The notes beneath the pieces were generated by a model. The model did no database searches. It had not been told where the DNA came from and worked only from the letters and a program-made list of their open reading frames with translations. This document shows positions 1 through 64,000 of a stretch of 64,000 nucleotides of DNA, piece by piece. The translations under genes were made by a program, and so were the position numbers. Numbering within the stretch: the stretch's first letter is position 1; every line of letters begins with the position of its first letter. The stretch spans positions 1,674,001 to 1,738,000 of the forward strand of contig NZ_LR797830.1 in assembly GCF_903064525.1 (NCBI RefSeq), in the 5' to 3' direction. The DNA comes from Methylacidimicrobium sp. AP8 (GTDB lineage: Bacteria > Verrucomicrobiota > Verrucomicrobiia > Methylacidiphilales > Methylacidiphilaceae).

Positions 1-583
1 TCTCGGCGATGGAGCCGTGAACCAGGGAGTGTTCTCGGAGACCCTCAACTTGGTCTCCCTGTGGAAGCTGCCGATCGTCTTCCTGATCGAGAACAACGAC
101 TACGCGATGGGGACCAACGTTTCCCGCTCTTCGGCCGGACTCCCGTTGGTCAATCGAGGAACGGCCTTCGAGCTGGCCGGACGAACGGCCGACGGCATGG
201 ATGTCGAAGATGTGCGGGAGAAGGTGGCGGAAGCAGTCAAGCTCGCGCGCACCGAGCGCCTGCCGACTCTCTTGGAAGTCAATACCTACCGCTATCGCGG
301 TCACTCCATGTCCGATCCCGACACCTATCGGACCAAGCAAGAGATCGAGGAGCACAAGAAGAACGACCCGATCCTCCGCTACCGGCGACGGCTCGAGGAC
401 CGGCGGGTTCTTTCCGAGGCCATGGCCAAGCAGATCGACGGAGAAGCCCGGGCCGAAGCCCAGGACGCCCTTGCTTTCGCCGAAGCGAGCCCGGAACCTG
501 ATCTGGATCTGGCTTTCTCCCTCGCCTTCTCGCCCGAGGATCAGATCGAACCGATTCCCAGGCCCCGCTACAGCGACATTTAG
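1..583 (+). CDS. pdhA: Pyruvate dehydrogenase E1 component, alpha subunit (C-terminal part, cut by window start)
   Basis: The reading frame is open from base 2 and begins inside the thiamine-diphosphate site: GDGAVNQG is the GDG...N Mg-TPP motif of E1 alpha. About 194 C-terminal residues are visible, including the family motif RYRGHSMSDPDTYR. With the beta subunit it decarboxylates pyruvate and passes the acetyl group to the lipoyl arm of E2. The stop is nine bases before the pdhB start, so the two are translationally coupled. The E2 and E3 genes lie 6.6 kb downstream on the same strand. Start and N-terminal half lie outside the window. Confidence 0.95.
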   Translation, partial: LGDGAVNQGVFSETLNLVSLWKLPIVFLIENNDYAMGTNVSRSSAGLPLVNRGTAFELAGRTADGMDVEDVREKVAEAVKLARTERLPTLLEVNTYRYRGHSMSDPDTYRTKQEIEEHKKNDPILRYRRRLEDRRVLSEAMAKQIDGEARAEAQDALAFAEASPEPDLDLAFSLAFSPEDQIEPIPRPRYSDI

Positions 584-592
584 GGTCCATCC

Positions 593-1567
593 ATGGCGAA
601 AATCACCTATCGTCAGGCCCTCAACCAGGCCATGGCCGAGGAGATGGAGCGGGATCCGTCGGTCTTCCTGATCGGAGAAGAGGTCGGCGAGTACCAGGGG
701 GCCTTCAAGGTTTCTCAGGGGCTTTTGCAGCGCTTCGGCGCCAAGCGCGTGCTCGATACGCCCATTAGCGAAGCCGCCTTTTCCGGGCTCGCCGTGGGGG
801 CGGCCCTTTACGGCCTGCGTCCGATCGTCGAGTTCATGAACTGGAGCTTCTCCTTGGTCGCGTTCGACCAGCTCGTCAACAACGTCGGATCCCTCCGGTT
901 CATGTCCGGCGGGCAGTTCGATCTTCCCGTGGTCTTCCGCGGACCGAGCGGGGGCGGCACGCAGATCGGTGCAACCCACTCCCACTGCCCCGAAAACTGG
1001 TATGCCGGCGTTCCCACCCTGACGGTGGTGAGCCCCGCCTTTCCCGACGATGCCAAAGGATTGCTCAAGAGCTCGATTCGCTCGAACAACCCTGTCTTCT
1101 TTTTCGAGGGGGAGCGGCTGTACGGGATCGAGGGCGAGGTTCCCGAGGGGGAGCATCTCACCCCGATCGGGCAGGCCCGGCTCTGCCGGGAAGGTGCCGA
1201 CTTGACGATCGTCAGCGGCGGCTACGCGACGCACACGGCTCTTTCGGCGGCGGAGGTCCTCTCGGCGGAAGGGAAGGAAGCCGACGTCATCGACCTGAGA
1301 ACGATCAAGCCTTACGATTTCGACCGGATCGCCCAATCGGTTCGCAAGACCAACCGGCTGGTGATCGTCGAGGAGAACAAACCCTTCGCCGGATGGGGAG
1401 CGCAGATCGCCTATGACGTCCAACGGCGGCTCTTCGATTGGCTCGACGCTCCGATCCTCCGGGTGACCGGTCTCGATATTCCGCAGCCCTACAACGCGAA
1501 GCTCGAGGCCGAAGTTCTTCCGAACGTCGACCGGATCGTCGCCGCGGCACGAAAGGTGCTTGCCTAG
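593..1567 (+). CDS. pdhB: Pyruvate dehydrogenase E1 component, beta subunit
   Basis: 324 residues, normal for PdhB. The N-terminus (YRQALNQAMAEEMERD), the VFLIGEEVGEYQGAFKVSQG segment and the transketolase C-terminal domain (DLRTIKPYDFDRI, VIVEENKPFAGWG) are typical of E1 beta. It forms the alpha2beta2 E1 heterotetramer with the product of the preceding gene. The ATG follows the pdhA stop by nine bases. Rather than pdhC, the next genes are nth and others; pdhC and lpdA come later on the same strand. Confidence 0.95.
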   Translation: MAKITYRQALNQAMAEEMERDPSVFLIGEEVGEYQGAFKVSQGLLQRFGAKRVLDTPISEAAFSGLAVGAALYGLRPIVEFMNWSFSLVAFDQLVNNVGSLRFMSGGQFDLPVVFRGPSGGGTQIGATHSHCPENWYAGVPTLTVVSPAFPDDAKGLLKSSIRSNNPVFFFEGERLYGIEGEVPEGEHLTPIGQARLCREGADLTIVSGGYATHTALSAAEVLSAEGKEADVIDLRTIKPYDFDRIAQSVRKTNRLVIVEENKPFAGWGAQIAYDVQRRLFDWLDAPILRVTGLDIPQPYNAKLEAEVLPNVDRIVAAARKVLA

Positions 1568-1600
1568 ACGGGCGCAACCGATCTCTGTCCGGACCGTCGC

Positions 1601-2260
1601 ATGGGAAGGGAATCGACCGAAGCCAAGCGCCGCCGGGTCGCCGAGATTCTTCAGGTGCTCCGGCGCCTCTATCCGCAAGCCAAGCTCGCCCTCGCCTACT
1701 CCAATCCCCTCGAGCTATTGGTGGCGCTGATCTTGGCGGCTCAGGCCCGGGATGAGCTCGTCAACGCGGTCGCCGCCCCGCTTTTCCAGAAGTATCGCAC
1801 CGCCGCCGACTGGGCCGCCGTTCCCGAGGAGCAGCTCCAAGAGGAGCTACGCAAGATCAACTTCTACCGCAACAAGGCCCGCGCGATCCAAAAGGCCTGC
1901 CGCGCTCTTGTCGAGCGGTTCGGCGGAGAGGTGCCCGGCCGGCTCGAGGATCTCCTCACACTCCCCGGAGTCGGCAGAAAGACCGCGAATATCCTTCTGG
2001 GCAATGCCTTCGGTCAACCGGCGATCGGCGTCGACACCCACGTCGCGCGGGTTTCGGCGAGGCTCGGTCTTAGCAACGAGACGGATCCCGACAAGATCGA
2101 GGCGGATCTGGTCGCGCTCGTGCCTCCGGAAGAGCGGGTGGCCTTCTGCCATCTCCTGCAGGCACACGGCCGGGCGGTCTGCCGGGCGCGCAAGCCCGAC
2201 TGTCCCCGCTGCGAGATCCGGAACCTTTGTCCCTACCCGAAGGGCGGGGATCTCTCGTAG
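1601..2260 (+). CDS. nth: Endonuclease III (DNA glycosylase/AP lyase)
   Basis: 219 residues, the usual length. The helix-hairpin-helix LPGVGRKTAN holds the catalytic lysine (Lys127), and GVDTHVAR holds the catalytic aspartate (Asp145). A C-terminal 4Fe-4S cluster motif is complete, with Cys-x6-Cys-x2-Cys-x5-Cys spacing around CRARKPDCPRCEIRNLC. The enzyme excises oxidised pyrimidines and nicks the abasic site in base excision repair. It begins 33 bases after pdhB on the same strand and may be co-transcribed. No unusual features. Confidence 0.95.
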   Translation: MGRESTEAKRRRVAEILQVLRRLYPQAKLALAYSNPLELLVALILAAQARDELVNAVAAPLFQKYRTAADWAAVPEEQLQEELRKINFYRNKARAIQKACRALVERFGGEVPGRLEDLLTLPGVGRKTANILLGNAFGQPAIGVDTHVARVSARLGLSNETDPDKIEADLVALVPPEERVAFCHLLQAHGRAVCRARKPDCPRCEIRNLCPYPKGGDLS

Positions 2261-2282
2261 CCGGAGCCGCGCCGCAGTGCCG

Positions 2283-2630
2283 TCAACGGTGGGGACGCGG
2301 GATTCCGTAGGCGCGGGAAAGGTAGTCCCCGATCGCGAGAGGATCGTCGAGGAAAAGCCGCTCCCGCGCTTTCCGCCAAGGAAGATCGCGGCAGGAATCC
2401 GGAAGTTCCCGCCCGAGAATCAGGACCGGACACGATTGATGTTCGGCTCCCAGAAGCTCGACGATCTCCCGCCGGGGGCGGGGAAATGCCACGCGCCGGA
2501 CGTCGAGCTCCTGCCCGAGCTGCGGGTAGAGGGCGAGCAGCCCCTCGAAGATCGCACAATAGGGGCAGTAGTAGGGCGCCCCTTCCCCGTCCTGGAATCC
2601 CGGAGCCAGCAGGAACAGGCGGTCTTTCAT
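2283..2630 (-). CDS. DUF3088-like thioredoxin-fold protein
   Basis: 115 residues from the ATG at 2630 (start MKDRLFLLAPGF); longer starts upstream lack family similarity. The N-terminal LLAPGFQDG...YYCPYCAIFEGLL, with a CPYC pair, resembles DUF3088 proteins of unknown function, and CPYC suggests a thioredoxin or glutaredoxin-like fold. It is convergent with nth, with 22 bases between stop codons, and divergent from the large oxidoreductase gene. Family assignment is from memory of the conserved N-terminus; function unknown. Confidence 0.65.
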   Translation of the reverse strand: MKDRLFLLAPGFQDGEGAPYYCPYCAIFEGLLALYPQLGQELDVRRVAFPRPRREIVELLGAEHQSCPVLILGRELPDSCRDLPWRKARERLFLDDPLAIGDYLSRAYGIPRPHR

Positions 2631-2770
2631 GCCGCACATGCTATCGACGGCGATCCTCGCGCGCACGCCGATTCTTGCCCCCGGCATCCGGAGGCGCGAC
2701 GGCGCGCCCAGGGACCGGAAACTTCAGCGTTTACAGAAGGCCCGGCTCCCTCTATGGAAGGAGAGACTCG

Positions 2771-5700
2771 ATGGCGACCAAAAGCGTCATTTCCGCCGCC
2801 GATCCGCGCTTTCTCCGGGAAGACGGCTGGGAAGTCTTCACCGGTAACGAGGCGATCGTCAAAGGGTTGCTGGAAGCCGAGGGAGGCACCCATCTTTGGA
2901 CGGGCTATCCCGGCTCCCCGGTCTCCGGCATCTTCGACACGATCGAGGCCATCGCGGGCCTTTTCCAGGCCCACGGGATGCGGGCGACCCTCGCCAACAA
3001 CGAGGCCCTTGCCGCCGCGATGCTCAACGGCTCGCAGATGCTCGGGTTGCGGGCGGTGGCGGTCATGAAAAGCGTAGGCCTGCACGTGGCGGCCGATGCG
3101 CTGGCCTTGGGCAACCTGAGCGGAGCGCATCGGGAGGGTGGGTGCCTTGTCATCGTCGGCGACGACCCTTGGAACGATTCGACCCAGGTCCCCGCCGACT
3201 CCCGTTACCTCGCCCGGCACCTCCACATGCCCGTGCTCGAACCGGAGACGCTCCAGGAGATCAAGGATTGGATCGATCTCGGCTTTGAGCTTTCCCGAAG
3301 GGCCAACCTCTTCGTAACCTATCTCGTCACCACCAACCAGGCTGACGGGGGCGGCTCCGTGCAAGTCCGCCGCAACCATTTTCCCCGAGTCAACTCGCTG
3401 AGCCCGGTAGCGCTGGATACGGCCGCGATCGACTACGAATCGCGGGTGCTGCTTCCTCCGAGGACGGGCCGGCGGGAGGAAGACCTCCCGGCGAGGTATC
3501 GTCGGCTTTGGGCCGTCGCGCAAGAACGGGGCATCGACCGGATCCTGCCCTTCGACCGCTCCCGCACACGGCCGCGATTCGGCCTGGTGAGCTCCGGGTT
3601 GGCCGCCGGGTATCTGGAACAGGCCCTGCAGGAGCTTGGGCTCGCCGGCGAATTTCCGGTCCTGAAGCTGGGGCTCACTTATCCGATCGATCCGCAGACT
3701 CTTCTCCGTTTCGCCCGCGAAGCAGAAGAGATCGTCGTCGTGGAAGAACGCCGCCCGTTCCTGGAAGAGGCGATCTCGCATGCCCTGCAGCAGGCCGGCG
3801 TCCTCCAGAAGGTCTGGGGTAAGGTCTTTCCCGGCAATCTGCCCGGCATCCCGTCCCACGGCGGACTCCACCCCTCCCTTCTCGCCGAGCGGCTCGGACC
3901 GCTGCTGGCTCCCGAGAGCGGCCCGTCCCGCCGCAGGGCCGTCGAGCAGCGCCTCGATCGGCTGCGAAGGGCATCGGGGCCTTCCTGGCAGCTCCCTGCG
4001 AGAACTCCGACCTTTTGCCCGGGATGCCCCCACCGGGATTCGGCCTCGGTCTTCCTGGATATACAGCGGGACTTCCGCGATCCGGAGTACATGCGCCGCC
4101 GGCATCGGCGGGAGCCGGTCGACCTCGTCTTCCACGGAGATACCGGCTGCTACACCATGTTGATGTTCGAGCCGACCAAGTCGCTCATGCACAATTACAG
4201 CGGCATGGGCCTCGGCGGCGGCACAGGCCTGGGCATCGATCCGTTCATCCGCAACAAGCAGGTCGTCTTCATGGGCGATTCGACCTTCTTCCATTCGGGA
4301 CAGATTGCGATCTCCAATTCGATCAAGAATCGGCAGGACATCGCCTACATCATTCTCGACAACCGCACCACGGCGATGACGGGCCACCAGACGACCCCGG
4401 GCGTGGAGAAAGACCTCCTGGGGAACCCGACGTTCACGCAGAACATCGAGAAGATCGTCGAGGCGATAACCGCCGAAGAGAAGTGCGAGGTCATCCGGGT
4501 CAACCCCGGCTTGCGCGATCAGTATCGGGCCCTCCTGGAAGAGGCTGTTCTCCGGGACGGGGTGAAGGTGATCATCGCCGACAAGGAGTGCGGCATTCTC
4601 ACCCACCGGCGGGAAAGCCGCCGGGAGCGCGAGGAGATTCGGACAAAGGGCTTCCTTCCGCAAAAGCGCTACATTCACATCACCCCGGAGGTCTGCGAAT
4701 ATTGCCTGGCCTGCACCACGAGCACCGGCTGCCCGGGGTTGACCTTCACCGAGACCGATTTCGGCCGGAAGGTGCAAACCGACCTTTCCTGGTGCGTCGC
4801 CGACGGCGCCTGCACGAAGCTTTACGCCTGCCCCGCCTTCGAGGAGGTCACGGTGGTGCGGGGCAGCCGCCCCCGCTCAATCCTCGACTCCCTCCCCTTC
4901 GATGCGCTCCCGCCTCCTCCTCCGCGCAGCTTCGCCCACACCTACCGTCTTTTCCTGACCGGGGTAGGCGGGATGGGCATCGCCAGCACCGCCGCCGTGC
5001 TCGTGCGCGCCGGGCATCGGGAGGGATACCGGGTCCTCTTTTGCGATCGCAACGGCCTGGCGATCCGCAACGGTGCGGTCTACTCGCATCTGGTCTACCA
5101 GCGTCAAGGAGCGCCTCCGACGACCGCGATTCCTTTGTACGGCGACGTTGACGTCGTCCTGGGACTCGATCCGCTGGAAACCGCCCGAGCTCTCGACGGT
5201 TCCGGCCGGCTGCGCATCGGCAGCCCCGACCGAACCGGCGTCATCCTCAACACCGCCAAGACCCCCACGGTGCTCACCTTGCTCGGCCGGGATGATTTTT
5301 GCGTCCGGGAGCTGGAAGAAAAGATCCGGCAGGCGACCGATCCGCATCGCTTCTTCCGATGCGAGGTCTCCGCCCTCGCCGAACAGGTCTTCGGCACCAA
5401 GCTTTACGCCAATACCATTCTGATCGGAATCGCTTTTCAGCGCGGAGAGCTCCCTCTTTCGCAGGAAAGCCTCGAATGGGCCATCCAGCAGACCATGGGC
5501 AGCTCCGCCGCCACCAATTGGAAAGCCTTCCTTTTCGGCCGCTACCTCGCCGAGCATCCCGAAGAGTTCGCCCAGCCCTCGACGCCTGCCAGCCCGCAGC
5601 GGGAGATCGAAAAGAGTCTCGAAGACCTGGAGGAGGAAGGCCCCTCGGGCAAGAAGCGCGGCCAGCGCCTCTGGCAGTGCATAACCGGGGGCATCGCCGG

Positions 5701-6343
5701 CCTCCCCTTGGATGAATCGGACCTGCGCGATTTCATCATCCGGATCCGGGATCTCTTCCACTATGAAGACGCCGCTTACGCGGAGCGATACGTATCCCTC
5801 GTCCGGGCGGTCGCCGCCAAGGATTCACCCCAGTTCGGGATGGCGGCCACCAAGGCTGCGATCTGGGGCGCGCACCGGGTGATGGCGATCAAGGACGAGG
5901 TCGAGGTCGCCCGCCTGCTCACGGCGAAGGCGAAGCTAGCCAGAGACCGGGAGCACTTCGGGATCGATCCGGCCCGAGGCGACCGCCTCGTCTACCGGCA
6001 CATCACCCGTCCGGAGTTCATCCTCGGACCCATCCGCCTCCGCTTCCGGATGGAGTCGCGCAACTGGATGCTCCGGTTGATGCGGCGGGCCAAGTTCCTC
6101 CGCCGGATCCTCGTCGGATGGCATCAGAAGGAACGGAGCTTCCGCGACTGGTATTGCGGGCTCCTCGAGCGCTTCTCCTTCTCCTCTCCCTCCGAATATC
6201 AGCGGTGGCTCGAGATCCTCCGCCTCCCCGAGTCGGTGCGCGGATACCGTGAGATCCGGTACCGCAAGATGGAGGAGGCTCGCGCGCGGGCCGAAAGCCT
6301 CCTGGCCGAGCTGCCGGCCGCCCGATCCTCGGTCGCCCGATAG
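2771..6343 (+). CDS. Indolepyruvate:ferredoxin oxidoreductase, fused alpha and beta subunits
   Basis: 1190 residues from the ATG at 2771, preceded by GGAGAG. Segments in order: a pyrimidine-binding domain (GYPGSPVSGIFDTIE near residue 45), a TPP domain (CPGCPHRDSAS near 417, GDTGCYTM near 456, MGDSTFFHSG near 500), an Fe-S region from about residue 643 (CEYCLACTTSTGC, later CVADGACTKLYAC), and an IorB-like gamma domain from about 732 (GVGGMGIAS) to the C-terminus. Family knowledge: such enzymes oxidise aryl or branched 2-oxo acids to acyl-CoA and reduce ferredoxin. Substrate cannot be read from sequence. It lies inside the split pdh cluster, so two CoA-dependent 2-oxoacid oxidation routes are encoded side by side. 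Confidence 0.9.
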   Translation: MATKSVISAADPRFLREDGWEVFTGNEAIVKGLLEAEGGTHLWTGYPGSPVSGIFDTIEAIAGLFQAHGMRATLANNEALAAAMLNGSQMLGLRAVAVMKSVGLHVAADALALGNLSGAHREGGCLVIVGDDPWNDSTQVPADSRYLARHLHMPVLEPETLQEIKDWIDLGFELSRRANLFVTYLVTTNQADGGGSVQVRRNHFPRVNSLSPVALDTAAIDYESRVLLPPRTGRREEDLPARYRRLWAVAQERGIDRILPFDRSRTRPRFGLVSSGLAAGYLEQALQELGLAGEFPVLKLGLTYPIDPQTLLRFAREAEEIVVVEERRPFLEEAISHALQQAGVLQKVWGKVFPGNLPGIPSHGGLHPSLLAERLGPLLAPESGPSRRRAVEQRLDRLRRASGPSWQLPARTPTFCPGCPHRDSASVFLDIQRDFRDPEYMRRRHRREPVDLVFHGDTGCYTMLMFEPTKSLMHNYSGMGLGGGTGLGIDPFIRNKQVVFMGDSTFFHSGQIAISNSIKNRQDIAYIILDNRTTAMTGHQTTPGVEKDLLGNPTFTQNIEKIVEAITAEEKCEVIRVNPGLRDQYRALLEEAVLRDGVKVIIADKECGILTHRRESRREREEIRTKGFLPQKRYIHITPEVCEYCLACTTSTGCPGLTFTETDFGRKVQTDLSWCVADGACTKLYACPAFEEVTVVRGSRPRSILDSLPFDALPPPPPRSFAHTYRLFLTGVGGMGIASTAAVLVRAGHREGYRVLFCDRNGLAIRNGAVYSHLVYQRQGAPPTTAIPLYGDVDVVLGLDPLETARALDGSGRLRIGSPDRTGVILNTAKTPTVLTLLGRDDFCVRELEEKIRQATDPHRFFRCEVSALAEQVFGTKLYANTILIGIAFQRGELPLSQESLEWAIQQTMGSSAATNWKAFLFGRYLAEHPEEFAQPSTPASPQREIEKSLEDLEEEGPSGKKRGQRLWQCITGGIAGLPLDESDLRDFIIRIRDLFHYEDAAYAERYVSLVRAVAAKDSPQFGMAATKAAIWGAHRVMAIKDEVEVARLLTAKAKLARDREHFGIDPARGDRLVYRHITRPEFILGPIRLRFRMESRNWMLRLMRRAKFLRRILVGWHQKERSFRDWYCGLLERFSFSSPSEYQRWLEILRLPESVRGYREIRYRKMEEARARAESLLAELPAARSSVAR

Positions 6344-6363
6344 CCGGCGACCGGGAACCATCG

Positions 6364-7933
6364 TTAATGGATGGCGCGCTCCAGCGCGATATCCTTGGAC
6401 ATGCCCAGCGCCAGCGCCGAGCGGTAGTGCAGGAGCGCCTTCTTCCTTTGCGGGGGAACTTGGGAAGCGTAGAGGAGCGCGAGGTTGAAATGGCTCTCCC
6501 CGTCGTTGGGGTCAAGTGCCAAGGCCTTCAGCAGCTCCTTCCGGGCGGCGAGGGGATTCCCGCTCGCGGCATAGGCCAAGCCGAGCTCCCGGCGAATCCG
6601 GGCGTTGTTTCCGTCGATCGCCGCTGCGCGCTCCAGGACCGCGACCGCCAGAGGGTATTTTCCGCTTCGATAATAGGCCATGCCGAGCACCGCGTAAGGA
6701 TAGGAGTCCGCCGGCTGGAGCTCGATCGCTTCGCGAAGCGCTTCCGCCGCCTGGTCGTAGCGTTGCTGAGCGAAGCGAACCACTCCGAGATTGCACCAAG
6801 CGATGACGTTGCGCGCCTCTTTCGCCAGGACCTGCTCGTAAAGATCGGCCGCCTCCGAAAGGCGGCCCCGGGCGTAACAGCGCGCCCCTTCGTTGAGGAG
6901 CCTGCTCAGCTCCGCGACGGAAAGGGCGCTGGCGGCTCCGCCGGAGGCATTCTGCGGAACGAGGGCGGAACCCTCGGCGCTCCGGGACCCGCTCGCGCCC
7001 CGGTCTTCGGCGCGCTCCTCCGCACCTCCGGAGAGCCCCTGCGGCCCGATCGAGCTCGTTTCGGTGCTGCGCCGGAAGCCGCGGCGAAACTCACTCAAGA
7101 TCAGCCGCTTTTCGCCTTCCAGCCGCTTGGCCTGGTCGGAGAGGTCGGCGATGGCCGCCCGGAGGAGAAGGTTCTCTTGCCGCAATGCGGCCTGATCGGC
7201 CGATTCGGGCGGGCGGGAAACGCCTTGGCGGGGCCGGCGGGAGATCGGCGACCTCCTGCCGCAACCGGCCGAGCACGTTTTGCAGCGACCGGTTTTCTTT
7301 CTGGATGGCGCTTACCGTATCGAGCGACTGGCTTACGCTTTGCTCCAACCGCTTGGCCAACCGCTCCACCTCTTCCCGCTCTAACGGGCGGGAGGCCGCG
7401 GGAGCCCCTCCGGTAGCCGGAGCCCGCTCCGTAGCCTCCTTTCTCCACCGGGAGAGGTCGGCGAAGAGTTGCTCTCTCTGCGCCTGCGAGCGTGCGAGCT
7501 CTGCTTGGAGCTCCGCGATTCTTGACCTGAGCATGACCAGTTCCCGGAGGTCTTCGGGTGCCCGTCCCGAGCCTCCTTCCGGAGGGCGAGGCGGGGAACC
7601 CTGCCCGGCTGCCGCCGCCTTCTTGGCTGCGTCGGCCAAGCGCCCCGTGGCGTAGCGGATCCGGTAGCGGATCACGGCCGGCTCCCAGTCCGGATAGTTG
7701 CGTCGGATTTCGGAGAGTTGCGCAAGGGCCTGCTGATACCCGCGCTCCGCTCCGGCGTAATCCCTGGCGGCCGCCAGCCGATCGGCTTCCCGCAGCGTGA
7801 CGTAGGCTTCCAAAAAGCGATCCTGCGGCGAAACCTGGACGGCCCGCGCGTGGCCGGCCCACGGGGATCCCGCAACGATCGTCCAGATCGCCGCGGCCGC
7901 ACCGACGAGAACCGAGCCGCCTACTTTTCTCAT
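6364..7933 (-). pseudogene. Coiled-coil/TPR protein gene interrupted by a frameshift
   Basis: Two minus-strand frames together make one protein. The first starts at ATG 7933 with a signal-like segment (VLVGAAAAIWTIVAGSPWAGHARA), then an alpha-helical region and a coiled coil ending at QEVADLPPAPP. The coiled coil resumes one frame over (ESADQAALRQENLLLRAAIADL) and leads to TPR repeats (NVIAWCNLGVVRFAQQRYDQ, YPYAVLGMAYYRSGKYPLA) ending at 6364. The break is near 7227-7241 in a run of G and C and fits loss of one base. It may be real decay or a sequencing error. Function unknown; probably a periplasmic scaffold. Confidence 0.7.
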
Positions 7934-8220
7934 CGCTTGCGCACCGAGCTTCGACCCTTTCGCCGCTTTCCAGCATACGCCCACGGTCGCTCGGCAGGCA
8001 AGGGCGCGATCCATGATCAGTGAGCCAGGAAAACTTCCGGGCAACCGGCGAGCCGCAGAAGCAAACATCCGGCCGGACTCCCCCGGCGATCGCCGCCGGT
8101 CCGCCTCACGCACGGAAAGGCGGACCGCCGGAAAAGAACTTGACCCCTCGTCTCGGCTATCCCTACGGTGCGCAGACGAAGGACGGGCGCCCGGCGCAGC
8201 CGGAGGCCCCTGTCGTTGGT

Positions 8221-9477
8221 ATGGCAAAGACAATCACGATGCCGCAATTGAGCCCCTCGATGGCAGAGGGCCGGCTGGTCGCCTGGCGCAAGAAGGAAGG
8301 GGAGCCGATCGAAGAGGGTGAGGTCATCGCCGAGATCGAAACGGACAAGGCGGTGATGGATCTGGAGGCCTTCGAGTCCGGGGTACTGCGGAAGATCCTG
8401 CTTCCCGAAGGGGAGCGCGCAGCGGTGAACACTCCTATCGCCATCCTGGGATCGGCCGACGAACCGATCGAAAACCTTCTCGCGCCGAAAGCGACCTCCC
8501 CTTTCCCCGGGGCTTCTCCGCCCGCCGCCGAGGGCAAGCCCGGCTCCCCGGCGCAGGCGGCACCGGTCGAGGCCGGAATCCCGGCGACGGAGCGCGAGGG
8601 GGAACGCGTTAAGGCATCCCCCCTGGCCAAGAAGATTGCGGCCGAGGGAGGGCTTCCGCTTTCGGGGCTATCGGGCAGCGGTCCAGGCGGGCGCATCGTC
8701 AAGCGCGACGTCCTTCAGGCTCTGGCCGGCTCCCGACCGGCCGCCCCCGCCCCTCCGGAGCGGGCTCCGGCCGCCGCGGGGGAGGAACAGCTGCTGCCGG
8801 TCTCGCTCATGCGGGAGCAGATCGGCGCCCGCCTCTTGGCCAGCAAAACTTCGATCCCGCACTACTACTTGGAGATCGAGGTCGATGCCTCCCGCTTGCT
8901 CGCCCTCCGCGCCGAGATCAATGAAGCCCTGGCCGCGCTGCCTTCGCCGGAAAAGCTGAGCATCAACGACTTCTTTCTCAAGGCGACGGCGGAAGCCGCC
9001 CGCCGGGTCCCGGAAGTGAATGCCTCCTGGCAAGAAAAAGGAATTCGCCGTTTCGCAACTGTCGACCTGGCCGTAGCGGTGGCGGTGCCCGACGGGCTCA
9101 TCACGCCCGTCATCCGGAGAGCGCACGAGAAATCCCTCCGGCAGCTCGCTCAGGAAGCAAAGGAGCTGGCTGCACGGGCTCGGGAGCGCAAGCTCATGCC
9201 GGAGGAGTACACGGGAGGAACCTTGACCCTATCGAACCTGGGCATGTACGGGATCGAATCGTTCGCGGCGATCATCAATCCGCCCCAAGCCTTGATACTG
9301 GCCGTCGGCGCGTTGACCAAGAAGCCGGTGGTCGACGACCAGGACCGGATCGTGGTCGGCCACCGCGTCCGCCTGGTCGCCTCCTGCGATCACCGGATCG
9401 TCGACGGAGCGCTGGGCGCCCGCTTCCTCCAAGAAATCAAGCGGCTGCTCGAGCAGCCGCTCGGCCTCTTGCTCTAA
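8221..9477 (+). CDS. pdhC: Dihydrolipoamide acetyltransferase, E2 of pyruvate dehydrogenase
   Basis: 418 residues from the ATG at 8221; the frame is open upstream but similarity starts at MAKTITMPQLSPSM. One lipoyl domain carries Lys43 in ETDKAVMDLE. An Ala/Pro-rich linker follows, then a peripheral subunit-binding domain around residues 131-165 (ASPLAKKIAAEGG, GPGGRIVKRDV), a second linker and the acyltransferase domain with the catalytic CDHRIVDGALGARFL near residue 390. It forms the core that accepts acetyl groups from PdhAB and binds E3. lpdA follows 21 bases after the stop. Confidence 0.95.
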   Translation: MAKTITMPQLSPSMAEGRLVAWRKKEGEPIEEGEVIAEIETDKAVMDLEAFESGVLRKILLPEGERAAVNTPIAILGSADEPIENLLAPKATSPFPGASPPAAEGKPGSPAQAAPVEAGIPATEREGERVKASPLAKKIAAEGGLPLSGLSGSGPGGRIVKRDVLQALAGSRPAAPAPPERAPAAAGEEQLLPVSLMREQIGARLLASKTSIPHYYLEIEVDASRLLALRAEINEALAALPSPEKLSINDFFLKATAEAARRVPEVNASWQEKGIRRFATVDLAVAVAVPDGLITPVIRRAHEKSLRQLAQEAKELAARARERKLMPEEYTGGTLTLSNLGMYGIESFAAIINPPQALILAVGALTKKPVVDDQDRIVVGHRVRLVASCDHRIVDGALGARFLQEIKRLLEQPLGLLL

Positions 9478-9498
9478 CATCAGGGATCTTCCCCGCCT

Positions 9499-10887
9499 AT
9501 GCCAGAGTCTTACGATCTGATCGTCCTCGGAGGAGGGCCGGCGGGCTACGTCGCCGCTCTGCGGGCCGCCCAGCTCGGGCGGAAGGTCGCCTGCGTCGAG
9601 CGGGAAAAGCTCGGCGGCACGTGCGGCAATTGGGGCTGCATCCCGAGCAAAGCCCTCCTCAAGAGCGCGGAGGTGTTCGATCTCTTCCGGCGCGCCGAGG
9701 AGTTCGGGCTCCGGTCGAGCGGGCACGCTTTCGACTTTTCGGCCGTCATCGGCCGGAGCCGATCGATAGCGGACAGGATGGCCAAGGGCGTCGATCATCT
9801 CTTCTCCTCCCGCGGCGTAAAGCTCTTCCGCGGGCAGGGAACCCTTTTCCCCGATCGGAAGATCCGGGTCGTCCAAGACGGCTCCGAAGAGATGCTAGCG
9901 GCCAGGCACATTCTCCTGGCGACCGGATGCCGGCCGAAAACCCTGCCGTTCCTGCCCGTGCAAGGGGAGCGTGTCCTGACCAGCCGTCAAGCGCTGGCCT
10001 TGACGGAGCTTCCCGAATCGATCGCCATCATCGGAGGAGGGGCGATCGGAGTCGAGTTCGCCTACTTCTATTCGGTATTCGGAAGCAGAGTCATCCTCAT
10101 CGAGCTCATGCCCGGGCTTCTCCCCGGCTGCGACGGCGAGGTGTCCAAAGGATTGGCGCGCGATCTTTCCAAGCGGGGAATCCAGATCCTGACCTCCGCG
10201 AAGGTGGAATCCGCCCAAGTCGGAGAGAAAAGCGTCGTCCTGGAAGTCGCGGGCCGCGTCCGACAGAGGCTGGAGGTCTCCTCGGTCCTCGTCGCCATCG
10301 GCGTCGAGCCCAACATCGACGACAGCGTGGCTCCCGGTGTCGAGTTGGAGCGCGCCGGAGGTTTCCTCAAGGTCGACGCCCGCTACGAAACTTCCTATCC
10401 CGGCGTCTTCGCCGCCGGCGACCTCATCGGCCCTCCGCTCCTAGCCCACGTCGCCTTCCGGGAAGGCTTGGAAGCGGTCGAAGGCATCTTCGTCCCCGGA
10501 AAGGTTCCCACCCGCGTCGAGTTCTTCCCTTCCTGCGTCTATTGCCAACCGCAAGTCGCGATGCTCGGCCTGACCGAGGAGCAGGCGCGCGAGCAAAAGC
10601 TGGCATTCCGGATCGGACGTTACCCGTATACCGCCAACGGCAAAGCGATGGCTTCCGGAGATTCGGCCGGCTTCGTCAAGATTCTTTTTGCCGAGCCGCA
10701 CGGCGAAATTCTCGGAGCCCACATCCTCGGCGCGGAGGCAAGCGAGCTCATCGCCGAGCTTTCCGTCGCGATCGCCTGCGAAGGAACGTCGGCCGAATTG
10801 CACGAAGCGATTCATCCGCATCCGACCCTTTCCGAAATGATCGGAGAGGCCGCCCTGGTCGCCGAAAACCGGCCGTTGCATATTTAG
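9499..10887 (+). CDS. lpdA: Dihydrolipoamide dehydrogenase (E3)
   Basis: 462 residues, normal length. FAD-binding LIVLGGGPAGYVAA is at the N-terminus, and the redox-active disulfide is Cys42/Cys47 in GGTCGNWGCIPSK. NAD-binding AIIGGGAIGVEFA lies in the middle, and the catalytic His is in HPHPTLSEMI near the C-terminus. It reoxidises the lipoyl groups of PdhC and reduces NAD+. One oddity is PSCVYCQPQVA at the interface region, where most family members have PSVVYTxPEVA; this puts two extra cysteines there. Cotranscribed with pdhC (21-base gap). Confidence 0.95.
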   Translation: MPESYDLIVLGGGPAGYVAALRAAQLGRKVACVEREKLGGTCGNWGCIPSKALLKSAEVFDLFRRAEEFGLRSSGHAFDFSAVIGRSRSIADRMAKGVDHLFSSRGVKLFRGQGTLFPDRKIRVVQDGSEEMLAARHILLATGCRPKTLPFLPVQGERVLTSRQALALTELPESIAIIGGGAIGVEFAYFYSVFGSRVILIELMPGLLPGCDGEVSKGLARDLSKRGIQILTSAKVESAQVGEKSVVLEVAGRVRQRLEVSSVLVAIGVEPNIDDSVAPGVELERAGGFLKVDARYETSYPGVFAAGDLIGPPLLAHVAFREGLEAVEGIFVPGKVPTRVEFFPSCVYCQPQVAMLGLTEEQAREQKLAFRIGRYPYTANGKAMASGDSAGFVKILFAEPHGEILGAHILGAEASELIAELSVAIACEGTSAELHEAIHPHPTLSEMIGEAALVAENRPLHI

Positions 10888-11253
10888 CGTGAATCTCGCT
10901 TGCAAGGGTTCTCCTCCGGAGCCGGGAAATCCCGCCTCCGATGATCGTCGAACCGCCGCGGAAGTGCGTCCCGCACACAGAGAGGCTTGCTTCCCGCCCG
11001 CAATGCTGGCTAAATGAAATCTCCTTCGGGCGCTAGGCGGCCGAAAGCGGGTCGGAGGGGCGGCCTCGGCCAGGGGGGGCGTCGAGGATGCGGTCCCAGG
11101 ATAGGGCGCATCGCGAATCCGGGCGGGTGCTCCGGAGCGGTCGGAAGCGCCATCAAGCGAACGGAGAGAGTGGACAGCGTTCTGCCGGGTAACAGGGTTG
11201 CCTCGGGCTCGCAGACGATTCGGAGTGAAACTTCTGGAAAATTGGAGGAAGCA
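10888..11253 (+). other. Intergenic region, 366 bases, no gene seen
   Basis: No open frame here has protein-like content, and I found no convincing terminator after lpdA. The last bases hold a strong ribosome-binding site (GGAGGAA at about 11244-11250) four bases before the next ATG. The frame that runs through 11014-11253 into the next gene looks non-coding (Gly/Arg-rich). Confidence 0.5.
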
Positions 11254-12156
11254 ATGAGCGAGAAGATCGGTTTTGTGGGAGTCGGACGCATGGGGGCCAA
11301 CATGGCCCGCTGTCTGCACGATAAGAAATTCAATGTCACCGCGGTTTACGACGTCCGGGCGGAATCGGCCCGGGAGCTGGCGCCCGAAATCGGCGCCACC
11401 GCCTGCTCGACGCTCGCCCAAGTATCCGAGCTGGCCGACATCATCTTCACAGTGGTCACCGATGATAAAGCGCAGCTGGCCGTCTTCGAGTCGCCCGAGG
11501 ACAACCTCCTCAAGGGCAAGCCCGCCGGAAAGATCTTCATCAACTGCGCGACCGTCAGCCCGAAGGTCCACGTCGAGGTGGAAAAGCTCGTGGAGCAAGT
11601 CGGCGCTTCGAGCCTGGAGGGCTGCATGGCCTCGAGCATCCCGCAAGCCCGGGAAGGAAAGCTCTATCTGATGGTCGGCGGCAAGGAAGCTGTCTTCCAG
11701 AAGGTCAAACCGATCCTCGAGGCGCTGAGCGTCGCGCTCACCTACGTCGGAGGCGCCGGGAAGGCGGCCCAGGTCAAGGCCTTGGTGAACATGGTCATGA
11801 ACATCAACACCCTCGCTCTGGCGGAGGGATTAGGCTTAGGCCACGCGCTCGGCCTCGATCTGAACATGCTCCGCAACGTCTTCAGCCAGACCGGGGCGGC
11901 TTCCCGGGTTCTGCAAACCGACGGCGAGGACATGCAGAACCGCGAGCATAGCTGCTTCTTCTCCGCCGAGCATGCCGCCAAGGACTCGGGGATCGCCTTG
12001 GCTCTCGCGCGGGAGATCGGCCTCCATCTTGCGCTCGCCGACGCGACCAAGTGCCAATACGATCGCTTGGTCAAGCTCGGCTGCGGCCAGCTTGACAAGT
12101 CGGCGATCTCCGAGCTCACCTTCCTCGACCGGAGAGCCCGCGAGGTTCCCCTCTAG
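11254..12156 (+). CDS. NAD(P)-dependent 3-hydroxyisobutyrate/beta-hydroxyacid dehydrogenase family protein
   Basis: 300 residues from the ATG at 11254, chosen because GGAGGAA precedes it and the Rossmann motif GFVGVGRMGANMA begins at residue 6. The second domain has the family's GGAGKAAQVKALVNMV segment with the expected catalytic lysine, and NREHSCFF...HAAKDSGIAL. Members reduce or oxidise small beta-hydroxy acids (3-hydroxyisobutyrate, tartronate semialdehyde, glyoxylate or succinic semialdehyde). I cannot choose among these. Single-gene unit ended by a strong terminator. Confidence 0.8.
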   Translation: MSEKIGFVGVGRMGANMARCLHDKKFNVTAVYDVRAESARELAPEIGATACSTLAQVSELADIIFTVVTDDKAQLAVFESPEDNLLKGKPAGKIFINCATVSPKVHVEVEKLVEQVGASSLEGCMASSIPQAREGKLYLMVGGKEAVFQKVKPILEALSVALTYVGGAGKAAQVKALVNMVMNINTLALAEGLGLGHALGLDLNMLRNVFSQTGAASRVLQTDGEDMQNREHSCFFSAEHAAKDSGIALALAREIGLHLALADATKCQYDRLVKLGCGQLDKSAISELTFLDRRAREVPL

Positions 12157-12216
12157 CCGGGAGCAGCCGGCATGGTCGGCGTTCCGGCCTCGGGCGAAAG
12201 GGGCCGGAAGGACGGA

Positions 12217-12251
12217 GATGGCCTTCCCGGGCGGGAAGGCCATCTTGTTTT
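12217..12251 (+). terminator. Rho-independent terminator
   Basis: A perfect 12-bp stem (GATGGCCTTCCC at 12217-12228 with GGGAAGGCCATC at 12233-12244), a four-base loop and then TTGTTTT. It lies 61 bases after the stop at 12156 and ends that transcript. The minus-strand side has no T tract, so it probably does not serve the convergent gene. Confidence 0.9.
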
Positions 12252-12255
12252 CCTC

Positions 12256-12627
12256 TCACTCCGTCGGAGCCCTCCCGCCCGCTTCGGCCTCGTACAGGCG
12301 ATCGGTCTTCGCGGCCATGATGAAGTCGTTGCGGTGCAAGCCGCGAATCTTGTGGGTCCACCAGCTCACCGTCACTTTCCCCCACTCGACTAGCAGGGCC
12401 GGATGGTGCCCCTCCTGCTCCGCCAGCTCGCCGACCCGCCGTGCGAAGCGCATCGCTTCGGCGAAATCGGGAAAGAGGAAGGCTCTTTCCAGGATCGGGA
12501 TCCCGTCTCTCTGCTCGATCCGCCATTCCGGGACCTCGTGCCGCATCGTCTCGATTTCGGCGTCGGTCAGCCTTGGGGCGTCCTTTCGACAGGCGGTACA
12601 GCGCTCATCGGTCAGCGTCGTTTTCAT
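12256..12627 (-). CDS. phhB: Pterin-4a-carbinolamine dehydratase
   Basis: 123 residues. The conserved core EGHHPALLVEWGKVTVSW followed by THKIRGLHRNDFIMAAKTD carries the His-His-Pro active-site signature. The N-terminal LTDAEIETMRHEVPEWRI also fits the family. It dehydrates 4a-hydroxytetrahydropterin, recycling pterin cofactor; in bacteria without phenylalanine hydroxylase the role is unclear and may concern molybdopterin or folate pools. The CxxC near the N-terminus (CTACRKD) is extra. Neighbours give no clear pathway. Confidence 0.9.
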   Translation of the reverse strand: MKTTLTDERCTACRKDAPRLTDAEIETMRHEVPEWRIEQRDGIPILERAFLFPDFAEAMRFARRVGELAEQEGHHPALLVEWGKVTVSWWTHKIRGLHRNDFIMAAKTDRLYEAEAGGRAPTE

Positions 12628-12684
12628 GCGACAAGCTACGCGGGCGCCGTCCGCTGCGCAAACAATCCCGGGAACGGGCGCCGC

Positions 12685-14532
12685 CTACTCCAAGCCGAAG
12701 ACGACAAGCTCGCCTCCCGGGGTCGTCGAACCCGGGAGCCCGGAGTCATACGCCGCTCCCGAAGCGCCCATGGCCCCCTGCCGATCGCCCCTGGGCAGAT
12801 CGAGGGCGGCCGGCAGTCCGAACCAGCCGCCGACCCCGGAATAGACAGCGACATATTCCTTGTTGTCGGGACCGAGAAAGGCGATCGGGCTGCCCACGAT
12901 GCCCGAGCCGAGCTTCTGCTGCCATAAGAGGACGCCGGTGCGCGCATCGACCGCCTTGAACCAGCCGTCGAGAGTCCCATAGAAGACCAGGCCGCCGGCG
13001 GTGGCCAGAGCGCCGCTGCAAACCGGGAATCTTTCCTGGAGTTCCCAGGCGCGCCTCCCTTTCACCGGGTCCCAGGCGATGAACTCGCCGTAATATTTGT
13101 CCCGCCCCTCATGACCGGAGTAGATCGTTAGGTTGGCTCCGATGTAGGGGAGTCCCAAAACATAGCGGGCCTCCGTGGCCTCGATGTCCATGCAGAGGTT
13201 GTTCGTCCCGAGGTAGAAAAGATGGGTCTGCGGCGCGTAGGCCGCCGGCTGCTGATTCTTCCCGCCCATGGCCGAGGGGCAGACTCCTTTGATGTCGATT
13301 CCAGCCTTCGCCCTCTTCTCCGGAACTTCGATCGGCCGGTCATCCCCGCGGTTGATCCCCTTGGCCCAGTTCACGTATACGAAAGGGGCCGCCGAGAGCA
13401 CCTCTCCGGTCGCGCGGTCTAGCGTGTAGGCAAAGCCGTTCTTGTCGAAGTGGACGGCGCATCGGCGCACGCCTTCCCCGATCCGCAGGTCGACCAGGAC
13501 GAGCTCGCTGGTGCCATCGTAGCCCCATGAGTCCCAAGGAGTCATCTGATAGGCCCACCGGGCCATCCCCGTAGCCGGCCGGCGGCCCCAGAGGGTGCAG
13601 GCCCACTTGTTGTCTCCGCCTTTTCTTTCGTCGGGGTTCCAGGAGCCCGGGTTGCCGGACCCGTAGTAGAAGAGGTCGAGCCCCGGGTCGTAGCTGAACC
13701 AACCCCACGTCGTCCCTCCGCCCAACTTCCACTGCTCCCCGGGCCAGGAACGGGTGCCCTCACCCGGCCCGCCGTGGCGCGGGCATTCCTTGTTGAAATC
13801 GCGCTCGAGCAGGATATCGTCGTCTGGCCCTTGACTATAGGCCACCCAGCGAGCCTTGCCGGTGTTGATGTCGTAGGCGTTGACGCGACCCCGGACGCCG
13901 AACTCGCCCCCGGAGATCCCGACTAGCACCATGTCCTTGATGACAATGGGGGCTCCGGTGATCGTCTCCCCGCGACCGATTTCGCCCTGCTTCACCTTCC
14001 ATATCTCGTCGCCGGTGTGCGCGTCCAGGGCGATCAGCTGCCCGTCCAGGGTGCCCAGAAAGATCTTCCCCATCCCGTAGGCGACTCCCCGGTTGACGGT
14101 GTCGTAACAGGCCTCCGTGATCGCCCCCGGCTTTTGCGCCGGGGTGTACTTCCACAAGATCGCGTATGGCTTTCGGGCCAGGTCCAGGGCGTAGACCGTG
14201 TTCGGGAAAGGCGAGTGCACATACATGGTGCTGCCGACGACAAGCGGCCCGCCCTCATGGCCCCGGAGAGCGCCGGTGCAAAAGCTCCAGGCAACGTGCA
14301 GCCGTTCGACCGTTCTCGTGTTGATCTGGTCAAGCTCGCTGTACCGCGTGGCCGCGTAATTCTTGCCCGCCATCGGCCATTGACCGGGATCCGCCCCCAG
14401 CCGAACCAGCTCCTCGTTGGCCCGCGACCGGGACGGCGTAGCCAAAAGGACGATCACAGGGTATACCCAGATCGTCCGAAGGCCACGTCCATGGTTCCCC
14501 TTCCTCTCCGTCGTCCGCCGTTCGACTCCCAT
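12685..14532 (-). CDS. XoxF-like PQQ-dependent methanol/alcohol dehydrogenase with altered active site
   Basis: 615 residues from the ATG at 14532, which has GGAGAGGAG upstream. A signal peptide (IWVYPVIVLLATPSRSRA) is followed by an eight-bladed PQQ propeller of normal length. Metal and cofactor residues are kept: Glu210 in GGEFGVRG, Asn294 in GSGNPGSWN, the Trp of TTWGWFSYDP, and the Arg of YTLDRATG. Asp339 matches the extra lanthanide ligand of XoxF. The catalytic base is missing: the usual WDYDG reads WGYDG with Gly337. The vicinal Cys-Cys is Cys142-Tyr143. No xoxG or xoxJ partner is adjacent. Either a divergent enzyme or an inactive PQQ-binding paralogue. Confidence 0.85.
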   Translation of the reverse strand: MGVERRTTERKGNHGRGLRTIWVYPVIVLLATPSRSRANEELVRLGADPGQWPMAGKNYAATRYSELDQINTRTVERLHVAWSFCTGALRGHEGGPLVVGSTMYVHSPFPNTVYALDLARKPYAILWKYTPAQKPGAITEACYDTVNRGVAYGMGKIFLGTLDGQLIALDAHTGDEIWKVKQGEIGRGETITGAPIVIKDMVLVGISGGEFGVRGRVNAYDINTGKARWVAYSQGPDDDILLERDFNKECPRHGGPGEGTRSWPGEQWKLGGGTTWGWFSYDPGLDLFYYGSGNPGSWNPDERKGGDNKWACTLWGRRPATGMARWAYQMTPWDSWGYDGTSELVLVDLRIGEGVRRCAVHFDKNGFAYTLDRATGEVLSAAPFVYVNWAKGINRGDDRPIEVPEKRAKAGIDIKGVCPSAMGGKNQQPAAYAPQTHLFYLGTNNLCMDIEATEARYVLGLPYIGANLTIYSGHEGRDKYYGEFIAWDPVKGRRAWELQERFPVCSGALATAGGLVFYGTLDGWFKAVDARTGVLLWQQKLGSGIVGSPIAFLGPDNKEYVAVYSGVGGWFGLPAALDLPRGDRQGAMGASGAAYDSGLPGSTTPGGELVVFGLE

Positions 14533-14683
14533 CCGCGCTCCTCTCCCGCTCCTGCTCGCCGTTTTCGGCCGGCGGCGTGCCGCGACCTCCGCCCGCCTCC
14601 CCGGCTCCTTCCGTGCTTCCTCCCGGCGAGCCGGGCCTCTCTTCCGGGAAAAAACTGAGCGCATTTTATCCGGCAGCAGGCAC

Positions 14684-15919
14684 ATGCCCATGAAGTTTTT
14701 TCCACAGCCGGCCCCTTTTCGATCCGCCGCCTTCCGGATGCTCTTCTTCGGACAAGCCGCTTCCTTCGTCGGCAGCTGGGTCCAGAACGTAGGGCAAGGA
14801 TGGCTTGTCTACCAGATGACCGGCTCGCCATTTTGGTTGGGTCTTTTCGGTTTCGCCGGCTCCCTTCCCCTGCTCCTCTTTTCCTTGCCCGCCGGAGCCT
14901 TGGCGGATCGGTTTGCGCGCAAGCGGATCGTGATCCTCGCCCAAACCGCGGCTCTCTTTCTGGCTTCCAGCCTCGGCCTGCTCGCCTTCCTCCACCTCCT
15001 CTCTCTCCCGGCTCTCGCCCTTATCGTCTTCGGCCTGGGCCTGGCCGGCTCCTTCGAGCTTCCCGCCCGGCAAGCCCTCTTCCTCGACGTCGCCCCGGAC
15101 GGAGAGATCCGCGCCGCCGTCGCTTGGAACTCGGTGCTCTTCAACGGAGCCCGTCTGATCGGCCCCGCCATCGCCGCCTACGTGATCCCCTGGCTGGGCG
15201 TGGCCGCCTGCTTCTGGATCAACGCGCTTTCCTACCTGATCTCCCTCGCCTGCCTTTTCCGTGTTTCCTCTCCGCCTCGAGGCTCGCCGGACAAACCGGT
15301 GCTCCCCTCTTTTGGCGAAGCCTTCCGCTACCTCACCGCAAGGAAGCCCCTCCTCGGTCAAGCCTGCCTGATCGGCCTCGTCACGATCTTCGGCTGGTCC
15401 TACACCGTGCTGCTCCCCTTTTTCGCCGAAAGCCTTCTCCATAGCGGCCCCAAGGGCCTCGGGCTGCTGATTTCCGCCAACGGAGCCGGATCCCTCGTAG
15501 GCGGACTGGCCGCGGCCGGGCTCGTGCGCAGGTTTCCGCTGCCCCGGCTCGTTTTCGTCGGCCTCGGCCTCTTCCTCCTCTCCGCCGCCTCCTTTGCAGT
15601 CTCCCGCTTGTTTTTCCTCTCGATGGCGCTGCTCGCGCTGGCGGGCTCGGGGCTGGTCATCTTCCTTTCGGCCGGGAATGCGTTCCTGCAAGAACAGACG
15701 GCTCCGGAGCTGCGCGGCCGAGTGGTCGGCGTCTCGGCTTTTCTTTTTCAAGGTCTTTTCCCCGTCGGCAGCCTCTTTGCCGCGCTCGCCTCCCGGCTTT
15801 GGGGCGCCCCGGCTGCGGTCTTGATCGGCACGGGCCTCTGCGGCCTCGGCGCGCTCGGGGTCGCGGCCTGGAGCTTCCGATGCCCCTGCGGGAGCCGAGC
15901 CTCCGCCAGGCGGGAATAG
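14684..15919 (+). CDS. MFS transporter (EntS/MFS_3 type)
   Basis: 411 residues from the ATG at 14684 (a second ATG at 14690 is possible). About 12 hydrophobic segments are visible. Family landmarks include FRMLFFGQAASFVGSWVQNV at the N-terminus, the loop motif GALADRFARKRIVI between helices 2 and 3, and ELRGRVVGVSAFLFQGLFP near the C-terminus. Proteins of this group export small molecules such as siderophores or drugs; the substrate cannot be told. It is divergent from the XoxF-like gene with a 151-base spacer. Confidence 0.85.
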   Translation: MPMKFFPQPAPFRSAAFRMLFFGQAASFVGSWVQNVGQGWLVYQMTGSPFWLGLFGFAGSLPLLLFSLPAGALADRFARKRIVILAQTAALFLASSLGLLAFLHLLSLPALALIVFGLGLAGSFELPARQALFLDVAPDGEIRAAVAWNSVLFNGARLIGPAIAAYVIPWLGVAACFWINALSYLISLACLFRVSSPPRGSPDKPVLPSFGEAFRYLTARKPLLGQACLIGLVTIFGWSYTVLLPFFAESLLHSGPKGLGLLISANGAGSLVGGLAAAGLVRRFPLPRLVFVGLGLFLLSAASFAVSRLFFLSMALLALAGSGLVIFLSAGNAFLQEQTAPELRGRVVGVSAFLFQGLFPVGSLFAALASRLWGAPAAVLIGTGLCGLGALGVAAWSFRCPCGSRASARRE

Positions 15920-15986
15920 CGCGTCCCGGGCGCGCGGCGCGCGCTTGCCAACCGGAGCCAAATGGGAAAGAGTGGCGTCCAATCCT

Positions 15987-16613
15987 ATGAGCAGCGCGCC
16001 GATCTCGACTCTCTTCTTGGATCTCGGAGGAGTCCTGCTGTCAGACGGCTGGAATACTGCCTGCCGGAAGAAAGCGGCGGAAACCTTCGCGCTCGACGCT
16101 CGGGAAATGGAGGAACGCCACCACCTGACCTTCGACACCTACGAAGTCGGAAAGCTCTCTCTCGACGGCTACTTGGAACGGGTCGTCTTCTACGAGAGCC
16201 GGCCGTTTACCATGGAGGAGTTCCGGCGGTTCATCTTCTCCCAGTCCTACCCGTTTCCGGACATGATCGAGCTGATCCGCAAGCTTAAGGAGAAGTACGG
16301 GCTCAAGCTGGCGGTATTGAGCAACGAAGGCAGGGAAATCCAGATTCACCGAATCCAAGCCTTCGATCTCCCCTCATTCATCGACTACTTCATCGTCTCC
16401 TCCTTCGTCCACCTGCGAAAGCCCGACGAGGACATTTACCGGTTGGCGCTCGACGTTTCGCAGACCCCGCCGGGGCAATGCGCCTACATCGAGGACCGCC
16501 CGATGTTCGTCGACGTGGCTCGCAAGCTGGGGATCCAAGGGATCTGCCATCGGGGCTACGCGACCACGAAGGCGGCTCTAGCGGGCCTTTCCCTCTCCCT
16601 GGAATCGGCTTGA
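15987..16613 (+). CDS. HAD-superfamily hydrolase, YihX-like
   Basis: 208 residues from the ATG at 15987. HAD motif I is LFLDLGGVLL, with DxG rather than DxD as in YihX-type sugar phosphatases. Motif II is AVLSNEGRE, motif III the Lys of RKPDEDIYRLALD, and motif IV YIEDRPMFVDVARKLG. It probably dephosphorylates a small metabolite; substrate unknown. It ends nine bases before the promoter of the RNase P RNA. Confidence 0.8.
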   Translation: MSSAPISTLFLDLGGVLLSDGWNTACRKKAAETFALDAREMEERHHLTFDTYEVGKLSLDGYLERVVFYESRPFTMEEFRRFIFSQSYPFPDMIELIRKLKEKYGLKLAVLSNEGREIQIHRIQAFDLPSFIDYFIVSSFVHLRKPDEDIYRLALDVSQTPPGQCAYIEDRPMFVDVARKLGIQGICHRGYATTKAALAGLSLSLESA

Positions 16614-16622
16614 CCCCGCCGA

Positions 16623-16652
16623 TTGACGCCGCCTCCTCGCGGTGGTTAGCTA
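16623..16652 (+). promoter_or_regulatory. Sigma-70-type promoter of rnpB
   Basis: TTGACG (16623-16628) and TAGCTA (16647-16652) are 18 bases apart. The expected start, about seven bases further, coincides with the first base of the P1 helix of RNase P RNA (16658). Confidence 0.65.
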
Positions 16653-16657
16653 TATTC

Positions 16658-17090
16658 GGCGCCGGAAGAGACTGTCGCTCCGCCTTCGGGTGGAGAGGAA
16701 AGTCCGGACGTCACCAGGGAAGCGGGCCGCGGGCAACCGCGGGCTCGGGCGGCGCAAGCCGCCCGGGACGGAAAGTGTCACAGAGAAAAGACCGCCGCGT
16801 CGAAAGATGCGGCAAGGGTGAAACGGCGGGGTAAGAGCCCACCGCTCGGCTCCGGCAACGGCCGAGGCACGACAAACCCCCCGCGGCGCAAGGCCAAACA
16901 GAGGTGCCGGTTCCCTGGCCGCCCGAGGCCGGGGGTGCAAGCCCCCGAGTCTTGGGGCACACCTCGGGTTGGGCCGCACCGCGACGGTTCGCCGTCGCGG
17001 ACCGACCGCCGGCGGGCGATCGGTAGAGAAATGACAGTCACCGGGAAGCAATGGCTTCCCGGAACAGAATCCGGCTTATCTTCCGGCGCC
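16658..17090 (+). ncRNA. rnpB: RNase P RNA, bacterial A type
   Basis: 433 bases. The conserved P4 strands are present (GAGGAAAGTCCGG near 16691, ACAGAATCCGGCTTA near 17064), as are GAGGGTGAAA-like J elements and the GGGTAAGAGCCCACCG segment. P1 is a perfect 11-bp helix: 16658-16668 pairs with 17080-17090. The RNA is the catalytic part of the enzyme that removes tRNA 5' leaders. It has its own promoter. The convergent modC gene ends 28 bases downstream. Confidence 0.95.
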
Positions 17091-17118
17091 GGTTCCCCCG
17101 GCGGCCCTTCGCCCGAAC

Positions 17119-18237
17119 TCAACGGGGCACCAAGTGGACCGCATGGGCCTTGATCCAGCCGTAGAGCGGCTTGCCGACGGCCAGCCCCAACTCCTGGCCG
17201 GCCCCGCGGGTGACCCGGGCGACCAGCGGAAATCCGCAATCGAGCACGACCCGGATCACCTGCCCCTCAGCCTCCAGCTCGGTCACACGGCCATGGAGTC
17301 GATTCCGGGTGCTCATGGGAAAGCTTCCCTCCTCGGTCGAGAGGACGACATCCTCGGCGCGCACCATCGCGTAGACCCGCTCGGGCAGGGGCTCCTCGCC
17401 GGCGACCGCCCAAAGCCTGCCGCCCGGCACCTCCACTTCCGCAACCCCCTCGCGAACAGAAACGCAGCGGCCGGCCACGACCGTTTCCACGCCCAGGATT
17501 TTCCCGGACTCACGACTCGCCGGACGAGCGAAGACCTCCGCGAGCGGACCCGTCTGGAGCACGCGTCCCGCCCCGACTACGGCCAGATCCGTCCCCAGGA
17601 GAACCGCTTCCCTCTGCTCATGGGTCACGAAGACGGCCGGAAGCGACCGCTCCCGGATAGTCTTCCGGATCAACACCACCAGCTCGCTGCGGGCGCAGGG
17701 GTCCAGGCCTGCGAACGGCTCATCCAGGAGCAGGAGCCGGGGCCCGGAGGCCAAGGCCCGTGCCAGCGCGACTCTCCGTCGCTCCCCCCCGGACAGTGTG
17801 GCTGGAGCGCGTCCGGCCAGCGGGGAAAGGCCGCAGCTTTCCATGGTCTCTCCGACCCGGCGGCGCTTTTCGTCTCCGGATAGGCCGCGCAGCCCGAAGG
17901 CCACGTTCCCAGCCACGCTCAGGTGCGGAAAGAGCGCGTCGTGCTGGTCGACATAGCCGATCCTCCTCCGCTGCGGAGGCACCCAGAGCCTCCTCTCCGT
18001 ATCCACCCAGACCTCATCGCGGAATCGGATGCTTCCGAAGCTCGGTCGGCCGAGCCCAGCCAGAGAGCGGAGAATCGTCGTCTTACCGGCTCCGGAAGGT
18101 CCGAAGAGCACGAGGACTCCCGCCGGATCGAGGGCGAAGCAAAAGGCAGCTTCCACCCATCCGCCCCCCTCGTGCCGAAGGCGAAAATCAGCCGCCAGCT
18201 CTTCCGTTCCGCCACCGCGCACACCTGAGCATAGCAC
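17119..18237 (-). CDS. modC: Molybdate ABC transporter, ATP-binding protein
   Basis: 372 residues if the GTG at 18237 is used (GGGAAG upstream); a second in-frame GTG is at 18222. Walker A GPSGAGKTT, Q-loop YVDQHDALFPHLSV, signature LSGGERRRVALARAL and Walker B LLLLDEPFAGLD are all present. The C-terminal part holds the molybdate-binding TOBE region (STRNRLHGRVTELEAEGQVI). It powers molybdate or tungstate uptake with ModA and ModB. Last gene of modABC; convergent with rnpB. The start codon is the uncertain point. Confidence 0.9.
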   Translation of the reverse strand: MLCSGVRGGGTEELAADFRLRHEGGGWVEAAFCFALDPAGVLVLFGPSGAGKTTILRSLAGLGRPSFGSIRFRDEVWVDTERRLWVPPQRRRIGYVDQHDALFPHLSVAGNVAFGLRGLSGDEKRRRVGETMESCGLSPLAGRAPATLSGGERRRVALARALASGPRLLLLDEPFAGLDPCARSELVVLIRKTIRERSLPAVFVTHEQREAVLLGTDLAVVGAGRVLQTGPLAEVFARPASRESGKILGVETVVAGRCVSVREGVAEVEVPGGRLWAVAGEEPLPERVYAMVRAEDVVLSTEEGSFPMSTRNRLHGRVTELEAEGQVIRVVLDCGFPLVARVTRGAGQELGLAVGKPLYGWIKAHAVHLVPR

Positions 18238-18287
18238 GGGCTTCCCGCGTCCGGCCAGACCGGGGGCACGCCGCGCCCGGTTCCGCC

Positions 18288-18953
18288 TCAGCCGAGCGGA
18301 ACCCTCTTCTGCAACCGGTAGGCGGCGGAAAGCAGAAGAAAGGAGAGGGCAAAGAGCAGGAGCGCGGTGCGGGTTGCCGAAGTGTAGTCGAGGGATTCGA
18401 CGGCGTCGTAGACCGCGATGGAAAGAGTCCGGGTCACCCCCGGAATGTCGCCCCCCACCATCAGAACGACACCGAACTCCCCCAAGGTGTGCGCGAAGCT
18501 CAGGACGACCCCGGAAACGATTCCAGGCCAGGACAGCGGCAGGATGACCCGGAGCAACGTCTCGGTTCGTCCCGCACCGAGGATCCATGCCGCCTCGCAA
18601 ATCCGCCTGGGAACCCCGCACATCGCAGCGGCTACCGGCTGGACGAGAAAAGGGAGGCTGTAGAGGACCGACGCCACCCACAGCCCCTCGAAGGAAAAGA
18701 CGAGGGATCCCCCGCCGGTCAGCCGCTCATACCATCGCCCGAGCCACCCGCCGCGCCCGAGACCGACGAGCAGGAAGAAACCGAGCACCGTCGGCGGCAG
18801 GACCAGCGGCAAGGCGATGATCGCCTCGACGGCGGGCCGGATCCGGCTCGGGGAGTAGGCGATCCAAGAGGCCATCGGCATCCCGATCACGAAGAGCGTG
18901 AGCGAGGTTACTCCCGCAAGCTTTAGGCTCAAGGCCAGCGCCGTCCAGTCCAT
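18288..18953 (-). CDS. modB: Molybdate ABC transporter, permease
   Basis: 221 residues with five hydrophobic segments. The coupling-helix signature appears as EAAWILGAGRTETLLRVILP, and the segment GVVLSFAHTLGEFGVVLMVGG is characteristic of ModB/CysT-type permeases. It forms the membrane channel with ModC. It starts 24 bases after modA and is followed after about 50 bases by modC. Confidence 0.93.
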   Translation of the reverse strand: MDWTALALSLKLAGVTSLTLFVIGMPMASWIAYSPSRIRPAVEAIIALPLVLPPTVLGFFLLVGLGRGGWLGRWYERLTGGGSLVFSFEGLWVASVLYSLPFLVQPVAAAMCGVPRRICEAAWILGAGRTETLLRVILPLSWPGIVSGVVLSFAHTLGEFGVVLMVGGDIPGVTRTLSIAVYDAVESLDYTSATRTALLLFALSFLLLSAAYRLQKRVPLG

Positions 18954-18977
18954 GGGCGATCGCGAGAAAAAAATCGT

Positions 18978-19769
18978 TCAGAGGCCGTGCGATCGAAAGA
19001 GCTTCTGTCCCTCGGGACCGACCAGAAAGTCCCGAAAGGCCTCCGCCCACTCCGGATGGCGGCATCGTTGCAAAATCACCCCGCCTTGCTCCAGGACCGA
19101 AAAGGCCTCGGCCGGGAGCTCCGCAAAGCGGCCCTCCTTTTGGGCGGGCGGAGCCAAGGCGAGCGAGCGGGAGATCAAGCAAGCGTCAGCCGCCCCCTGC
19201 TGCGCGAACTGAAAGGCCTGCACGACGTTTTCTCCGAAGACCAGCTTCGACGCAAGAGCGGGAAGCAGGCGGGCCCGGCGGAGCCCCTCCTCGGCCGCGC
19301 GCCCGTACGGGGCGACCCGGGGATTGGCCAGCGCCAGGCGCCGGAGAGCCGAGCTCCGGAGGGCTGCCAGGGCATCTCCGGCCTTCCAGATCGGAGATTC
19401 CCTCTTCGCCCAGAGGACGACCGACCCGTGCGCATAGACGAATACAGGTCCCCGGGCCGCCCCTGCCAAGATCAGCCGTTCGGGATATTCCCGGTCGGCG
19501 GCCAGAATGAGATCCCAGTCGGCGCCCTGGAGCGCCTCGGCGTAGAGCTTGCCCGAAGAGGCGTACGTCGCTTCGATCCGGACATCTTTTCCCGCCTTTG
19601 GAAAGGCAGCGATCGCCTCCGGCAAGGCATAACGGAGATCGGCGGCTGCTCCAATCCGGAGGGCCGCCTCGGGAGCCCCTTCCGCCGCTTCCAGACGTTC
19701 GGAGAAGAAGGGCGCCGCCGGTGCCGAAGCCAGGGCCAATAGAACGAGCGTTAACCAAAGAGGACGCAT
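18978..19769 (-). CDS. modA: Molybdate-binding periplasmic protein
   Basis: 263 residues with a signal peptide (LWLTLVLLALASAPAAPFF). The mature part has the ModA signatures AAADLRYALPEAIAAF, ATYASSGKLYAEALQGADWD and ANPRVAPYGRAAEEGL. It captures molybdate or tungstate and delivers it to ModB. First gene of modABC, divergent from fdhD by 119 bases. The pairing with fdhD suggests that molybdenum supply serves a formate dehydrogenase, which is not in this window. Confidence 0.92.
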   Translation of the reverse strand: MRPLWLTLVLLALASAPAAPFFSERLEAAEGAPEAALRIGAAADLRYALPEAIAAFPKAGKDVRIEATYASSGKLYAEALQGADWDLILAADREYPERLILAGAARGPVFVYAHGSVVLWAKRESPIWKAGDALAALRSSALRRLALANPRVAPYGRAAEEGLRRARLLPALASKLVFGENVVQAFQFAQQGAADACLISRSLALAPPAQKEGRFAELPAEAFSVLEQGGVILQRCRHPEWAEAFRDFLVGPEGQKLFRSHGL

Positions 19770-19888
19770 AGCGACTTAATAGAAGTCCTCGGAGGCGAAG
19801 AAAAGCGTTTCGCGGCCCCCTCCGCCGATCGGCCCTCCGCTCCTTCTCTCCGTTGCCCCTCTTCTCCGGGCGGGCGTATAGTGGCTGC

Positions 19889-20770
19889 ATGGCGATCCGG
19901 CCCGGGGGCAAATCGAACGTCGAGCTGTGGACTTGGGAAAAGGCGAGCGTTGTGCTCCGCACGGATACGGTCGCCGTGGAAGAACCCTTGGAGATCCGTC
20001 TTCGCGCCGGAGGGGAGGAGCGAATTGTCGCCATCACGATGCGCACCCCCGGCGCGGATTTCGAGCTTGCCGCAGGTTTCCTCTACGGGGAAGGGGTGGT
20101 GCGCGATTCCCGATTGATCCGCTCGATCTCCTACTGCGTGGATCGGAGGAGGAAGGAGGCGCAGCACTACAACGTCGTCACGGTCGAGCTGACCGCCGAC
20201 CGACTCCCGGAATTCGGCGGGCTCGAGCGCCACTTCCTGACCACCAGCGCGTGCGGGGTTTGCGGACGCGCTTCCCTGGAAGCGCTCCGCGATCGCGGCT
20301 GCCGCCCCCTCCCTTTCGCCTGGAGCATCCCCGCCTCGCTCCTGCCCGCTCTGCCGGAGCGGCTCGGCTCCCGCCAGGGGATCTTCCGCGCGACGGGCGG
20401 CCTCCACGCGGCTGGCCTGTTCAGCAAGGAAGGCGAGCTGATCGCCTTGCGGGAGGACGTGGGCCGCCACAATGCCATGGATAAGCTCGTCGGATGGGCT
20501 CTGCTCCAGGGCCGGCTCCCCCTGTCGCACTGTCTGGTCCTGGTGAGCGGGCGCGCCAGCTACGAGTTGTTGCAGAAGGCGCTGGCGGCGGAGCTCCCGG
20601 TCTTTTGCGCGGTGTCCGCCCCGAGCAGCCTGGCCGTGCACCTGGCCCGGGAGTTTTCCCTCACGCTGGTCGGATTTCTCCGCGGAGAGCGCTTCAACGT
20701 CTACGCGGGCCGGGAGAGGATCCTCCCCGCGGAGGCCGGTTGTTTGCCACAAGCCCCGGGAAATGGTTAA
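19889..20770 (+). CDS. fdhD: Formate dehydrogenase accessory sulfurtransferase
   Basis: 293 residues from the ATG at 19889. The functional CxxC is in TTSACGVCGRAS; the family segments ATGGLHAAGLF, REDVGRHNAMDKLVGWAL and VSGRASYELLQKALAAELPV are intact. FdhD transfers sulfur from a cysteine desulfurase to the Mo cofactor of formate dehydrogenase. It lies head to head with modABC. In methanotrophs formate dehydrogenase is the last energy-yielding step of C1 oxidation. Confidence 0.93.
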   Translation: MAIRPGGKSNVELWTWEKASVVLRTDTVAVEEPLEIRLRAGGEERIVAITMRTPGADFELAAGFLYGEGVVRDSRLIRSISYCVDRRRKEAQHYNVVTVELTADRLPEFGGLERHFLTTSACGVCGRASLEALRDRGCRPLPFAWSIPASLLPALPERLGSRQGIFRATGGLHAAGLFSKEGELIALREDVGRHNAMDKLVGWALLQGRLPLSHCLVLVSGRASYELLQKALAAELPVFCAVSAPSSLAVHLAREFSLTLVGFLRGERFNVYAGRERILPAEAGCLPQAPGNG

Positions 20771-20796
20771 TTTAGCCCGGCGGTAGGGTGACTCTC

Positions 20797-22338
20797 ATGA
20801 ATCGGTTGTCTGGCTGGAAGGGCTGGACGGCGCTGCTTGTCTTCGTGTGCCTCCTGGCGGCGGCAGGAAACTGGGCGGCGACGGCATGGAGGAACGCCGC
20901 GGAGCGCAAGGCGATCGTTACCGGCTTTCAGACCCGCGTCGCGCGGGCTCTCCCCCAGGTGGACGCCCTTCGCAGCGAGCTCACCCAGCAAAAGCATCTG
21001 CTCGAGAAGCTGCTCGCCCAAGGAGAAGCCGCCACCGAATCCCAAGGGATTCCTACGGATCTTCTCCAGACCGCCGCCGCACGATTCCGCGAATTGCTGG
21101 ACCGGGCGTCGGCCCTCGCCAACCAGATCCAGGCGGAGGCGGATCAGGCCGCAGCCCAGCTCGGCCTCCCATCCTCCGACAGTCTTTTTCCTAGCTCGGC
21201 GGCACCGTCCTGGAGGGCCTTCCTGACCGAGATCAACGAGGACCGCCAATGGGACGAAGCGACCCGCCAGCGCATTGCTCTCCTCGAGGAACGATGGACC
21301 ATGCTGGCGGCCCGGGAGCACGCCGCCGCACAGCAACCCGGCTACTCGCCGGAGGACCTGGCGGCGCCTCCTCCGGACGTTCCCGCCACCAACCCTCCCG
21401 TCGGAGGCTACGGCGGCGGGGGGGGCGGCGATTCCTTCGTGGGCGACACCGAGGCGAAGACCACCTACGGGGGCTACGGAGGCTATCCCTATTGGGGAAT
21501 GGGGATGTGGGGCTGGGGCTGGTGGGGCATCGGCCTCTGGTGGCCGTTTTTGGGGCTTTTGGCCGTTTTTCCCAGTGATCATCGAGCAGCAGCAGATCAC
21601 GAAGCAACAACCGGCGCATCCGGCCCAGCACCAGGCGGCGGCGCAACTCTCCCCGGGTCACACTTCCCTCCCGCCCACCATGGGCTGGCGCAACACGGCA
21701 TCGACCGCGACCCCCGAGCCGGCTCGGTCCCGCCGGGCCGCGGACCGGCTCACACGCCGGGGCCGCTGCACCCGGAGGCTCACGGCGCCCACGGCGCCGC
21801 CGCGGTCGCGCACGGGGGCTCCGGCTTCCAATCCGCCGTGCATCCGCAGCACCTCTTCAGCCCGGGGATTCATGATGTCGCCGGCCATCCGGTCACCGCC
21901 GCGTCTCTCCACGGCGCCAACTTAGGCTCGGCAGCCTACGCCCACGGCTTTCGGTCGGGCGGCCCCGGAGCCGGCTTCGCAGGACACACGGGATTGCCGC
22001 CGGCGCCGACCGGAGGCTTCCATGGAGCCGCCGGACTCCCCCGCGGCGGGGTCTTTCACGGCGCGTCCGGGCTAGGGCATGGAGGCACGTTCCACGGGGC
22101 CGCCGGCCTGGCTCACGGCGGGCTCTTTCACGGCGCCACGGGTCTTTCCCACGGGGGCATGTTCCACGGGGTCGGCGGATCCGCGCATCTTTTCCATGGA
22201 GCCACGATCGGTCCGGGAGGGATGCATGGAGTCGGAGGATTTCACGGCATGCCGGGAGGGTTTCACGGGGGAATGGGCGGCTTTCACGGCGGCTTCGGCG
22301 GCTTCGGCGGGTTTCACGGCGGCGGAGGGCATCGTTGA
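20797..22338 (+). CDS. Secreted coiled-coil protein with His/Gly-rich repeat tail
   Basis: 513 residues from the ATG at 20797 (an in-frame GTG at 20788 is less likely). A signal-anchor helix (GWTALLVFVCLLAAAGNWA) is followed by a charged helical domain to about residue 190. Then comes a Gly/Tyr/Trp-rich segment (GGYGGYPYWGMGMWGW), and from about residue 290 a His/Gly-rich tail. Residues of about 22014-22190 form a 12-residue repeat, FHGAxGLxxGGx, in five copies. His density suggests metal or heme binding, but this is inference. Between 21570 and 21655 the frame has poor GC third positions while the next frame does not, hinting at compensating frameshifts. No family recognised. Confidence 0.6.
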   Translation: MNRLSGWKGWTALLVFVCLLAAAGNWAATAWRNAAERKAIVTGFQTRVARALPQVDALRSELTQQKHLLEKLLAQGEAATESQGIPTDLLQTAAARFRELLDRASALANQIQAEADQAAAQLGLPSSDSLFPSSAAPSWRAFLTEINEDRQWDEATRQRIALLEERWTMLAAREHAAAQQPGYSPEDLAAPPPDVPATNPPVGGYGGGGGGDSFVGDTEAKTTYGGYGGYPYWGMGMWGWGWWGIGLWWPFLGLLAVFPSDHRAAADHEATTGASGPAPGGGATLPGSHFPPAHHGLAQHGIDRDPRAGSVPPGRGPAHTPGPLHPEAHGAHGAAAVAHGGSGFQSAVHPQHLFSPGIHDVAGHPVTAASLHGANLGSAAYAHGFRSGGPGAGFAGHTGLPPAPTGGFHGAAGLPRGGVFHGASGLGHGGTFHGAAGLAHGGLFHGATGLSHGGMFHGVGGSAHLFHGATIGPGGMHGVGGFHGMPGGFHGGMGGFHGGFGGFGGFHGGGGHR

Positions 22339-23297
22339 TGCTAGGCCTCGAGGCACCGTTCGCCTTCCGCCCGCGCGTCTTCTTGCGGCCGCGGCCTGCG
22401 GGCGCCGCGGCGGCGCTCATTCTTCTCGCCTGCTGGGGCGGCTTGCCGCCGGGACGCCGCGCGGCCTTCGCAGCCGAGCCGGCCGGGATCGGCGTCGCAC
22501 AGGAGAGCCCGGTTCGAGGAGCGGACGCTCGTGAGGTTTTTTCCTGGATCGACGACGCGCTCCGAATCCAGCCGGCAACCGTTGCGCGTTTCCAAGCGAT
22601 GGTCGGAGCCCCCTTTCAGCGAATCGAAAGAAACGGGTGGATCGCGGTCTACGAAACCTCCGGTTCGAGCCGCCCCTGGATTCGACGCACGGAGCTCCGG
22701 CTGCCGGAGAGAGCCGACGAAGGATGGTCGTCGTTTCTCATTCTCGACCTCGATCCGGCTCGGGTCGAGGTCCTGCCTTCCGAGGCTATAGGCTATCGCC
22801 CCGGAGCCCGCGTCGGGCTCAACCCGCCGATTCCGCCCGGATGGCGGGAGATCGGGAAGTATTGGCAGGCCTCGGCCCCGGATTTCCTGGTTTGGGAGGG
22901 CTCCGATGCCACGATCGTCTTCCGCTTCCGCTCCGAAGGCCCCCGGAAGTTGGCGCAGTGCAGCCTCTACCGGAGGCCGGCGGCCTCTTCCCCGGCAGGC
23001 GCGAATGCCCGCCGGATCGGAAGGAGCAGGCTCCTCCGGGCGGAAACCGGCCTGGGCCCGGCCATCGACTCCCTCCTTGACCAGTCGCCGGACGCGGCCG
23101 CGCAAGTTCAGTCCCTGCAAGCCGCAGGATGGAGGCTCATCTGGTCTCCCTGGATGATCAGCGCGGTCGACCTCGTGCAGAAAGCGATTCTGCTTCCCAA
23201 GGATAAAAATCCGCGAAAGGCGTACGGCTGGCTCCTGTGGGAGCTCACGCAGATTCCCAGGCCGGAGGGCGCTTTCGCGACGCGCCCCGGCGGGTAG
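22338..23297 (+). CDS. Hypothetical secreted protein
   Basis: 319 residues. The ATG overlaps the stop of the preceding gene (TGATG), so the two are probably coupled. An N-terminal hydrophobic stretch (AGAAAALILLACWGGL) suggests a signal peptide. The rest (VFSWIDDALRIQPATVARFQ, GWIAVYETSGSSRPWIRR, WMISAVDLVQKAILLPKDKN) matches no family I know. The coupling suggests it works with the His/Gly-rich protein at the cell surface or in the periplasm. Confidence 0.55.
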   Translation: MLGLEAPFAFRPRVFLRPRPAGAAAALILLACWGGLPPGRRAAFAAEPAGIGVAQESPVRGADAREVFSWIDDALRIQPATVARFQAMVGAPFQRIERNGWIAVYETSGSSRPWIRRTELRLPERADEGWSSFLILDLDPARVEVLPSEAIGYRPGARVGLNPPIPPGWREIGKYWQASAPDFLVWEGSDATIVFRFRSEGPRKLAQCSLYRRPAASSPAGANARRIGRSRLLRAETGLGPAIDSLLDQSPDAAAQVQSLQAAGWRLIWSPWMISAVDLVQKAILLPKDKNPRKAYGWLLWELTQIPRPEGAFATRPGG

Positions 23298-23313
23298 CCC
23301 GCGAGACGGCGGC

Positions 23314-23736
23314 TCAGGGCCCGGCGGGCGCGGCTTGTCCGGAACGGCTCGCTTGCTCCAGAGCGTCTTGGAGCTTGGCCGCCTCCTCCTTCAGCTGACC
23401 CGCTCCCTTTCCCAAGGACCGGGCCGCATCCCGGATCCCGGATTGCACCGAATCCTTCACTTCCTGCAGCTCCCGATGGAAAGCCGATCGCTCGTTGTGC
23501 AGCTCCTTGGCGAGCGACCGGGCGAGATCGTCATGCTTTTGCCGGATCGCCTGGTCGATCTGATCGATCTTCCGATTGAGATCGGAATCCCGCTTGACCA
23601 GATCGGCCAGCTTCTCCTGCCAGCTCTTCGGAGGATTCCCGGGCGCGCTGCCTTCGGGCGCCGAATCGGCTGCCGAGAGCGCGGAAGCTCCCGAGAGGAA
23701 AGCAAGGCCGGCCGCGATTACGGCTATCCCCTTCAT
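23314..23736 (-). CDS. Small periplasmic coiled-coil protein
   Basis: 140 residues from the ATG at 23736. A signal peptide (GIAVIAAGLAFLSGASALSA) is followed by an acidic/basic heptad region (LADLVKRDSDLNRKIDQIDQ, ALEQASRSGQ) that should form a long coiled coil. It is convergent with the preceding secreted-protein gene (16-base gap) and sits just downstream of another envelope gene on its own strand. No family recognised. Confidence 0.5.
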   Translation of the reverse strand: MKGIAVIAAGLAFLSGASALSAADSAPEGSAPGNPPKSWQEKLADLVKRDSDLNRKIDQIDQAIRQKHDDLARSLAKELHNERSAFHRELQEVKDSVQSGIRDAARSLGKGAGQLKEEAAKLQDALEQASRSGQAAPAGP

Positions 23737-23768
23737 GGCCGGATTGGAACCGATCGGAAGCCCTTCCG

Positions 23769-24758
23769 TCAATCGTTCTTTGCGCTCCGCCGCCCGGACT
23801 TCGCCGATGGGGAAGGACCGGCGCCCGAAGCGTTTTTCCGCTCCGCGGCAAGCTTGGCTCTCTGCTCCTCCGCCGCTGCCTTCAGCCGGCGCTCATACTC
23901 CTCGTAGGGGCTGCGCGCCCCGGCGGACGGCGGCTCGCCCTCCGCAGGCGGACTCCCGGCTCCGCCGGGTCCGGAGAACACCGGCCCGGGTGCCGGAACC
24001 GGAGCGGCCGGCAGCGCCTTTGCCACCCTTTCTCCCGAAAGATCGCGGTGCGGTCCGGAAGCGGCGGCTCGCTCCTGCGACGCAAGCCTCCGCCCTCCTC
24101 CTTCCGGCGGAAGGAAGGAGCCCCCTTCCCGGATTCTCGCCAAGGTGCGGACCATCGTCTCCCAGACGGATCGTTCTTCCTTCTCCACTTCCGCCACTTC
24201 ATCTTCGGCAAATACCCGGCCCCATTCCTCGAACGGAAGCGCTCCGGCTTTTTCCAGGCTCCACCGGCCCCCGGAATAGACCGCCCGCTCGATGGCCCAA
24301 CGCACGACCATGCTCTTCCCTTTCGTGGCGACGGCCATCCGCCGGTTCACCCGGTAGCAGGAGCCGGGCTCGAGATCGGGATAAAAGATCAGATAGGAAG
24401 CCAGCTTCCTCTGCAAGGCGTCGGCCCCTTTCGGCGGCTGGAACGGTCCGACCGGCAGGCGGAACCAGGAGACCGACGACACGAAGCGGAGGCGATAGCC
24501 GGCGGAAAATGAGCCGTCCGGCTGCTCGCGAAACCAGGCCGGCTCTATGCGCGCCAAGACCATTCCGTCCGGCAGCAGCGACCCGATGAACTCGCGGACG
24601 GCCCCTTCCGCCACGGCGGTCGGGGCCGGCTCGCCGCGAGCCGGCGCCCGTCCGGACGGGGAGAAAAACGCGCCGTCGCGGATCGCAAAGACGTAGATGC
24701 TCCCGGCCAGCATGCCGAGAACAAAGCCGATCCCCGTCCAGCGCAAGATCCTCTTCAT
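23769..24758 (-). CDS. Hypothetical membrane-anchored protein
   Basis: 329 residues from the ATG at 24758. One N-terminal transmembrane helix (ILRWTGIGFVLGMLAGSIYV) anchors a soluble domain with WFREQPDGSFSAGYRLRFVS and YLIFYPDLEPGSCYRVNRRM. A Pro/Ala-rich, then Lys/Glu-rich helical tail (YEEYERRLKAAAEEQRAKLA) follows. It runs into the small coiled-coil gene after 32 bases, so the two may form an operon. Not a family I recognise. Confidence 0.5.
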   Translation of the reverse strand: MKRILRWTGIGFVLGMLAGSIYVFAIRDGAFFSPSGRAPARGEPAPTAVAEGAVREFIGSLLPDGMVLARIEPAWFREQPDGSFSAGYRLRFVSSVSWFRLPVGPFQPPKGADALQRKLASYLIFYPDLEPGSCYRVNRRMAVATKGKSMVVRWAIERAVYSGGRWSLEKAGALPFEEWGRVFAEDEVAEVEKEERSVWETMVRTLARIREGGSFLPPEGGGRRLASQERAAASGPHRDLSGERVAKALPAAPVPAPGPVFSGPGGAGSPPAEGEPPSAGARSPYEEYERRLKAAAEEQRAKLAAERKNASGAGPSPSAKSGRRSAKND

Positions 24759-24971
24759 CGCCTTCCGGTTTCCGGCCGCCCCATCGGCACGCGCGGAATC
24801 GCGCCCCGTCTTCGCGAAACAGGAAAAGTTCCTTTCGGGCAGCATATCAGGGCCCGGCCGCCGGAAAAACAAGAATGGAGCCTTCTTCCTCCCGGACGGC
24901 CCGCCCCGGAAGGAGGCTTTTTCCGCAAGAAAGTCCTTGGTGTCGTCACTTTTTTCGCATTTTATTCCTTC

Positions 24972-25442
24972 GTGAATACGAATTTAGCGACAGCACCCCT
25001 ACCCGTGGGCGCGCCCGTGCCGCCGGTGACGGCGACGGATCAGGACGGGAACGAAGTGGACCTAGCGGAAGCCTCGCGGCAGGCAACCGTGCTTCTCTAT
25101 TTTTATCCCAAGGCGGATACGCCCGGATGCACGAAGGAATCCTGCGGGCTGCGCGACGCCTACCAAAAATTCGTCGATCTCGGAGTCCGCGTCTTCGGCG
25201 TGAGCATGGACCCCGCGACGGCCCAGAAGCGGTTCGCCGAAAAATACCATCTCCCCTTCACCCTACTTGCCGATCCGGAAGGGAAGATCGTCGATGCCTT
25301 CGGAGTGGCCAAGAGGAACGGCCATGCAACCCGCCAATCCTTCCTCATTCGGCACGGCAAGATCGTCTGGCACAACCCGAAAGTGAACCCGGAAAGCCAC
25401 GCGGAGGAGGTGCTGCGGGAGATCGAGAAACAGGCCGGTTGA
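24972..25442 (+). CDS. bcp: Thiol peroxidase of the Bcp/PrxQ type
   Basis: 156 residues from a GTG at 24972. The peroxidatic Cys is in YPKADTPGCTKESCGLRD, with the resolving Cys five residues later, as in atypical two-Cys PrxQ. Downstream, RVFGVSMDPATAQKRFAEKY and FLIRHGKIVWHNPKV fit the family. It reduces hydrogen peroxide and organic hydroperoxides using thioredoxin. Single gene; no convincing ribosome-binding site is visible before the GTG. Confidence 0.92.
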   Translation: MNTNLATAPLPVGAPVPPVTATDQDGNEVDLAEASRQATVLLYFYPKADTPGCTKESCGLRDAYQKFVDLGVRVFGVSMDPATAQKRFAEKYHLPFTLLADPEGKIVDAFGVAKRNGHATRQSFLIRHGKIVWHNPKVNPESHAEEVLREIEKQAG

Positions 25443-25651
25443 ACGCCGCCTTCGCGGACGCGCCCTTTGGGAGACATCTTCGTCTGCCGCCGCTCCGCTC
25501 CGTGCGACGACCGTCTTTCCGGACGCCGGGCTCCGCTCGTTCCGAACGGGCGGCTTCCGCCGCGAGCCCGGATCGGCGAGGACCACACCCGACGGCGGTT
25601 TTCTCCTCGTTTCGCGCTTCGAATAGGAAGGCGAACGGATGCCCGATCGCA
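25443..25651. other. Spacer between bcp and tRNA-Pro
   Basis: Part of a 357-base stretch without protein genes (25443-25799) that holds only the tRNA-Pro. Nothing else was recognised. Confidence 0.5.
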
Positions 25652-25725
<74 letters not shown>

Positions 25726-25799
25726 TTTGACGTAATCGGTCAAAAAAGCTAACAGATTCCCGAAAGCAAAAGCAAGTATCGATACGCGACGGCGACACG

Positions 25800-26405
25800 A
25801 TGGCCAAGAAACACCCTCCCCTCCTCCGTCTCGGACTCTTCGGCGGCAGCTTCGACCCGATCCACCACGGCCATCTCGTCAGCTCCTGGGACGCTCTTGA
25901 GCAGATGCGCCTCGATCGGATCATCTTCATTCCCTGCGCCCTATCTCCGCACAAGTCCGAGCCTCCGGTCGCCTCCGGAGAGGAGCGGCTGGCGATGATC
26001 CGGCAGGCCATCCGCGGATGGCCCTCCTTTTCTACCTCGGACTGCGAGCTGGCGCGCGGAGGGCCCTCGTATTCCGTGGACACCGCCGAGGAGATGCGCC
26101 GCCGGTTCCCTTCGGCCGAACTGTTCTGGATCATCGGCTCGGACCAAGCAAAGAGCCTTCCTTCCTGGCGGGATTACCCTCGCCTGTGCAAGCTCCTTAC
26201 CTTCCTGGTCGTTCCCCGGCCCGGAAACATCGAGATTGCGCTGAAAAACGGCATGGCGCTTCTCCCTTCTCCCCACATCGTCGATATTTCTTCCACGGAG
26301 ATCCGGGAGCGCGCGCAGCACGGCCTTCCCATCGGCCATCTCGTGCCTCGGCCGGTAGCCGCCCATATTGTCAAACGGCATCTCTACGAGAAGATTTCCG
26401 GATGA
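25800..26405 (+). CDS. nadD: Nicotinate-nucleotide adenylyltransferase
   Basis: 201 residues. The nucleotidyltransferase signature GLFGGSFDPIHHGHL is at the N-terminus and the second signature ISSTEIRER near the C-terminus. It makes deamido-NAD from nicotinate mononucleotide and ATP in NAD synthesis. It overlaps rsfS by four bases (ATGA), a common bacterial pairing. Confidence 0.95.
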   Translation: MAKKHPPLLRLGLFGGSFDPIHHGHLVSSWDALEQMRLDRIIFIPCALSPHKSEPPVASGEERLAMIRQAIRGWPSFSTSDCELARGGPSYSVDTAEEMRRRFPSAELFWIIGSDQAKSLPSWRDYPRLCKLLTFLVVPRPGNIEIALKNGMALLPSPHIVDISSTEIRERAQHGLPIGHLVPRPVAAHIVKRHLYEKISG

Positions 26406-26755
26406 GGGAAGATTCTTCGGAAGACGCGTTGGCTTTGGCGCGCTTTTGCCGGGACGTCATCCTGGAAGGCAAAGCGATCGCGCCGGTCATCCTCGACCTC
26501 CGCAAGCTTTCGGCCTTCACCGATTTCTTCCTGATCTGCTCCGCGGCTTCGCGCCCGCAGCTCAAAGCGCTGGCCGCTTCCGTCGAGCGCGAGGTCGAAA
26601 AGGCCCACGGCCTCCATCCGCGGTCGCTCCAAGGCTCTCCGGCCAGCCACTGGGTCGTGCTCGATTACGGGGCGCTGCTCATCCACCTCTTCCTCGAAAA
26701 GGAGCGGGCGTACTATGAGCTCGAGCGCCTCTGGGGAGATGCACCCGTACTCTGA
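26402..26755 (+). CDS. rsfS: Ribosomal silencing factor RsfS
   Basis: 117 residues from the ATG at 26402, overlapping the nadD stop. The family core DLRKLSAFTDFFLICSAASRPQ is followed by SHWVVLDYGALLIHLF and YYELERLWGDAP. RsfS binds ribosomal protein L14 and blocks subunit joining when nutrients are scarce. Translationally coupled to nadD. Confidence 0.95.
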   Translation: MREDSSEDALALARFCRDVILEGKAIAPVILDLRKLSAFTDFFLICSAASRPQLKALAASVEREVEKAHGLHPRSLQGSPASHWVVLDYGALLIHLFLEKERAYYELERLWGDAPVL

Positions 26756-26819
26756 AGGCGATCCGGCGCGGACGCCCTGCGCCCCGGTCGGCCTCTTCCG
26801 CGGCGACTCGCCCTAGACG

Positions 26820-27896
26820 ATGGCCTCGTCCCGGACATCTGCCTCCCCGGGGCAGCCTCCCCTGCCGCCGGCCGTCCGCCACCCCTTTCGCCATTTTCTG
26901 GGTGCGCTGATCGTTCTGCTCCTTCTGGTGGCCGCCGGCACGTTCGGCTACCGGAGGATCGAAGGGATGTCTCTGCTCGACGCGCTCTACATGACCGTCA
27001 TCACGCTGAGCACCGTCGGCTTCGAAGAGGTCCACCCCCTCTCGCCCCAGGGCCGTCTCTTCACCATCGGGCTGATTGTCGGCGGAGGGGCCCTGGCGGC
27101 TTATGCCGCGGGAAGGGCGCTCAACTATCTCTTTTCCGTCGAATGGCGGGATTTCCTTGCAGCGCGACGCCAAACCCGAATGCTGAAAGGAATGAAGGAC
27201 CATTATCTGGTCTGTGGTTTCGGCCGGGTCGGACGCCATGTCACCCAGGAGATGATCGAGCAGCGCCAGCGCGTGGTCGTCATCGATTCCGATCCGGAGG
27301 CTCTTTCGCACCTCCGGAGCCGGGAAATCCCGGCGATCGAAGGCGATGCCTCGGACGAAGCGGTCCTGCGGGCGGCGGGCATCTCGCAGGCGAAGGGACT
27401 GGTGGCTTGCGCAAGCAGCGACGCGGAAAACCTGCTGATCGTCCTGACCGCGCGCCTGCTCTGTCCCGGATTGCCGATTGTCGCACGGGCTCTCGACGAG
27501 GCGTCCGAATTTAAGCTCAAGAAAGCCGGAGCCGATCGGGTCGTCCTCCCCTACCAGCTCGCCGCCTACCGCATCATCACCTCCCTCGTGCGACCGGCGG
27601 TCGCCGATTTCCTCTGGGAAGTGGCGCACGTGGGCGGAGTCGAGCTTTTTTTGGAACAGATTCCCGTCCGGAGCGGCTCCTGCTTGGTCGGCCAGACGTT
27701 GGGACAGGCCCAGCTGCGGAACCGATTCCATGTCACGATCGTCGGATGCCGGATGCCCGACGGGACGCTGGCGGTTCGGCCCACTGCGGAGACCGTCCTC
27801 GAAGCGGGCCAGGAACTCATTGCGTTAGGGACGCATGCGGAGCTGCAGGCGTTCGCCCGGCTCGCTTCCGGTCAGGATCCGGGCCCGGCGGCATAG
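26820..27896 (+). CDS. Potassium channel with RCK (TrkA-N/TrkA-C) domains
   Basis: 358 residues. Two transmembrane helices flank a pore with the filter TVITLSTVGFEEVHPLS, where TVGFEE replaces the usual TVGYGD but is close to MthK-type filters. A Rossmann RCK domain (HYLVCGFGRVGRHVTQEMI, VVVIDSDPEALSHL) and a C-terminal RCK domain follow. It is expected to be a ligand-gated K+ channel in the inner membrane. No neighbouring K+ genes. Confidence 0.85.
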   Translation: MASSRTSASPGQPPLPPAVRHPFRHFLGALIVLLLLVAAGTFGYRRIEGMSLLDALYMTVITLSTVGFEEVHPLSPQGRLFTIGLIVGGGALAAYAAGRALNYLFSVEWRDFLAARRQTRMLKGMKDHYLVCGFGRVGRHVTQEMIEQRQRVVVIDSDPEALSHLRSREIPAIEGDASDEAVLRAAGISQAKGLVACASSDAENLLIVLTARLLCPGLPIVARALDEASEFKLKKAGADRVVLPYQLAAYRIITSLVRPAVADFLWEVAHVGGVELFLEQIPVRSGSCLVGQTLGQAQLRNRFHVTIVGCRMPDGTLAVRPTAETVLEAGQELIALGTHAELQAFARLASGQDPGPAA

Positions 27897-27984
27897 GTAG
27901 GCCGCACCGCCGGCCACGGAAGGAGCGGAAGACGTGCGCGAGTGGTTTGCACTTTGTTTCCTACCCCATTAGAGTGCATCGGTC

Positions 27985-29013
27985 ATGCCCTTCGCGGTCG
28001 TCACCGGAGCTGCGGGTTTTTTGGGAAGCCATCTGGTCGATCGGCTGCTCGAGGCCGGGTACGAGGTCCTCGGGATCGATAACTTTGTGACCGGAAATCC
28101 CAACAACCTAGCCCATCTTAAGGGAGAACCCCGGTTCCATCTCCTCGTCCAAGACGTGACGGAGTATCTCGACATTCCCGGAAAGGTCGATCAGATCTTC
28201 CATCTCGCCTCCCCGGCGAGCCCCGTCGACTATCTCCATCTTCCGATCCAGACCCTGAAGGCCGGGGCGCTGGGAACCTACCGCGCCTTGGGGCTAGCCA
28301 AGGCGAAAGGGGCGGCCTTTCTCCTGGCTTCCACTTCGGAAATCTACGGCGACCCTCTGGTCCATCCCCAGAACGAGGAATATTGGGGCAACGTCAACCC
28401 GATCGGTCCCCGGGGCGTCTACGACGAAGCCAAGCGGTTCGCCGAAGCGCTCACCATGGCCTACCACCGGACTCACGGGGTAAGGACCCATATCGTCCGC
28501 ATCTTTAACACCTATGGGCCGAGAATGCGGCTGCACGACGGCCGCGTCGTGCCCGCCTTTATCGGACAGGCGTTGGAGGGGAAGCCGCTCACGATTTTCG
28601 GGGACGGTTCCCAGACACGCAGCTTCTGCTACTGTTCCGACCTCATCGAGGGGATATTCGTGCTAGCGCAGTCGACCACGGCGGACCCGGTGAATATCGG
28701 AAATCCGACCGAGCTATCCATCCTGGAGTTCGCCCGGATCATCTGCCGGCTGGCGAACATCCCCGAGCGGTTGGAGTACAAGCCGCTCCCGGTCGACGAT
28801 CCCAAGCAGCGCCGCCCGGATATTTCGCGGGCGCAAAAAGTCCTCGGGTGGCGCCCGAAAGTCGATCTGGAAACCGGGCTGCGGGAAACCATCGCCTGGT
28901 TCCGGGCTCATCGGCCGAACGCAGGAAAGCAAGAAGAGGGAACGCGCACCCCGCCCGGATCCCTCGGTCGTCCTCCGGCCCGGCCGTCCAACCATCTCGA
29001 AGAGCCTTCGTGA
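27985..29013 (+). CDS. UDP-glucuronate decarboxylase (UDP-xylose synthase) family protein
   Basis: 342 residues. It is an extended short-chain dehydrogenase: NAD motif [16 protein letters not shown], catalytic YDEAK (Tyr-x3-Lys), substrate segments [21 protein letters not shown] and [18 protein letters not shown]. These match UXS enzymes that convert UDP-glucuronate to UDP-xylose for surface polysaccharide. The last about 30 residues are a Pro/Arg-rich tail. The stop overlaps the GTG start of tsaD. Confidence 0.85.
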
Positions 29014-30074
29014 AGACGGGCGATCGCGGCGCGCGCGCGGGAAACGGAAACTTTCTCTGGCTGGGCATCGAGACCTCGTGCGACGAAACGGGGGTTGCCC
29101 TCGTGGAGGAGCGTGCCGGCCGGATACGGGTGGTCGGCGCTCTTTTGACCAGCCAGGTCAACCGGCACCGACCTTTCGGAGGGGTCGTTCCGGAGCTGGC
29201 GGTTCGCGAGCATGCCCGCAACCTGCCGCTGCTCGTGACGCGCCTTCTCGAGGAGGCGGGACTCCGCCCGCAGGACCTCCGGGGGATCGCCGTCACCCAG
29301 GGGCCGGGGCTCGCTTCGTCCCTTCTCGTCGGCAACGCCTATGCCCGGGCGCTAGCGGCATCCCTCGACCTGCCGGTCTTCGGGATCAACCACCTGGAAG
29401 GCCACCTCTTCTCGCCTTTTCTCGAGGGAGACGGACCGATCTCGTTCCCTTTCCTTGGGCTGATCGTCAGCGGGGGCCACACGCTTCTGGCCGCCGTAGA
29501 GGGATGGAACCGCTATCGGATCGTATCCGCGACCACGGACGATGCGGCCGGCGAAGCCCTCGACAAGATCGCCCGTCTCCTCGGCCTCCCTTACCCCGGC
29601 GGACCCGAGATCGAGCGGCTCGCACGGCAGGGGGACCCCAAGGCGTTTCGCTTTCCCCGCGGGTTTCCGGAAGAGGGCGACCTCCGCTTCAGCTTCAGCG
29701 GGGTCAAGACGGCGGTCCGCTACTTTCTCGAGCAGCATGCCGAAAGGCGGTCCGATCCCCGCTTCCTTGCGGACGCGGCCGCCTCGCTCCAGGAGTCGAT
29801 TATCCGGACTCTCTGCGAAAAGACTCTTCAGGCCGCACGGCAGCGCAGCTTCCGCACCGTGGCGGCATCCGGCGGCGTCGTGGCGAACCGGAGGCTGCGG
29901 CAGATGCTGGAAGAGGGATGCCGCGACGCGGGCCTTTGCTGTCGAATCGCCCCCTCCGGCCTCTGCACCGACAACGCCGTGATGATCGCCGCGGCGGCGG
30001 CCTGGAAACACGCCGCCGGGATACCCCCTTCGCTCGGCACCGACATCGACCCGGGCCTGCCTTTGGCCCTGTGA
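29010..30074 (+). CDS. tsaD: tRNA N6-threonylcarbamoyladenosine synthase subunit TsaD
   Basis: 354 residues from a GTG at 29010 that overlaps the preceding stop (GTGA). Motifs: [13 protein letters not shown] near the N-terminus, the metal-binding His pair in [33 protein letters not shown] and [12 protein letters not shown]. TsaD transfers the threonylcarbamoyl group to A37 of tRNAs that read ANN codons, together with TsaB, TsaC and TsaE (not in this window). Confidence 0.95.
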
Positions 30075-30156
30075 AATTCCCATTGACGCCTCCAGCGGGG
30101 ACCGCTTAGGGTGTCCATTCGACCGAAGGCCGCTAATCTCTTTCCTTTTCTCTCTT

Positions 30157-31326
30157 ATGGCACGTGAACTGAGCTACGTCATTATCAACCCCTATTCGCT
30201 GCAGAAATCCCGCACGGGCGCGATTATTTCCCGATTGCTCACCCGAACGGGCCTGGAGCTGGCGGGCGCCTCGATGTTCGCCCCGAGCCATGAGCTGGTC
30301 CGCGAGTACGCCAAGATGATCGTGACAGAAAACGATCCCCAGGACCGGCAGATCCAACAGCTGATTCGAGACTACATCCTGGAAAATTACGCTCCCGATC
30401 CGGTGACCAAGCTCCGGAGACGAGTCATGGTCTTGCTCTTCGCGGGGGAAGACGCAGTCGCCCGCACGCGCGAAGCGGTGGGCAACATCAGCCGGATGAG
30501 CAGAGGCGGGGAAACGGTCCGCGACACCTTCGCCGATCTGGTCTTCGCCCGGGATGGCTCGGTCCGCTACTTCGAGCCGGCCGTCCTGGCCGCTCCGACG
30601 GTAGAGGAAGCGGCGGCCAAGCTCCGGCTTTGGAGCCGATACGCCGCAACCGATGCGGGGCTCGTCTCCGCGGCGCTCCCCACCGTCAACGATCCCGGGC
30701 ACCAGCGAACGCTGGTGATCCTCAAGCCCGACACAATCCGGTTTCCGGGGGGGAGACCGGGCAACGTGATCGATCTTTTCTCGAAAACGGGCCTCGCGAT
30801 CACAGCCATCAAGGTTCACCGGATGAGCGTCGCCGAAGCGGAGGAGTTCTACGGCCCCGTCCGGGCGGTCCTGCGCGAGAAGCTGGTCGGGCCGACCGGG
30901 GAAAAAGCCAAAGAGTTGCTTGAATCCGCCCTCGGCATCACCGTCGATGCCGAATTGAAGGAGCAGCTCGGGCGGCTGCTCGGACCGAAAGCGGCCGATT
31001 ACCAGTTCGATCTGATCATCCAGTTCATGACCGGCCATAACCCCAAGGACTGCTCGGAGGCGGAACGCCGACTTCCCGGAAAAGAGAAATGCCTCATCCT
31101 GGTCTACGAGGGGATCGACGCCGTAAGGCGGATCCGCGAGGTCCTCGGGCCTACCGATCCGGCCAAGGCGCCGCCGGGATCGATCCGCCGCGAATTCGGC
31201 CAGAATATCATGGTCAATGCGGCGCACGCTTCCGATTCGGAGGAGAGCGCCGAACGGGAAATGCAGATCCTACGCCCCGGAGAAAGCAACTTTTCCTCTC
31301 TGGTCGCCGAATACTACGGCGCCTGA
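30157..31326 (+). CDS. ndk: Nucleoside diphosphate kinase with a degenerate N-terminal NDK domain
   Basis: 389 residues, more than twice the usual 140. The C-terminal half is a full NDK: TLVILKPDTIRFPGG, SIRREFGQNIMVNAAHASDS with active-site His357, and ESAEREM. The N-terminal half repeats the fold (LSYVIINPYSLQKSRTG, TVRDTFADLVFARDGSVRYF, TVEEAAAKL) but has no histidine at the active-site position. So this is a tandem NDK with one catalytic and one probably structural or regulatory domain. The C-terminal domain also has an insert relative to short NDKs (FDLIIQFMTGHNPKDCSEAE). Confidence 0.85.
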   Translation: MARELSYVIINPYSLQKSRTGAIISRLLTRTGLELAGASMFAPSHELVREYAKMIVTENDPQDRQIQQLIRDYILENYAPDPVTKLRRRVMVLLFAGEDAVARTREAVGNISRMSRGGETVRDTFADLVFARDGSVRYFEPAVLAAPTVEEAAAKLRLWSRYAATDAGLVSAALPTVNDPGHQRTLVILKPDTIRFPGGRPGNVIDLFSKTGLAITAIKVHRMSVAEAEEFYGPVRAVLREKLVGPTGEKAKELLESALGITVDAELKEQLGRLLGPKAADYQFDLIIQFMTGHNPKDCSEAERRLPGKEKCLILVYEGIDAVRRIREVLGPTDPAKAPPGSIRREFGQNIMVNAAHASDSEESAEREMQILRPGESNFSSLVAEYYGA

Positions 31327-31362
31327 CAGCACCGCCATCCGTCAATCAACCGAAAGGGTCCC

Positions 31363-32526
31363 ATGGAACCATCCTCTCGCGCCGCCCGCATCACCCCATC
31401 TCTTACCCTTTCCTTGGGAAGCAAGGCGAAGGCTCTCCGGGCCAAAGGCGTGGACGTCATCAACCTCGCATCGGGGGAGCCGGACTTCGACACCCCGGAG
31501 TTCATCAAGGCGGCGGCTATGGGATCTCTGGATGCCGGATTCACCAAGTACACTCCTTCCTCGGGCATTCCGGAGCTGCGGCAGGCGATCGTGGACAAGC
31601 TCAAGGCGGACAATAACCTTTCCTACGAGCCTGGACAGATCACGGTCAGCTGCGGCGCCAAACATGCCTGTCTCAATGTCCTCCTGGCAACCTTGGATCC
31701 CGGAGACGAGGTCATCATCCCGGCGCCCTACTGGTTGAGCTATCCGGAGATGGTCAAGATCGCCGACGGGGAGCCCGTGATCGTTCCCACCCGGCTGGAG
31801 AACGGCTTCAAGATCACGCCGGAAGAGTTTGCGGACGCGATGACGCCGAAGACCCGGATCATCATCCTCAACAGCCCGGGGAATCCCACCGGGTCGGTCT
31901 ACACGCGCGAGGAGCTCGAAGCCCTGGCCCGCGTCGCCGCCGAAGAGGACATCCTGATCCTCTCCGACGAAGTCTATGAGAAGATCCTCTTCGACGGCCT
32001 CAAGCACTGGAGCGTGGCTTCCCTCGATGCCGCGTTCTACCCGCTCACCTTCACGGTCAACGGCTTCAGCAAGGCCTATGCGATGACCGGATGGCGGCTC
32101 GGTTATGTCGCCTCGCCGCCCTGGGCCGCGGCGGCCGTCGAAGCGATCCAGAGCCATTCGACATCGAACGTAACCTCATTCGCCCAGAAGGGCGCGCTCG
32201 CCGCCTATCGCGGCCCGCAGGAGTGCGTGCAGGCCATGACCGACGAGTACAGGAGGCGGCGGGATTACCTGGTGGCGCAGCTCGGCTCCCTCCCCAAGAT
32301 CCACTTCCTCCGCCCCCAGGGCACGTTCTATCTGCTGCTCGAGATCGGCGAGACGGGGCTCTCCTCTTCCCATTTCGCCGACCGCCTCCTCGAGGAAGAG
32401 AAGGTCATGACAGTCCCCGGGATCGCGTTCGGAGACGACCGCACGGTGCGCCTCTCCTATGCTACCGACATGGAAAGCCTGCAACGAGGGGTCGAACGGC
32501 TGGCCGCCTTCCTGAAGCGCCTCTAA
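31363..32526 (+). CDS. aspC: Aspartate aminotransferase family enzyme (PLP fold type I)
   Basis: 387 residues, the normal length of class I aminotransferases. The PLP lysine is in NGFSKAYAMTGWRLGY; other landmarks are NLASGEPDFDTPEFI, NSPGNPTGSVYTREEL, LILSDEVYEKILFDG and a C-terminal VRLSYATDMESL with the substrate Arg. It most likely interconverts aspartate/2-oxoglutarate and oxaloacetate/glutamate. It starts 36 bases after ndk. Confidence 0.88.
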   Translation: MEPSSRAARITPSLTLSLGSKAKALRAKGVDVINLASGEPDFDTPEFIKAAAMGSLDAGFTKYTPSSGIPELRQAIVDKLKADNNLSYEPGQITVSCGAKHACLNVLLATLDPGDEVIIPAPYWLSYPEMVKIADGEPVIVPTRLENGFKITPEEFADAMTPKTRIIILNSPGNPTGSVYTREELEALARVAAEEDILILSDEVYEKILFDGLKHWSVASLDAAFYPLTFTVNGFSKAYAMTGWRLGYVASPPWAAAAVEAIQSHSTSNVTSFAQKGALAAYRGPQECVQAMTDEYRRRRDYLVAQLGSLPKIHFLRPQGTFYLLLEIGETGLSSSHFADRLLEEEKVMTVPGIAFGDDRTVRLSYATDMESLQRGVERLAAFLKRL

Positions 32527-32615
32527 CCCCATTTCGAGCGCGCGACTTCGCCCTTTCCCGGTGTCGGACCGCTGCGGGAACGCAGCGGATGAGGAGGCCC
32601 GGCAAGCGGTTTCCG

Positions 32616-32987
32616 ATGAAGAAAAACTTCGGGGATCACTCGGCGAACGAACGCACGTTTCTGGCCTGGGTGCGCACGAGCATCGGGCTGATGGCATTCG
32701 GCTTCCTGCTCGAGAAGTTCACCCTCTTCCTCAACTATCTGCGCCTCGCGCTCAACCAGCCGCCGACCCAAGAGCCGGCTACCCGGGTGATCGGACTCGC
32801 TTTCCTGACCCTCGGCGCCGTCATGATCGGGATGGCGGCCCTCCGATACCGGCTCAACGCCCGGCAGATCGACAGCCCGGAATTGGAAAGAAACAGCTTC
32901 GTTCTCTTCGACACGATCCTCGGCGCTTGCCTGGCCGGCGCCGGCATCCTCCTCGGCCTCTACTTGGCCCTCGGGATCGCCCTCTAG
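32616..32987 (+). CDS. DUF202 (YidH-like) small membrane protein
   Basis: 123 residues from the ATG at 32616; an in-frame ATG at 32589 would add nine residues. The DUF202 start ANERTFLAWVRTSIGLMAFG is followed by two more hydrophobic helices (VIGLAFLTLGAVMIGMAALR, CLAGAGILLGLYLALGIAL). Function of the family is unknown. Its TAG stop lies in the 4-bp target duplication of the adjacent hairpin element, so the insertion landed exactly at the end of the gene. Confidence 0.85.
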   Translation: MKKNFGDHSANERTFLAWVRTSIGLMAFGFLLEKFTLFLNYLRLALNQPPTQEPATRVIGLAFLTLGAVMIGMAALRYRLNARQIDSPELERNSFVLFDTILGACLAGAGILLGLYLALGIAL

Positions 32988-33165
32988 CGGCCATTTCTCA
33001 CAAATTTCGTAGCCGAGGCGCCGCAAATGGGCTTGGGTGCAAGGCGGGCGCAGGTTTTCCACCGGAGCTGTATGAAGACATACTGCGAGGATGGAAAACC
33101 AAGCGGGAGCGAAGCAGACGAGCCCGTTTTGCAAGCCGTAGGAGAAAGCTTGTGAGAAATGGCCG
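32988..33165. mobile_element. 178-bp MITE-like hairpin element with CTAG target duplication
   Basis: The ends are perfect 16-bp inverted repeats (CGGCCATTTCTCACAA at 32988-33003 and its complement at 33150-33165). CTAG flanks both sides (32984-32987, 33166-33169). Inside, further pairs are nested: GGTTTTCCA (33053-33061) with TGGAAAACC (33092-33100), and a perfect tip GTATG-AAGA-CATAC (33070-33083) exactly at the centre. The whole unit can fold into one long hairpin. The end matches the IS1380-type element at 38304 in 13 of 14 bases, and both have 4-bp duplications. No coding capacity. I infer a non-autonomous element moved by a related transposase. Confidence 0.8.
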
Positions 33166-33179
33166 CTAGCGCCGCCGCC

Positions 33180-35354
33180 TTATTCTTCCCGGCGCGTCAG
33201 AAGCAGTCCGCCGTATCGATCCACGTGCGCCTTCCAAGAAGGAGGGACGACCGTGGTCCCGCTATATTCCAGGATGACCGCCGGTCCTTCGATCCGGTTT
33301 CCGGGACGGAGCCGCTCCCTCCGGTAAAAGCGTGTCGGAACGACACGCCCCCCGAACCAGACAGGGGCCTCGTACAACAGGCTATCCTTGCCGGGCTCGG
33401 GACCCGTTTCCTCCTCCGGGACAAGGACGGGCTTCCGGGGCATGCCCCGAGCCTGCACCCGCAGCGCGACGATCTCCGTCTTTCTGCCCCAATCGGCATA
33501 ACCGAACCGGAGCTCATGCAACCGGTGAAACTGCCCGGCATATTCCTCGGAATACGGGACCATCAGCTCATGCCCTTGGCCCGCGTAGCGCATGTCGACG
33601 AAAAAGGAGAGAGCGCGTTCACGCCGGCCAAACCCCTCGGCATCCAACTCTTCCTCCGCCCGGCCCGCCAGCCGGCCGAAGATCCTCCGCAGATCCTCTT
33701 CGTCGGCCCGCTCCTGGGGACAGAGCAGGGTCTCGACATACTCCTTCACAAAATCCGAGAAGAGGCCGCCAAGCGCGGAGAAAAGTCCCGGATTCCGCGG
33801 GACGAGGGCCTGCGGGATTTCCAAAGCTTCCGCCAGATCGCAGGCGTGCAAGCCGCCGGCCCCCCCATAGGCCAGAAGGCTGAAATCGCGCGGATCCCGC
33901 CCGCTCTCCGTAGCAACGAGCTGGATAGCGCGAGCCATCCGGACATTGATCACATCGAGGATCCCTTGAGCCAGCCGCTCCACCGGGTGATCCTCTTCGG
34001 ACGACGCACTCCAGCGCGGCGCCATCCGATCCCGCCAGAACCGAGCGAAGAATTCCCTGGCCCGGTCGGCATCCAGGGGCATCTCTCCGCCCAGCAGGCC
34101 GGCGGATCCCAACCGTCCGAGGCAAAGGTGCGCATCGGTCACGGTGATCTCTTCCCCTCGGCCATAGCAGACCGGACCGGGATCCGCACCCGCGCTTTCG
34201 GGACCTACCCGGAGGGCCCCGCCAGCGTCGACGCGGGCGATCGAGCCTCCCCCCGCCGCGACCGTCTGAATGGGAAGCAGCGGACTCCCGATCGGGTATC
34301 CGCCGACGCTGCCGCCGCGCTCGGGGAGCGGATCCTCCCCGGCGAGGCAGACATCGGTCGAAGTGCCGCCCATGTCGAAAGCGATGATATGCGGGAAACC
34401 GACCAGGCGTCCCCAAGCGGCGGCTGCGACCGCCCCGGCCGCCGGCCCCGAAAGCAGCGTCTCGATGGGCCGCTCCCCTGCACCCCGCGCTGAAAGCGCA
34501 CCGCCGTTCGAGCGCATCACCCAGAGGGAAGTCGACCTAGGCGTACCGTCCGCTCCTCTCGTCGCCATCCAGTCTACCCCTTCTTCGGCGCGGCCCAGGT
34601 AGCGGCGCAGCACGGGAGCGATGTAGGCATTGAGGACGGTCGTCGACATCCGCTCGTATTCGCGGTGTTCCGGAAGCACATGGGCGGAGAGGGAAATGGG
34701 CAGCTCCAGATGCCGGAGCAGCTTCCCCGTCTCCTCTTCATGGCGAGGATTGGCAAACGAAAAGAGGTAGACGACTGCGACGCTTTCCACCCCCGCATCC
34801 CGCAGGGTTTTCCCGATCGCCGAAACGGCCGAGCCGTCGAGCGGGCGAAGAATCTCGCCCCGGGGCCCCACCCGCTCGGGGACGCCAAAGCGCCTTTCGG
34901 CCGGGACGAGAGGGGCGGGCTTGGACGGGCCCAGGTCATAGAGCTTCGGCCGGTTCTGCCTCCCGATCTCGAGCAGATCCTCGAAGCCCTCGGTCGTCAG
35001 CAGAGCGGTGCACGCCCCTTTCCGTTCCAGGACCGCGTTGGTGCCGACCGTCGTCCCATGAATGATCTCGATCCGGTCGGGATTTTTGTTTTCCAACAGG
35101 CGGCGAATCCCCTCCAAAAGAGCGGTTTCGGGAGCGTGGGGCGTCGAAGGGAGCTTCCAGCAAAGCAGCCGCCCTTCCCAAAGCGCGATGCAGTCAGTGA
35201 AGGTCCCTCCGGTATCCACGGCGATCCGGATCAGGGATCTTCCCGAGTCCTCTGGCGCCGCTCCCGAAGCCCCTTTCTCCAGGAGGGCGTCACCGCGCCG
35301 CGCTTCCTCCGGAAACCCCGGAGGCTGCTCGGCGCTTCCGCTAGATTTTGCCAT
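33180..35354 (-). CDS. hyuA: Hydantoinase/oxoprolinase A-subunit family protein
   Basis: 724 residues. N-terminal hydantoinase A segment IRIAVDTGGTFTDCIALWEG with ATP-binding DTGGTFTD, then IEIIHGTTVGTNAVLERKG. The central domain carries VMRSNGGALSARG, ETLLSGPAAGAVAAA and FDMGGTSTDVCLAG, followed by the C-terminal domain with VDMRYAGQGHELMVPY. Family members hydrolyse N-methylhydantoin, 5-oxoproline or carboxylate acetone/acetophenone, normally with a HyuB partner. No hyuB is adjacent, so the substrate is open. It is divergent from the fused-kinase gene with only 54 bases between starts. Confidence 0.85.
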   Translation of the reverse strand: MAKSSGSAEQPPGFPEEARRGDALLEKGASGAAPEDSGRSLIRIAVDTGGTFTDCIALWEGRLLCWKLPSTPHAPETALLEGIRRLLENKNPDRIEIIHGTTVGTNAVLERKGACTALLTTEGFEDLLEIGRQNRPKLYDLGPSKPAPLVPAERRFGVPERVGPRGEILRPLDGSAVSAIGKTLRDAGVESVAVVYLFSFANPRHEEETGKLLRHLELPISLSAHVLPEHREYERMSTTVLNAYIAPVLRRYLGRAEEGVDWMATRGADGTPRSTSLWVMRSNGGALSARGAGERPIETLLSGPAAGAVAAAAWGRLVGFPHIIAFDMGGTSTDVCLAGEDPLPERGGSVGGYPIGSPLLPIQTVAAGGGSIARVDAGGALRVGPESAGADPGPVCYGRGEEITVTDAHLCLGRLGSAGLLGGEMPLDADRAREFFARFWRDRMAPRWSASSEEDHPVERLAQGILDVINVRMARAIQLVATESGRDPRDFSLLAYGGAGGLHACDLAEALEIPQALVPRNPGLFSALGGLFSDFVKEYVETLLCPQERADEEDLRRIFGRLAGRAEEELDAEGFGRRERALSFFVDMRYAGQGHELMVPYSEEYAGQFHRLHELRFGYADWGRKTEIVALRVQARGMPRKPVLVPEEETGPEPGKDSLLYEAPVWFGGRVVPTRFYRRERLRPGNRIEGPAVILEYSGTTVVPPSWKAHVDRYGGLLLTRREE

Positions 35355-35373
35355 TCGGGCGATCTTCCGCTAC

Positions 35374-35401
35374 AAGTTCCTGGCAAGCATACCAGGAACT
35401 T
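35374..35401. promoter_or_regulatory. Perfect 10-bp inverted repeat between divergent genes
   Basis: AAGTTCCTGG (35374-35383) and CCAGGAACTT (35392-35401) with an eight-base spacer. It sits in the 54-base gap between hyuA and the fused-kinase gene, seven bases before the kinase ATG. It may be an operator for both genes or an mRNA hairpin covering the ribosome-binding site. No protein is known to bind it. Confidence 0.55.
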
Positions 35402-35408
35402 TCGATAC

Positions 35409-37028
35409 ATGCCTAGTCACGAAGCCCCCATCCCCCCATCGGCCTCCCCGGAAGAGCTTCTCGCTTTCTTGCGCGATCCGCGTTCCTATCCGCACCATCC
35501 TGAGCGGGTCGACTTCCTTCAGACCCATGCCTCCTATGTCTTCGTCGTCCCCCCTTACGTCTACAAGGTCAAAAAACCCGTCAACTTCGGCTTTCTCGAC
35601 TACTCGACCCTCGAAAAGCGGAAATACTTCTGCGAGCAGGAAATCGCCTTGAACCGGGAGCTCTGCTCCGAAGCCTACCTGGGTGTGATCCCGATCGTCC
35701 GGCAAAGGGGCTCGCTCCGCTTCGGCGGTGACGGAGAGCCGGTGGAATACGCCGTACAAATGGCCCGGCTTGCCGAGGAGTTCTTCGCGAAGCGTCTTCT
35801 GCTCCAGGGGCGGTTCGGGGAACCCGAACTCGACCGGATCGCCGAGCGGCTAGCGGCGTTCTATAGCGGCCAGCAGCCCGACCGGGCGACGCTCGATTGG
35901 GGCCGGGTCGAGAAGCTGAAGATCACCTCCGATGAAAACTTTGCGCAAACCGAGGTCGATATCGGCAGGACGATCGACCGGATGACTTGGGAAACGCTCC
36001 GATTTTTCACCGAGGAGTTCTACCGGCGGCAGGCCGCGCTCTTCGAGCGGCGGATACGGGAAGGTTGGATCAAGAGCGGACACGGAGACCTTCACCTCGA
36101 GCACATCCACATTTCTCCGAAAAGTCTCTGCATCTACGACCGGATCGAGTTCAACGAACGCTTCCGTTCGGTGGATGTCGCCAGCGACGCCGCCTTCCTG
36201 GCGATGGACCTCACTTTCCAAGGGCGGGTGGACCTTTGCTGCTACTTCCTCGAACGACTGGCCCGCTGCTTGGACGACCCGGATATGCTCAAGCTTTCGG
36301 ATTTCTACTGCTGCCAGCGAGCCTACGTGCGGGGGAAGGTCGAATCGATGACGGCCCGCGATCCGTTGGTCCCGGGCGAGGCCCAGGAAGCATGCCGGCG
36401 GCGCGCCCGGCGCTACTTTGCGCTCGCCCTCCGGTTCGCCACGGTCGGTTTCCGACCGGCTGTCCTCGCAGTCATGGGCCGAATCGGGTCCGGCAAATCG
36501 ACCCTCGCCGGCGGGCTGGGACGCGCCATCGGGTGGCCCGTGCTCGCCTCGGACCCGATTCGCAAAGGGCTGGCCGGCCTCCCTCTCGAAGGGAGGCCGA
36601 GCGCAGAGGTGCGCTCCTGGCTCTATTCCCCGGAGTTCTCCGAGAGGACCTACCGGGAACTGCTCCGGCGCGCCGGGGAGACGCTGCGGACGGAGCACGG
36701 CTGCCTTCTCGACGCCACTTTTGCCCGGCGCGACGATCGGGAACGGCTCCGGGAACTCTGCCGGCAGGCCGGAGCGGATCTCCTGTTCCTCGAAGCACAA
36801 GCCGGCGAAAACGCGCGGAAGCAACGGCTTTCCGCGCGCGCCGACAGACCGGATGTCGTCTCCGATGCGCGGGCGGAGGACCTAGCCTTCCTCGACGGGC
36901 GATACGAGCCGCCTGCCGAGCTGGCCGACGGCGCCCTCCTGGCGGTCCCCTGCGGGGCCGATCCGGAATCCTCCCTTTGCGAAGCCCTCCGGGCGCTGGC
37001 CGCCCGGAAGGCGGCCGCCCGCCCCTGA
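35409..37028 (+). CDS. Fused aminoglycoside-phosphotransferase-like domain and P-loop kinase
   Basis: 539 residues from the ATG at 35409. Residues to about 340 form an APH-like kinase domain (YVFVVPPYVYKVKKPVNFGF, catalytic-loop GHGDLHLEHIHI, and IYDRIEFNERFRSVDVASD). The C-terminal part is a P-loop kinase of the AAA_33/zeta type, with Walker A MGRIGSGKSTLAG near residue 360 and LLDATFARRDDRERL. This two-domain arrangement is a known group of uncharacterised proteins; the substrate is unknown. It may phosphorylate a sugar or nucleotide in two steps, or regulate one kinase by the other. No partner gene besides the divergent hyuA. Confidence 0.75.
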   Translation: MPSHEAPIPPSASPEELLAFLRDPRSYPHHPERVDFLQTHASYVFVVPPYVYKVKKPVNFGFLDYSTLEKRKYFCEQEIALNRELCSEAYLGVIPIVRQRGSLRFGGDGEPVEYAVQMARLAEEFFAKRLLLQGRFGEPELDRIAERLAAFYSGQQPDRATLDWGRVEKLKITSDENFAQTEVDIGRTIDRMTWETLRFFTEEFYRRQAALFERRIREGWIKSGHGDLHLEHIHISPKSLCIYDRIEFNERFRSVDVASDAAFLAMDLTFQGRVDLCCYFLERLARCLDDPDMLKLSDFYCCQRAYVRGKVESMTARDPLVPGEAQEACRRRARRYFALALRFATVGFRPAVLAVMGRIGSGKSTLAGGLGRAIGWPVLASDPIRKGLAGLPLEGRPSAEVRSWLYSPEFSERTYRELLRRAGETLRTEHGCLLDATFARRDDRERLRELCRQAGADLLFLEAQAGENARKQRLSARADRPDVVSDARAEDLAFLDGRYEPPAELADGALLAVPCGADPESSLCEALRALAARKAAARP

Positions 37029-37238
37029 CGCCGACTCTGCCGAGCCCTCCGCAGCATGCGCCCTCAAACCGTTCTTCCGCTTTTCTTCCTCGGCCGCCCC
37101 GCACCGGGAATCCCGCAAAAACGCAAAAGCGTCCCTCCCGGGGCAGGAAAGCCGCTGCGCCTCTCGGAATGCAGCTTCTTACATGTTGCCACACTTCGAT
37201 TTTTTTCGTTTTGTGACAAGTTTGTGACGAAAAGTCCG

Positions 37239-37272
37239 TTGACAATGCCCTATTGGCATAGTAAGTGCTTAC
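37239..37272 (+). promoter_or_regulatory. Promoter and palindromes ahead of the AbrB-type gene
   Basis: TTGACA (37239-37244) is a consensus -35; the -10 is uncertain (candidate TAGTAA at 37259-37264, spacing 14). Two small inverted repeats overlap this area: ATGCC-CTATT-GGCAT (37245-37259) and GTAAG-TG-CTTAC (37261-37272). The second abuts the ATG at 37274. AbrB/MazE-type proteins often repress their own promoter, so these are candidate autoregulatory sites. Confidence 0.45.
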
Positions 37273-37273
37273 C

Positions 37274-37585
37274 ATGACTTCAGCTCTGCACGACAACTCC
37301 GCCAAGGCTAATTCCCGTAAGGGGGCGCGAAGAGCGTCCTCGTCGAAGCGGAGCGCGCGGACTGCCGGCACCACCCGGCTGAGCGTCAAAGGGCAGATCG
37401 TGATTCCCGAAGCCGTTTGCCAACGGATCGGCCTCAAAAGAGGCGATCAGTTTCTGGTCCTCGCCGACAAGGAGACGGTCTGTCTTCGCCTGCTGCGTCC
37501 TCCCTCGAGCCGTGAGTGGTCCCAGCTTCGGGAGCTAGCGAACGTCCTGACGGCGGGAATCAACCGTTCGGCTTCCGCGGCCTGA
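37274..37585 (+). CDS. AbrB/MazE-type DNA-binding protein (SpoVT-AbrB domain)
   Basis: 103 residues from the ATG at 37274; an in-frame GTG at 37265 is also possible. The swapped-hairpin domain is at residues 41-83: LSVKGQIVIPEAVCQRIGL then KRGDQFLVLADKETVCLRLL. The N-terminal 35 residues are basic (KGARRASSSKRSARTAG). No toxin gene follows; the next about 700 bases hold only relics. A paralogue with the same domain lies at 40446-40748, on the other side of the IS1380-type element. Confidence 0.75.
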   Translation: MTSALHDNSAKANSRKGARRASSSKRSARTAGTTRLSVKGQIVIPEAVCQRIGLKRGDQFLVLADKETVCLRLLRPPSSREWSQLRELANVLTAGINRSASAA

Positions 37586-37929
37586 CTTCGCTCGGCTTGG
37601 CGCTGAAGGACATTCCGCGGGCAAGCCGAAAAGGAGGCCTCCGCCCCGGCACGAATCCGAATGCGGACGCCTCTTGTCCGGGGGAACGGGCGGACGGTCT
37701 CGTCCGCCGGGCCACGATGGCTCGGAACGGCGGGATAGTGTCAACGCCGATGGAAAACCGGCCCGCTTTTTCCGGAATCGCCGATCGAAAATCGACCTGC
37801 TTGCATTAGGGGGAACGGGCGCAACCCGTCGAGGACACGGGGGGGTTCCGGCCGCCGCAGCCGAGGACGCGAGGCCTCCTCCCGCCGGCGGGCCGGCGCC
37901 CAGCGGCGGGAGAAAAAGGGCTTCCTCGA
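37586..37929. other. Spacer without a recognisable gene
   Basis: No frame has protein-like content. A perfect 8-bp hairpin (GGCGGACG-GTCT-CGTCCGCC, 37689-37708) lies here but has no T tract on either strand. The region is the right-hand margin of decayed insertion-sequence material. Confidence 0.4.
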
Positions 37930-38300
37930 TCGCCTCCGGGCATCCATGCCGCTTTCCGCTTGTCCTTGAGGCGGCAACTTTCGCCGGCGATCCGGACGAT
38001 ATGGGCATGGTGCAGCAGCCGATCGAGCACGGCCGCCGGCCCCACTGGACTGTCGGGTCGGCCGCCGAGAGGAAGCGCCTCTTGGGTCTTGCCCGCCCCG
38101 CCGGGACCGGGCAAGGGGAGGTTTTCGGCGCGCCCGATCAAGGCCAGGTTCGCCGACTCGAGGATTCGGGGCCTCGGGCGCCCCTCCGGCATGGTTCCAG
38201 TCGAAGTCCTCGACCGTTTGGATCGCCGGCGGCAGGATCCGGCACAAGACCGGAAGCCGCCGTGCGCGCGGCCGGCGGCCTGAGGACGCTTCCTTGGAGA
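37930..38300 (-). pseudogene. Relic of an IS21-type helper ATPase (IstB)
   Basis: Three IstB landmarks appear in order on the minus strand but in more than one frame. They are AIQTVEDFDWNH near 38225, ENLPLPGPGGAGKTQEALPLG (Walker A) near 38065-38125, and PAVLDRLLHHAHIVRIAGE followed by RLKDKRKA near 37940-38010. About 120 residues between Walker A and the C-terminal part are missing, including Walker B. IstB acts with the IstA transposase; no istA was recognised. The IS1380-type element is inserted at the start of this relic, so the IS21-type element arrived earlier. Confidence 0.65.
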
Positions 38301-38303
38301 TAG

Positions 38304-40017
38304 CCGCCATTTCTCACCAGTACGAGCTTTCGGGCGAGAGAGGTGCCGGTTGAGTCGCTTGCGAGCAGTTCCGCCCGCGCAGAGCTCTTCGTGAGGCGGG
38401 ATCGAGCAAGATTTTCATTCGATTTGCCTTAACGCGAGCACTGCAAAGCGCAAAAAGCCGGTTGTGGAGCAAGGCTCCGCCTGGTCGTAGGCTTTGCCGA
38501 AGGAACAGATCTGCGGTTTTGGCAGATGCTCAGCAACGCAGCACTCGGAAGACGTGGGTAAAGAGGCTCTTCCAAGGATAGGCGCTGCTCATCGAGAGGA
38601 AGACGCGGCGGACGCTGACGCGGACCAGCGTGCCGATCTTAAAGAGCTTGATCCGAAGGGTGGGTGTCGACCTGGGCCTCGGCCCAGTCCGTTCCTCGCA
38701 GACCGAGCCGTCGCAGCGCTTCCACCAGGGTGTAAGCGAGAGCCGAGAAGTAGAGGCGAAGTTGGTTGCTGGCCATTTGCGCGGTCGAGAGCCGGTCGGC
38801 AAAGAGGTAGAGTTGTTCCTTAATCCGATTCTCCATGTCGCCACGAGCACAGTAGAGCTTCTCGTAAAGGTTTTGGGCGGGCCACTCCTCGGTGGAGAGA
38901 GAGGTCACGACAAAGCGCGGATTCTCCCCTCTTTCCAGGTACTCGGCTTTGGCGACCACCCGGCGCTCCCTCGACCAGCTGCTCAAGGTGCGGTAGGCAA
39001 ACTCGGTAAAGAAGCGGGCCGGCTTGCCACTCGACTCGTGCAGACGACGGGCTTGCTCCATCGACCCCTGAATGGTCCGGCACAAGCGCTCGTTGCGGGC
39101 CAAGCCGAAGAGGTAGTCGACTTGATTGGCTTCGCACCAAGCCATGATCTCTTCCCGGCAGAAGCCCGAATCGGCCCGGAGCACGATCCGGACTCCGGGC
39201 CAACGGGTACGGAGTTGTTCCACGATCCGGCTCACCTCCGTAAGGGAGCCCGCCGACGCATCCTGGTTCGATGGCCGAAGCCGGACGCCAAGGAGTTGAT
39301 CGCCAGCAAAGATGTAGAGCGGCAAATAGCAGTAGGAGTCGTAGTAACCATGGAAGAAGCGCTCCGGCTGATGTCCGTAAAGGGGGATGTCGGTCGCATC
39401 CAGATCGAGCACCACCTCCTCAGGGGGCTGGGGATGCGATTGGAGGTAGAGATCGACCAGAAGACGGTCAATCGCTTCGGCCGAGTAGTCGATCTTGTGG
39501 TAGCGCTCGCTTCGACCCACCAGCTCCAGCCGGTTGAGCGTGCTCTTGCCCGCCAGATCCTCTTCCAGATCGCTTTTCCCGCTCAGGAGAGCAACCAACG
39601 GATCGGTCCGCAACTGCTCATGGTCGTCGAGGTCTTCGTAGCCCATCGCAATCCCGAAGATGCGCTGGGCAAGCATCTCCCGTACCCGATGCACAATGTG
39701 TTTCGGATGGCGTCGATCCACGAAGCAACCCTCTAACCGTCTTAACAAACCGATCTTCCGATCCGCTTCCCGCAACAGAATTGCGCCCCCATCGCTGGAG
39801 ATCCGACCCGCGGTAAATCCCGCTTCCACCCGTCGCGAAAAATGATCTGTAAACGCAAAAGTCTCTTGGCTACACTCTGTCATGGAAGGCCGTTTCTTTT
39901 TTCTGGTTGTAGTAACGTCTTCTTAACGCACTTATACCAGGGAAAGACGGCCTTTCCTATGCCCTTTTGTCGGCTTTTTTGCCCTCCGCTATGCCCGCTA
40001 TTGGTGAGATATGGCGG
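38304..40017 (-). mobile_element. Complete IS1380-type insertion sequence (1714 bp)
   Basis: The ends are inverted repeats: the first 19 bases from 38304 (CCGCCATTTCTCACCAGTA) match the complement read from 40017 (CCGCCATATCTCACCAATA) at 17 positions. ATAG is duplicated immediately outside (38300-38303 and 40018-40021). Length, a CC start, a 4-bp target duplication and a single DDE transposase fit the IS1380 family. It interrupts the IstB relic. Its transposase is frameshifted, so this copy is probably immobile by itself. Confidence 0.88.
38530..39883 (-). pseudogene. IS1380-family transposase, frameshifted near its C-terminus
   Basis: From ATG 39883 the frame gives 414 residues typical of the family (GAILLREADRKIGLLRRLEG, VLDLDATDIPLYGHQPERF, IVLRADSGFCREEIMAWCE, YCARGDMENRIKEQLYLFAD), ending early at 38639. 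The expected C-terminus continues in another frame (TLRIKLFKIGTLVRVSVRRV) to 38530. The cause is visible: a tandem duplication GGGTGGGT (38658-38665, plus strand). Removing one copy restores the reading exactly. The full protein would be about 450 residues. Confidence 0.88.
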
Positions 40018-40021
40018 ATAG

Positions 40022-40445
40022 CCGTCAAACCGCTCGGCTTTGCCCCTGCTCTTTACCCGGTGGGGCCGACAGAGACGGAAAACCCGCAGAGCTCCGCCGC
40101 TTCCCCGGAGCCGGCCGGACCTGGAGCTGACGGATGCCCCCGTAGAGCCCCGCTCCCGAATCCCGATGCCCCGCCGCCTCCCTAGCCGGACCTCCCTCGC
40201 CGCCATCCGCAGCCTCCCGGCTGCCCGTGTCAGCCAAATAGGTCAGTTTTCCTTCGACGATCCGCGTCGGTTTCGCATCGGCGCTGGCAGGATAGCCTCG
40301 GCGGCTGTCACCGCCGGGCGCTCGGGAGGCTTATCGGCCGTAGCCGTTTTCGATTCCCTGGGCCGGCGGAGGATTTGCACCTCGAAGCAGCAGCCGTTTC
40401 CCCCTCCCCTTCCCCGGCCGAGAGAGCGCGTATACGGATTGCTGC
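40022..40445. other. Spacer without a recognisable gene
   Basis: About 420 bases between the IS1380-type element and the second AbrB-type gene. Short frames are Arg/Pro-rich and match nothing I know. It may hold the rest of the IS21-type element, but I see no IstA motif. Confidence 0.4.
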
Positions 40446-40748
40446 CTAGACCCGTTTCAGGAAGATCAAGTCGTTAAGGGCAACGACCACGAACTCGTCT
40501 CCCGGCCGCATGCCGAAGTCTTTCCGGATCTGCTCGGGGATCACGACCTGCCCCTTGGTGGACAAGTGAGTGGTCCAACAAGTCGGCTTGGCTTCCCCCG
40601 CTGCGGATTCTGCATCGTTCTTCTGCGCGGCGGCCGCCTTCTCCGACTCGGAAGGGATCGAACCGGCCTGCGACGAGTGAGAATTCCCTTCGGGATCAGG
40701 CGCGACAGACATAGGCGAAGTAAAGGGTAATACGAGCTTACGGGCCAT
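40446..40748 (-). CDS. AbrB/MazE-type DNA-binding protein, second copy
   Basis: 100 residues from the ATG at 40748. The C-terminal domain THLSTKGQVVIPEQIRKDFG then MRPGDEFVVVALNDLIFLKR is a clear SpoVT-AbrB fold. The N-terminal 55 residues are low-complexity (Ala/Glu/Ser-rich). It ends in the AbrB hairpin itself, so the domain lies at the extreme C-terminus. No toxin gene is adjacent: upstream is the ISNCY element. It shares domain type, not full-length similarity, with the protein at 37274. Confidence 0.75.
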   Translation of the reverse strand: MARKLVLPFTSPMSVAPDPEGNSHSSQAGSIPSESEKAAAAQKNDAESAAGEAKPTCWTTHLSTKGQVVIPEQIRKDFGMRPGDEFVVVALNDLIFLKRV

Positions 40749-40803
40749 TGACGAGTTAAACAAGTCGATTCCGGTGGATGAGTCAAGGCCTATTTTGCTC
40801 GGG

Positions 40804-41968
40804 TGTCGTAAGCAAGTGAAGTGACCGCCGCGAGAACAAGTGAAGTGACCGCTTGGGTATTGGGGGCTGGAGGGTCCATGAGATGGGGGCATGGACGGCT
40901 TTGGCGAAGCGGAAGGATGGCGAGTCAGGAAAGTTCAGGAGGTGATCATGCGGGCGATGGCCAAGCGGATCAGTTGGTTGGATGCGGCGGAGATTTTGGG
41001 ATGGAGTTCTCGGACCCTTCGGCGGTGGCGCGCTCGGTACCGGATTTGGGGATACGACGGGCTTTTTGATCGGAGGAAGCGGAGGCCGATGCGGGGGATG
41101 TTCTTGCATGTGGACGGGAGCACTCATGATTGGATTCCGGGGTTGGGATGGCAGCCGGATCTGATCGCCTTTGTGGACGATGCGACCAGCGAAGTCTACG
41201 AGGCCTTTTTGTGCGAGGAGGAAGGGACCAAAGCGATCCTTTCGGGCTTACGGAGCGTCATTGAGAAAGAGGGGCTTTTTTGCAGCCTCTACACCGACCG
41301 GGGCAGCCATTTTTTCCACACGCCCGAGGCGGGAAAAGGGGTAGACCGAGAGCAGTTGACGCAGGTCGGCCGGGCGCTGGCGCAGTTGGGCATCGAGCAC
41401 ATTCCCAGCTACTGTCCACAGGGCCGAGGACGGATGGAGCGCTTCTTCGGCACCTGGCAGGGGCGGTTGCCGCGGGAGATCCAGGCCGCGGGCATTCAGA
41501 CCCTGGAAGCGGCCAACGAGTACATCCGGAAGAAGTTTCTTCCCTGGCATAACCGCACCCTGGCCGTAAAGCCCAAGGAAGAGGAGAGCGCCTTTATCCC
41601 GGCCGGAGGAGCCGACCTGGATGGGATCCTCTGCGTTCAGGACGACCGAATCGTCGGCAACGACAACACGGTCCACTGGGGGCGGAAGAAGCTCCAGATC
41701 TTGCCCCAAAGCTGGCGCAGCGGCTTGGCCAAATGCCGGGTCCGGGTCTGTGAGCATCTCGACGGCAACCTCAGCGTCCGGTACGGCCACCGGATCGTCG
41801 GCTGGTAGGACTCGGAGGGCAAGCCGCTGGAGCTACACCAAACCAAGGCGGCTTAAGAAGAGCAGAACTTTGCCCTTGGCCCGGGGCAAGGGCAAGAACC
41901 CCAAAGGAAAGAACAATCCAATACCCCGAGCGGTCAGATCACTTGTTACCAAAGCGGTCAGTTTGACA
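40804..41968 (+). mobile_element. Decayed ISNCY-type insertion sequence
   Basis: Inverted ends flank a transposase gene. AACAAGTGAAGTGACCGC from 40835 matches the complement read leftward from about 41946 (AACAAGTGATCTGACCGC), and the similarity goes on to GGGTATTGG. Each end has a second copy of the GTGACCGC-type motif further out (near 40812 and 41956), as expected for multiple transposase-binding sites. Outer limits are set where both ends read TGTC. No clear target duplication. The element is about 1.17 kb, shorter than intact relatives because of an internal deletion in the transposase gene. Confidence 0.7.
40891..41856 (+). pseudogene. ISNCY-family transposase with internal deletion and premature stop
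   Basis: The N-terminal helix-turn-helix (WLDAAEILGWSSRTLRRW, GYDGLFDRRKRRP) runs straight into the DDE domain (MRGMFLHVDGSTHDW, YTDRGSHFFHTPEAGKG, SYCPQGRGRMERFFGTWQGR). Intact relatives have, from memory, about 75 residues between DRRK and the RKRRP before the first catalytic Asp, so a block was lost in frame between similar basic motifs. A TAG at 41806-41808 follows IVGW; the frame then continues DSEGKPLELHQTKAA to a TAA at 41856, matching family C-termini. Confidence 0.75.
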
Positions 41969-41990
41969 TGTCTTCAACAGCTTCTTTACA

Positions 41991-42011
41991 AGTATAATAC
42001 ATTTGTATACT
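41991..42011 (+). promoter_or_regulatory. Putative SOS operator over the -10 box of imuA
   Basis: AGTATAATACATTTGTATAC starts at 41991 and is imperfectly palindromic (ATACAT/TTGTAT core). It contains TATAAT (41993-41998) and lies nine bases before the imuA ATG. The 16-base core TATAATACATWTGTAT recurs before dnaE2 at 44816. Sharing by two genes of one mutagenesis cassette suggests a LexA-type site; the binding protein is inferred. Confidence 0.6.
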
Positions 42012-42019
42012 CTTCTTCC

Positions 42020-42681
42020 ATGCTTCCGTCGCAGCTGCTCGAAATCGCCCGCCGGCTGGGCCTTCTTGAGGCTCCGCAGCCGCCTCGGCGCAAGCGCCTC
42101 TCTTTTCTCGAGGAGAGCCCCGACCCTTGGCTGCGGCGCGGGGTCCTTTCCCATGCGCTCACCGAGATGGTGGCCTCCGGCCCGGGGGCGGGGCTCCTGC
42201 TTTCGGCCGCTCTCCGCTTTTGCGCCCGGATCGGCCTCCCGGTGGCGCTGGTCGACGGGGCCGATTCGTTCGACCCCAAGAGCGCCCTGGCCGGACCCGC
42301 CCCTCCCTGCTCTGGATCCGCTGCCGCCTCCCCCGGGAGATCCTCCGCGCGGCCGACCTTCTGCTCCGGGACGGGAGCTTTCCCCTGGTCTGGATCGACC
42401 TCGGCCGGCTTCCGCTTCCCGATCTCCGCCGGATCCCCTCGACAACCTGGCACCGCTTCGGCCGCCTGACGGAAACAAAAGGGACGGCCGCGCTCCTGAG
42501 CACCCCGGTCCCCGCGATTCCCGCGGCCCGGGAGCGCTACCGGATCGAGTCTTCCCTCTCCTTGGCCTGCCTGGAGGAGCCTAGGGAATCCCTCTGGCAG
42601 AGGCTCCGGCTTATCCCCTTGCGGCTCTCCGGCGCCGCAAACCCCGAATCGCCCGCCCGCCCGGCGACGGCCGCCGGGTAG
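42020..42681 (+). pseudogene. imuA: ImuA-like protein gene with a frameshift
   Basis: The first frame from ATG 42020 gives LLEIARRLGLLEAPQPPRRK, VLSHALTEMVASGPGAGLLL and LPVALVDGADSFDPKSALAG. The match continues one frame over with SLLWIRCRLPREILRAADLL, RDGSFPLVWIDLGRLPLPDL and LWQRLRLIPLRLS to a stop at 42681. The break is near 42285-42305 in a C-rich run and fits loss of one base. ImuA is a RecA-like partner of ImuB and DnaE2 in SOS mutagenesis. Assignment rests on position and on the RecA-like core. Decay and sequencing error are both possible. Confidence 0.65.
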
Positions 42682-42705
42682 AGGGGCAGGGATGGGAGCC
42701 GTCCT

Positions 42706-44193
42706 ATGTTTGCCGCGCTGCTTCTGCCCCGATTTTCTCTCCAAGCCGCCCGGCGGGCCCGACCGGTTCCCGGAGGGAAGCCCGCCGCTCTGGTGGAAGG
42801 CGATGGGCCGAAAGCCAAAATCCGGGAGGTCGATCCGGAAGCCCGGGCGGAGGGAGTCGAGCCGGGAATGAGTCCGGCCCAGGGGCTGGCACGATGCCCT
42901 CGCCTGCTCTTCCTTTCCCGGAATCGTCGGCAGGAAGAAGCGCTCGGCCGCCTCCTCCGGGATTCGGCCTACCGGTGCTCGGGGCAGGTCGAGGAGCGGG
43001 CTCCCGGCCTTTGCCTCCTCGACCTCCGCCGCCACCCGAAATTCCAAAAGGAGTCGCCGGTAGGGCCGGGATCCGGGGCCGATGCTTCCGATCCCACGGC
43101 TCTTCCTGCGCTCTTCCAAGACAGCGGCTACAGTCTCCAAGTCGGGATCGGGCCCACGCCCGAGATCGCCCTTTGGGCGGCCCGGGTCGCTCGTCCCTGC
43201 CGCATCGTCCGGAGGGCGGAGGAGATCGCGGGCGAGCTTCCGATCGAAGAGGTCGCGTCCGATGCCGAGCTTGCCTCGCTCCTCCGGCTCTGGGGAGTGC
43301 GAACCCCCGCCGAGCTGGCCGCCTTACCCCGGGAAGGGGTGGTCGAGAGGCTCGGACCGGACGGTCTCTCTCTTTGGGAACGGACCCAAGGGAAGGAAGG
43401 CGGGCTTCTGCAACCCCTCCTCCCGGAGGAGCCCTTCGAGGCGGAGCGGGAGTGGGAGCCGCCGATCGAGGAGCTCCGTCCTCTGCGGGAAGCCTTGCGC
43501 TCCTCCCTGTGCTCTCTGGGCGAGCGGCTGGAGCGGGAGGGCAAGGCGGCCGGCTCTCTCTCCCTGGTTCTCCGCCCGGAGGAGGAAGCTCCGCGGGAAT
43601 ATTCTTTTTCGGTGCCGGCCCCGACGGCGGAGCCGCAAAAGCTTCTCGAGCTTCTCGATCCCTTCCTGGAGAACTGCCGCACCGCTTCTCCCCTGGCGGG
43701 TTTTCGCCTCCGGATCGCTCCCGCCCTTCCTCCATGGCACCAGCCGGCCTGGGAAAGAGGGACGATCCCCGATCCCGCGCGGCTTTCGGCGACCTTGGGA
43801 CGGCTCTTGTCGCTCATGGGCGAGGAGCGGGTGGGCCTGCCCCTACCCTCCTCCGACCATCGACCGGAGGGCTTTCTCTTGGAGGCATTCGATCCCCGGC
43901 TTCGTCCCGCCCTATCCGCACCCACGACTCCTCCGGTTTTGGGAGCCCCCCTGCGCCGCTTCCGCCCGCCGGTCCCGGCGGCGGTGCGGCAGGAGAAAGG
44001 GAGACCTAGAGAGCTGCAAACCCCGGAGGGAACGTGGAAGATCGAAGGCACGGCGGGGCCCTATCCCCTATCCGGAAGGTGGTGGGAGGAGGAGTGGACG
44101 CGGCAGGAGTGGGATGTCGCCCTCCGCGGCGGCAGGATCCTCCGGCTGGCGGAGCTGCCGGAAGGCTGGCGGATCGAAGGAGAGTACGGGTGA
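42706..44193 (+). CDS. imuB: ImuB, catalytically inactive Y-family polymerase homologue
   Basis: 495 residues. The N-terminus MFAALLLPRFSLQAARRARP lacks the Asp of active Y-family polymerases, as in ImuB. Y-family traits remain: EEVASDAELASLLRLWGVRT PAELAALP resembles the thumb helix-hairpin-helix, and VLRPEEEAPREYSFSVPAPT the little-finger region. The C-terminus WDVALRGGRILRLAE fits ImuB. It acts as the sliding-clamp hub that brings DnaE2 to lesions. It starts 25 bases after imuA. A Uma2-like relic lies between it and dnaE2. Confidence 0.85.
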   Translation: MFAALLLPRFSLQAARRARPVPGGKPAALVEGDGPKAKIREVDPEARAEGVEPGMSPAQGLARCPRLLFLSRNRRQEEALGRLLRDSAYRCSGQVEERAPGLCLLDLRRHPKFQKESPVGPGSGADASDPTALPALFQDSGYSLQVGIGPTPEIALWAARVARPCRIVRRAEEIAGELPIEEVASDAELASLLRLWGVRTPAELAALPREGVVERLGPDGLSLWERTQGKEGGLLQPLLPEEPFEAEREWEPPIEELRPLREALRSSLCSLGERLEREGKAAGSLSLVLRPEEEAPREYSFSVPAPTAEPQKLLELLDPFLENCRTASPLAGFRLRIAPALPPWHQPAWERGTIPDPARLSATLGRLLSLMGEERVGLPLPSSDHRPEGFLLEAFDPRLRPALSAPTTPPVLGAPLRRFRPPVPAAVRQEKGRPRELQTPEGTWKIEGTAGPYPLSGRWWEEEWTRQEWDVALRGGRILRLAELPEGWRIEGEYG

Positions 44194-44299
44194 GCCGCGC
44201 CGCCGCCTCCCCTCCCTGCCGCCGGCGCATGCCCCCGCCCCTCCTTGCCCTTTTCCAGGGGGCGCCGGTATTCCGGCAGCGGCAGGAAACGAGGCCATC

Positions 44300-44736
44300 A
44301 TGCCCACGACGACTCCCGGCCCGCACACGGCAAAGGATTGGCTCGCGACTCCCGAGGGAGAACATCGGGAGCTCATTCCCGGGAATCTCCTCATGGCGGA
44401 GGAAACGGCCGGCTGGGACGACGACGCGAACGTCCGGGAAGGGCGATCCCCGCGCTCGCGGCCGGGATCCTCTCGCCTTCCGCCGCCCGCATCGGCTTGG
44501 TCGGCAAGGCGGACATCCGCCGCCGGGCGGGAGTCAAGGAATACCGGATCTTCGGCCGGCGCCAGGAAACGGTCCGCATCTCCCGCTTCCCGCAAGACGC
44601 GGAAAAGCCGGTTGCCGTCCATTCCTTCGCGGAGACCTTGCGGACCCCGCTCCCGCCGGAACTCTCCCTGGAGATGCCGAAGGTCCGGCAGGCCCTGCGC
44701 TTCGGCGGAGAACGAAGAAAAAAGGAATCCCGATAG
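44300..44736 (+). pseudogene. Relic of a Uma2-family (DUF820) nuclease-like gene
   Basis: From ATG 44300 the frame reads AKDWLATPEGEHRELIPGNL, like the Uma2 N-terminus. After about 44450 another frame reads SPSAARIGLVGKADIRRRAG then VKEYRIFGRRQETVRISRFP, like the Uma2 C-terminal half. The central part with most catalytic residues is missing. Uma2 proteins are putative PD-(D/E)XK nucleases of unknown role. The relic lies inside the imu cassette. Confidence 0.55.
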
Positions 44737-44814
44737 GTTTCTCCGCCGGCTCCGGCGGCGCAACGGCGGGCGATCCGGCGACAGCGGCATTCTTCCCGGG
44801 AGTTCAGCATTGCT

Positions 44815-44836
44815 ATATAATACATATGTATTATAT
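44815..44836 (+). promoter_or_regulatory. Perfect 22-bp palindrome over the -10 box of dnaE2 (putative SOS operator)
   Basis: The half-site ATATAATACAT (44815-44825) is followed directly by its complement (44826-44836). It contains TATAAT (44816-44821), lies 21 bases before the dnaE2 ATG and shares 15 of 16 core bases with the site before imuA. A dimeric repressor bound here would block RNA polymerase. It does not resemble the LexA boxes of E. coli (CTGT-N8-ACAG) or Bacillus (GAAC-N4-GTTC). Confidence 0.65.
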
Positions 44837-44857
44837 CCATTGGGAAAGTTTGTTCCC

Positions 44858-47800
44858 ATGCCCCGCCGGTTTCCCTATGTCGAGCTCCACGCCCGGAGCG
44901 CCTTCAGCTTCCTCCGAGGGGCTTCCCGGCCGGAAGATCTGGCTCGGGAGGCGGCCCGGCTGGGCCTGCCCGGGCTTGCGCTTTGCGATCGGGACGGGGT
45001 GTACGGGATCCCCCGCTTCCATGCCGCCGCGCGGGAGGCCGGCATCCGCGCGCTGGTCGGGACGGAGATCACTCTCGAGGACGGGTCGATCCTGCCTGTG
45101 CTCGTTGAAACGCGCGAGGGCTACCAAAACCTCTGCCGGCTCCTCTCCGAGGCCAAGCTGCGCAGCCCCAAGGGGGAAGCCCGGGTCCGGTGGGCGGAGC
45201 TGGAAGAGGCCGCTCCGGGACTCCTGGCCTTGACCGGGGATGAGGAGGGCCCGCTTTTGCGGACGCTCGCCCGAGGGGAGGATCCGAGAGTGCCGGCGCG
45301 ACGGCTCCTCAGGCTCTTCGGACCGGATCGGCTCTTCGTCGAGCTGCAACGGAGCGGGCTGCGCGGCGACCGGTTCCGGACGCGGCGGCTCGCCGCGGTC
45401 GCCCGGGAGCTCGGCCTGCCCGTCGTGGCGACCGGAGGGGTCCTCTACGCGAAGGCCGAGGAGCGTCTCCTGCTCGATGTCTTCCACTGCCTGCGGGCGC
45501 ATACCACCCTCGAGGCGGCAGGGTCGCTGCTCTCCGCGAACGACCAGAGGCATCTCCGGTCTCCCCAAGAGATGGCAGCCCTCTTCGCCGATCTTCCGGA
45601 AGCAATCGAGGAGAGCGCGCGGATCGCCTCCCGGATCGATTTCTCCTTGGAGGACCTGGGCTACCGCTTTCCTCGCTATCCCACTCCGGCGGGGGAAAGC
45701 GAGGAGGAGTTCCTGGAAGGAGTGGTCTGGGCCGAAGCGCCGAAGCGCTACGGCTCTCTCTCCCCGGCGGTCCGCCGGCAGCTCCAGCACGAGCTCGAGG
45801 TGATCCGGAGGCTTGGCTTCGCCGGCTATTTCCTGATCGTCTGGGACCTGGTCCGCTGGTGCACGCGGGAGGGGATGCTGGTGCAGGGCCGGGGGAGTGC
45901 CGCCAACAGCGCGGTCTGCTACAGCCTGGGGATCACCACGGTCGACCCGGTCGGAAGCCGCTTGCTCTTCGAACGCTTCCTGAGCGAAGGAAGAAAGGGC
46001 TGGCCCGACATCGATCTGGACCTGCCGAGCGGAGAGGCCCGGGAGCGGGTCATCCAAGAGGTCTACCGCCGGTACGGGCGCCGGGGAGCGGCGATGACGG
46101 CCAGCGTGATCTGCTTCCAGGGACGGAGCGCCGCCCGCGACCTCGGCAAGGTCCTCTCCCTGCCCACGGAGCTCCTGGATCGCTTCTCCGCCCTCTTCCC
46201 GGGAGGAGACTATCCGCACACGCTTTCCTGGGAAGAACACGGCCGGCAGAGCGGGCTCTCCCCGGCCGATCCACGGCAGGCAGCCTTTCTCCGCCTCTAC
46301 CCCAAGCTCCTCCACCTGCCGCGCCACTTGGGCCAGCATCCGGGAGGAATGGTGATCGCGCAGGGCGAGCTCGACCGGATCGTCCCTTTGGAAAATGCCG
46401 CCATGCCGGGCCGCTCGGTCCTCCAATGGGACAAGGATGATTGCGAGGAGCTCGGGATGGTGAAGATCGATCTGCTGGGGCTCGGGATGATCGCGGTGAT
46501 CGAGGAGGCGGCCGCGCGGTGCCGGTCGCGGGGGCTACCGGTCGATATCGCCCGCCTGCCCAAGGACGATTCCGCGACCTTTGCGCTCCTGGAACGGGCG
46601 GAGACGGTCGGGGTCTTCCAAGTCGAGAGCCGCGCCCAGATGTCGATCCTCCCGCGGCTCCGCCCCCGATGCTTTTACGACCTAGTGGTGCAAGTGGCCA
46701 TCGTCCGTCCGGGACCGATCCACGGAGGGTTGATCGGAAGGTATCTGGCCCGCCGCTGCGGCCGGGAGCCGATCCGCTATCCCGACCCTCGGCTGGCGCC
46801 GATTCTCGAGCGGACCCTGGGGATAGTGCTCTTCCAGGAGCAGGCGCTCCAAATCGCGATGGTGCTCGGCGGCTTCTCGGCGGCCCAAGCCGAGGAGCTG
46901 CGGCGGGCGCTCGGATTTCGCCGGGATCCCCGGCGGATGGAGCAGGCGCTCGGCAACCTCGCCCAGGCGATGCGGGCGCGGGGCATCGCCCCCTCCACCA
47001 TCGAATGGGTGGCTCGCTCCCTCTCCTCCTTCGCTCTCTACGGCTTTCCCGAAAGCCACGCGATCGCCTGGGCGGGCCTCGCCTACGCCAGCGCCTATCT
47101 CAAGGCCCACCACGGACCCGAATTTTACGCAGCCCTCCTCAACCACCAGCCGATGGGCTTCTATTCCCCGGACACCCTGATCCAAGAGGGGAAGCGGCGG
47201 GGGATCCGCTTCCGGCCGATCTCGGTGCTGGCTTCGGAAGACTCCTGCACGATCGAGGAAGACGGCTCGGTCCGGTTGGGCCTCCGGCTGGCACGAGGGC
47301 TCAGCGGCGCGGCGCGCGAGCGAATCCTCTCCGCGAGGGCGGAGGCACCCTTCCGGTCGCTGGAGGAGTTCCGGCGCCGCGTTCGGCTCAGCCGGAAAGA
47401 GCTGCGCCTCCTGGCTTCCTTAGGCGCCTTCCAAGGGCTCGCCGCCCACCGGCGGGAGGCGCTTTGGCAGCTCGAGCGGCCTCTCTTTTCCGAGGAGCTC
47501 TTCCCCGGACCGACCGAAGGCCCTTCCCCGCTATCGCCCATGACGCCTCCCGAGCGGCTGCAGGCGGACTACGCCGGGACGGGGATCACCTTAGGGCCTC
47601 ATCCCATGACCTATTTGCGCCCAAGGACACCGGCCGCCCGAAAAGCCGCCGACCTTCGCGGGCTTCCCCACGGGATGCGCGTGCAGGTGGCCGGAGCGGT
47701 GATCTGCCGGCAAAGGCCGGGCACGGCCAAGGGCTTCCTCTTCCTTTCCCTGGAGGACGAGACGGGGATCGCCAACGTGATTATCCCTCCCGATCTCTTC

Positions 47801-47953
47801 GAAGCCCGCCGCCTTCTCCTTTCCGTAGAACCGTTCCTCCTGGCCGAAGGGATCCTCGAGAAGGTCCGTGGCCACGTCCAGATCCGGGGAGAGAAGATCG
47901 CCTGCTTGCCTTCCCCAGGCCTGCCCCGGCCGGGCTCGCATGACTTCCGGTAG
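44858..47953 (+). CDS. dnaE2: Error-prone DNA polymerase DnaE2
   Basis: 1031 residues from the ATG at 44858; the frame is open far upstream but similarity starts at YVELHARSAFSFLRGASRPE (PHP domain). The polymerase core has GRGSAANSAVCYSLGIT and WPDIDLDLPSGEARERVIQE with the catalytic Asp pair, plus LLGLGMIAVIEEAA and FPESHAIAWAGLAYASAYLK. A helix-hairpin-helix region (LRLLASLGAFQGLA) and an OB fold (VAGAVICRQRPGTAKGFLFL) end the protein. It synthesises across lesions together with ImuB. The operator palindrome is just upstream. The length fits DnaE2 rather than replicative DnaE1. Confidence 0.95.
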   Translation: MPRRFPYVELHARSAFSFLRGASRPEDLAREAARLGLPGLALCDRDGVYGIPRFHAAAREAGIRALVGTEITLEDGSILPVLVETREGYQNLCRLLSEAKLRSPKGEARVRWAELEEAAPGLLALTGDEEGPLLRTLARGEDPRVPARRLLRLFGPDRLFVELQRSGLRGDRFRTRRLAAVARELGLPVVATGGVLYAKAEERLLLDVFHCLRAHTTLEAAGSLLSANDQRHLRSPQEMAALFADLPEAIEESARIASRIDFSLEDLGYRFPRYPTPAGESEEEFLEGVVWAEAPKRYGSLSPAVRRQLQHELEVIRRLGFAGYFLIVWDLVRWCTREGMLVQGRGSAANSAVCYSLGITTVDPVGSRLLFERFLSEGRKGWPDIDLDLPSGEARERVIQEVYRRYGRRGAAMTASVICFQGRSAARDLGKVLSLPTELLDRFSALFPGGDYPHTLSWEEHGRQSGLSPADPRQAAFLRLYPKLLHLPRHLGQHPGGMVIAQGELDRIVPLENAAMPGRSVLQWDKDDCEELGMVKIDLLGLGMIAVIEEAAARCRSRGLPVDIARLPKDDSATFALLERAETVGVFQVESRAQMSILPRLRPRCFYDLVVQVAIVRPGPIHGGLIGRYLARRCGREPIRYPDPRLAPILERTLGIVLFQEQALQIAMVLGGFSAAQAEELRRALGFRRDPRRMEQALGNLAQAMRARGIAPSTIEWVARSLSSFALYGFPESHAIAWAGLAYASAYLKAHHGPEFYAALLNHQPMGFYSPDTLIQEGKRRGIRFRPISVLASEDSCTIEEDGSVRLGLRLARGLSGAARERILSARAEAPFRSLEEFRRRVRLSRKELRLLASLGAFQGLAAHRREALWQLERPLFSEELFPGPTEGPSPLSPMTPPERLQADYAGTGITLGPHPMTYLRPRTPAARKAADLRGLPHGMRVQVAGAVICRQRPGTAKGFLFLSLEDETGIANVIIPPDLFEARRLLLSVEPFLLAEGILEKVRGHVQIRGEKIACLPSPGLPRPGSHDFR

Positions 47954-48081
47954 ACGGTGAGGCCGGCAGGGGCGTTCTCTTCGGCCGGAAGCGCCCACGC
48001 AGAAAGGCGGCCACCTCAAGATTTCCATCGGCGGGCGGCCCGGATCATGCTTAACTAACATATTTCGCTAAAGAACCGCCG

Positions 48082-50268
48082 ATGAATAACGGCTTCGAGA
48101 ATCCCGCCTACTTCATCAACCGGGAGCTCTCCTGGCTCGAGTTCAACTCCCGGGTCCTGGAAGAAGCGGCGGATCCGACACAGCCGTTGCTCGAGCGGCT
48201 GCGCTTCCTCTGCATCTTCAGCTCGAATCTCGACGAGTTCTTCGAGATCCGGGTCGCCGGAATCAAGCAACAGGTCGAAAACCAGAGTGACCAGACCGGG
48301 CCCGACGGCCTGAGCCCCGAAGAGGTCTTCGATGCCATCCAAAGGCGTGCGCACCAGCTGGTTGCGCGCCAGTACGAGATCTGGCGCGGCGAGGTCGAGC
48401 CGCTGCTGCGGAAGAACGGCATCGAGCTCTGTCAAAGAGACGACCTTACCGCGGAGGAGAGAAGCTGGGCGGAGCGCTACTTCACCGACGAGGTCCTGCC
48501 CGTGCTGACCCCGCTGGCGGTCGATCCCAGCCATCCGTTTCCCCAGGTAACCAACAAAAGCTTCAACCTGATCGTCACGCTCCGCCGGCCGGTGTCGGCC
48601 CACTTGGCGGATTTCGAGATCGTCCAGGTACCGCACAGCCTGCCGCGGCTGCTCACGCTGCCGGGCAGCGGCCAGGGCCGATATCGCTTCATCCAGATCA
48701 AGGAAGTCATCGCCCTCTTCCTCGGCAGCCTTTTCCCCGGGGACGAGATCAGCGACATCAATGCCTTCCGGGTGACGCGGAATAGCGACCTCTACATCGA
48801 TGACGAGGAGGCGGAGAACCTGCTGGAAACGGTCGAGGAAGAGCTGCGCAAGCGGAACCGAGGGAACGCGGTCCGATTGGAGATCGAAGAGAGCTGCGCT
48901 CCGCAAATGGAGGAGTTCCTCCTCAAGGCGCTGCGGTTGACGAAGGAGGACAGCTACCGGCACTTCGAGCCCCTTAGCTTTCTCCATCTCCTGCCGATCT
49001 GCGCCCATGAAGCCTTCCCGCACCTGCGGGACCGGCCGTGGACGCCCGTGATTCCCAAGGACCTGGCCTCGCATTCCGATCTTTTCGAGCTGTTGCGCCG
49101 CCGGGATGTCCTGCTCCACCACCCGTTCGAGAGCTTCGGGATCGTCGTCGACCTGGTGCGAAGGGCAGCCGTCGACCCCGCCGTCCTCGCCATCCGGATC
49201 ACGCTCTACCGCACGGGGGGGGATTCTCCGATCGTCCGCGCACTGATGCACGCCGCGGAAAACGGCAAGCAGGTCATCGCCTTGGTCGAGATCAAGGCAC
49301 GATTCGACGAGGCGAACAACATCATCTGGGCGAGGCAGCTTGAGGAGGCCGGCGTTCACGTGGTCTACGGCCTCCTGGGCCTCAAGACCCATTGCAAGAT
49401 GCTTGAGATCATCCGCCGGGATTCGGACCGGATCCGCCTCTACGTCCAGCTGGGCACGGGCAACTATCACGTCGGCACGGCCCGCCTCTACACCGACCTG
49501 AGCCTGTTGACGACCCGGGACGACCTCACCAAGGAGGTAGGCACCCTCTTCAACATCCTCACCGGCCTCTCCCGCTTCCACGGGATCCGCAAGCTCCTGG
49601 TCGCCCCGTTCCGCATGGCCGAAGAGTTTCAGGAACGGATCGCTGCCGAGACGGAGTTTGCCCGGCAAGGGAAGCCGGCGCGGATCATCGCGAAAATGAA
49701 CGCCTTGGTCGATCCCGAGATCATCAAGGCTCTCTACCGCGCCTCCGCGGCCGGCGTCCGGATCGATCTGATCGTCCGCGGCATCTGCTGCCTCCGTCCC
49801 GGGCTCCCCGGGGTGAGCGAGCATATCCGTGTCGTCAGCATCGTCGGCCGCTTCCTGGAGCACTCCCGCATTTTCTACTTCGAGAACGGCGGCGACCCGA
49901 AGATCTATCTGAGCAGCGCCGACTGGATGCCGCGCAACCTCTACCGCAGAATCGAAGTCGCTTTCCCGGTCGAGGATCCGGAGATCAAGAAACGGCTGAA
50001 AGACGAGATCCTGGAGACCTACCTGGCCGACTGCGTCAAAGCCCGGGTCCTCCAGCCCGACGGGACCTACTTGCGACTCAAGCCTGCCCCCGACCGGAAG
50101 CCGGTGCAAGCCCAGTATCAGTTCCGCCAGCTCGCCCGGGCACAGCTTGCCTTGGACCGCCTCCAGAGCCGCGAGAATATCGCCATCGTCCCCCAGCGGC
50201 GGCCCGACCCTCCTCCGCCGCCCAAGGAGGCTTCCTCTCCGCTCCCGGAGGAGCCCGATCTTTTCTAG
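48082..50268 (+). CDS. ppk1: Polyphosphate kinase 1
   Basis: 728 residues, normal for Ppk1. The N-terminus FINRELSWLEFNSRVLEEA, the middle RITLYRTGGDSPIVRALMHA, and the catalytic histidine in GLKTHCKMLEI followed by RLYVQLGTGNYHVGTARLYT are typical. It reversibly polymerises ATP gamma-phosphate into polyphosphate. It is a single gene between dnaE2 and the nor cluster. Confidence 0.95.
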   Translation: MNNGFENPAYFINRELSWLEFNSRVLEEAADPTQPLLERLRFLCIFSSNLDEFFEIRVAGIKQQVENQSDQTGPDGLSPEEVFDAIQRRAHQLVARQYEIWRGEVEPLLRKNGIELCQRDDLTAEERSWAERYFTDEVLPVLTPLAVDPSHPFPQVTNKSFNLIVTLRRPVSAHLADFEIVQVPHSLPRLLTLPGSGQGRYRFIQIKEVIALFLGSLFPGDEISDINAFRVTRNSDLYIDDEEAENLLETVEEELRKRNRGNAVRLEIEESCAPQMEEFLLKALRLTKEDSYRHFEPLSFLHLLPICAHEAFPHLRDRPWTPVIPKDLASHSDLFELLRRRDVLLHHPFESFGIVVDLVRRAAVDPAVLAIRITLYRTGGDSPIVRALMHAAENGKQVIALVEIKARFDEANNIIWARQLEEAGVHVVYGLLGLKTHCKMLEIIRRDSDRIRLYVQLGTGNYHVGTARLYTDLSLLTTRDDLTKEVGTLFNILTGLSRFHGIRKLLVAPFRMAEEFQERIAAETEFARQGKPARIIAKMNALVDPEIIKALYRASAAGVRIDLIVRGICCLRPGLPGVSEHIRVVSIVGRFLEHSRIFYFENGGDPKIYLSSADWMPRNLYRRIEVAFPVEDPEIKKRLKDEILETYLADCVKARVLQPDGTYLRLKPAPDRKPVQAQYQFRQLARAQLALDRLQSRENIAIVPQRRPDPPPPPKEASSPLPEEPDLF

Positions 50269-50319
50269 CTCCTTCCGGCGGCCTCGGCGGAGCGGAAATG
50301 TCTTGCTCGGGCTCGGGGA

Positions 50320-50336
50320 GCCGATCTAGGATCGGC
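50320..50336. promoter_or_regulatory. 7-bp inverted repeat upstream of norC
   Basis: GCCGATC-TAG-GATCGGC lies 52 bases after the ppk1 stop and 64 bases before norC. It has no T tract, so it is not a typical terminator. It could be an operator of the nor genes, but no known NO-responsive site (NsrR, NnrR/FNR or NorR type) is recognised. Confidence 0.3.
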
Positions 50337-50400
50337 GTACGCCGGCAGGAAGGCACGCCGATCGCCCGAGGCGCTTCTTGGAAGCAGCCCGGAGGCCCGC

Positions 50401-50976
50401 ATGATCGAGGACCCTAAGTTTTGGCGCGCCGGAGCGATCAGCGCCTCGGCGGTGATGCTCGCGGTGCTGGCTATCCTTTCGATCGACACGCTGCGGGCAA
50501 TCCGCGCCGGAGGGCGGAATGTGCCCGAATACACGGTAATCAACCGGCGGATCGACTACCGCTTCGATGCGGCGACCAATCAGTCCCATCCTGTCCTGGG
50601 CGCAGAGGAGCTTCTCTTCGGCCGCCGATACACCCCGCGGGAAGCGGAGGAGCTCGTGCGGCGGGGAAAATTGGTCATCCAGACGCGGGCCTGCCTCGAC
50701 TGCCACACGATCTTCGGCATCGGAGCCTACTACGCGCCGGATCTCACGAAAAGCTGGCTCGATCCCATCTGGGCATCCTGGCAGGCGATGACGGGAGCCT
50801 CGAGCCGGGAGGAGGCCATGGCCCGCTTCCTCCGCGATCCCGATCGGTTTCCGATCGGCCCTCGCCTCATGCCCAATCTCCGAATCGATCAGGCGGACGC
50901 GGAAGCGCTGGTCGCCTACCTCAAATGGGTCTCCTCGATCGAAACCAACGGTTTTCCCGCGCGATTCGGAGAATAG
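50401..50976 (+). CDS. norC: Nitric oxide reductase, cytochrome c subunit
   Basis: 191 residues. One N-terminal membrane helix (AGAISASAVMLAVLAILSI) anchors a cytochrome c domain with heme motif CLDCH in TRACLDCHTIFGIGAYYAPD and the axial Met in GPRLMPNLRID. NorC passes electrons to NorB, which reduces two NO to N2O. norB starts eight bases downstream. Confidence 0.93.
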   Translation: MIEDPKFWRAGAISASAVMLAVLAILSIDTLRAIRAGGRNVPEYTVINRRIDYRFDAATNQSHPVLGAEELLFGRRYTPREAEELVRRGKLVIQTRACLDCHTIFGIGAYYAPDLTKSWLDPIWASWQAMTGASSREEAMARFLRDPDRFPIGPRLMPNLRIDQADAEALVAYLKWVSSIETNGFPARFGE

Positions 50977-50983
50977 GAAACCA

Positions 50984-52396
50984 ATGACACTCTACCGCTC
51001 CCAGCGATTGGCCCTACGCTATTTCCGGGCGGCCATCCTGCTCTTCGGCGTCATGATCGCGGCGGGCCTGCTCACGGCCGTCTACTACCAGCGCTTCGGG
51101 TTCCTGCTGAACACCTTCCACTTCAGCACGGCCAAGATCCTCCATATCGACAGCCTCGTTCTTTGGCTGCTCATGGGGTTCCTAGGTGCGGTCTACTGGT
51201 TCTTGCCGCTGGAATTGGAGCGGGAGGTCGAAGGGATCGGGCTCGCCGAAAAGGCCTTCTGGGTCTTTGTCGGGACGGTGGCCGCCGTCGCGGCCACCTT
51301 GATCGTCTTCCAGCACGGAGGGACGGATATCTCCAGCCTCTGGCTGATCAATCAAGGGAGAAAGTTCGTCGAGGCCCCCCGCTGGGCTTGCCTGCTGATC
51401 GCCGGGGTCATCGTCCTCTTCGGCGTTAATGTGGCGGCTACGGCGATTCGGGCGCGGCGGATGACCGGCATTCTCGCGGTGCTCATCGCCGACTTGGTCC
51501 CGCTGACGGTTCTCTTTCTCAACGCATTTTCGTTCGAGCCGAACATGTCGAAGGATCTCTTCTGGTGGTGGTGGCTGATCCACCTATGGGTGGAAGCGAC
51601 ATGGGAGGTCTTCATCGGGTGCGTGCTCGCTTGGTCGCTCCTCCATCTGCTCGGCGCTTCGCGGGCGATCGTCGAATCCTGGCTCTACGTCGAGGTCGCC
51701 CTCGTGCTCGGCACCGGCATCCTCGGCCTGGGCCATCACTATTTCTGGATCGGAACGCCCTCCTATTGGCTGGGGATCGGAGGGTTCTTCTCGGCCCTGG
51801 AGCCGCTTCCCCTCCTGGGGATGGTGATCCACGCCGTCTACGATGCGGGCGCCCATCAGCACCAGCTGACCAACCGGCCCGCCTTTGCGTGGCTCCTCGC
51901 CGAGGCCTTCGGCAACTTCCTGGGCGCCGGGGTCTGGGGCTTCATGATGACACTGCCCCAGATCAACCTCTTTGCGCACGGCACCCAATGGACCGCTTCG
52001 CACGCGCACTTCTCCTTTTGGGGCGCCTACGGATGCGCCGTCCTTTCGGTCATCTACCTGGTCCTCCAGAAAGCCCGTGCCGGAAACGGGCCTTTCGAGA
52101 GCCGCGCCTGGAAATGGGCGTTTGCCCTGCTCAATCTCGGGCTTGTCGGAATGGCCGGCTCCCTCCTGATCGCCGGAATGGCCCAGGCTTTCTACGAACG
52201 GGCGATCGGGGGATCGACCTTCCAGGCTTTTCTGCTGGGGCAAGCCAATCGGTGGGTCGCCGAGGGGCTCCAGGCGCGGACCTTGTTCGGGCTGGTGTTC
52301 GCCGCCGGGTATTTCGTCCTCCTTTTCGATTTGTGGACCATCGGCAAGGGCAGCCGGGCGCCGCGGATCCCCGCTTCGACGGAGGCGGCCCGATGA
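50984..52396 (+). CDS. norB: Nitric oxide reductase, catalytic subunit (cNOR)
   Basis: 470 residues with about 12 transmembrane helices. The heme/FeB residues are visible: LIHLWVEATWEVF (His and the Glu of cNOR), GLGHHYFWIGTP (His-His) and ASHAHFSFWGAYG (two heme-ligand His). The absence of an N-terminal extension and the presence of norC mark it as cytochrome c-dependent rather than quinol-dependent qNOR. It reduces NO to N2O at the membrane. The ATG of the next small gene overlaps its stop. Confidence 0.95.
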   Translation: MTLYRSQRLALRYFRAAILLFGVMIAAGLLTAVYYQRFGFLLNTFHFSTAKILHIDSLVLWLLMGFLGAVYWFLPLELEREVEGIGLAEKAFWVFVGTVAAVAATLIVFQHGGTDISSLWLINQGRKFVEAPRWACLLIAGVIVLFGVNVAATAIRARRMTGILAVLIADLVPLTVLFLNAFSFEPNMSKDLFWWWWLIHLWVEATWEVFIGCVLAWSLLHLLGASRAIVESWLYVEVALVLGTGILGLGHHYFWIGTPSYWLGIGGFFSALEPLPLLGMVIHAVYDAGAHQHQLTNRPAFAWLLAEAFGNFLGAGVWGFMMTLPQINLFAHGTQWTASHAHFSFWGAYGCAVLSVIYLVLQKARAGNGPFESRAWKWAFALLNLGLVGMAGSLLIAGMAQAFYERAIGGSTFQAFLLGQANRWVAEGLQARTLFGLVFAAGYFVLLFDLWTIGKGSRAPRIPASTEAAR

Positions 52397-52695
52397 AGCC
52401 CGAAGAACTGCTCTTTTCTTCGCTCCTGCTGGCGCTCTTCGCCTTGGCGGGCGGAGCCTACGGAAGCTTCTTCGCCGTCGGAAAGCTCAACCGGTCCCGC
52501 CGGCTCCTCCTGGTGGGCAGATGCTTCTTCGGCCTGCAAGCTCTCGTCTGCCTGCTCCTCCTTCGAACCGGCTCGCTCCATCTCGGCTGGAAGATCTTTC
52601 TGCTCGCGGGCCTGATCGGCTATGCGGTGCTCCCTCCGCTCGCCTGGGCAGGCCTGGAGCGGCTTCATGGAAAGGAGGACGAAAAACGGCCGTGA
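52393..52695 (+). CDS. Small membrane protein of the nor cluster
   Basis: 100 residues with three hydrophobic helices (LLFSSLLLALFALAGGAYG, LLVGRCFFGLQALVCLLLL, KIFLLAGLIGYAVLPPLAWA). It overlaps the norB stop (ATGA) and the next gene's start (GTGA), so it is translated as part of the nor operon. I do not recognise a family. It may be an assembly or accessory factor of NorCB by position only. Confidence 0.65.
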   Translation: MKPEELLFSSLLLALFALAGGAYGSFFAVGKLNRSRRLLLVGRCFFGLQALVCLLLLRTGSLHLGWKIFLLAGLIGYAVLPPLAWAGLERLHGKEDEKRP

Positions 52696-53045
52696 TCGGC
52701 AACCTGGGCAACACCGTCTTGGGCATCTGGGTGACGGCGGTCGCCGTGCTCGATCCCTCCCTCTTCGCACGCCGCGCCTGGCTTCTGGCCCTCTCCGGGC
52801 TGATCGCCGTCGGCGCGGCCGCGCTGGCGGGACGGCAAGGCGCGATGCGGTGGAGCGTTCGGGCGAGCCAAGGGGCGGGCTTGGCGCTGCTGCTCCTCGG
52901 CGCGGGCCGGCCCTTCGTCCCCTCCGGGGTCTTTGCGTTTTGGATCGAGCTTTGGGCGGGGATCCTCCTCGCGGTGGCGGCGCTCTGGGCCGCGCTCTAC
53001 CGGCCGCCTCCGCCCCGGAAGGCGGAGCACCCGCAGCGGGCGTAG
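52692..53045 (+). CDS. Second small membrane protein of the nor cluster
   Basis: 117 residues from a GTG at 52692 that overlaps the preceding stop. Four hydrophobic helices (LGNTVLGIWVTAVAVLDP, AWLLALSGLIAVGAAALAG, GAGLALLLLGAGRPFVPSG, FWIELWAGILLAVAALWAAL). No family recognised. NnrS follows after about 50 bases. Confidence 0.6.
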   Translation: MIGNLGNTVLGIWVTAVAVLDPSLFARRAWLLALSGLIAVGAAALAGRQGAMRWSVRASQGAGLALLLLGAGRPFVPSGVFAFWIELWAGILLAVAALWAALYRPPPPRKAEHPQRA

Positions 53046-53094
53046 GCGACACGATGCAAATCGGTCCAGCTTTCCGAGCGATCGGAACCGGAAG

Positions 53095-54315
53095 ATGAAT
53101 GCCGGCCCGGAGTCGGCGGGCACCCGCCCGCTCCCGTGGAAGGAATGGATCGGGCTGGCTGCCGAGGAGCCGTTCCGGATCCTCTTTCCCTTGGGCATCT
53201 TTCTGGGCGCGGCGGGAGTCGCCGTCTGGCCGCTCTTCTTGTTTTGGGGAGTGGCTTGGGCTCCGCCTCCGGTCAGCCATCCCCGGATCCTGATCGAGGG
53301 CTTCGTCGGCAGCTTCGTCGTCGGCTTTCTGGGGACATCGATCCCGCGCCTCCTGGAGGTGCGGCCGCTTCGCCGCTGGGAGACGGGCGCGCTCGCGGGC
53401 GTTCTCCTCCTCGCCAACGCCCTCCACTGGTTCGGGCGGACCGGCTGGGGCGACGGCCTGTTCGGAGGCGCCCTCCTCTTTTTCCTATGGAGGCTCGCCG
53501 GACGGCTCCCGCAACGGAAGGACAACCCTCCTCCCAGCTTTCTGCTCGGCCTCCTGGGGGTGGCGGGCGCCGCGGCCGGAGCCTGGCTCGAGTCGGCCGC
53601 GGAGATGGGGCTGGTTCTCCCCCCTCCGCTTCGCAACCTGGGCCTGCTCCTGCTCTATCAAGGGCTTGCGCTTCTGCCCATTTTGGGCGTGGGCGCCTTT
53701 ATTTTCCCGCGTTTCTACGGCTTGGAAAGCCGCGAAAGCCTCCCGGCGGCCGTGGTGCCGACACGAGCCTGGCTGAGCCGCGCGCTCGCCGCCCTCTGCA
53801 CCGGGCTGGTCCTCTTCCTGAGCTTCCTCTGGGAAGCGACGGGAGGCGCGCTCGGCGGGCCGCTCCTCCGCACCGGCACGGCCGTCGCCTATCTGCTCTT
53901 CGCAATCCCGATCGCGCCCGAGCTCTCGGCCAAGGGCACCGTAGCCGGTTGCACCCGCTGGGCGCTGGCTCTCGCCGTTTCCGGGCTCCTCTTCTCCGCC
54001 TTCTCGCCCGTTTCGCGGACCGGAGCGCTGCACCTCTTTTTTCTCGGAGGAGCCGGCCTTCTCATCCTCACCGTCGGCGCCCGGGTCATCTTGGGATTCA
54101 GCGGGCGCGGCGAGCTGCTGGCCGCCCGGTACTGGCCTCTCCGCCAAGCGAAATGGTGGACCATCGGCGCCGTCGTCCTCCGAGCGGCCGCCGACCGGCT
54201 GCCGTTCCGAAGAGATCTCCTGCTCGCCGGCGCAGCCCTTCTCTGGATCGGAGCGCTCCTGATCTGGGCGTGGCCTGTCCTCCCGAAGGTACGCTGCCCC
54301 GACACCGAAGAGTAG
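53095..54315 (+). CDS. nnrS: NnrS family protein
   Basis: 406 residues from the ATG at 53095, with about 12 membrane helices. NnrS features: EEPFRILFPLGIFLGAAGVA at the N-terminus, a GFLGTSIPRLLEV segment and HLFFLGGAGLLILTVGARVI then LGFSGRGEL. NnrS is a heme- and copper-containing membrane protein that protects against NO-induced metal loss in other bacteria. Its place at the end of the norCB operon supports a role in NO stress. Confidence 0.88.
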   Translation: MNAGPESAGTRPLPWKEWIGLAAEEPFRILFPLGIFLGAAGVAVWPLFLFWGVAWAPPPVSHPRILIEGFVGSFVVGFLGTSIPRLLEVRPLRRWETGALAGVLLLANALHWFGRTGWGDGLFGGALLFFLWRLAGRLPQRKDNPPPSFLLGLLGVAGAAAGAWLESAAEMGLVLPPPLRNLGLLLLYQGLALLPILGVGAFIFPRFYGLESRESLPAAVVPTRAWLSRALAALCTGLVLFLSFLWEATGGALGGPLLRTGTAVAYLLFAIPIAPELSAKGTVAGCTRWALALAVSGLLFSAFSPVSRTGALHLFFLGGAGLLILTVGARVILGFSGRGELLAARYWPLRQAKWWTIGAVVLRAAADRLPFRRDLLLAGAALLWIGALLIWAWPVLPKVRCPDTEE

Positions 54316-54361
54316 CGCCGTATCTGCCAGCCGCCCCGGAGGGTCGACGGAATAGGAGAGC

Positions 54362-54673
54362 TTATGCCGACGGCTTGGCTTCCCCGGCGGACGGTTGTTT
54401 CTGCTCGCCCGCTTTTCCGCCGGCAGCAAGCTCCTTTTCGGCCTTGGCGGCCTTCTTGTAGCTCTCGCTCCGGTAGTCGGTCAGGTAGAAGCCCGATCCC
54501 TTGAAAAGGAGGCCCGCCCCTCCGGAGATTCTCCGCTTGAGCCGGCCCCCGCAGCGACCGCTCCCTTCTCCGGAGACCTCTTTCGGGCACTCCTCCAAGG
54601 GCGGGTCGGAGATCCGTTGGAAGACCTCGAGAACCGCGCCGCAACGCGTACACTCGTACTCGTACGTCGGCAT
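54362..54673 (-). CDS. FmdB-type zinc-ribbon regulatory protein
   Basis: 103 residues from the ATG at 54673, with AGGAG upstream. The N-terminal zinc ribbon MPTYEYECTRCGAVLEVFQR pairs with CPKEVSGEGSGRCGG; the C-terminus is Lys/Ala-rich. FmdB-type proteins are named after a putative regulator of formamidase; the function is unknown. It starts 23 bases after the GreA-like gene on the same strand and is convergent with nnrS (46 bases between stops). Confidence 0.8.
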   Translation of the reverse strand: MPTYEYECTRCGAVLEVFQRISDPPLEECPKEVSGEGSGRCGGRLKRRISGGAGLLFKGSGFYLTDYRSESYKKAAKAEKELAAGGKAGEQKQPSAGEAKPSA

Positions 54674-54696
54674 AACCAACTCCTCTCGCCGATTCC

Positions 54697-56493
54697 TTAA
54701 GCCGGAATCGGACCCGCCGGCTCGATCCGCTCGATACGCACGATCGAGCCTTCCCCCTTTCCCTCCGACGGCAGCACGACTTCTTCGCCGGGCTTGCGTC
54801 CCAGAAGAGCTTGTCCGAGAGCGGCGAGGTACGACACTATTCCGGCCGCCGGATCGCTGTCCCAAGCTCCGAGAACGGTGACCTGCCGCTCTGCGCCGGT
54901 CGCCAGATCCTTGAGGGTCACCCGGGTCCCGACGTTCACGGCATCGGTCGCCACCTCGGAAAAATCGGTCGCGCGCGCACGCGCCAGGGCCGCTTCCAGC
55001 TCGGCCTTCCGGCGCAGGAGGACTCCCTGCATCTCCTTGGCCGCCTTGTACTCATGGTTCTCGCGAAGATCTCCGTAGGACCGCGCGATCGCAATTTCCC
55101 GCGTGTTCGCCGGAATCTGCTTGGTGATCAGGGTTTCGAGCTCCTGCTTCTTCTGCGCCAAGCTCCTCCACGAGACGATCAGAACCGACTCCTCGTTCTT
55201 CTGCTGATCGCCGACGACCAGGTCCTGAACGCCGGGATGCCTCTTAATGATCGCCCCCAGCAGCGAGCGCTTATCCAGCTCCCGGAGAGCGGGGCTCCCA
55301 AGCGCCGCGCGGGCGAGATCCCGCGCATCGGTCGGCTGCGCATGCGTGAGAATCGTGTGCAAAACCTCTAGCTTGCTACCCGTGAGCAGCTCGTAGAGTT
55401 TCGATCCCATTTTGGCCACGCCGCTGCCTTCCCGTTCGAGGAGGTACAGGATGCAAAAGAAGAGATCCGGACCGAAAAGCGGGCGGAAGAGCTCGTCACG
55501 AGTACGGCAGACCCAGGCGAGGACGTCCGGCCCAATCGTCCTCTCGCGGATGGCGCTCGCGAGGCGTTCGACAACTTCTTTCGCCTGCCCCGCTTCGGCC
55601 AAGACCGTGACAATGGCGTCCGCGGTCCTCGCCGACGTGGCGGGAAGCAGGTCGAGGAGCAAGGCGACCGCCCCTGCCCTCTGCGCGAGAAGGTGGCGCA
55701 GCACCACTTTCTGCGCTGAGGAAGCCATAACCGACAAGCACTTCTGCAGCCCCTGCTTGTCTTTCGGAAGCCAGCGGGCGAGCGCGAGCTCCCCTTGCTC
55801 CGGCTCTTTCCCTAAGGTCGTCAGGAAATCATCGCGGATGACCGCCAGCTCCAGCAACTCTCCCCAGCTCGAGTCTCCGAGCGAAGAAAGGATCCGATCG
55901 ATCGCCGCGACCACCTGCTCGCGGCCGGTCGGGGGAATCTTTTCGGCTTTGGCCAGCGCTCGGGCGGCCTCGACGGCATCCTTGCCGGCGACCGACCGCT
56001 CCAATTCCTGGAGCAGCTTTTGCCAGACGGGAAGGGCGGTGGCGGACATGCGGATGGGCTGGTTTTTCCGATTCGGAACCTCGAATCGGCCATCCCGCCG
56101 CAGTATCCGCCGCACGCCATCCCACCATTTCTTCCACTCGCTCGAAGAGATGACCGCGGGGACCAACGCCTCTTGGATCGCCTCCGGGGTCGCTCCTTCG
56201 CCGAAGCTCCGGATACAGCGTTCCACCAGCGCGATCGGGTCGGAGGCCGCCTGCTCCCGGAGAACGGAAAGCTTCTCGGTCTTCCAAACGAAGATGTGAT
56301 CGGAAGAAATCGGCTCGAGGGATTGGAGGGCGTACTCCCACTGCATTCGATGGGAGGGCTTGTCCTGGAAATCGACGACGACAAGACCGGAATCCGGAGA
56401 AAGCTCCCGGATTCGTCCGAAGCCCCAACTCCGGTGGATGCAGTAATCGCCTACCGACAGGGGCAATTTTTCCGCGGTAGGAATCGAAGCCAT
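54697..56493 (-). CDS. GreA-type transcription elongation factor with a long N-terminal extension
   Basis: 598 residues against about 160 for GreA. Residues 12-60 (VGDYCIHRSWGFGRIRELSP) look like a CarD/TRCF-type RNA-polymerase-interacting or tudor-like domain. About 360 residues of helical repeat follow. The last about 160 residues are GreA: a coiled coil whose tip keeps the acidic pair in SYGDLRENHEYKAAKEM, and the FKBP-like C-terminal domain. GreA rescues backtracked RNA polymerase by stimulating transcript cleavage. A promoter with TATAAT precedes it; no ribosome-binding site is visible before the ATG. Confidence 0.85.
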   Translation of the reverse strand: MASIPTAEKLPLSVGDYCIHRSWGFGRIRELSPDSGLVVVDFQDKPSHRMQWEYALQSLEPISSDHIFVWKTEKLSVLREQAASDPIALVERCIRSFGEGATPEAIQEALVPAVISSSEWKKWWDGVRRILRRDGRFEVPNRKNQPIRMSATALPVWQKLLQELERSVAGKDAVEAARALAKAEKIPPTGREQVVAAIDRILSSLGDSSWGELLELAVIRDDFLTTLGKEPEQGELALARWLPKDKQGLQKCLSVMASSAQKVVLRHLLAQRAGAVALLLDLLPATSARTADAIVTVLAEAGQAKEVVERLASAIRERTIGPDVLAWVCRTRDELFRPLFGPDLFFCILYLLEREGSGVAKMGSKLYELLTGSKLEVLHTILTHAQPTDARDLARAALGSPALRELDKRSLLGAIIKRHPGVQDLVVGDQQKNEESVLIVSWRSLAQKKQELETLITKQIPANTREIAIARSYGDLRENHEYKAAKEMQGVLLRRKAELEAALARARATDFSEVATDAVNVGTRVTLKDLATGAERQVTVLGAWDSDPAAGIVSYLAALGQALLGRKPGEEVVLPSEGKGEGSIVRIERIEPAGPIPA

Positions 56494-56535
56494 TTTTTTA
56501 ACAAATGAACAAGCCTATCCGGAGGACATGCTTTC

Positions 56536-56541
56536 ATTATA
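56536..56541 (-). promoter_or_regulatory. -10 box of the GreA-like gene in an AT-rich patch
   Basis: Reading the minus strand, TATAAT lies 42 bases before the ATG, within an AT-rich stretch containing a tandem repeat of TATATCTAA (plus strand, about 56537-56556). The best -35 at 17-base spacing is CTCTTG, which is weak. Confidence 0.45.
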
Positions 56542-56589
56542 TCTAATATATCTAATAACAAGAGACTTTATTTGCCGCAACGATTTTTT

Positions 56590-57333
56590 CTAACCCTCCG
56601 CCTCGTTGGAGCGGGAAGGGTTTGCACCAGACTCACGGTCCGCCGCTACGGCCGGAGGCGTGCGGTCGGGTTCATCCTCCGGCGGCCGGCCTTCGGCGCC
56701 GGACACCAGAAAGACCACCTTGCAACCGCCTCCGGATCGCTCCTCCCTCCTTTCGACCCGCGCACCCAGAAGCCTCTCGAAAAGCCTCCGCTCGAACTCG
56801 CGCGCTCGCGGGTATCGATCGAGGATCTCCAGGATAGGCGAGTGAAACTCGAGGATCCGCCCGGACGATTCTCCCTCCGGCTCGTACCGGCTTAGGCAGC
56901 CTTCTTCTTCCCGGACTTGGACCAGCTGCCGAACCCGTTCCGCCAAGTCGGCGCCGCAGACCCGCAGTCGCAATGCCTCGGCGCGGCGACGATAGAGCCG
57001 GTAGAGGAGCCGCTCGACAATCAGGGGACCGTAGATCTCCTCGACCGACTCCAAGAGTTCCAGGGCGAAGGGCGCCCCTTTTTTGGGAAAAAACTCCCCG
57101 GCCTTCTCGGTCAGAACGTAGACCTTCTCCGGACGTCCGACCCGCTTCGCTCTTCGCTGCGTCGAGAGATAGCCTTCCTTTTCCAGAGCGTTGCAATGCT
57201 GCTTGACCCCCATGTAGGAAAGATTCAAGCGCTCCGCCAGCTCGCCCACGGATAGGCCGTGGCTCCGCTTGATTTCGAGGAGGATCGAATACTTCTGGTT
57301 CCGAATCGGCGATGGGAGGTTGGCGCTGTCCAT
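56590..57333 (-). CDS. Winged-helix regulator, SufR-like architecture
   Basis: 247 residues from the ATG at 57333. The N-terminal winged helix is NQKYSILLEIKRSHGLSVGE then LAERLNLSYMGVKQHCNALE, with wing residues RAKRVGRPEKVYVLTEKAGE. The C-terminal part (EFHSPILEILDRYPRAREFE, RRLFERLLGARVERREERSG) follows the plan of SufR regulators. Only three cysteines are seen there (VCGAD, EGCLS, GGCKV), and the pattern is not the four-Cys set of SufR, so an Fe-S cluster is uncertain. It is divergent from serA across 231 bases. Confidence 0.75.
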   Translation of the reverse strand: MDSANLPSPIRNQKYSILLEIKRSHGLSVGELAERLNLSYMGVKQHCNALEKEGYLSTQRRAKRVGRPEKVYVLTEKAGEFFPKKGAPFALELLESVEEIYGPLIVERLLYRLYRRRAEALRLRVCGADLAERVRQLVQVREEEGCLSRYEPEGESSGRILEFHSPILEILDRYPRAREFERRLFERLLGARVERREERSGGGCKVVFLVSGAEGRPPEDEPDRTPPAVAADRESGANPSRSNEAEG

Positions 57334-57564
57334 AAACCGGCGAGGAGGATGCGCCTCGGCCTTCCTCTTGTTTAGCAGAGTCGGGCTCTCCCCGCTAACC
57401 GCTTTTTGCAGAAAAGGCGGGAAAAGGAGCGGCCTTCGGCCTTCCGATCCCGGTCCGAAGCCGGGCAGGCGGCCCCGGCGCGGAGCAGCTATCCATCCGA
57501 CGGGAAAAAGAGAACGACAGCTTTGACGGAAGGCCGTCTTCCCCGGTAAGCTGGATAACTTCCT

Positions 57565-59160
57565 ATGACCGCTACATTCACCATTCTGGTCGCCGATTCG
57601 ATCAGCCCGAAGGGGATCGAACTTCTCTCCTCCCATCCTTCCGTGCGCGTCCTCGAAAAGCCGGGCCTTACCGAAGATCAACTGCTCGAGATCGCTCCGT
57701 CGTGCGACGCGATCCTAGTGCGAAGCCAAACCAAGATTACGCGACGGATCCTGGAGAAAACGGAGCAGCTGCGGGTCATCGGCAGGGCCGGTGTCGGCGT
57801 GGACAACATTGATGTCGCCGCGGCCACGGAGCGCGGCGTCGTCGTCATGAATACGCCCGGGGGCAACACGATCGCCACGGCCGAGCATGCGATAGCGCTC
57901 TTGCTCGCACTGGCGCGGAGCATCCCCCAGGCCGATGCCTCGATGCGGGCCGGTGCGTGGAACCGGAAGGCCTTCGAAGGAGTGGAACTCTGTCATAAGG
58001 TGCTGGGAATCGTAGGAATGGGACGGGTGGGCACTGAGGTGGCTCGGCGCGCGCTCGGCTTCAACATGCGGGTGATCTGCTTCGATCCCTATCTCTCTCC
58101 GGCCCGGGTACAGAACCTTCCCGTGCAGGTCGCTGACGACCTGGAGACCGTTCTGAAGGAGGCCGACTTCCTTACCCTCCACTCCCCTCTGACTCCCGAA
58201 ACTAAAAGGCTTCTCGACGCCCGCCGGCTCGCCCTCTGCAAAAGGGGCGTGCGGATCGTCAACTGTGCGCGGGGCGGCCTGATCGACGTGGCCGACCTAC
58301 GCCGGGCGCTCGACTCAGGCCAGGTGGCCGGAGCCGCCCTCGACGTGTACGACCCCGAGCCGCCTCCCGCCGACTTCCCTCTGCGATCTCTGCCGAATGT
58401 GATCCTGACGCCGCACTTGGCCGCGTCGACGGCGGAGTCGCAGGAACAAGTCGGGATCGAGATTGCTCAAGCCGTCCTGGATCTTCTGGTGAACGGAACA
58501 ATTCGCAACGCCGTCAACGTCCCCAATGTCGACCCCCGCACGGCCGCCCTCCTCCGCCCTTATCTTTCGCTTGCGGAACGGCTGGGCCTCTTCATGGGTC
58601 AGTGGGCACCGAACCGAATAAGCCGGGTGATCCTCTCCTACGCCGGGAGGCTCAACGAGCACGACACGACCCCCGTCACCCGGGCCGCCCTTAAGGGACT
58701 GCTCCGGAAGGTAGCGGGATCGGAGGTAAACGAAGTGAATGCCGCCTACCTCGCGGACACCTTAGGAATCGTCGTCAGCGAGACCAAGACGACTCAGGCC
58801 GGCGAATATACCGATTGGATCGGGATGGAGATTCAGGTGGATTCGACCACGCTCCAGGCGGGGGCAACGTTCTGGGGAAAGGCGCAGCGGCTGGTGCAGA
58901 TCAACGGAAATCCGATCGAGGCGCCTCTCGAAGGCTCGCTGCTCGTCATGGAAAACCGCGACCGGCCCGGCATCGTCGGAAGAGTGGGCACTATCCTAGG
59001 GGAACGCTCAGTGAACATCGCCTCGATGTCTCTGGCCCGCGCCGAGAGCGGAGCCCGTGCGGTCAGCGTGCTTCACGTCGACGGCGCCCCGCCGCCCGAG
59101 GTTCTCGAAGAAATCCTCCGGGTGCCCGACGTCTACTCGGTTCGCTTGGTCCAGATTTAA
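57565..59160 (+). CDS. serA: D-3-phosphoglycerate dehydrogenase
   Basis: 531 residues, the long form with an ASB and an ACT domain. The NAD motif is GIVGMGRVGTEVARRALG. The catalytic residues are in NCARGGLIDVADLRRAL (Arg), DVYDPEPPP (Glu) and LTPHLAASTAESQEQVG (His). The ACT domain starts near residue 455 (LLVMENRDRPGIVGRVGTIL), suggesting serine feedback. It oxidises 3-phosphoglycerate in the first step of serine synthesis, which also feeds C1 metabolism. Confidence 0.95.
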   Translation: MTATFTILVADSISPKGIELLSSHPSVRVLEKPGLTEDQLLEIAPSCDAILVRSQTKITRRILEKTEQLRVIGRAGVGVDNIDVAAATERGVVVMNTPGGNTIATAEHAIALLLALARSIPQADASMRAGAWNRKAFEGVELCHKVLGIVGMGRVGTEVARRALGFNMRVICFDPYLSPARVQNLPVQVADDLETVLKEADFLTLHSPLTPETKRLLDARRLALCKRGVRIVNCARGGLIDVADLRRALDSGQVAGAALDVYDPEPPPADFPLRSLPNVILTPHLAASTAESQEQVGIEIAQAVLDLLVNGTIRNAVNVPNVDPRTAALLRPYLSLAERLGLFMGQWAPNRISRVILSYAGRLNEHDTTPVTRAALKGLLRKVAGSEVNEVNAAYLADTLGIVVSETKTTQAGEYTDWIGMEIQVDSTTLQAGATFWGKAQRLVQINGNPIEAPLEGSLLVMENRDRPGIVGRVGTILGERSVNIASMSLARAESGARAVSVLHVDGAPPPEVLEEILRVPDVYSVRLVQI

Positions 59161-59268
59161 TCGTTGTCCGCGCAGGCGTTCCCGGGGGACCGGGCCCGGG
59201 CGCAACGGGGTCCCCGGCCTCGGGTCCTCTTGACCAGCGGCCGGGCTTGCCGTTTAAACTATAGAAAC

Positions 59269-59655
59269 ATGCGTATCGCCCTGATTGGTTGCTTGGGCTT
59301 TTTCCTCGCAGCAGGCCTCCTGATTGCGCAACCGCCCGAGGAGTCCGGATCCGTCGGCGCGCCGCCTCCCTCCGCTTCGGCGCCCCACCGGATCGAAAAG
59401 AGGCCGGTCGTCCCGGCACCCCGCGAAAAAGCGAGGAAACCTGGGGAAGCGCAGCCGCCCAAGCTCAAAGGAGTCGTTCCGGAAGGCATACGGAACGGCC
59501 CGAACATGATTAATCCGCTGGCGCCTAAAGAGTACGGATACGGACGCCGTTTCCTCTCGAAATCTCCGATGACTCCGCACATCCCGTACTCCGCAGGCAT
59601 GACCGAAGTGATGACCCCGGGAGGCGGGCTCGAGCTGTTCACCTGGGAGTGGTAG
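59269..59655 (+). CDS. Hypothetical secreted protein
   Basis: 128 residues from the ATG at 59269. A signal peptide (ALIGCLGFFLAAGLLIA) precedes a Pro-rich linker and a C-terminal segment NGPNMINPLAPKEYGYGRRF. It matches no family I know. The DUF488 gene follows after five bases. A possible promoter (TTGACC at 59230 with TTTAAA at 59253) is close to the ATG, so the leader would be very short. Confidence 0.5.
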   Translation: MRIALIGCLGFFLAAGLLIAQPPEESGSVGAPPPSASAPHRIEKRPVVPAPREKARKPGEAQPPKLKGVVPEGIRNGPNMINPLAPKEYGYGRRFLSKSPMTPHIPYSAGMTEVMTPGGGLELFTWEW

Positions 59656-59660
59656 CGGTT

Positions 59661-60047
59661 ATGCCCGCTCGAGTCCGAATCCGGCGCGTCTATGAGGCTT
59701 TAGGGGAGCCAGAGGGCTATCGCGTCCTGGTCGACCGGATTTGGCCTCGGGGCCTTTCCAAGGATAAAGTCCCTTTCGATCGCTGGGCGAAGGATCTTGC
59801 CCCCAGCCCGGAGCTTCGGAAGTGGTTCTCCCATGACCCTAGCCGGTGGGAGGAGTTCCGGATCCGCTATCGTCGTGAGCTGGCCTCTCGCGAAGGGGAG
59901 CTGCAGGATCTCCTGCGGGCGGCCGGTCAGCGCCCTCTGACGCTGCTTTACGGCGCTCGGGACAAGGAGCACAACCAAGCGGTCGTGCTGCGCGAGGTGC
60001 TGGAGGAGCTGGCCGCAGGCTCTCGAAGCTTTTCGGCTGCGGATTAG
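59661..60047 (+). CDS. DUF488 (YeaO-like) protein
   Basis: 128 residues from the ATG at 59661. DUF488 landmarks: RVLVDRIWPRGLSKDKVPFD, RWAKDLAPSPELRKWFSHDP, RWEEFRIRYRRELA and LTLLYGARDKEHNQAVVL. Function unknown; one family member has been linked to heavy-metal handling, which I cannot confirm here. Its stop overlaps the stop of the convergent HAD gene by four bases. Confidence 0.85.
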   Translation: MPARVRIRRVYEALGEPEGYRVLVDRIWPRGLSKDKVPFDRWAKDLAPSPELRKWFSHDPSRWEEFRIRYRRELASREGELQDLLRAAGQRPLTLLYGARDKEHNQAVVLREVLEELAAGSRSFSAAD

Positions 60048-60739
60048 GCTGCCGGCATCTCCCGGTCCAGCCGCTCGAGCGAATAATCGGCGAAGCTGGC
60101 TCCTCTCCAAAGCGCTCCCGTAAAATCCTGGTCCGCCGTGTAGTCGTTGTAGATGATCACGCAGGGCATGCCCGCGGCGCGCGCGGCGCGCAATCCCACG
60201 GCCGAGTCCTCGATCGCCAAAACCCGCTCGGGCCGGAATCCCCACTCCGCGAGGCATCGCCGGTGGAGCGGAGCATCGGCGGCAGTCTTGCGCCCCGATT
60301 CCTTTCCCAAGATCGGAGAAAACCAGCCCGCCTCCTCCGGCAGGTGCAGCGCCAGCAGCGCCCGGATCTGCTCCTCGTCGCTTGTCGAGACGATCGCCTG
60401 CCGGATCCCCCTTGCCTGCGCATCCTGGATCCATCGCCGCACTCCCGGCCGAAGCCGGGTATAGGGAAGAAAGCGTTCAAGATAGATTTCCCGCTTGAGC
60501 TTGCCGAGCTTCTTGGCCGTTTCCTCGAGACCGCTCGGCGGCGGGCGAAGGGCTTCCAGCGCCCGCCTCATGCGCAGCTCGTTTCCCGGAATGGCCAAAA
60601 GGCTTTGAAACTCTTTCCAACTCCACGAAATCGGCAAGCCCAACGCCGCAAAGGCGGCGTTGCAGGCCGGGAGATGCCCCTCCCTCTCGGTCAGGGCGAT
60701 CGTCCCGTCGAGGTCCCAGATCAGTCCGTCCCAACGCAC
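60044..60739 (-). CDS. HAD phosphatase, CbbY-like
   Basis: 231 residues from the GTG at 60739 (a TTG at 60754 is possible). The HAD core is intact: motif I WDLDGTIALTEREGH, motif II AIVSTSDEEQIRALL, motif III GRKTAADAPLH, motif IV LAIEDSAVGLRAARAAGMPC. The cap is of the CbbY/beta-phosphoglucomutase type. CbbY in other organisms removes xylulose-1,5-bisphosphate, an inhibitor of Rubisco. Its start is five bases after the histidine-phosphatase stop, downstream of transketolase, which supports a Calvin-cycle role; phosphoglycolate is an alternative substrate. Confidence 0.8.
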   Translation of the reverse strand: MRWDGLIWDLDGTIALTEREGHLPACNAAFAALGLPISWSWKEFQSLLAIPGNELRMRRALEALRPPPSGLEETAKKLGKLKREIYLERFLPYTRLRPGVRRWIQDAQARGIRQAIVSTSDEEQIRALLALHLPEEAGWFSPILGKESGRKTAADAPLHRRCLAEWGFRPERVLAIEDSAVGLRAARAAGMPCVIIYNDYTADQDFTGALWRGASFADYSLERLDREMPAA

Positions 60740-60744
60740 AATGC

Positions 60745-61389
60745 TTACCGGCAAAGGCTTCGCAGGAGAGACGACGGCAGCTCGGAGGGGATCGTCGACT
60801 CGACAATCTCCCCGGCGAAGCAGGAGAGCGGCAGGTCGAAGACCGCGCAGTGGAGGAGCGCGCGGATATACTTGTGGAGCACCAGCAGCACTCCCCGCTC
60901 GGGCCTACCTTCCAACGAGCAGAGAGCCTCGACCACGCGTTTGCGTGCGCTGCCGAGATCCTCTCCGCCGATCGGTAGAAGAGAGACCTGGGAGGGATCG
61001 GCCAGCCACCGGTCATATTCCGCAGGCTCCCGGGCCGAGAGGTCCGCATGGGTGTGGCCCTCCCACTCGCCCATGTTCAGCTCGATCCACTCGGGCCAAA
61101 CCTCAACGGGTACCCCCAGCGCCTCCCCGTAGATTTGGGCCGTCTGCCGGCTGCGGGCCAGCGGACTCGCAAAGATCCGGTCAATGGGAAGCCCGCGCAG
61201 GAGCGCACAGTTGGCCTTGGCTTCCGCGATCCCCTCCTCGCAAAGAGGGATATCCGTTCGTCCCTGTATCCGCCGCTCGAGGTTCCAGGAGGTCTTGCAA
61301 TGTCTGGCCACGAAGACCCGGGGGAACCGAGCGCCCCGATCCCCAGCTCGGGGCGCTTCCTCCACCGCCGCGCTTTGGTTTTTGCTCAA
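60745..61389 (-). CDS. Histidine phosphatase (phosphoglycerate mutase-like)
   Basis: 214 residues from a TTG at 61389, three bases after the transketolase stop; no ATG fits. The catalytic motif reads ARHCKTSWNLERRIQG, with Cys for the usual Gly of RHG. The second His is in VLLVLHKYIRALLH, and the acid residue is in WIELNMGEWEGHTHADL. Family members dephosphorylate sugar phosphates or phosphoglycolate-type compounds, or act as mutases. The plant 2-carboxyarabinitol-1-phosphate phosphatase belongs to this family, which is of interest next to cbbX and a CbbY-like gene. Confidence 0.8.
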   Translation of the reverse strand: MSKNQSAAVEEAPRAGDRGARFPRVFVARHCKTSWNLERRIQGRTDIPLCEEGIAEAKANCALLRGLPIDRIFASPLARSRQTAQIYGEALGVPVEVWPEWIELNMGEWEGHTHADLSAREPAEYDRWLADPSQVSLLPIGGEDLGSARKRVVEALCSLEGRPERGVLLVLHKYIRALLHCAVFDLPLSCFAGEIVESTIPSELPSSLLRSLCR

Positions 61390-61392
61390 GCC

Positions 61393-63450
61393 TCACCCTC
61401 GTCGGGTCCGTGCCAAGGTGCGGCGGGCTGCCTCCGCAACCGCCTCCCCCGTCAGGCCGAACTCCTTGTAGATAGTCGCGTACGGAGCCGAGGCACCGAA
61501 GTGGTCGATGCCGACGGCTTCCCCTTCCGGCCCGATCCACCGCGGCCAAGCCATCGTCACTCCGGCTTCGACCGAGACCCGGGCCCGGATTGCGGCGGGC
61601 AGCACCTGGTCCCGATAGGATTGGGGCTGCTGCGCGAAGAGTTCCCACGAAGGCAGGGAGACCACCCGGGAGCGGATCTTCTCGGCCGAAAGAAGATCCC
61701 GGGCCGCCAGCGCAAGCGCTACCTCGGAGCCCGTAGCGATCAGGATGACCTCCGGATCCTCATCCCCGACGAGCACGTATCCACCGCGCCTCGCCTCCGA
61801 GGCGGGGGCCAAGCGGCTCCGGTCAAGAACCGGCAACGCTTGACGCGTCAGGATCAAGGCCGTCGGGCCGTCTTTCCGTTCGATGGCGACGCGCCAGCCT
61901 TCGGCAGTTTCCGTAGCATCGGCGGGACGGAAGACCACAAGGTTGGGGACGGCGCGGAGCGCGGTCAGCTGCTCTACGGGCTGATGGGTCGGACCGTCTT
62001 CCCCCAACCCGATGCTATCATGGGTAAAGACATAGACCACCGGCACCCGCATCATGGCGGCGAGCCGGATGGCTGGCCGCATGTAGTCCGAAAAGATCAG
62101 GAAGGTTCCGCCATACGGGCGGATTCCTCCGTGAACCGCCATCCCGTTCATGATGGCGCCCATCCCATGCTCGCGGACTCCGTAATGGATATATCCGCCC
62201 TCGAAATCTCCCGGCCGGATCGCCTTGACTCCCTTCGGCAGGGTGTTGTTGGACGGGGTCAGATCCGCCGAGCCGCCAAGCAGATAGCCGACCTTCTCGA
62301 AGATTCCGTTGAGGACCGCGCCCGAAGCGGCGCGCGTCGCCAGCGGCTTCTCGACTGGGAAGTGCGGCATCCCCTGATCCCATCCCGGCGGCAGGTCGCG
62401 GCGCAGGGCCATCTCGAACCGCTCCGCTTCCCGGGGAAACTCCTTCCGGTAGCCGGCTAAGGCCTCCAGCCAGCGGCTCCGCTCGGCCTGCCCTCGCTTG
62501 GCCGCAGCACGGAAGAAGCTCCTCACCTCTTCGGGAACATAGAAGGTCTGATCGACCGGAAGACCGAGGCGCGCCTTCGCCAGCTTCACTTCTTCGGCTC
62601 CCAAAGGCTCGCCGTGGGCCTTGGCGGTGTTCTCCCGGTTCGGGCTCCCGAAGCCGATGACGGTCCGGCAGGCGATGATGGTCGGCCTCTCCTCCTGGGA
62701 GGTGGCCCAGGTCAGCGCCGATTCCACTTCGGAGCGGTCGAGCCCGTTGATTCTCCGGACGTTCCAACCGTAAGCCGCGAAGCGGCCGAGAACATCCTCG
62801 CTAAAGGAAAGCGAAGTCGGCCCGTCGATGCTGATGTGGTTGTCGTCGTAGAGCACCACAAGCCGGCCCAGCCGTAGATGGCCGGCAAGGGAAGCCGTCT
62901 CGTGGGAAATGCCCTCCTCCAGATCGCCGTCGCTCGCGATCACGAAGGTCCGGTGGCGGACGATCTCGTAGCCCGGCCGGTTATATTTTCCGGCCAGCCA
63001 CCGTTCGGCGAGCGCCATCCCGACCGCGTTGGAGATCCCCTGGCCCAAGGGGCCGGTTGTCGTCTCCACACCCGGGGTGTGGCCGTATTCCGGATGGCCG
63101 GGGGTACGGCTTCCCCACTGGCGGAAGCGCTCGAGCTCCTCGAGCGGTAAATCGAAGCCGCAAAGGTGGAGCAGGCTGTAGAGCAGCATCGATCCGTGTC
63201 CGGCGGAGAGAACGAATCGGTCGCGGTCCGGCCATTGCGGGTCGGCCGGATCGAAGCGCAGGAAGCGGGTCCAGAGAACGACAGCGGCATCGGCCATCCC
63301 CATGGGCATGCCGGGATGGCCAGAATTCGCCTTTTGGACCGCGTCCATCGCCAGACCGCGAATGATGTTGGCAGCGAGCGCGGCCAGACGGTCTTCCTCG
63401 GATGCAGGTGACGAGCTGGGAACAACTGGGGGATTTGTCGTGCTACTCAT
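61393..63450 (-). CDS. tkt: Transketolase
   Basis: 685 residues from the ATG at 63450 (AGGATGG upstream). TPP-binding [21 protein letters not shown]-terminal [20 protein letters not shown], catalytic [33 protein letters not shown] and C-terminal [19 protein letters not shown] are all present. It moves two-carbon ketol units in the Calvin cycle and pentose phosphate pathway. It lies between cbbX and two phosphatase genes on the same strand, which indicates a Calvin-cycle operon. Confidence 0.95.
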
Positions 63451-63700
63451 TTTCCATCCTTTTTCTAGCGAGTTGTTGTTGTCGGCGAGCTGGAGGATCA
63501 GGCTTCGACCGGCGCCGGGCAGGCAAATCGGTGACACCCCCCCTCTTCAGCTCGGAGCAGAACGTTATGCCGAGGAAGCGACCCGCTTAACGCGAGCGTC
63601 GGGCTTGGCCACGGCCCACCGTATCGGCCGTATAGCTCCGCCCGCAGGCGGTGTCAAGCCGCGGCGGGCTCTTTTCCCAACCTTCCTCGAACGGGTCCGG

Positions 63701-64000
63701 TCACTTCTTTCCGCCCGTTGCGGCCTGCCCCGCTTCCGGCTCCACGAAGACCCGGCTCTGCCGGATATCCGACTCGTCGATCCGCATGAGCTCCTCCGCG
63801 GAAACCTTGCCCCCGGCGGCGACCAACCGGGCAGCCTGCCGCAGCTTGATGCGGTCGATCGCATTGCGCACGCTCCGCGCGTTGGCGAAGAGCGGCTGCT
63901 TCCGCCGGAGCTCGAGGTATTCCCGGAACGCTTTTGCGGCGGGCGGATCGAAAAAGTAGCCCTGCGACCGAACCATCAGCTCTCCGATCGACACCAGCTC
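63701..64000 (-). CDS. cbbX: CbbX-type Rubisco activase, C-terminal end (cut by window end)
   Basis: About 99 C-terminal residues, open to the window edge. The segment GYFFDPPAAKAFREYLELRR then KQPLFANARSVRNAIDRIKL and RQAARL matches the C-terminal lid of AAA+ CbbX proteins. CbbX remodels Rubisco to free inhibitory sugar phosphates. The Walker motifs lie beyond the window. Rubisco genes may be upstream of it, outside the window; tkt follows after 250 bases. Confidence 0.8.
   Translation of the reverse strand, partial: ELVSIGELMVRSQGYFFDPPAAKAFREYLELRRKQPLFANARSVRNAIDRIKLRQAARLVAAGGKVSAEELMRIDESDIRQSRVFVEPEAGQAATGGKK

Follow-up and report, generated by a model that had tools for sequence, protein, structure and literature searches.

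Genus-Wide Loss of the Catalytic Aspartate From XoxF2 in Methylacidimicrobium

The xoxF2 Locus of Strain AP8

The window, i.e., the whole 64-kb stretch of Methylacidimicrobium sp. AP8 DNA that was analyzed, carries on its minus strand a gene for a PQQ-type dehydrogenase-like protein. The gene and its immediate surroundings are as follows:

14532..12685, minus strand: xoxF2 gene; 615 aa, signal peptide and PQQ-type beta-propeller, Gly at the position of the catalytic Asp
12628..12684, minus strand: 57-bp gap to the next gene; in Methylacidiphilum, xoxJ and xoxGJ stand here, ahead of the pterin dehydratase gene
12256..12627, minus strand: 4a-hydroxytetrahydrobiopterin dehydratase gene, downstream syntenic neighbor (NF002016, 170.2 bits vs. 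a cut-off of 133; synteny)
14690..15919, plus strand: divergent MFS transporter gene, upstream syntenic neighbor (PF05977/PF07690; homologues at 11/12 further loci in the comparison)

The protein passes the profile for PQQ-dependent methanol/ethanol dehydrogenases (TIGR03075, 630.5 bits vs. a cut-off of 480.05), and its best PDB match is 4MAE, the XoxF of Methylacidiphilum fumariolicum SolV, with a residue offset of 38. With the profile for acido-empty-quinoproteins (TIGR04528), it scores 278.4 bits, under the cut-off of 650. The first-pass annotation had called it a XoxF-like dehydrogenase without giving a strand, and this assignment holds for the minus-strand frame. Two xoxF genes have been described for AP8, of which MTHMO_v1_1756 is xoxF2 (PMC7907005). 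The 615-aa protein is taken to be this published XoxF2 of Methylacidimicrobium thermophilum AP8, since the other xoxF of AP8 adjoins xoxJ, as the published locus tags imply for xoxF1 (PMC7907005).

In a midpoint-rooted tree of 40 rows selected from the loci at hand, with six forks open, AP8 XoxF2 groups with the XoxF2 of Methylacidiphilum and of a Methylacidithermus-like genus (13 XoxF2 rows, support 100/100). An AlphaFold2 model built on 12 sequences (mean pLDDT 66.8, pTM 0.76) serves for the overall fold only, with pLDDT values below 50 in the active-site stretches 138–147, 295–310, and 331–341. The best Foldseek matches to this model are 6FKW and 4MAE, in line with the earlier claim of an intact fold; the XoxF fold is thus kept in the predicted structure. 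By descent, the protein is a XoxF2, and on the active-site features tested it falls outside the XoxF methanol dehydrogenases.

Substitutions in the Active Site

The metal-binding residues of SolV XoxF are Glu172, Asn256, Asp299, and Asp301 (reviewed in PMC11845868). In MxaF, position 303, which equals 299 in the numbering used here, is the catalytic aspartate and position 305 a metal-coordinating residue (PMC9291206). Aligned with 4MAE, AP8 XoxF2 exhibits the following residues at these and further positions (4MAE numbering in brackets and in the substitution names):

13522..13524, minus strand: Gly337, codon GGC (Asp299; D299G), motif W-G-Y-D-G
13516..13518, minus strand: Asp339 (Asp301), lanthanide-specific ligand, kept in 7/7 genus members
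13903..13905, minus strand: Glu210 (Glu172), metal ligand, kept in 7/7 genus members
13651..13653, minus strand: Asn294 (Asn256), metal ligand, kept in 7/7 genus members
14104..14109, minus strand: Cys142-Tyr143 replacing the vicinal Cys104-Cys105 (C105Y); Cys-Tyr in 7/7 genus members, Cys-Cys in 6/6 sister orthologues
13441..13443, minus strand: Lys364 replacing active-site Arg326 (R326K); Lys in 7/7 genus members, Arg in 6/6 sister orthologues
12856..12858, minus strand: Glu559 replacing the otherwise invariant Gln521 (Q521E), in 7/7 genus members
13018..13020, minus strand: Cys505 replacing the conserved Trp467 (W467C), in AP8 and two relatives only (3/7)

The vicinal disulfide probably participates in electron exit, and its second cysteine is the one replaced by tyrosine. 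Trp238, which we take to be the PQQ-stacking tryptophan, is unchanged in all seven genus members, and Arg326 presumably faces PQQ. Lysine at position 326 is also present in quinoprotein dehydrogenases which keep the aspartate (locus L094 and ADH-type paralogues). Trp467, on our assumption, corresponds to a PQQ-contact tryptophan of MxaF, and its loss in three of the seven genus members may weaken PQQ binding. Considerable evidence on the disulfide ring is mentioned in the paper on AP8 XoxF1 (PMC8546591). Because Asp299 is also counted as a metal ligand (PMC11845868), the predicted lanthanide sphere of AP8 XoxF2 is short of one ligand. The motif WGYDG with Gly337 in place of the catalytic aspartate, the three retained ligands Asp339, Glu210, and Asn294, the Cys-Tyr pair, and the retained stacking tryptophan had all been read from the sequence by the first-pass annotation and are borne out by the alignment, to which R326K, Q521E, and W467C are further additions.

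Fixation Across the Genus

The sample of the family consists of 13 genomes, seven from Methylacidimicrobium and six from two sister genera, and a XoxF2 protein is present in every one of them. Glycine at position 299 and the Cys-Tyr pair occur in 7/7 Methylacidimicrobium genomes, aspartate and Cys-Cys in 6/6 sister-genus genomes. Three genus members encode the glycine by GGC and four by GGA, and this synonymous variation indicates that glycine was held while its codon changed. A sequencing or assembly error is refuted, as the same residues are found in seven separate genomes with different synonymous codons.

An alignment had been proposed to establish whether Gly337 is conserved in an orthologous clade, which it is throughout the genus. 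Orthologues that keep the aspartate, which had been named as evidence against the idea, do exist in all six sister genomes, yet they leave it standing because the change sits on the genus stem and no genus member has Asp. The earlier interpretation of an Asp-less XoxF-like protein kept by selection is therefore retained and widened to the genus, and the loss of the aspartate is confirmed as real, genus-wide, and firmer than first noted.

Synteny and Partner Genes

The position of xoxF2 is common to Methylacidimicrobium and Methylacidiphilum, where the gene shares its MFS transporter, pterin dehydratase, dehydrogenase, and Lpd-region neighbors. Comparison with a wrong paralogue is excluded by this synteny together with the tree. 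In Methylacidiphilum, the order is divergent MFS transporter, xoxF2, xoxJ, xoxGJ, and pterin dehydratase, followed by more shared genes. The third genus likewise has xoxJ and xoxGJ after xoxF2, so that these partner genes stand at 6/6 sister loci. In Methylacidimicrobium, the synteny comparison found neither xoxJ nor xoxGJ beside xoxF2, and the 64-kb window of AP8 contains no match to either. Four genus genomes have the pterin dehydratase gene directly after xoxF2 (AP8, G005, G001, and G004), and the remaining three have another gene there (G002, G006, and G003, where the contig stops 543 bases past xoxF2).

The sole xoxJ found in the AP8 genome adjoins xoxF1, and a match to the cytochrome part of xoxG is also located at the xoxF1 locus. 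The earlier statement that no xoxG or xoxJ lies next to the gene is accordingly correct. None of the identified neighbors of AP8 xoxF2 points to a sensing system. Molybdate ABC transporter-like genes and an fdhD-like gene, recognized by eye, are situated near xoxF2 at 17119–20770 of the window and suggest a formate-oxidation neighborhood.

Selection and Evolutionary Rate

The mean dN/dS of genus XoxF2, computed after Nei and Gojobori (NG86), is 0.082 (range 0.052–0.107 in 21 pairs of seven sequences) with a dS near 0.8 among species, and the control value for genus XoxF1 is 0.075. The sister-genus ratio of 0.023 was left out of the contrast, given its high dS (mean 1.48). Within AP8 and three relatives, xoxF2 has a dN/dS of 0.091 vs. 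0.071–0.187 in five usable neighboring genes, of which E2, lpd, PCD, and HAD lie above xoxF2 and hibadh (0.071) below it; the names hibadh, HAD, E2, and Lpd are readings of the sequences rather than profile-based assignments. The assertion that selection maintains the protein is thereby demonstrated. A pseudogene is excluded, as the frame is undisrupted (no internal stop codon in 7/7 genus genomes) and the dN/dS of about 0.08 is far from near-neutral.

At the level of single sites, 102 positions unchanged in 20 intact enzymes served as the invariant set. Three of these have changed in all seven genus XoxF2 (C105Y, D299G, and Q521E) and eight differ within the genus, while R326K, likewise fixed, affects a site that is invariant only when intact XoxF are considered. 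Variation within the genus is rarer at the invariant sites (8/102) than elsewhere (119/475; Fisher p 6e-5). In the XoxF1 control, 1/109 invariant sites varies, less than in XoxF2, and constraint on genus XoxF2 is thus somewhat relaxed at these sites. Relative-rate comparisons with either sister lineage gave the genus lineage the higher rate in 24/24 cases (p < 0.05 in 18), which are not independent of each other; a faster lineage fits the expectation after a change of role. The picture suggested by these sequence comparisons is a burst of change with fixed active-site losses, followed by strong, slightly relaxed constraint.

A functionless relic in slow decay would agree with the relaxation at invariant sites, with the loss of catalytic residues and partner genes, and with the bare expression of xoxF2 in one published condition (PMC7907005, PMC8546591). 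It is nevertheless very improbable, as the uninterrupted frames and the low dN/dS are joined by two further signs of maintenance: glycine was kept through a synonymous codon change, and genus XoxF2 is 84–88% identical to the AP8 copy, above the published average amino-acid identity of 78.0–78.5% between AP8 and two genus species (PMC8170126).

XoxF1 and Expression

An intact XoxF1 (WDYD, Cys-Cys, Arg) is present in 6/7 genus genomes and 0/6 sister genomes, and the one genus genome where it was not found is fragmented and 83% complete. The xoxF1 copies of two genus genomes (L026 and L027) read WDYDA instead of WDYDG. In AP8, expression of xoxF2 is 85-fold below that of xoxF1 at maximum growth rate (PMC7907005).

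The co-occurrence of both proteins in the genus, the retained fold, and the homodimeric nature of XoxF (PMC8546591) are compatible with a structural or regulatory role in which a dead XoxF2 chain pairs with XoxF1 or competes for XoxJ and XoxG. Such a partnership is unlikely, if somewhat less so than slow decay: XoxF2 and XoxF1 of AP8 share only ∼51% identity, the 85-fold difference in expression disfavors a stoichiometric role at maximum growth rate (PMC7907005), and purified XoxF1 gave one dominant gel band (PMC8546591).

Recurrence of the Asp-to-Gly Change

A collection of species genomes was scanned with the pattern T-P-x-D-x-W-[G/A/V]-[Y/F]-D-G, which requires Asp301 and is blind to other replacements and contexts. 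The scan returned 35 stretches. A tblastn search (E ≤ 1e-5) matched 12 of these to AP8 XoxF2 and left 23 unmatched. All 12 homologues have Gly, never Ala or Val. Seven lie outside this family, namely three from Gemmatimonadetes, two from Hyphomicrobium, and one each from Methylophaga and Methyloglobulus. On the sampled 40-row tree, the Asp/Gly character needs five changes. The Methylophaga and the Methyloglobulus genome each also contain an intact copy, which branches as the sister of the Gly copy; the Methyloglobulus Gly copy contains one in-frame TAG and may be broken. Among best-match loci, some of which represent one gene repeatedly, Gly is found in 2/20 from 8 genomes, and in a second set of 29 genomes it occurs in 1/18 site-covering loci of 20 best-match loci fetched.

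Six of the seven outside proteins (all except that of Methyloglobulus) were entered in a site table, in which Cys-Cys is kept in 6/6, Asn256 is lost in 5/6, and Glu172 is replaced by Asp in 4/6. Methylacidimicrobium exhibits the reverse pattern, with the other metal ligands invariant and the base and the vicinal Cys pair lost.

Several of these loci have features of their own. The Gly-bearing XoxF-like genes of Hyphomicrobium (L043, 4791–6710; L053, 4006–5919) read WGFDG with Glu172 replaced by Asp and Asn256 by Ser, and adjoin formyltransferase/hydrolase complex-like genes recognized by eye. Downstream in L053, a cytochrome resembles the methanol-metabolism family TIGR03874 (137.9 bits, below the cut-off of 161.75). 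In a Methylophaga MAG (L033, 1995–3689), the Gly-bearing copy is followed by the ovothiol synthase gene ovoA. The Gemmatimonadetes MAGs (L035, L047, and L048) contribute a XoxF-like clade that reads WGYDG and has Arg or His at position 256 instead of Asn. A more distant quinoprotein from the same genome as L053 (G065; L107, 1471–3171) reads WGYDV, carries Arg where the metal-ligand Glu would be, and probably lacks a working metal site.

The recurrence bears on the main rival explanation, an active enzyme with altered chemistry in which Asp301 or another group serves as the base and Gly299 widens the pocket for a different substrate or electron acceptor. That the sampled tree requires five changes and that 12/12 homologues have glycine suggests that Gly is useful rather than random. 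The strong purifying selection and the retention of three of the four metal ligands in the genus also speak for such an enzyme, as does the below-cut-off cytochrome next to the Hyphomicrobium relative. The AP8 papers moreover propose other lanthanides or substrates for XoxF2 (PMC7907005, PMC8546591). However, the base, the disulfide, and the cytochrome and XoxJ genes were lost together, which fits a loss of redox function better, and the Gly relatives elsewhere mostly show more erosion of the active site. An altered enzyme is thus possible, but only tentatively so.

Function of the Genus XoxF2

The reading considered best is that the ancestral verrucomicrobial XoxF2 gave up methanol oxidation along the stem of the genus and has been retained as a periplasmic protein with a lanthanide/PQQ pocket, to which a probability of roughly 0.55 is assigned. 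Three active-site losses fall on that stem: that of the catalytic base through D299G, that of one cysteine of the disulfide above PQQ through C105Y, and, as a milder change, that of the PQQ-facing arginine through R326K. The cytochrome and periplasmic partner genes xoxJ and xoxGJ are absent from the locus as well. The oxidation of methanol would fall to XoxF1, which has xoxJ and xoxG of its own. A loss of this normal activity in XoxF2 fits the missing base, the missing vicinal Cys pair, the missing partner genes at the locus, and the 85-fold lower expression. To judge from its signal peptide, XoxF2 would still be exported, and it is under strong purifying selection with its remaining lanthanide ligands invariant. 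Because Glu172, Asn256, Asp301, and the propeller are kept under this selection, binding of a lanthanide and perhaps of PQQ is suggested. Most likely, then, XoxF2 would bind a lanthanide, probably with PQQ, but would not turn over methanol, and its non-catalytic role might be that of a sensor, a carrier or buffer, or a protein partner, e.g., of XoxF1.

More specifically, the genus XoxF2 could be a dedicated periplasmic sensor or buffer for lanthanides (and PQQ), in which the aspartate and the electron exit were removed and the other lanthanide ligands kept. This proposal, drawn from the residue pattern, is speculative and about as doubtful as an enzyme with altered chemistry. XoxF is described as part of a lanthanide regulatory cascade in Methylorubrum (PMC9291206, citing reviews and Skovran), and the AP8 genome report describes lanmodulin as not found (PMC7907005). 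If true, the proposal would describe a new kind of lanthanide-handling protein in an organism where lanmodulin was not found, and Asp to Gly would be a repeatable route from enzyme to non-enzyme.

In print, AP8 XoxF2 is treated as a working alternative methanol dehydrogenase (PMC7907005, PMC8546591, PMC12482762). The induction of XoxF2 by a heavier lanthanide is named as a point still to be tested (PMC7907005), substrate availability is suggested to govern its use (PMC8546591), and a 2025 survey reads the presence of XoxF1 and XoxF2 as functional specialization (PMC12482762). A literature search, which for the most part did not extend to subscription papers and supplements and so leaves unpublished status unproven, turned up no statement on the absent aspartate. 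If XoxF2 cannot oxidize methanol, papers and surveys that count it as a second methanol dehydrogenase and the two-enzyme physiology proposed for the genus would have to be corrected, and to ask about an expression switch between two methanol dehydrogenases is to ask the wrong question. Should lanthanide binding persist, XoxF2 would be a candidate for the lanthanide-handling component that bacteria lacking lanmodulin are still missing. The repeated Asp-to-Gly changes provide a ready test set for XoxF-like proteins without a base.

Comparison With Known Systems

The nearest solved relative is XoxF2 of SolV (4MAE, 6FKW), which shares 67% identity and the same fold with AP8 XoxF2, as well as Glu172, Asn256, Asp301, and Trp238; the Methylacidiphilum xoxF2 is also the positional orthologue of the AP8 gene. 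The two differ at Asp299, Cys105, and Arg326, which are Gly, Tyr, and Lys in AP8, and the AP8 gene lacks the xoxJ and xoxGJ which follow its counterpart. XoxF1 of AP8 (PDB 7O6Z) belongs to the same genome and family at ∼51% identity but differs from XoxF2 in that its active site is intact, it has xoxJ and xoxG of its own, and its expression is high; XoxF1 is the working enzyme. The Ca-dependent methanol dehydrogenase MxaF likewise has a single aspartate in the motif (WDYAG; WGYDG in AP8 XoxF2) and is nonetheless its mirror image, as of the two aspartates MxaF has the catalytic one and not the lanthanide one, whereas in AP8 XoxF2 the opposite is the case. The acido-empty-quinoproteins of group A (TIGR04528) are a named quinoprotein-like class whose name implies an empty cofactor site; in contrast to this class, AP8 XoxF2 keeps most of its pocket residues. 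Finally, the Gly-bearing XoxF-like proteins outside the family (L035, L047, L048, L043, L053, L033, and L060) share the Asp-to-Gly change and Asp301, the latter as required by the search pattern, but differ from AP8 XoxF2 in their separate origins on the tree, their retained Cys-Cys, and their other metal ligands, which are frequently replaced (Glu172 by Asp; Asn256 by Ser, Arg, or His).

Follow-up and report, generated by a model that had tools for sequence, protein, structure and literature searches.

A 178-bp hairpin unit of Methylacidimicrobium is very probably a MITE moved in trans by a resident IS1380-family transposase

The DNA examined in this study, referred to as the window, is a stretch of 64,000 nucleotides from the complete 2.30 Mb genome of Methylacidimicrobium sp. 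AP8. It contains a DUF202 gene (32616..32987, + strand; PF02656, E 2e-19) that terminates with TAG at 32985-32987, and a convergent hydantoinase/oxoprolinase gene (33180..35354, - strand; PF01968, PF05378, PF19278). A 178-bp unit lies between them (32988..33165, + strand). Its left terminal inverted repeat (TIR), CGGCCATTTCTCACAA (32988..33003, + strand), and its right TIR (33150..33165, - strand) were 100% complementary over 16 bp when compared, or over 20 bp if the palindromic CTAG at either end is counted. Reading of the flanks placed the left CTAG at 32984..32987, where it includes the DUF202 stop codon, the target site of the unit, and the right CTAG at 33166..33169, with the hydantoinase gene end 10 bp past it at 33180. 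An exactly central hairpin with 22-nt arms and an AAGA loop (33053..33100) was identified by folding and a repeat check. Its GTATG-AAGA-CATAC tip occupies 33070-33083, and the centre of the tip, 33076.5, is the exact midpoint of the unit. An earlier note on this DNA had described the perfect 16-bp TIRs, the central tip, the flanking CTAGs and an insertion on the DUF202 stop codon between convergent genes, and the coordinates, complementarity and gene assignments confirmed each of these features.

The 178-bp unit is small (<600 bp) and non-coding, as is typical of MITEs, and indels distinguish its copies. Inspection of its six frames by eye revealed no transposase or other recognisable protein. 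The RNA fold of 32984-33169 had a predicted energy of -101.7 kcal/mol, compared with -59.5 +/- 4.1 for shuffled sequences (z -10.4). Because CTAG is palindromic, the window copy alone cannot separate a 4-bp target duplication from a 20-bp inverted repeat, and the remaining copies in the genome were needed for this distinction.

A first DNA search with the unit yielded 71 candidates, 40 of which were scored as near-full. DNA search, end-pattern search and flank reading together identified about 45 near-full copies and six fragments, the number of diverged copies being a lower bound. The earlier note regarded the unit as mobile, which a single copy would have spoken against; the genome search gave a multi-copy family. 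Nine copies are identical, most others are 97-99% alike, and the near-full copies are oriented almost equally in both directions (23 +, 22 -). From their sequences, the copies look like the product of a recent burst of transposition. Three solo left ends were also found at unrelated places, 891939(-), 351364(+) and 272038(-). All three are broken at base 35-37, close to an internal loop of the hairpin, and no right end was seen within the several kb that were read. Separately, copies 855508 and 1543589 have >100 bp of flanking sequence in common, so the two are embedded in, or carried by, a further repeat family. The flanks of 2197873 and 1324499 contain a repeat, 120 bp or longer and starting GTGTTGGGGTTCGCATGATTACC, that has many copies at about 90% identity or more in the related genomes G003 and G006.

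An exact 4-bp duplication flanks 34/45 copies. The duplicated sequences are CTAG (20), TTAA (6), CTAA (3), TTAG (2), TCAA (1), TTCA (1) and ATAG (1). When left and right flanks were paired at random, the mean was 13.7 matches and the maximum 23, and 0/20,000 trials reached 34. The matching 4 bp that the earlier note had seen around one unit are thus repeated across the family, far above the shuffled mean. The non-palindromic duplications (CTAA, TTAG, TCAA, TTCA and ATAG) settle that these are direct duplications. The consensus is YTAR, with Y in 33/34, T in 33/34, A in 33/34 and R in 34/34 sites, and no obvious sequence preference was noted outside YTAR around the 34 duplicated sites.

To find empty sites, element-free joined flanks were sought in relatives and the junctions were then read base by base. 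In G003 and G002 the gene end that corresponds to copy 533727 has just one CTAG, an empty site. Copy 975431 (L240) interrupts an SBF-family transporter gene, which resembles that of an ACR3-type arsenite pump and is uninterrupted in five relatives. Spanning matches were also obtained for 1559189, 1624470, 864510, 845647 and 1207285, some with junctions of lower quality. Empty sites, which the earlier note had named as a mark of mobility, were therefore present at several positions. The window site is not the best example of one, since in most other relatives a longer distance separates the DUF202 and hydantoinase genes, or they lie on different contigs; in relative G004 the DUF202 gene ends TAG, and about 110 bp of different sequence come after it.

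The 11/45 near-full copies without an exact duplication were counted against the transposition model. Seven of these were compared with relatives. The flanks of 424654 are 6.5 kb apart in relatives and those of 1291344 are 65-80 kb apart, which suggests rearrangements at these two MITEs. Copies 1106161 and 1864170 are colinear in relatives, and at least two of the remaining copies are confounded by adjoining mobile DNA. Recombination was rejected as the cause of the mismatched duplications across the seven copies compared.

An imperfect palindrome frequently found at gene ends might also be a REP/BIME-type element, moved on single strands by a tyrosine (RAYT/IS200-like) transposase. REPs are shorter and lack a target duplication. 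We regard this identity as extremely improbable for the 178-bp unit; the clear 4-bp duplications refute it, and the ends match those of an IS with a DDE transposase.

This IS lies within the window. The IS1380-family element (38304..40017, - strand) is 1714 bp long, has the TIRs CCGCCATTTCTCACC and CCGCCATATCTCACC, and is flanked by ATAG on the left (38300..38303) and on the right (40018..40021), as read from its ends and flanks. It carries a gene for a DDE transposase of 414 aa (38639..39883, - strand) that scored 453 bits against PF13701 (E 1e-135) and 369 bits against NF033539 (E 2.7e-110; cut-off 180). The predicted structure of the transposase had a pLDDT of 45, a confidence too low for a fold search. 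An ISNCY-family transposase gene (model NF033594) was also noted at 40891-41808. The genome has about ten near-full copies of the IS1380-type element as well as further fragments, and several copies keep a full-length uninterrupted transposase frame. Duplications among the IS copies are ATAG/ATAG, CTAG/CTAG, TTAA/TTAA and TTAG/TTAG, and these, together with the short TIRs, fit the IS1380 family, whose members duplicate 4-5 bp.

The MITE end CGGCCATTTCTCAC and the IS end CCGCCATTTCTCAC at 38304 differ by one mismatch in 14, as the alignment confirmed for a comparison already made in the earlier note. Diverged MITE copies (915761, 469827 and 358414) and most subfamily-A copies in G006 and G003 have CCGCC ends identical to the IS. 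IS copies in other Methylacidimicrobium species start YTAR|CCGCCATTTCTCAC and have ends YTAR|CCGCCATTTCTCACSA. At 328381, 469827 and 1939216 a MITE and an IS lie exactly one 4-bp CTAG apart, and this adjoining across one CTAG indicates that both use the same target. Base 2 of the MITE end is consistently unlike that of the IS (CGG vs CCS) and the sequences diverge past base 14, so simple internal deletion of the IS now present does not account for the MITE.

The same consistent difference at position 2, with the divergence after base 14, would also be expected if the true driver were a lost or diverged IS1380-type element with exact CGGCCATTTCTCACAA ends and the resident IS were only its cousin. 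M. tartarophylax points the same way: its subfamily B has matched ends, CCTGCATGTCTCAC, for which six related genomes yielded no IS. However, the resident IS copies are themselves not uniform at bases 2-3 (CCG, CCC and, in the copies 508093 and 1825831, GGC/GCG), and some MITE copies are intermediate, with CCG ends. We consider a lost driver a possible but less probable explanation than mobilisation by the resident IS.

The distribution of the MITE was examined in other genomes. The unit is present on two contigs of M. tartarophylax 4A, and older copies or fragments occur in six related Methylacidimicrobium genomes. None was found in six genomes of the same family or 47 genomes of the same order outside the genus, none in plasmids, and none in viral contigs by an exact 24-base pattern search. 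Within the genomes searched the MITE was found only in the genus Methylacidimicrobium. The second subfamily (B) occurs in G006 and G003, where its ends are changed in step at both sides of the element; loci in G006 include L187, L182, L190 and others.

The position of the MITE relative to genes was then considered together with its fold. 15/45 copies are on a stop codon (15/40 where compared with window sites) and 15/39 classified intergenic copies are between convergent genes, while in the window 15/49 YTAR sites outside genes are on stops and 8/54 gene pairs are convergent; all these counts are rough because they rely on a simple home-made codon-usage gene caller that mis-assigned some genes, including the strand of the hydantoinase gene. 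YTAR contains TAG or TAA, and stop-codon landings are therefore expected from the target motif. Special targeting to stop codons was rejected, as the window baseline is close to the observed fraction. The excess of convergent pairs may reflect selection against harmful insertions.

These positions and the very stable fold would also suit a regulatory hairpin, such as a bidirectional terminator or a stabiliser of mRNA 3' ends, that was kept by selection and spread through its usefulness. Pairing in the hairpin is kept in 94% of cells. Changes on both sides occur at 16 pairs, and in many copies at four that lie within the hairpin but outside the 16-bp TIR. Much of this double-sided change separates two old subfamilies, however, and one-sided changes are divided almost evenly between G-U (41 pair types) and A-C (31 pair types), so selection on the RNA strand is not demonstrated. 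RNA-level selection was rejected as the reading of the double-sided changes, which are at most weak evidence of an RNA-level constraint. A G+C-rich stem followed by a T run, as in a T-tract intrinsic terminator, was absent from both strands of the element, and the hairpin matched no Rfam family. The side suggestion in the earlier note that the hairpin might act as a bidirectional 3' end thus gained no support. Given the precise duplications and the empty sites, which show insertion, and a stop-codon frequency that makes extra targeting unnecessary, we think it improbable that a regulatory role explains the family.

Ends and a target in common with a resident IS are taken to mean that a MITE is mobilised in trans. 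The 178-bp unit is very probably such a MITE, moved by the resident IS1380-family transposase, and we infer from sequence that this transposase is the trans-acting enzyme. The driver proposed in the earlier note is thus supported by the copies, the target duplications, the empty sites, and the agreement between unit and IS in their ends and 4-bp target. In the proposed mechanism the MITE, which itself codes for nothing, would be recognised at its ends, (C)SGCCATTTCTCAC, by the resident transposase, which would cut it out or copy it. The MITE would then be joined to a 4-bp YTAR target, mostly CTAG and then TTAA, and the target would be duplicated upon repair. As YTAR has TAG or TAA, stop codons would be frequent landing sites, and the gene upstream would stay intact after insertion, as the DUF202 gene has.

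The MITE resembles bacterial MITEs with a parent IS (RUP, Correia/NEMIS and MITEAba12) in being small, non-coding and hairpin-forming, in its many near-identical copies, and in having a target duplication and TIRs in common with an IS. Among reviewed bacterial MITEs, TA terminal motifs and A+T-rich sequence predominate (PMC2229807), while the Methylacidimicrobium MITE is G+C-rich, duplicates a 4-bp YTAR target and has ends of the IS1380 type. The IS at 38304 is like other members of the IS1380 family (IS1380, IS1247 and ISEcp1) in its NF033539/PF13701 DDE transposase and short TIRs. IS1247 has inverted repeats of 16/13 and a 5-bp direct repeat (PMC3281130), in contrast to the 4-bp, palindrome-like YTAR duplication seen here, and the MITE differs further from these ISs in lacking a transposase gene. 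In TMos of Paracoccus a single IS1380-family copy and adjacent DNA were moved (PMC3281130). Both cases involve IS1380-type enzymes moving DNA beyond the IS alone, but TMos comprise an IS plus flanking DNA and the MITE consists solely of its ends and a hairpin.

Excision of piggyBac is seamless. By analogy, the IS1380-type enzyme of this genus could be a bacterial counterpart of piggyBac, with palindromic YTAR (CTAG/TTAA) targets, hairpin intermediates and footprint-free excision, a proposal that we consider speculative and rather unlikely. IS1380 transposases serve as the prokaryotic outgroup of piggyBac (PMC10140906, PMC10813416), and the piggyBac target is a 4-bp TTAA, rarely TTAG, CTAA or TCAA (PMC10813416). 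The MITE targets TTAA, TTAG, CTAA and TCAA resemble this set, but the main MITE target, CTAG, differs. If the proposal were true, the MITEs would be reversible insertions, often harmless on stop codons.

In the literature searched, which included scant coverage of subscription journals, no MITE family was assigned to an IS1380-type driver and no MITEs were described in verrucomicrobial methanotrophs. The present family therefore appears to be a MITE whose IS family is identified and which is itself undescribed in that literature. With roughly 45 insertions, and relatives that lack the element at several of those sites, the family forms a clean natural collection in which the YTAR rule and harmless residence on stop codons would be easy to test, and the insertions can serve as markers for strain comparison.
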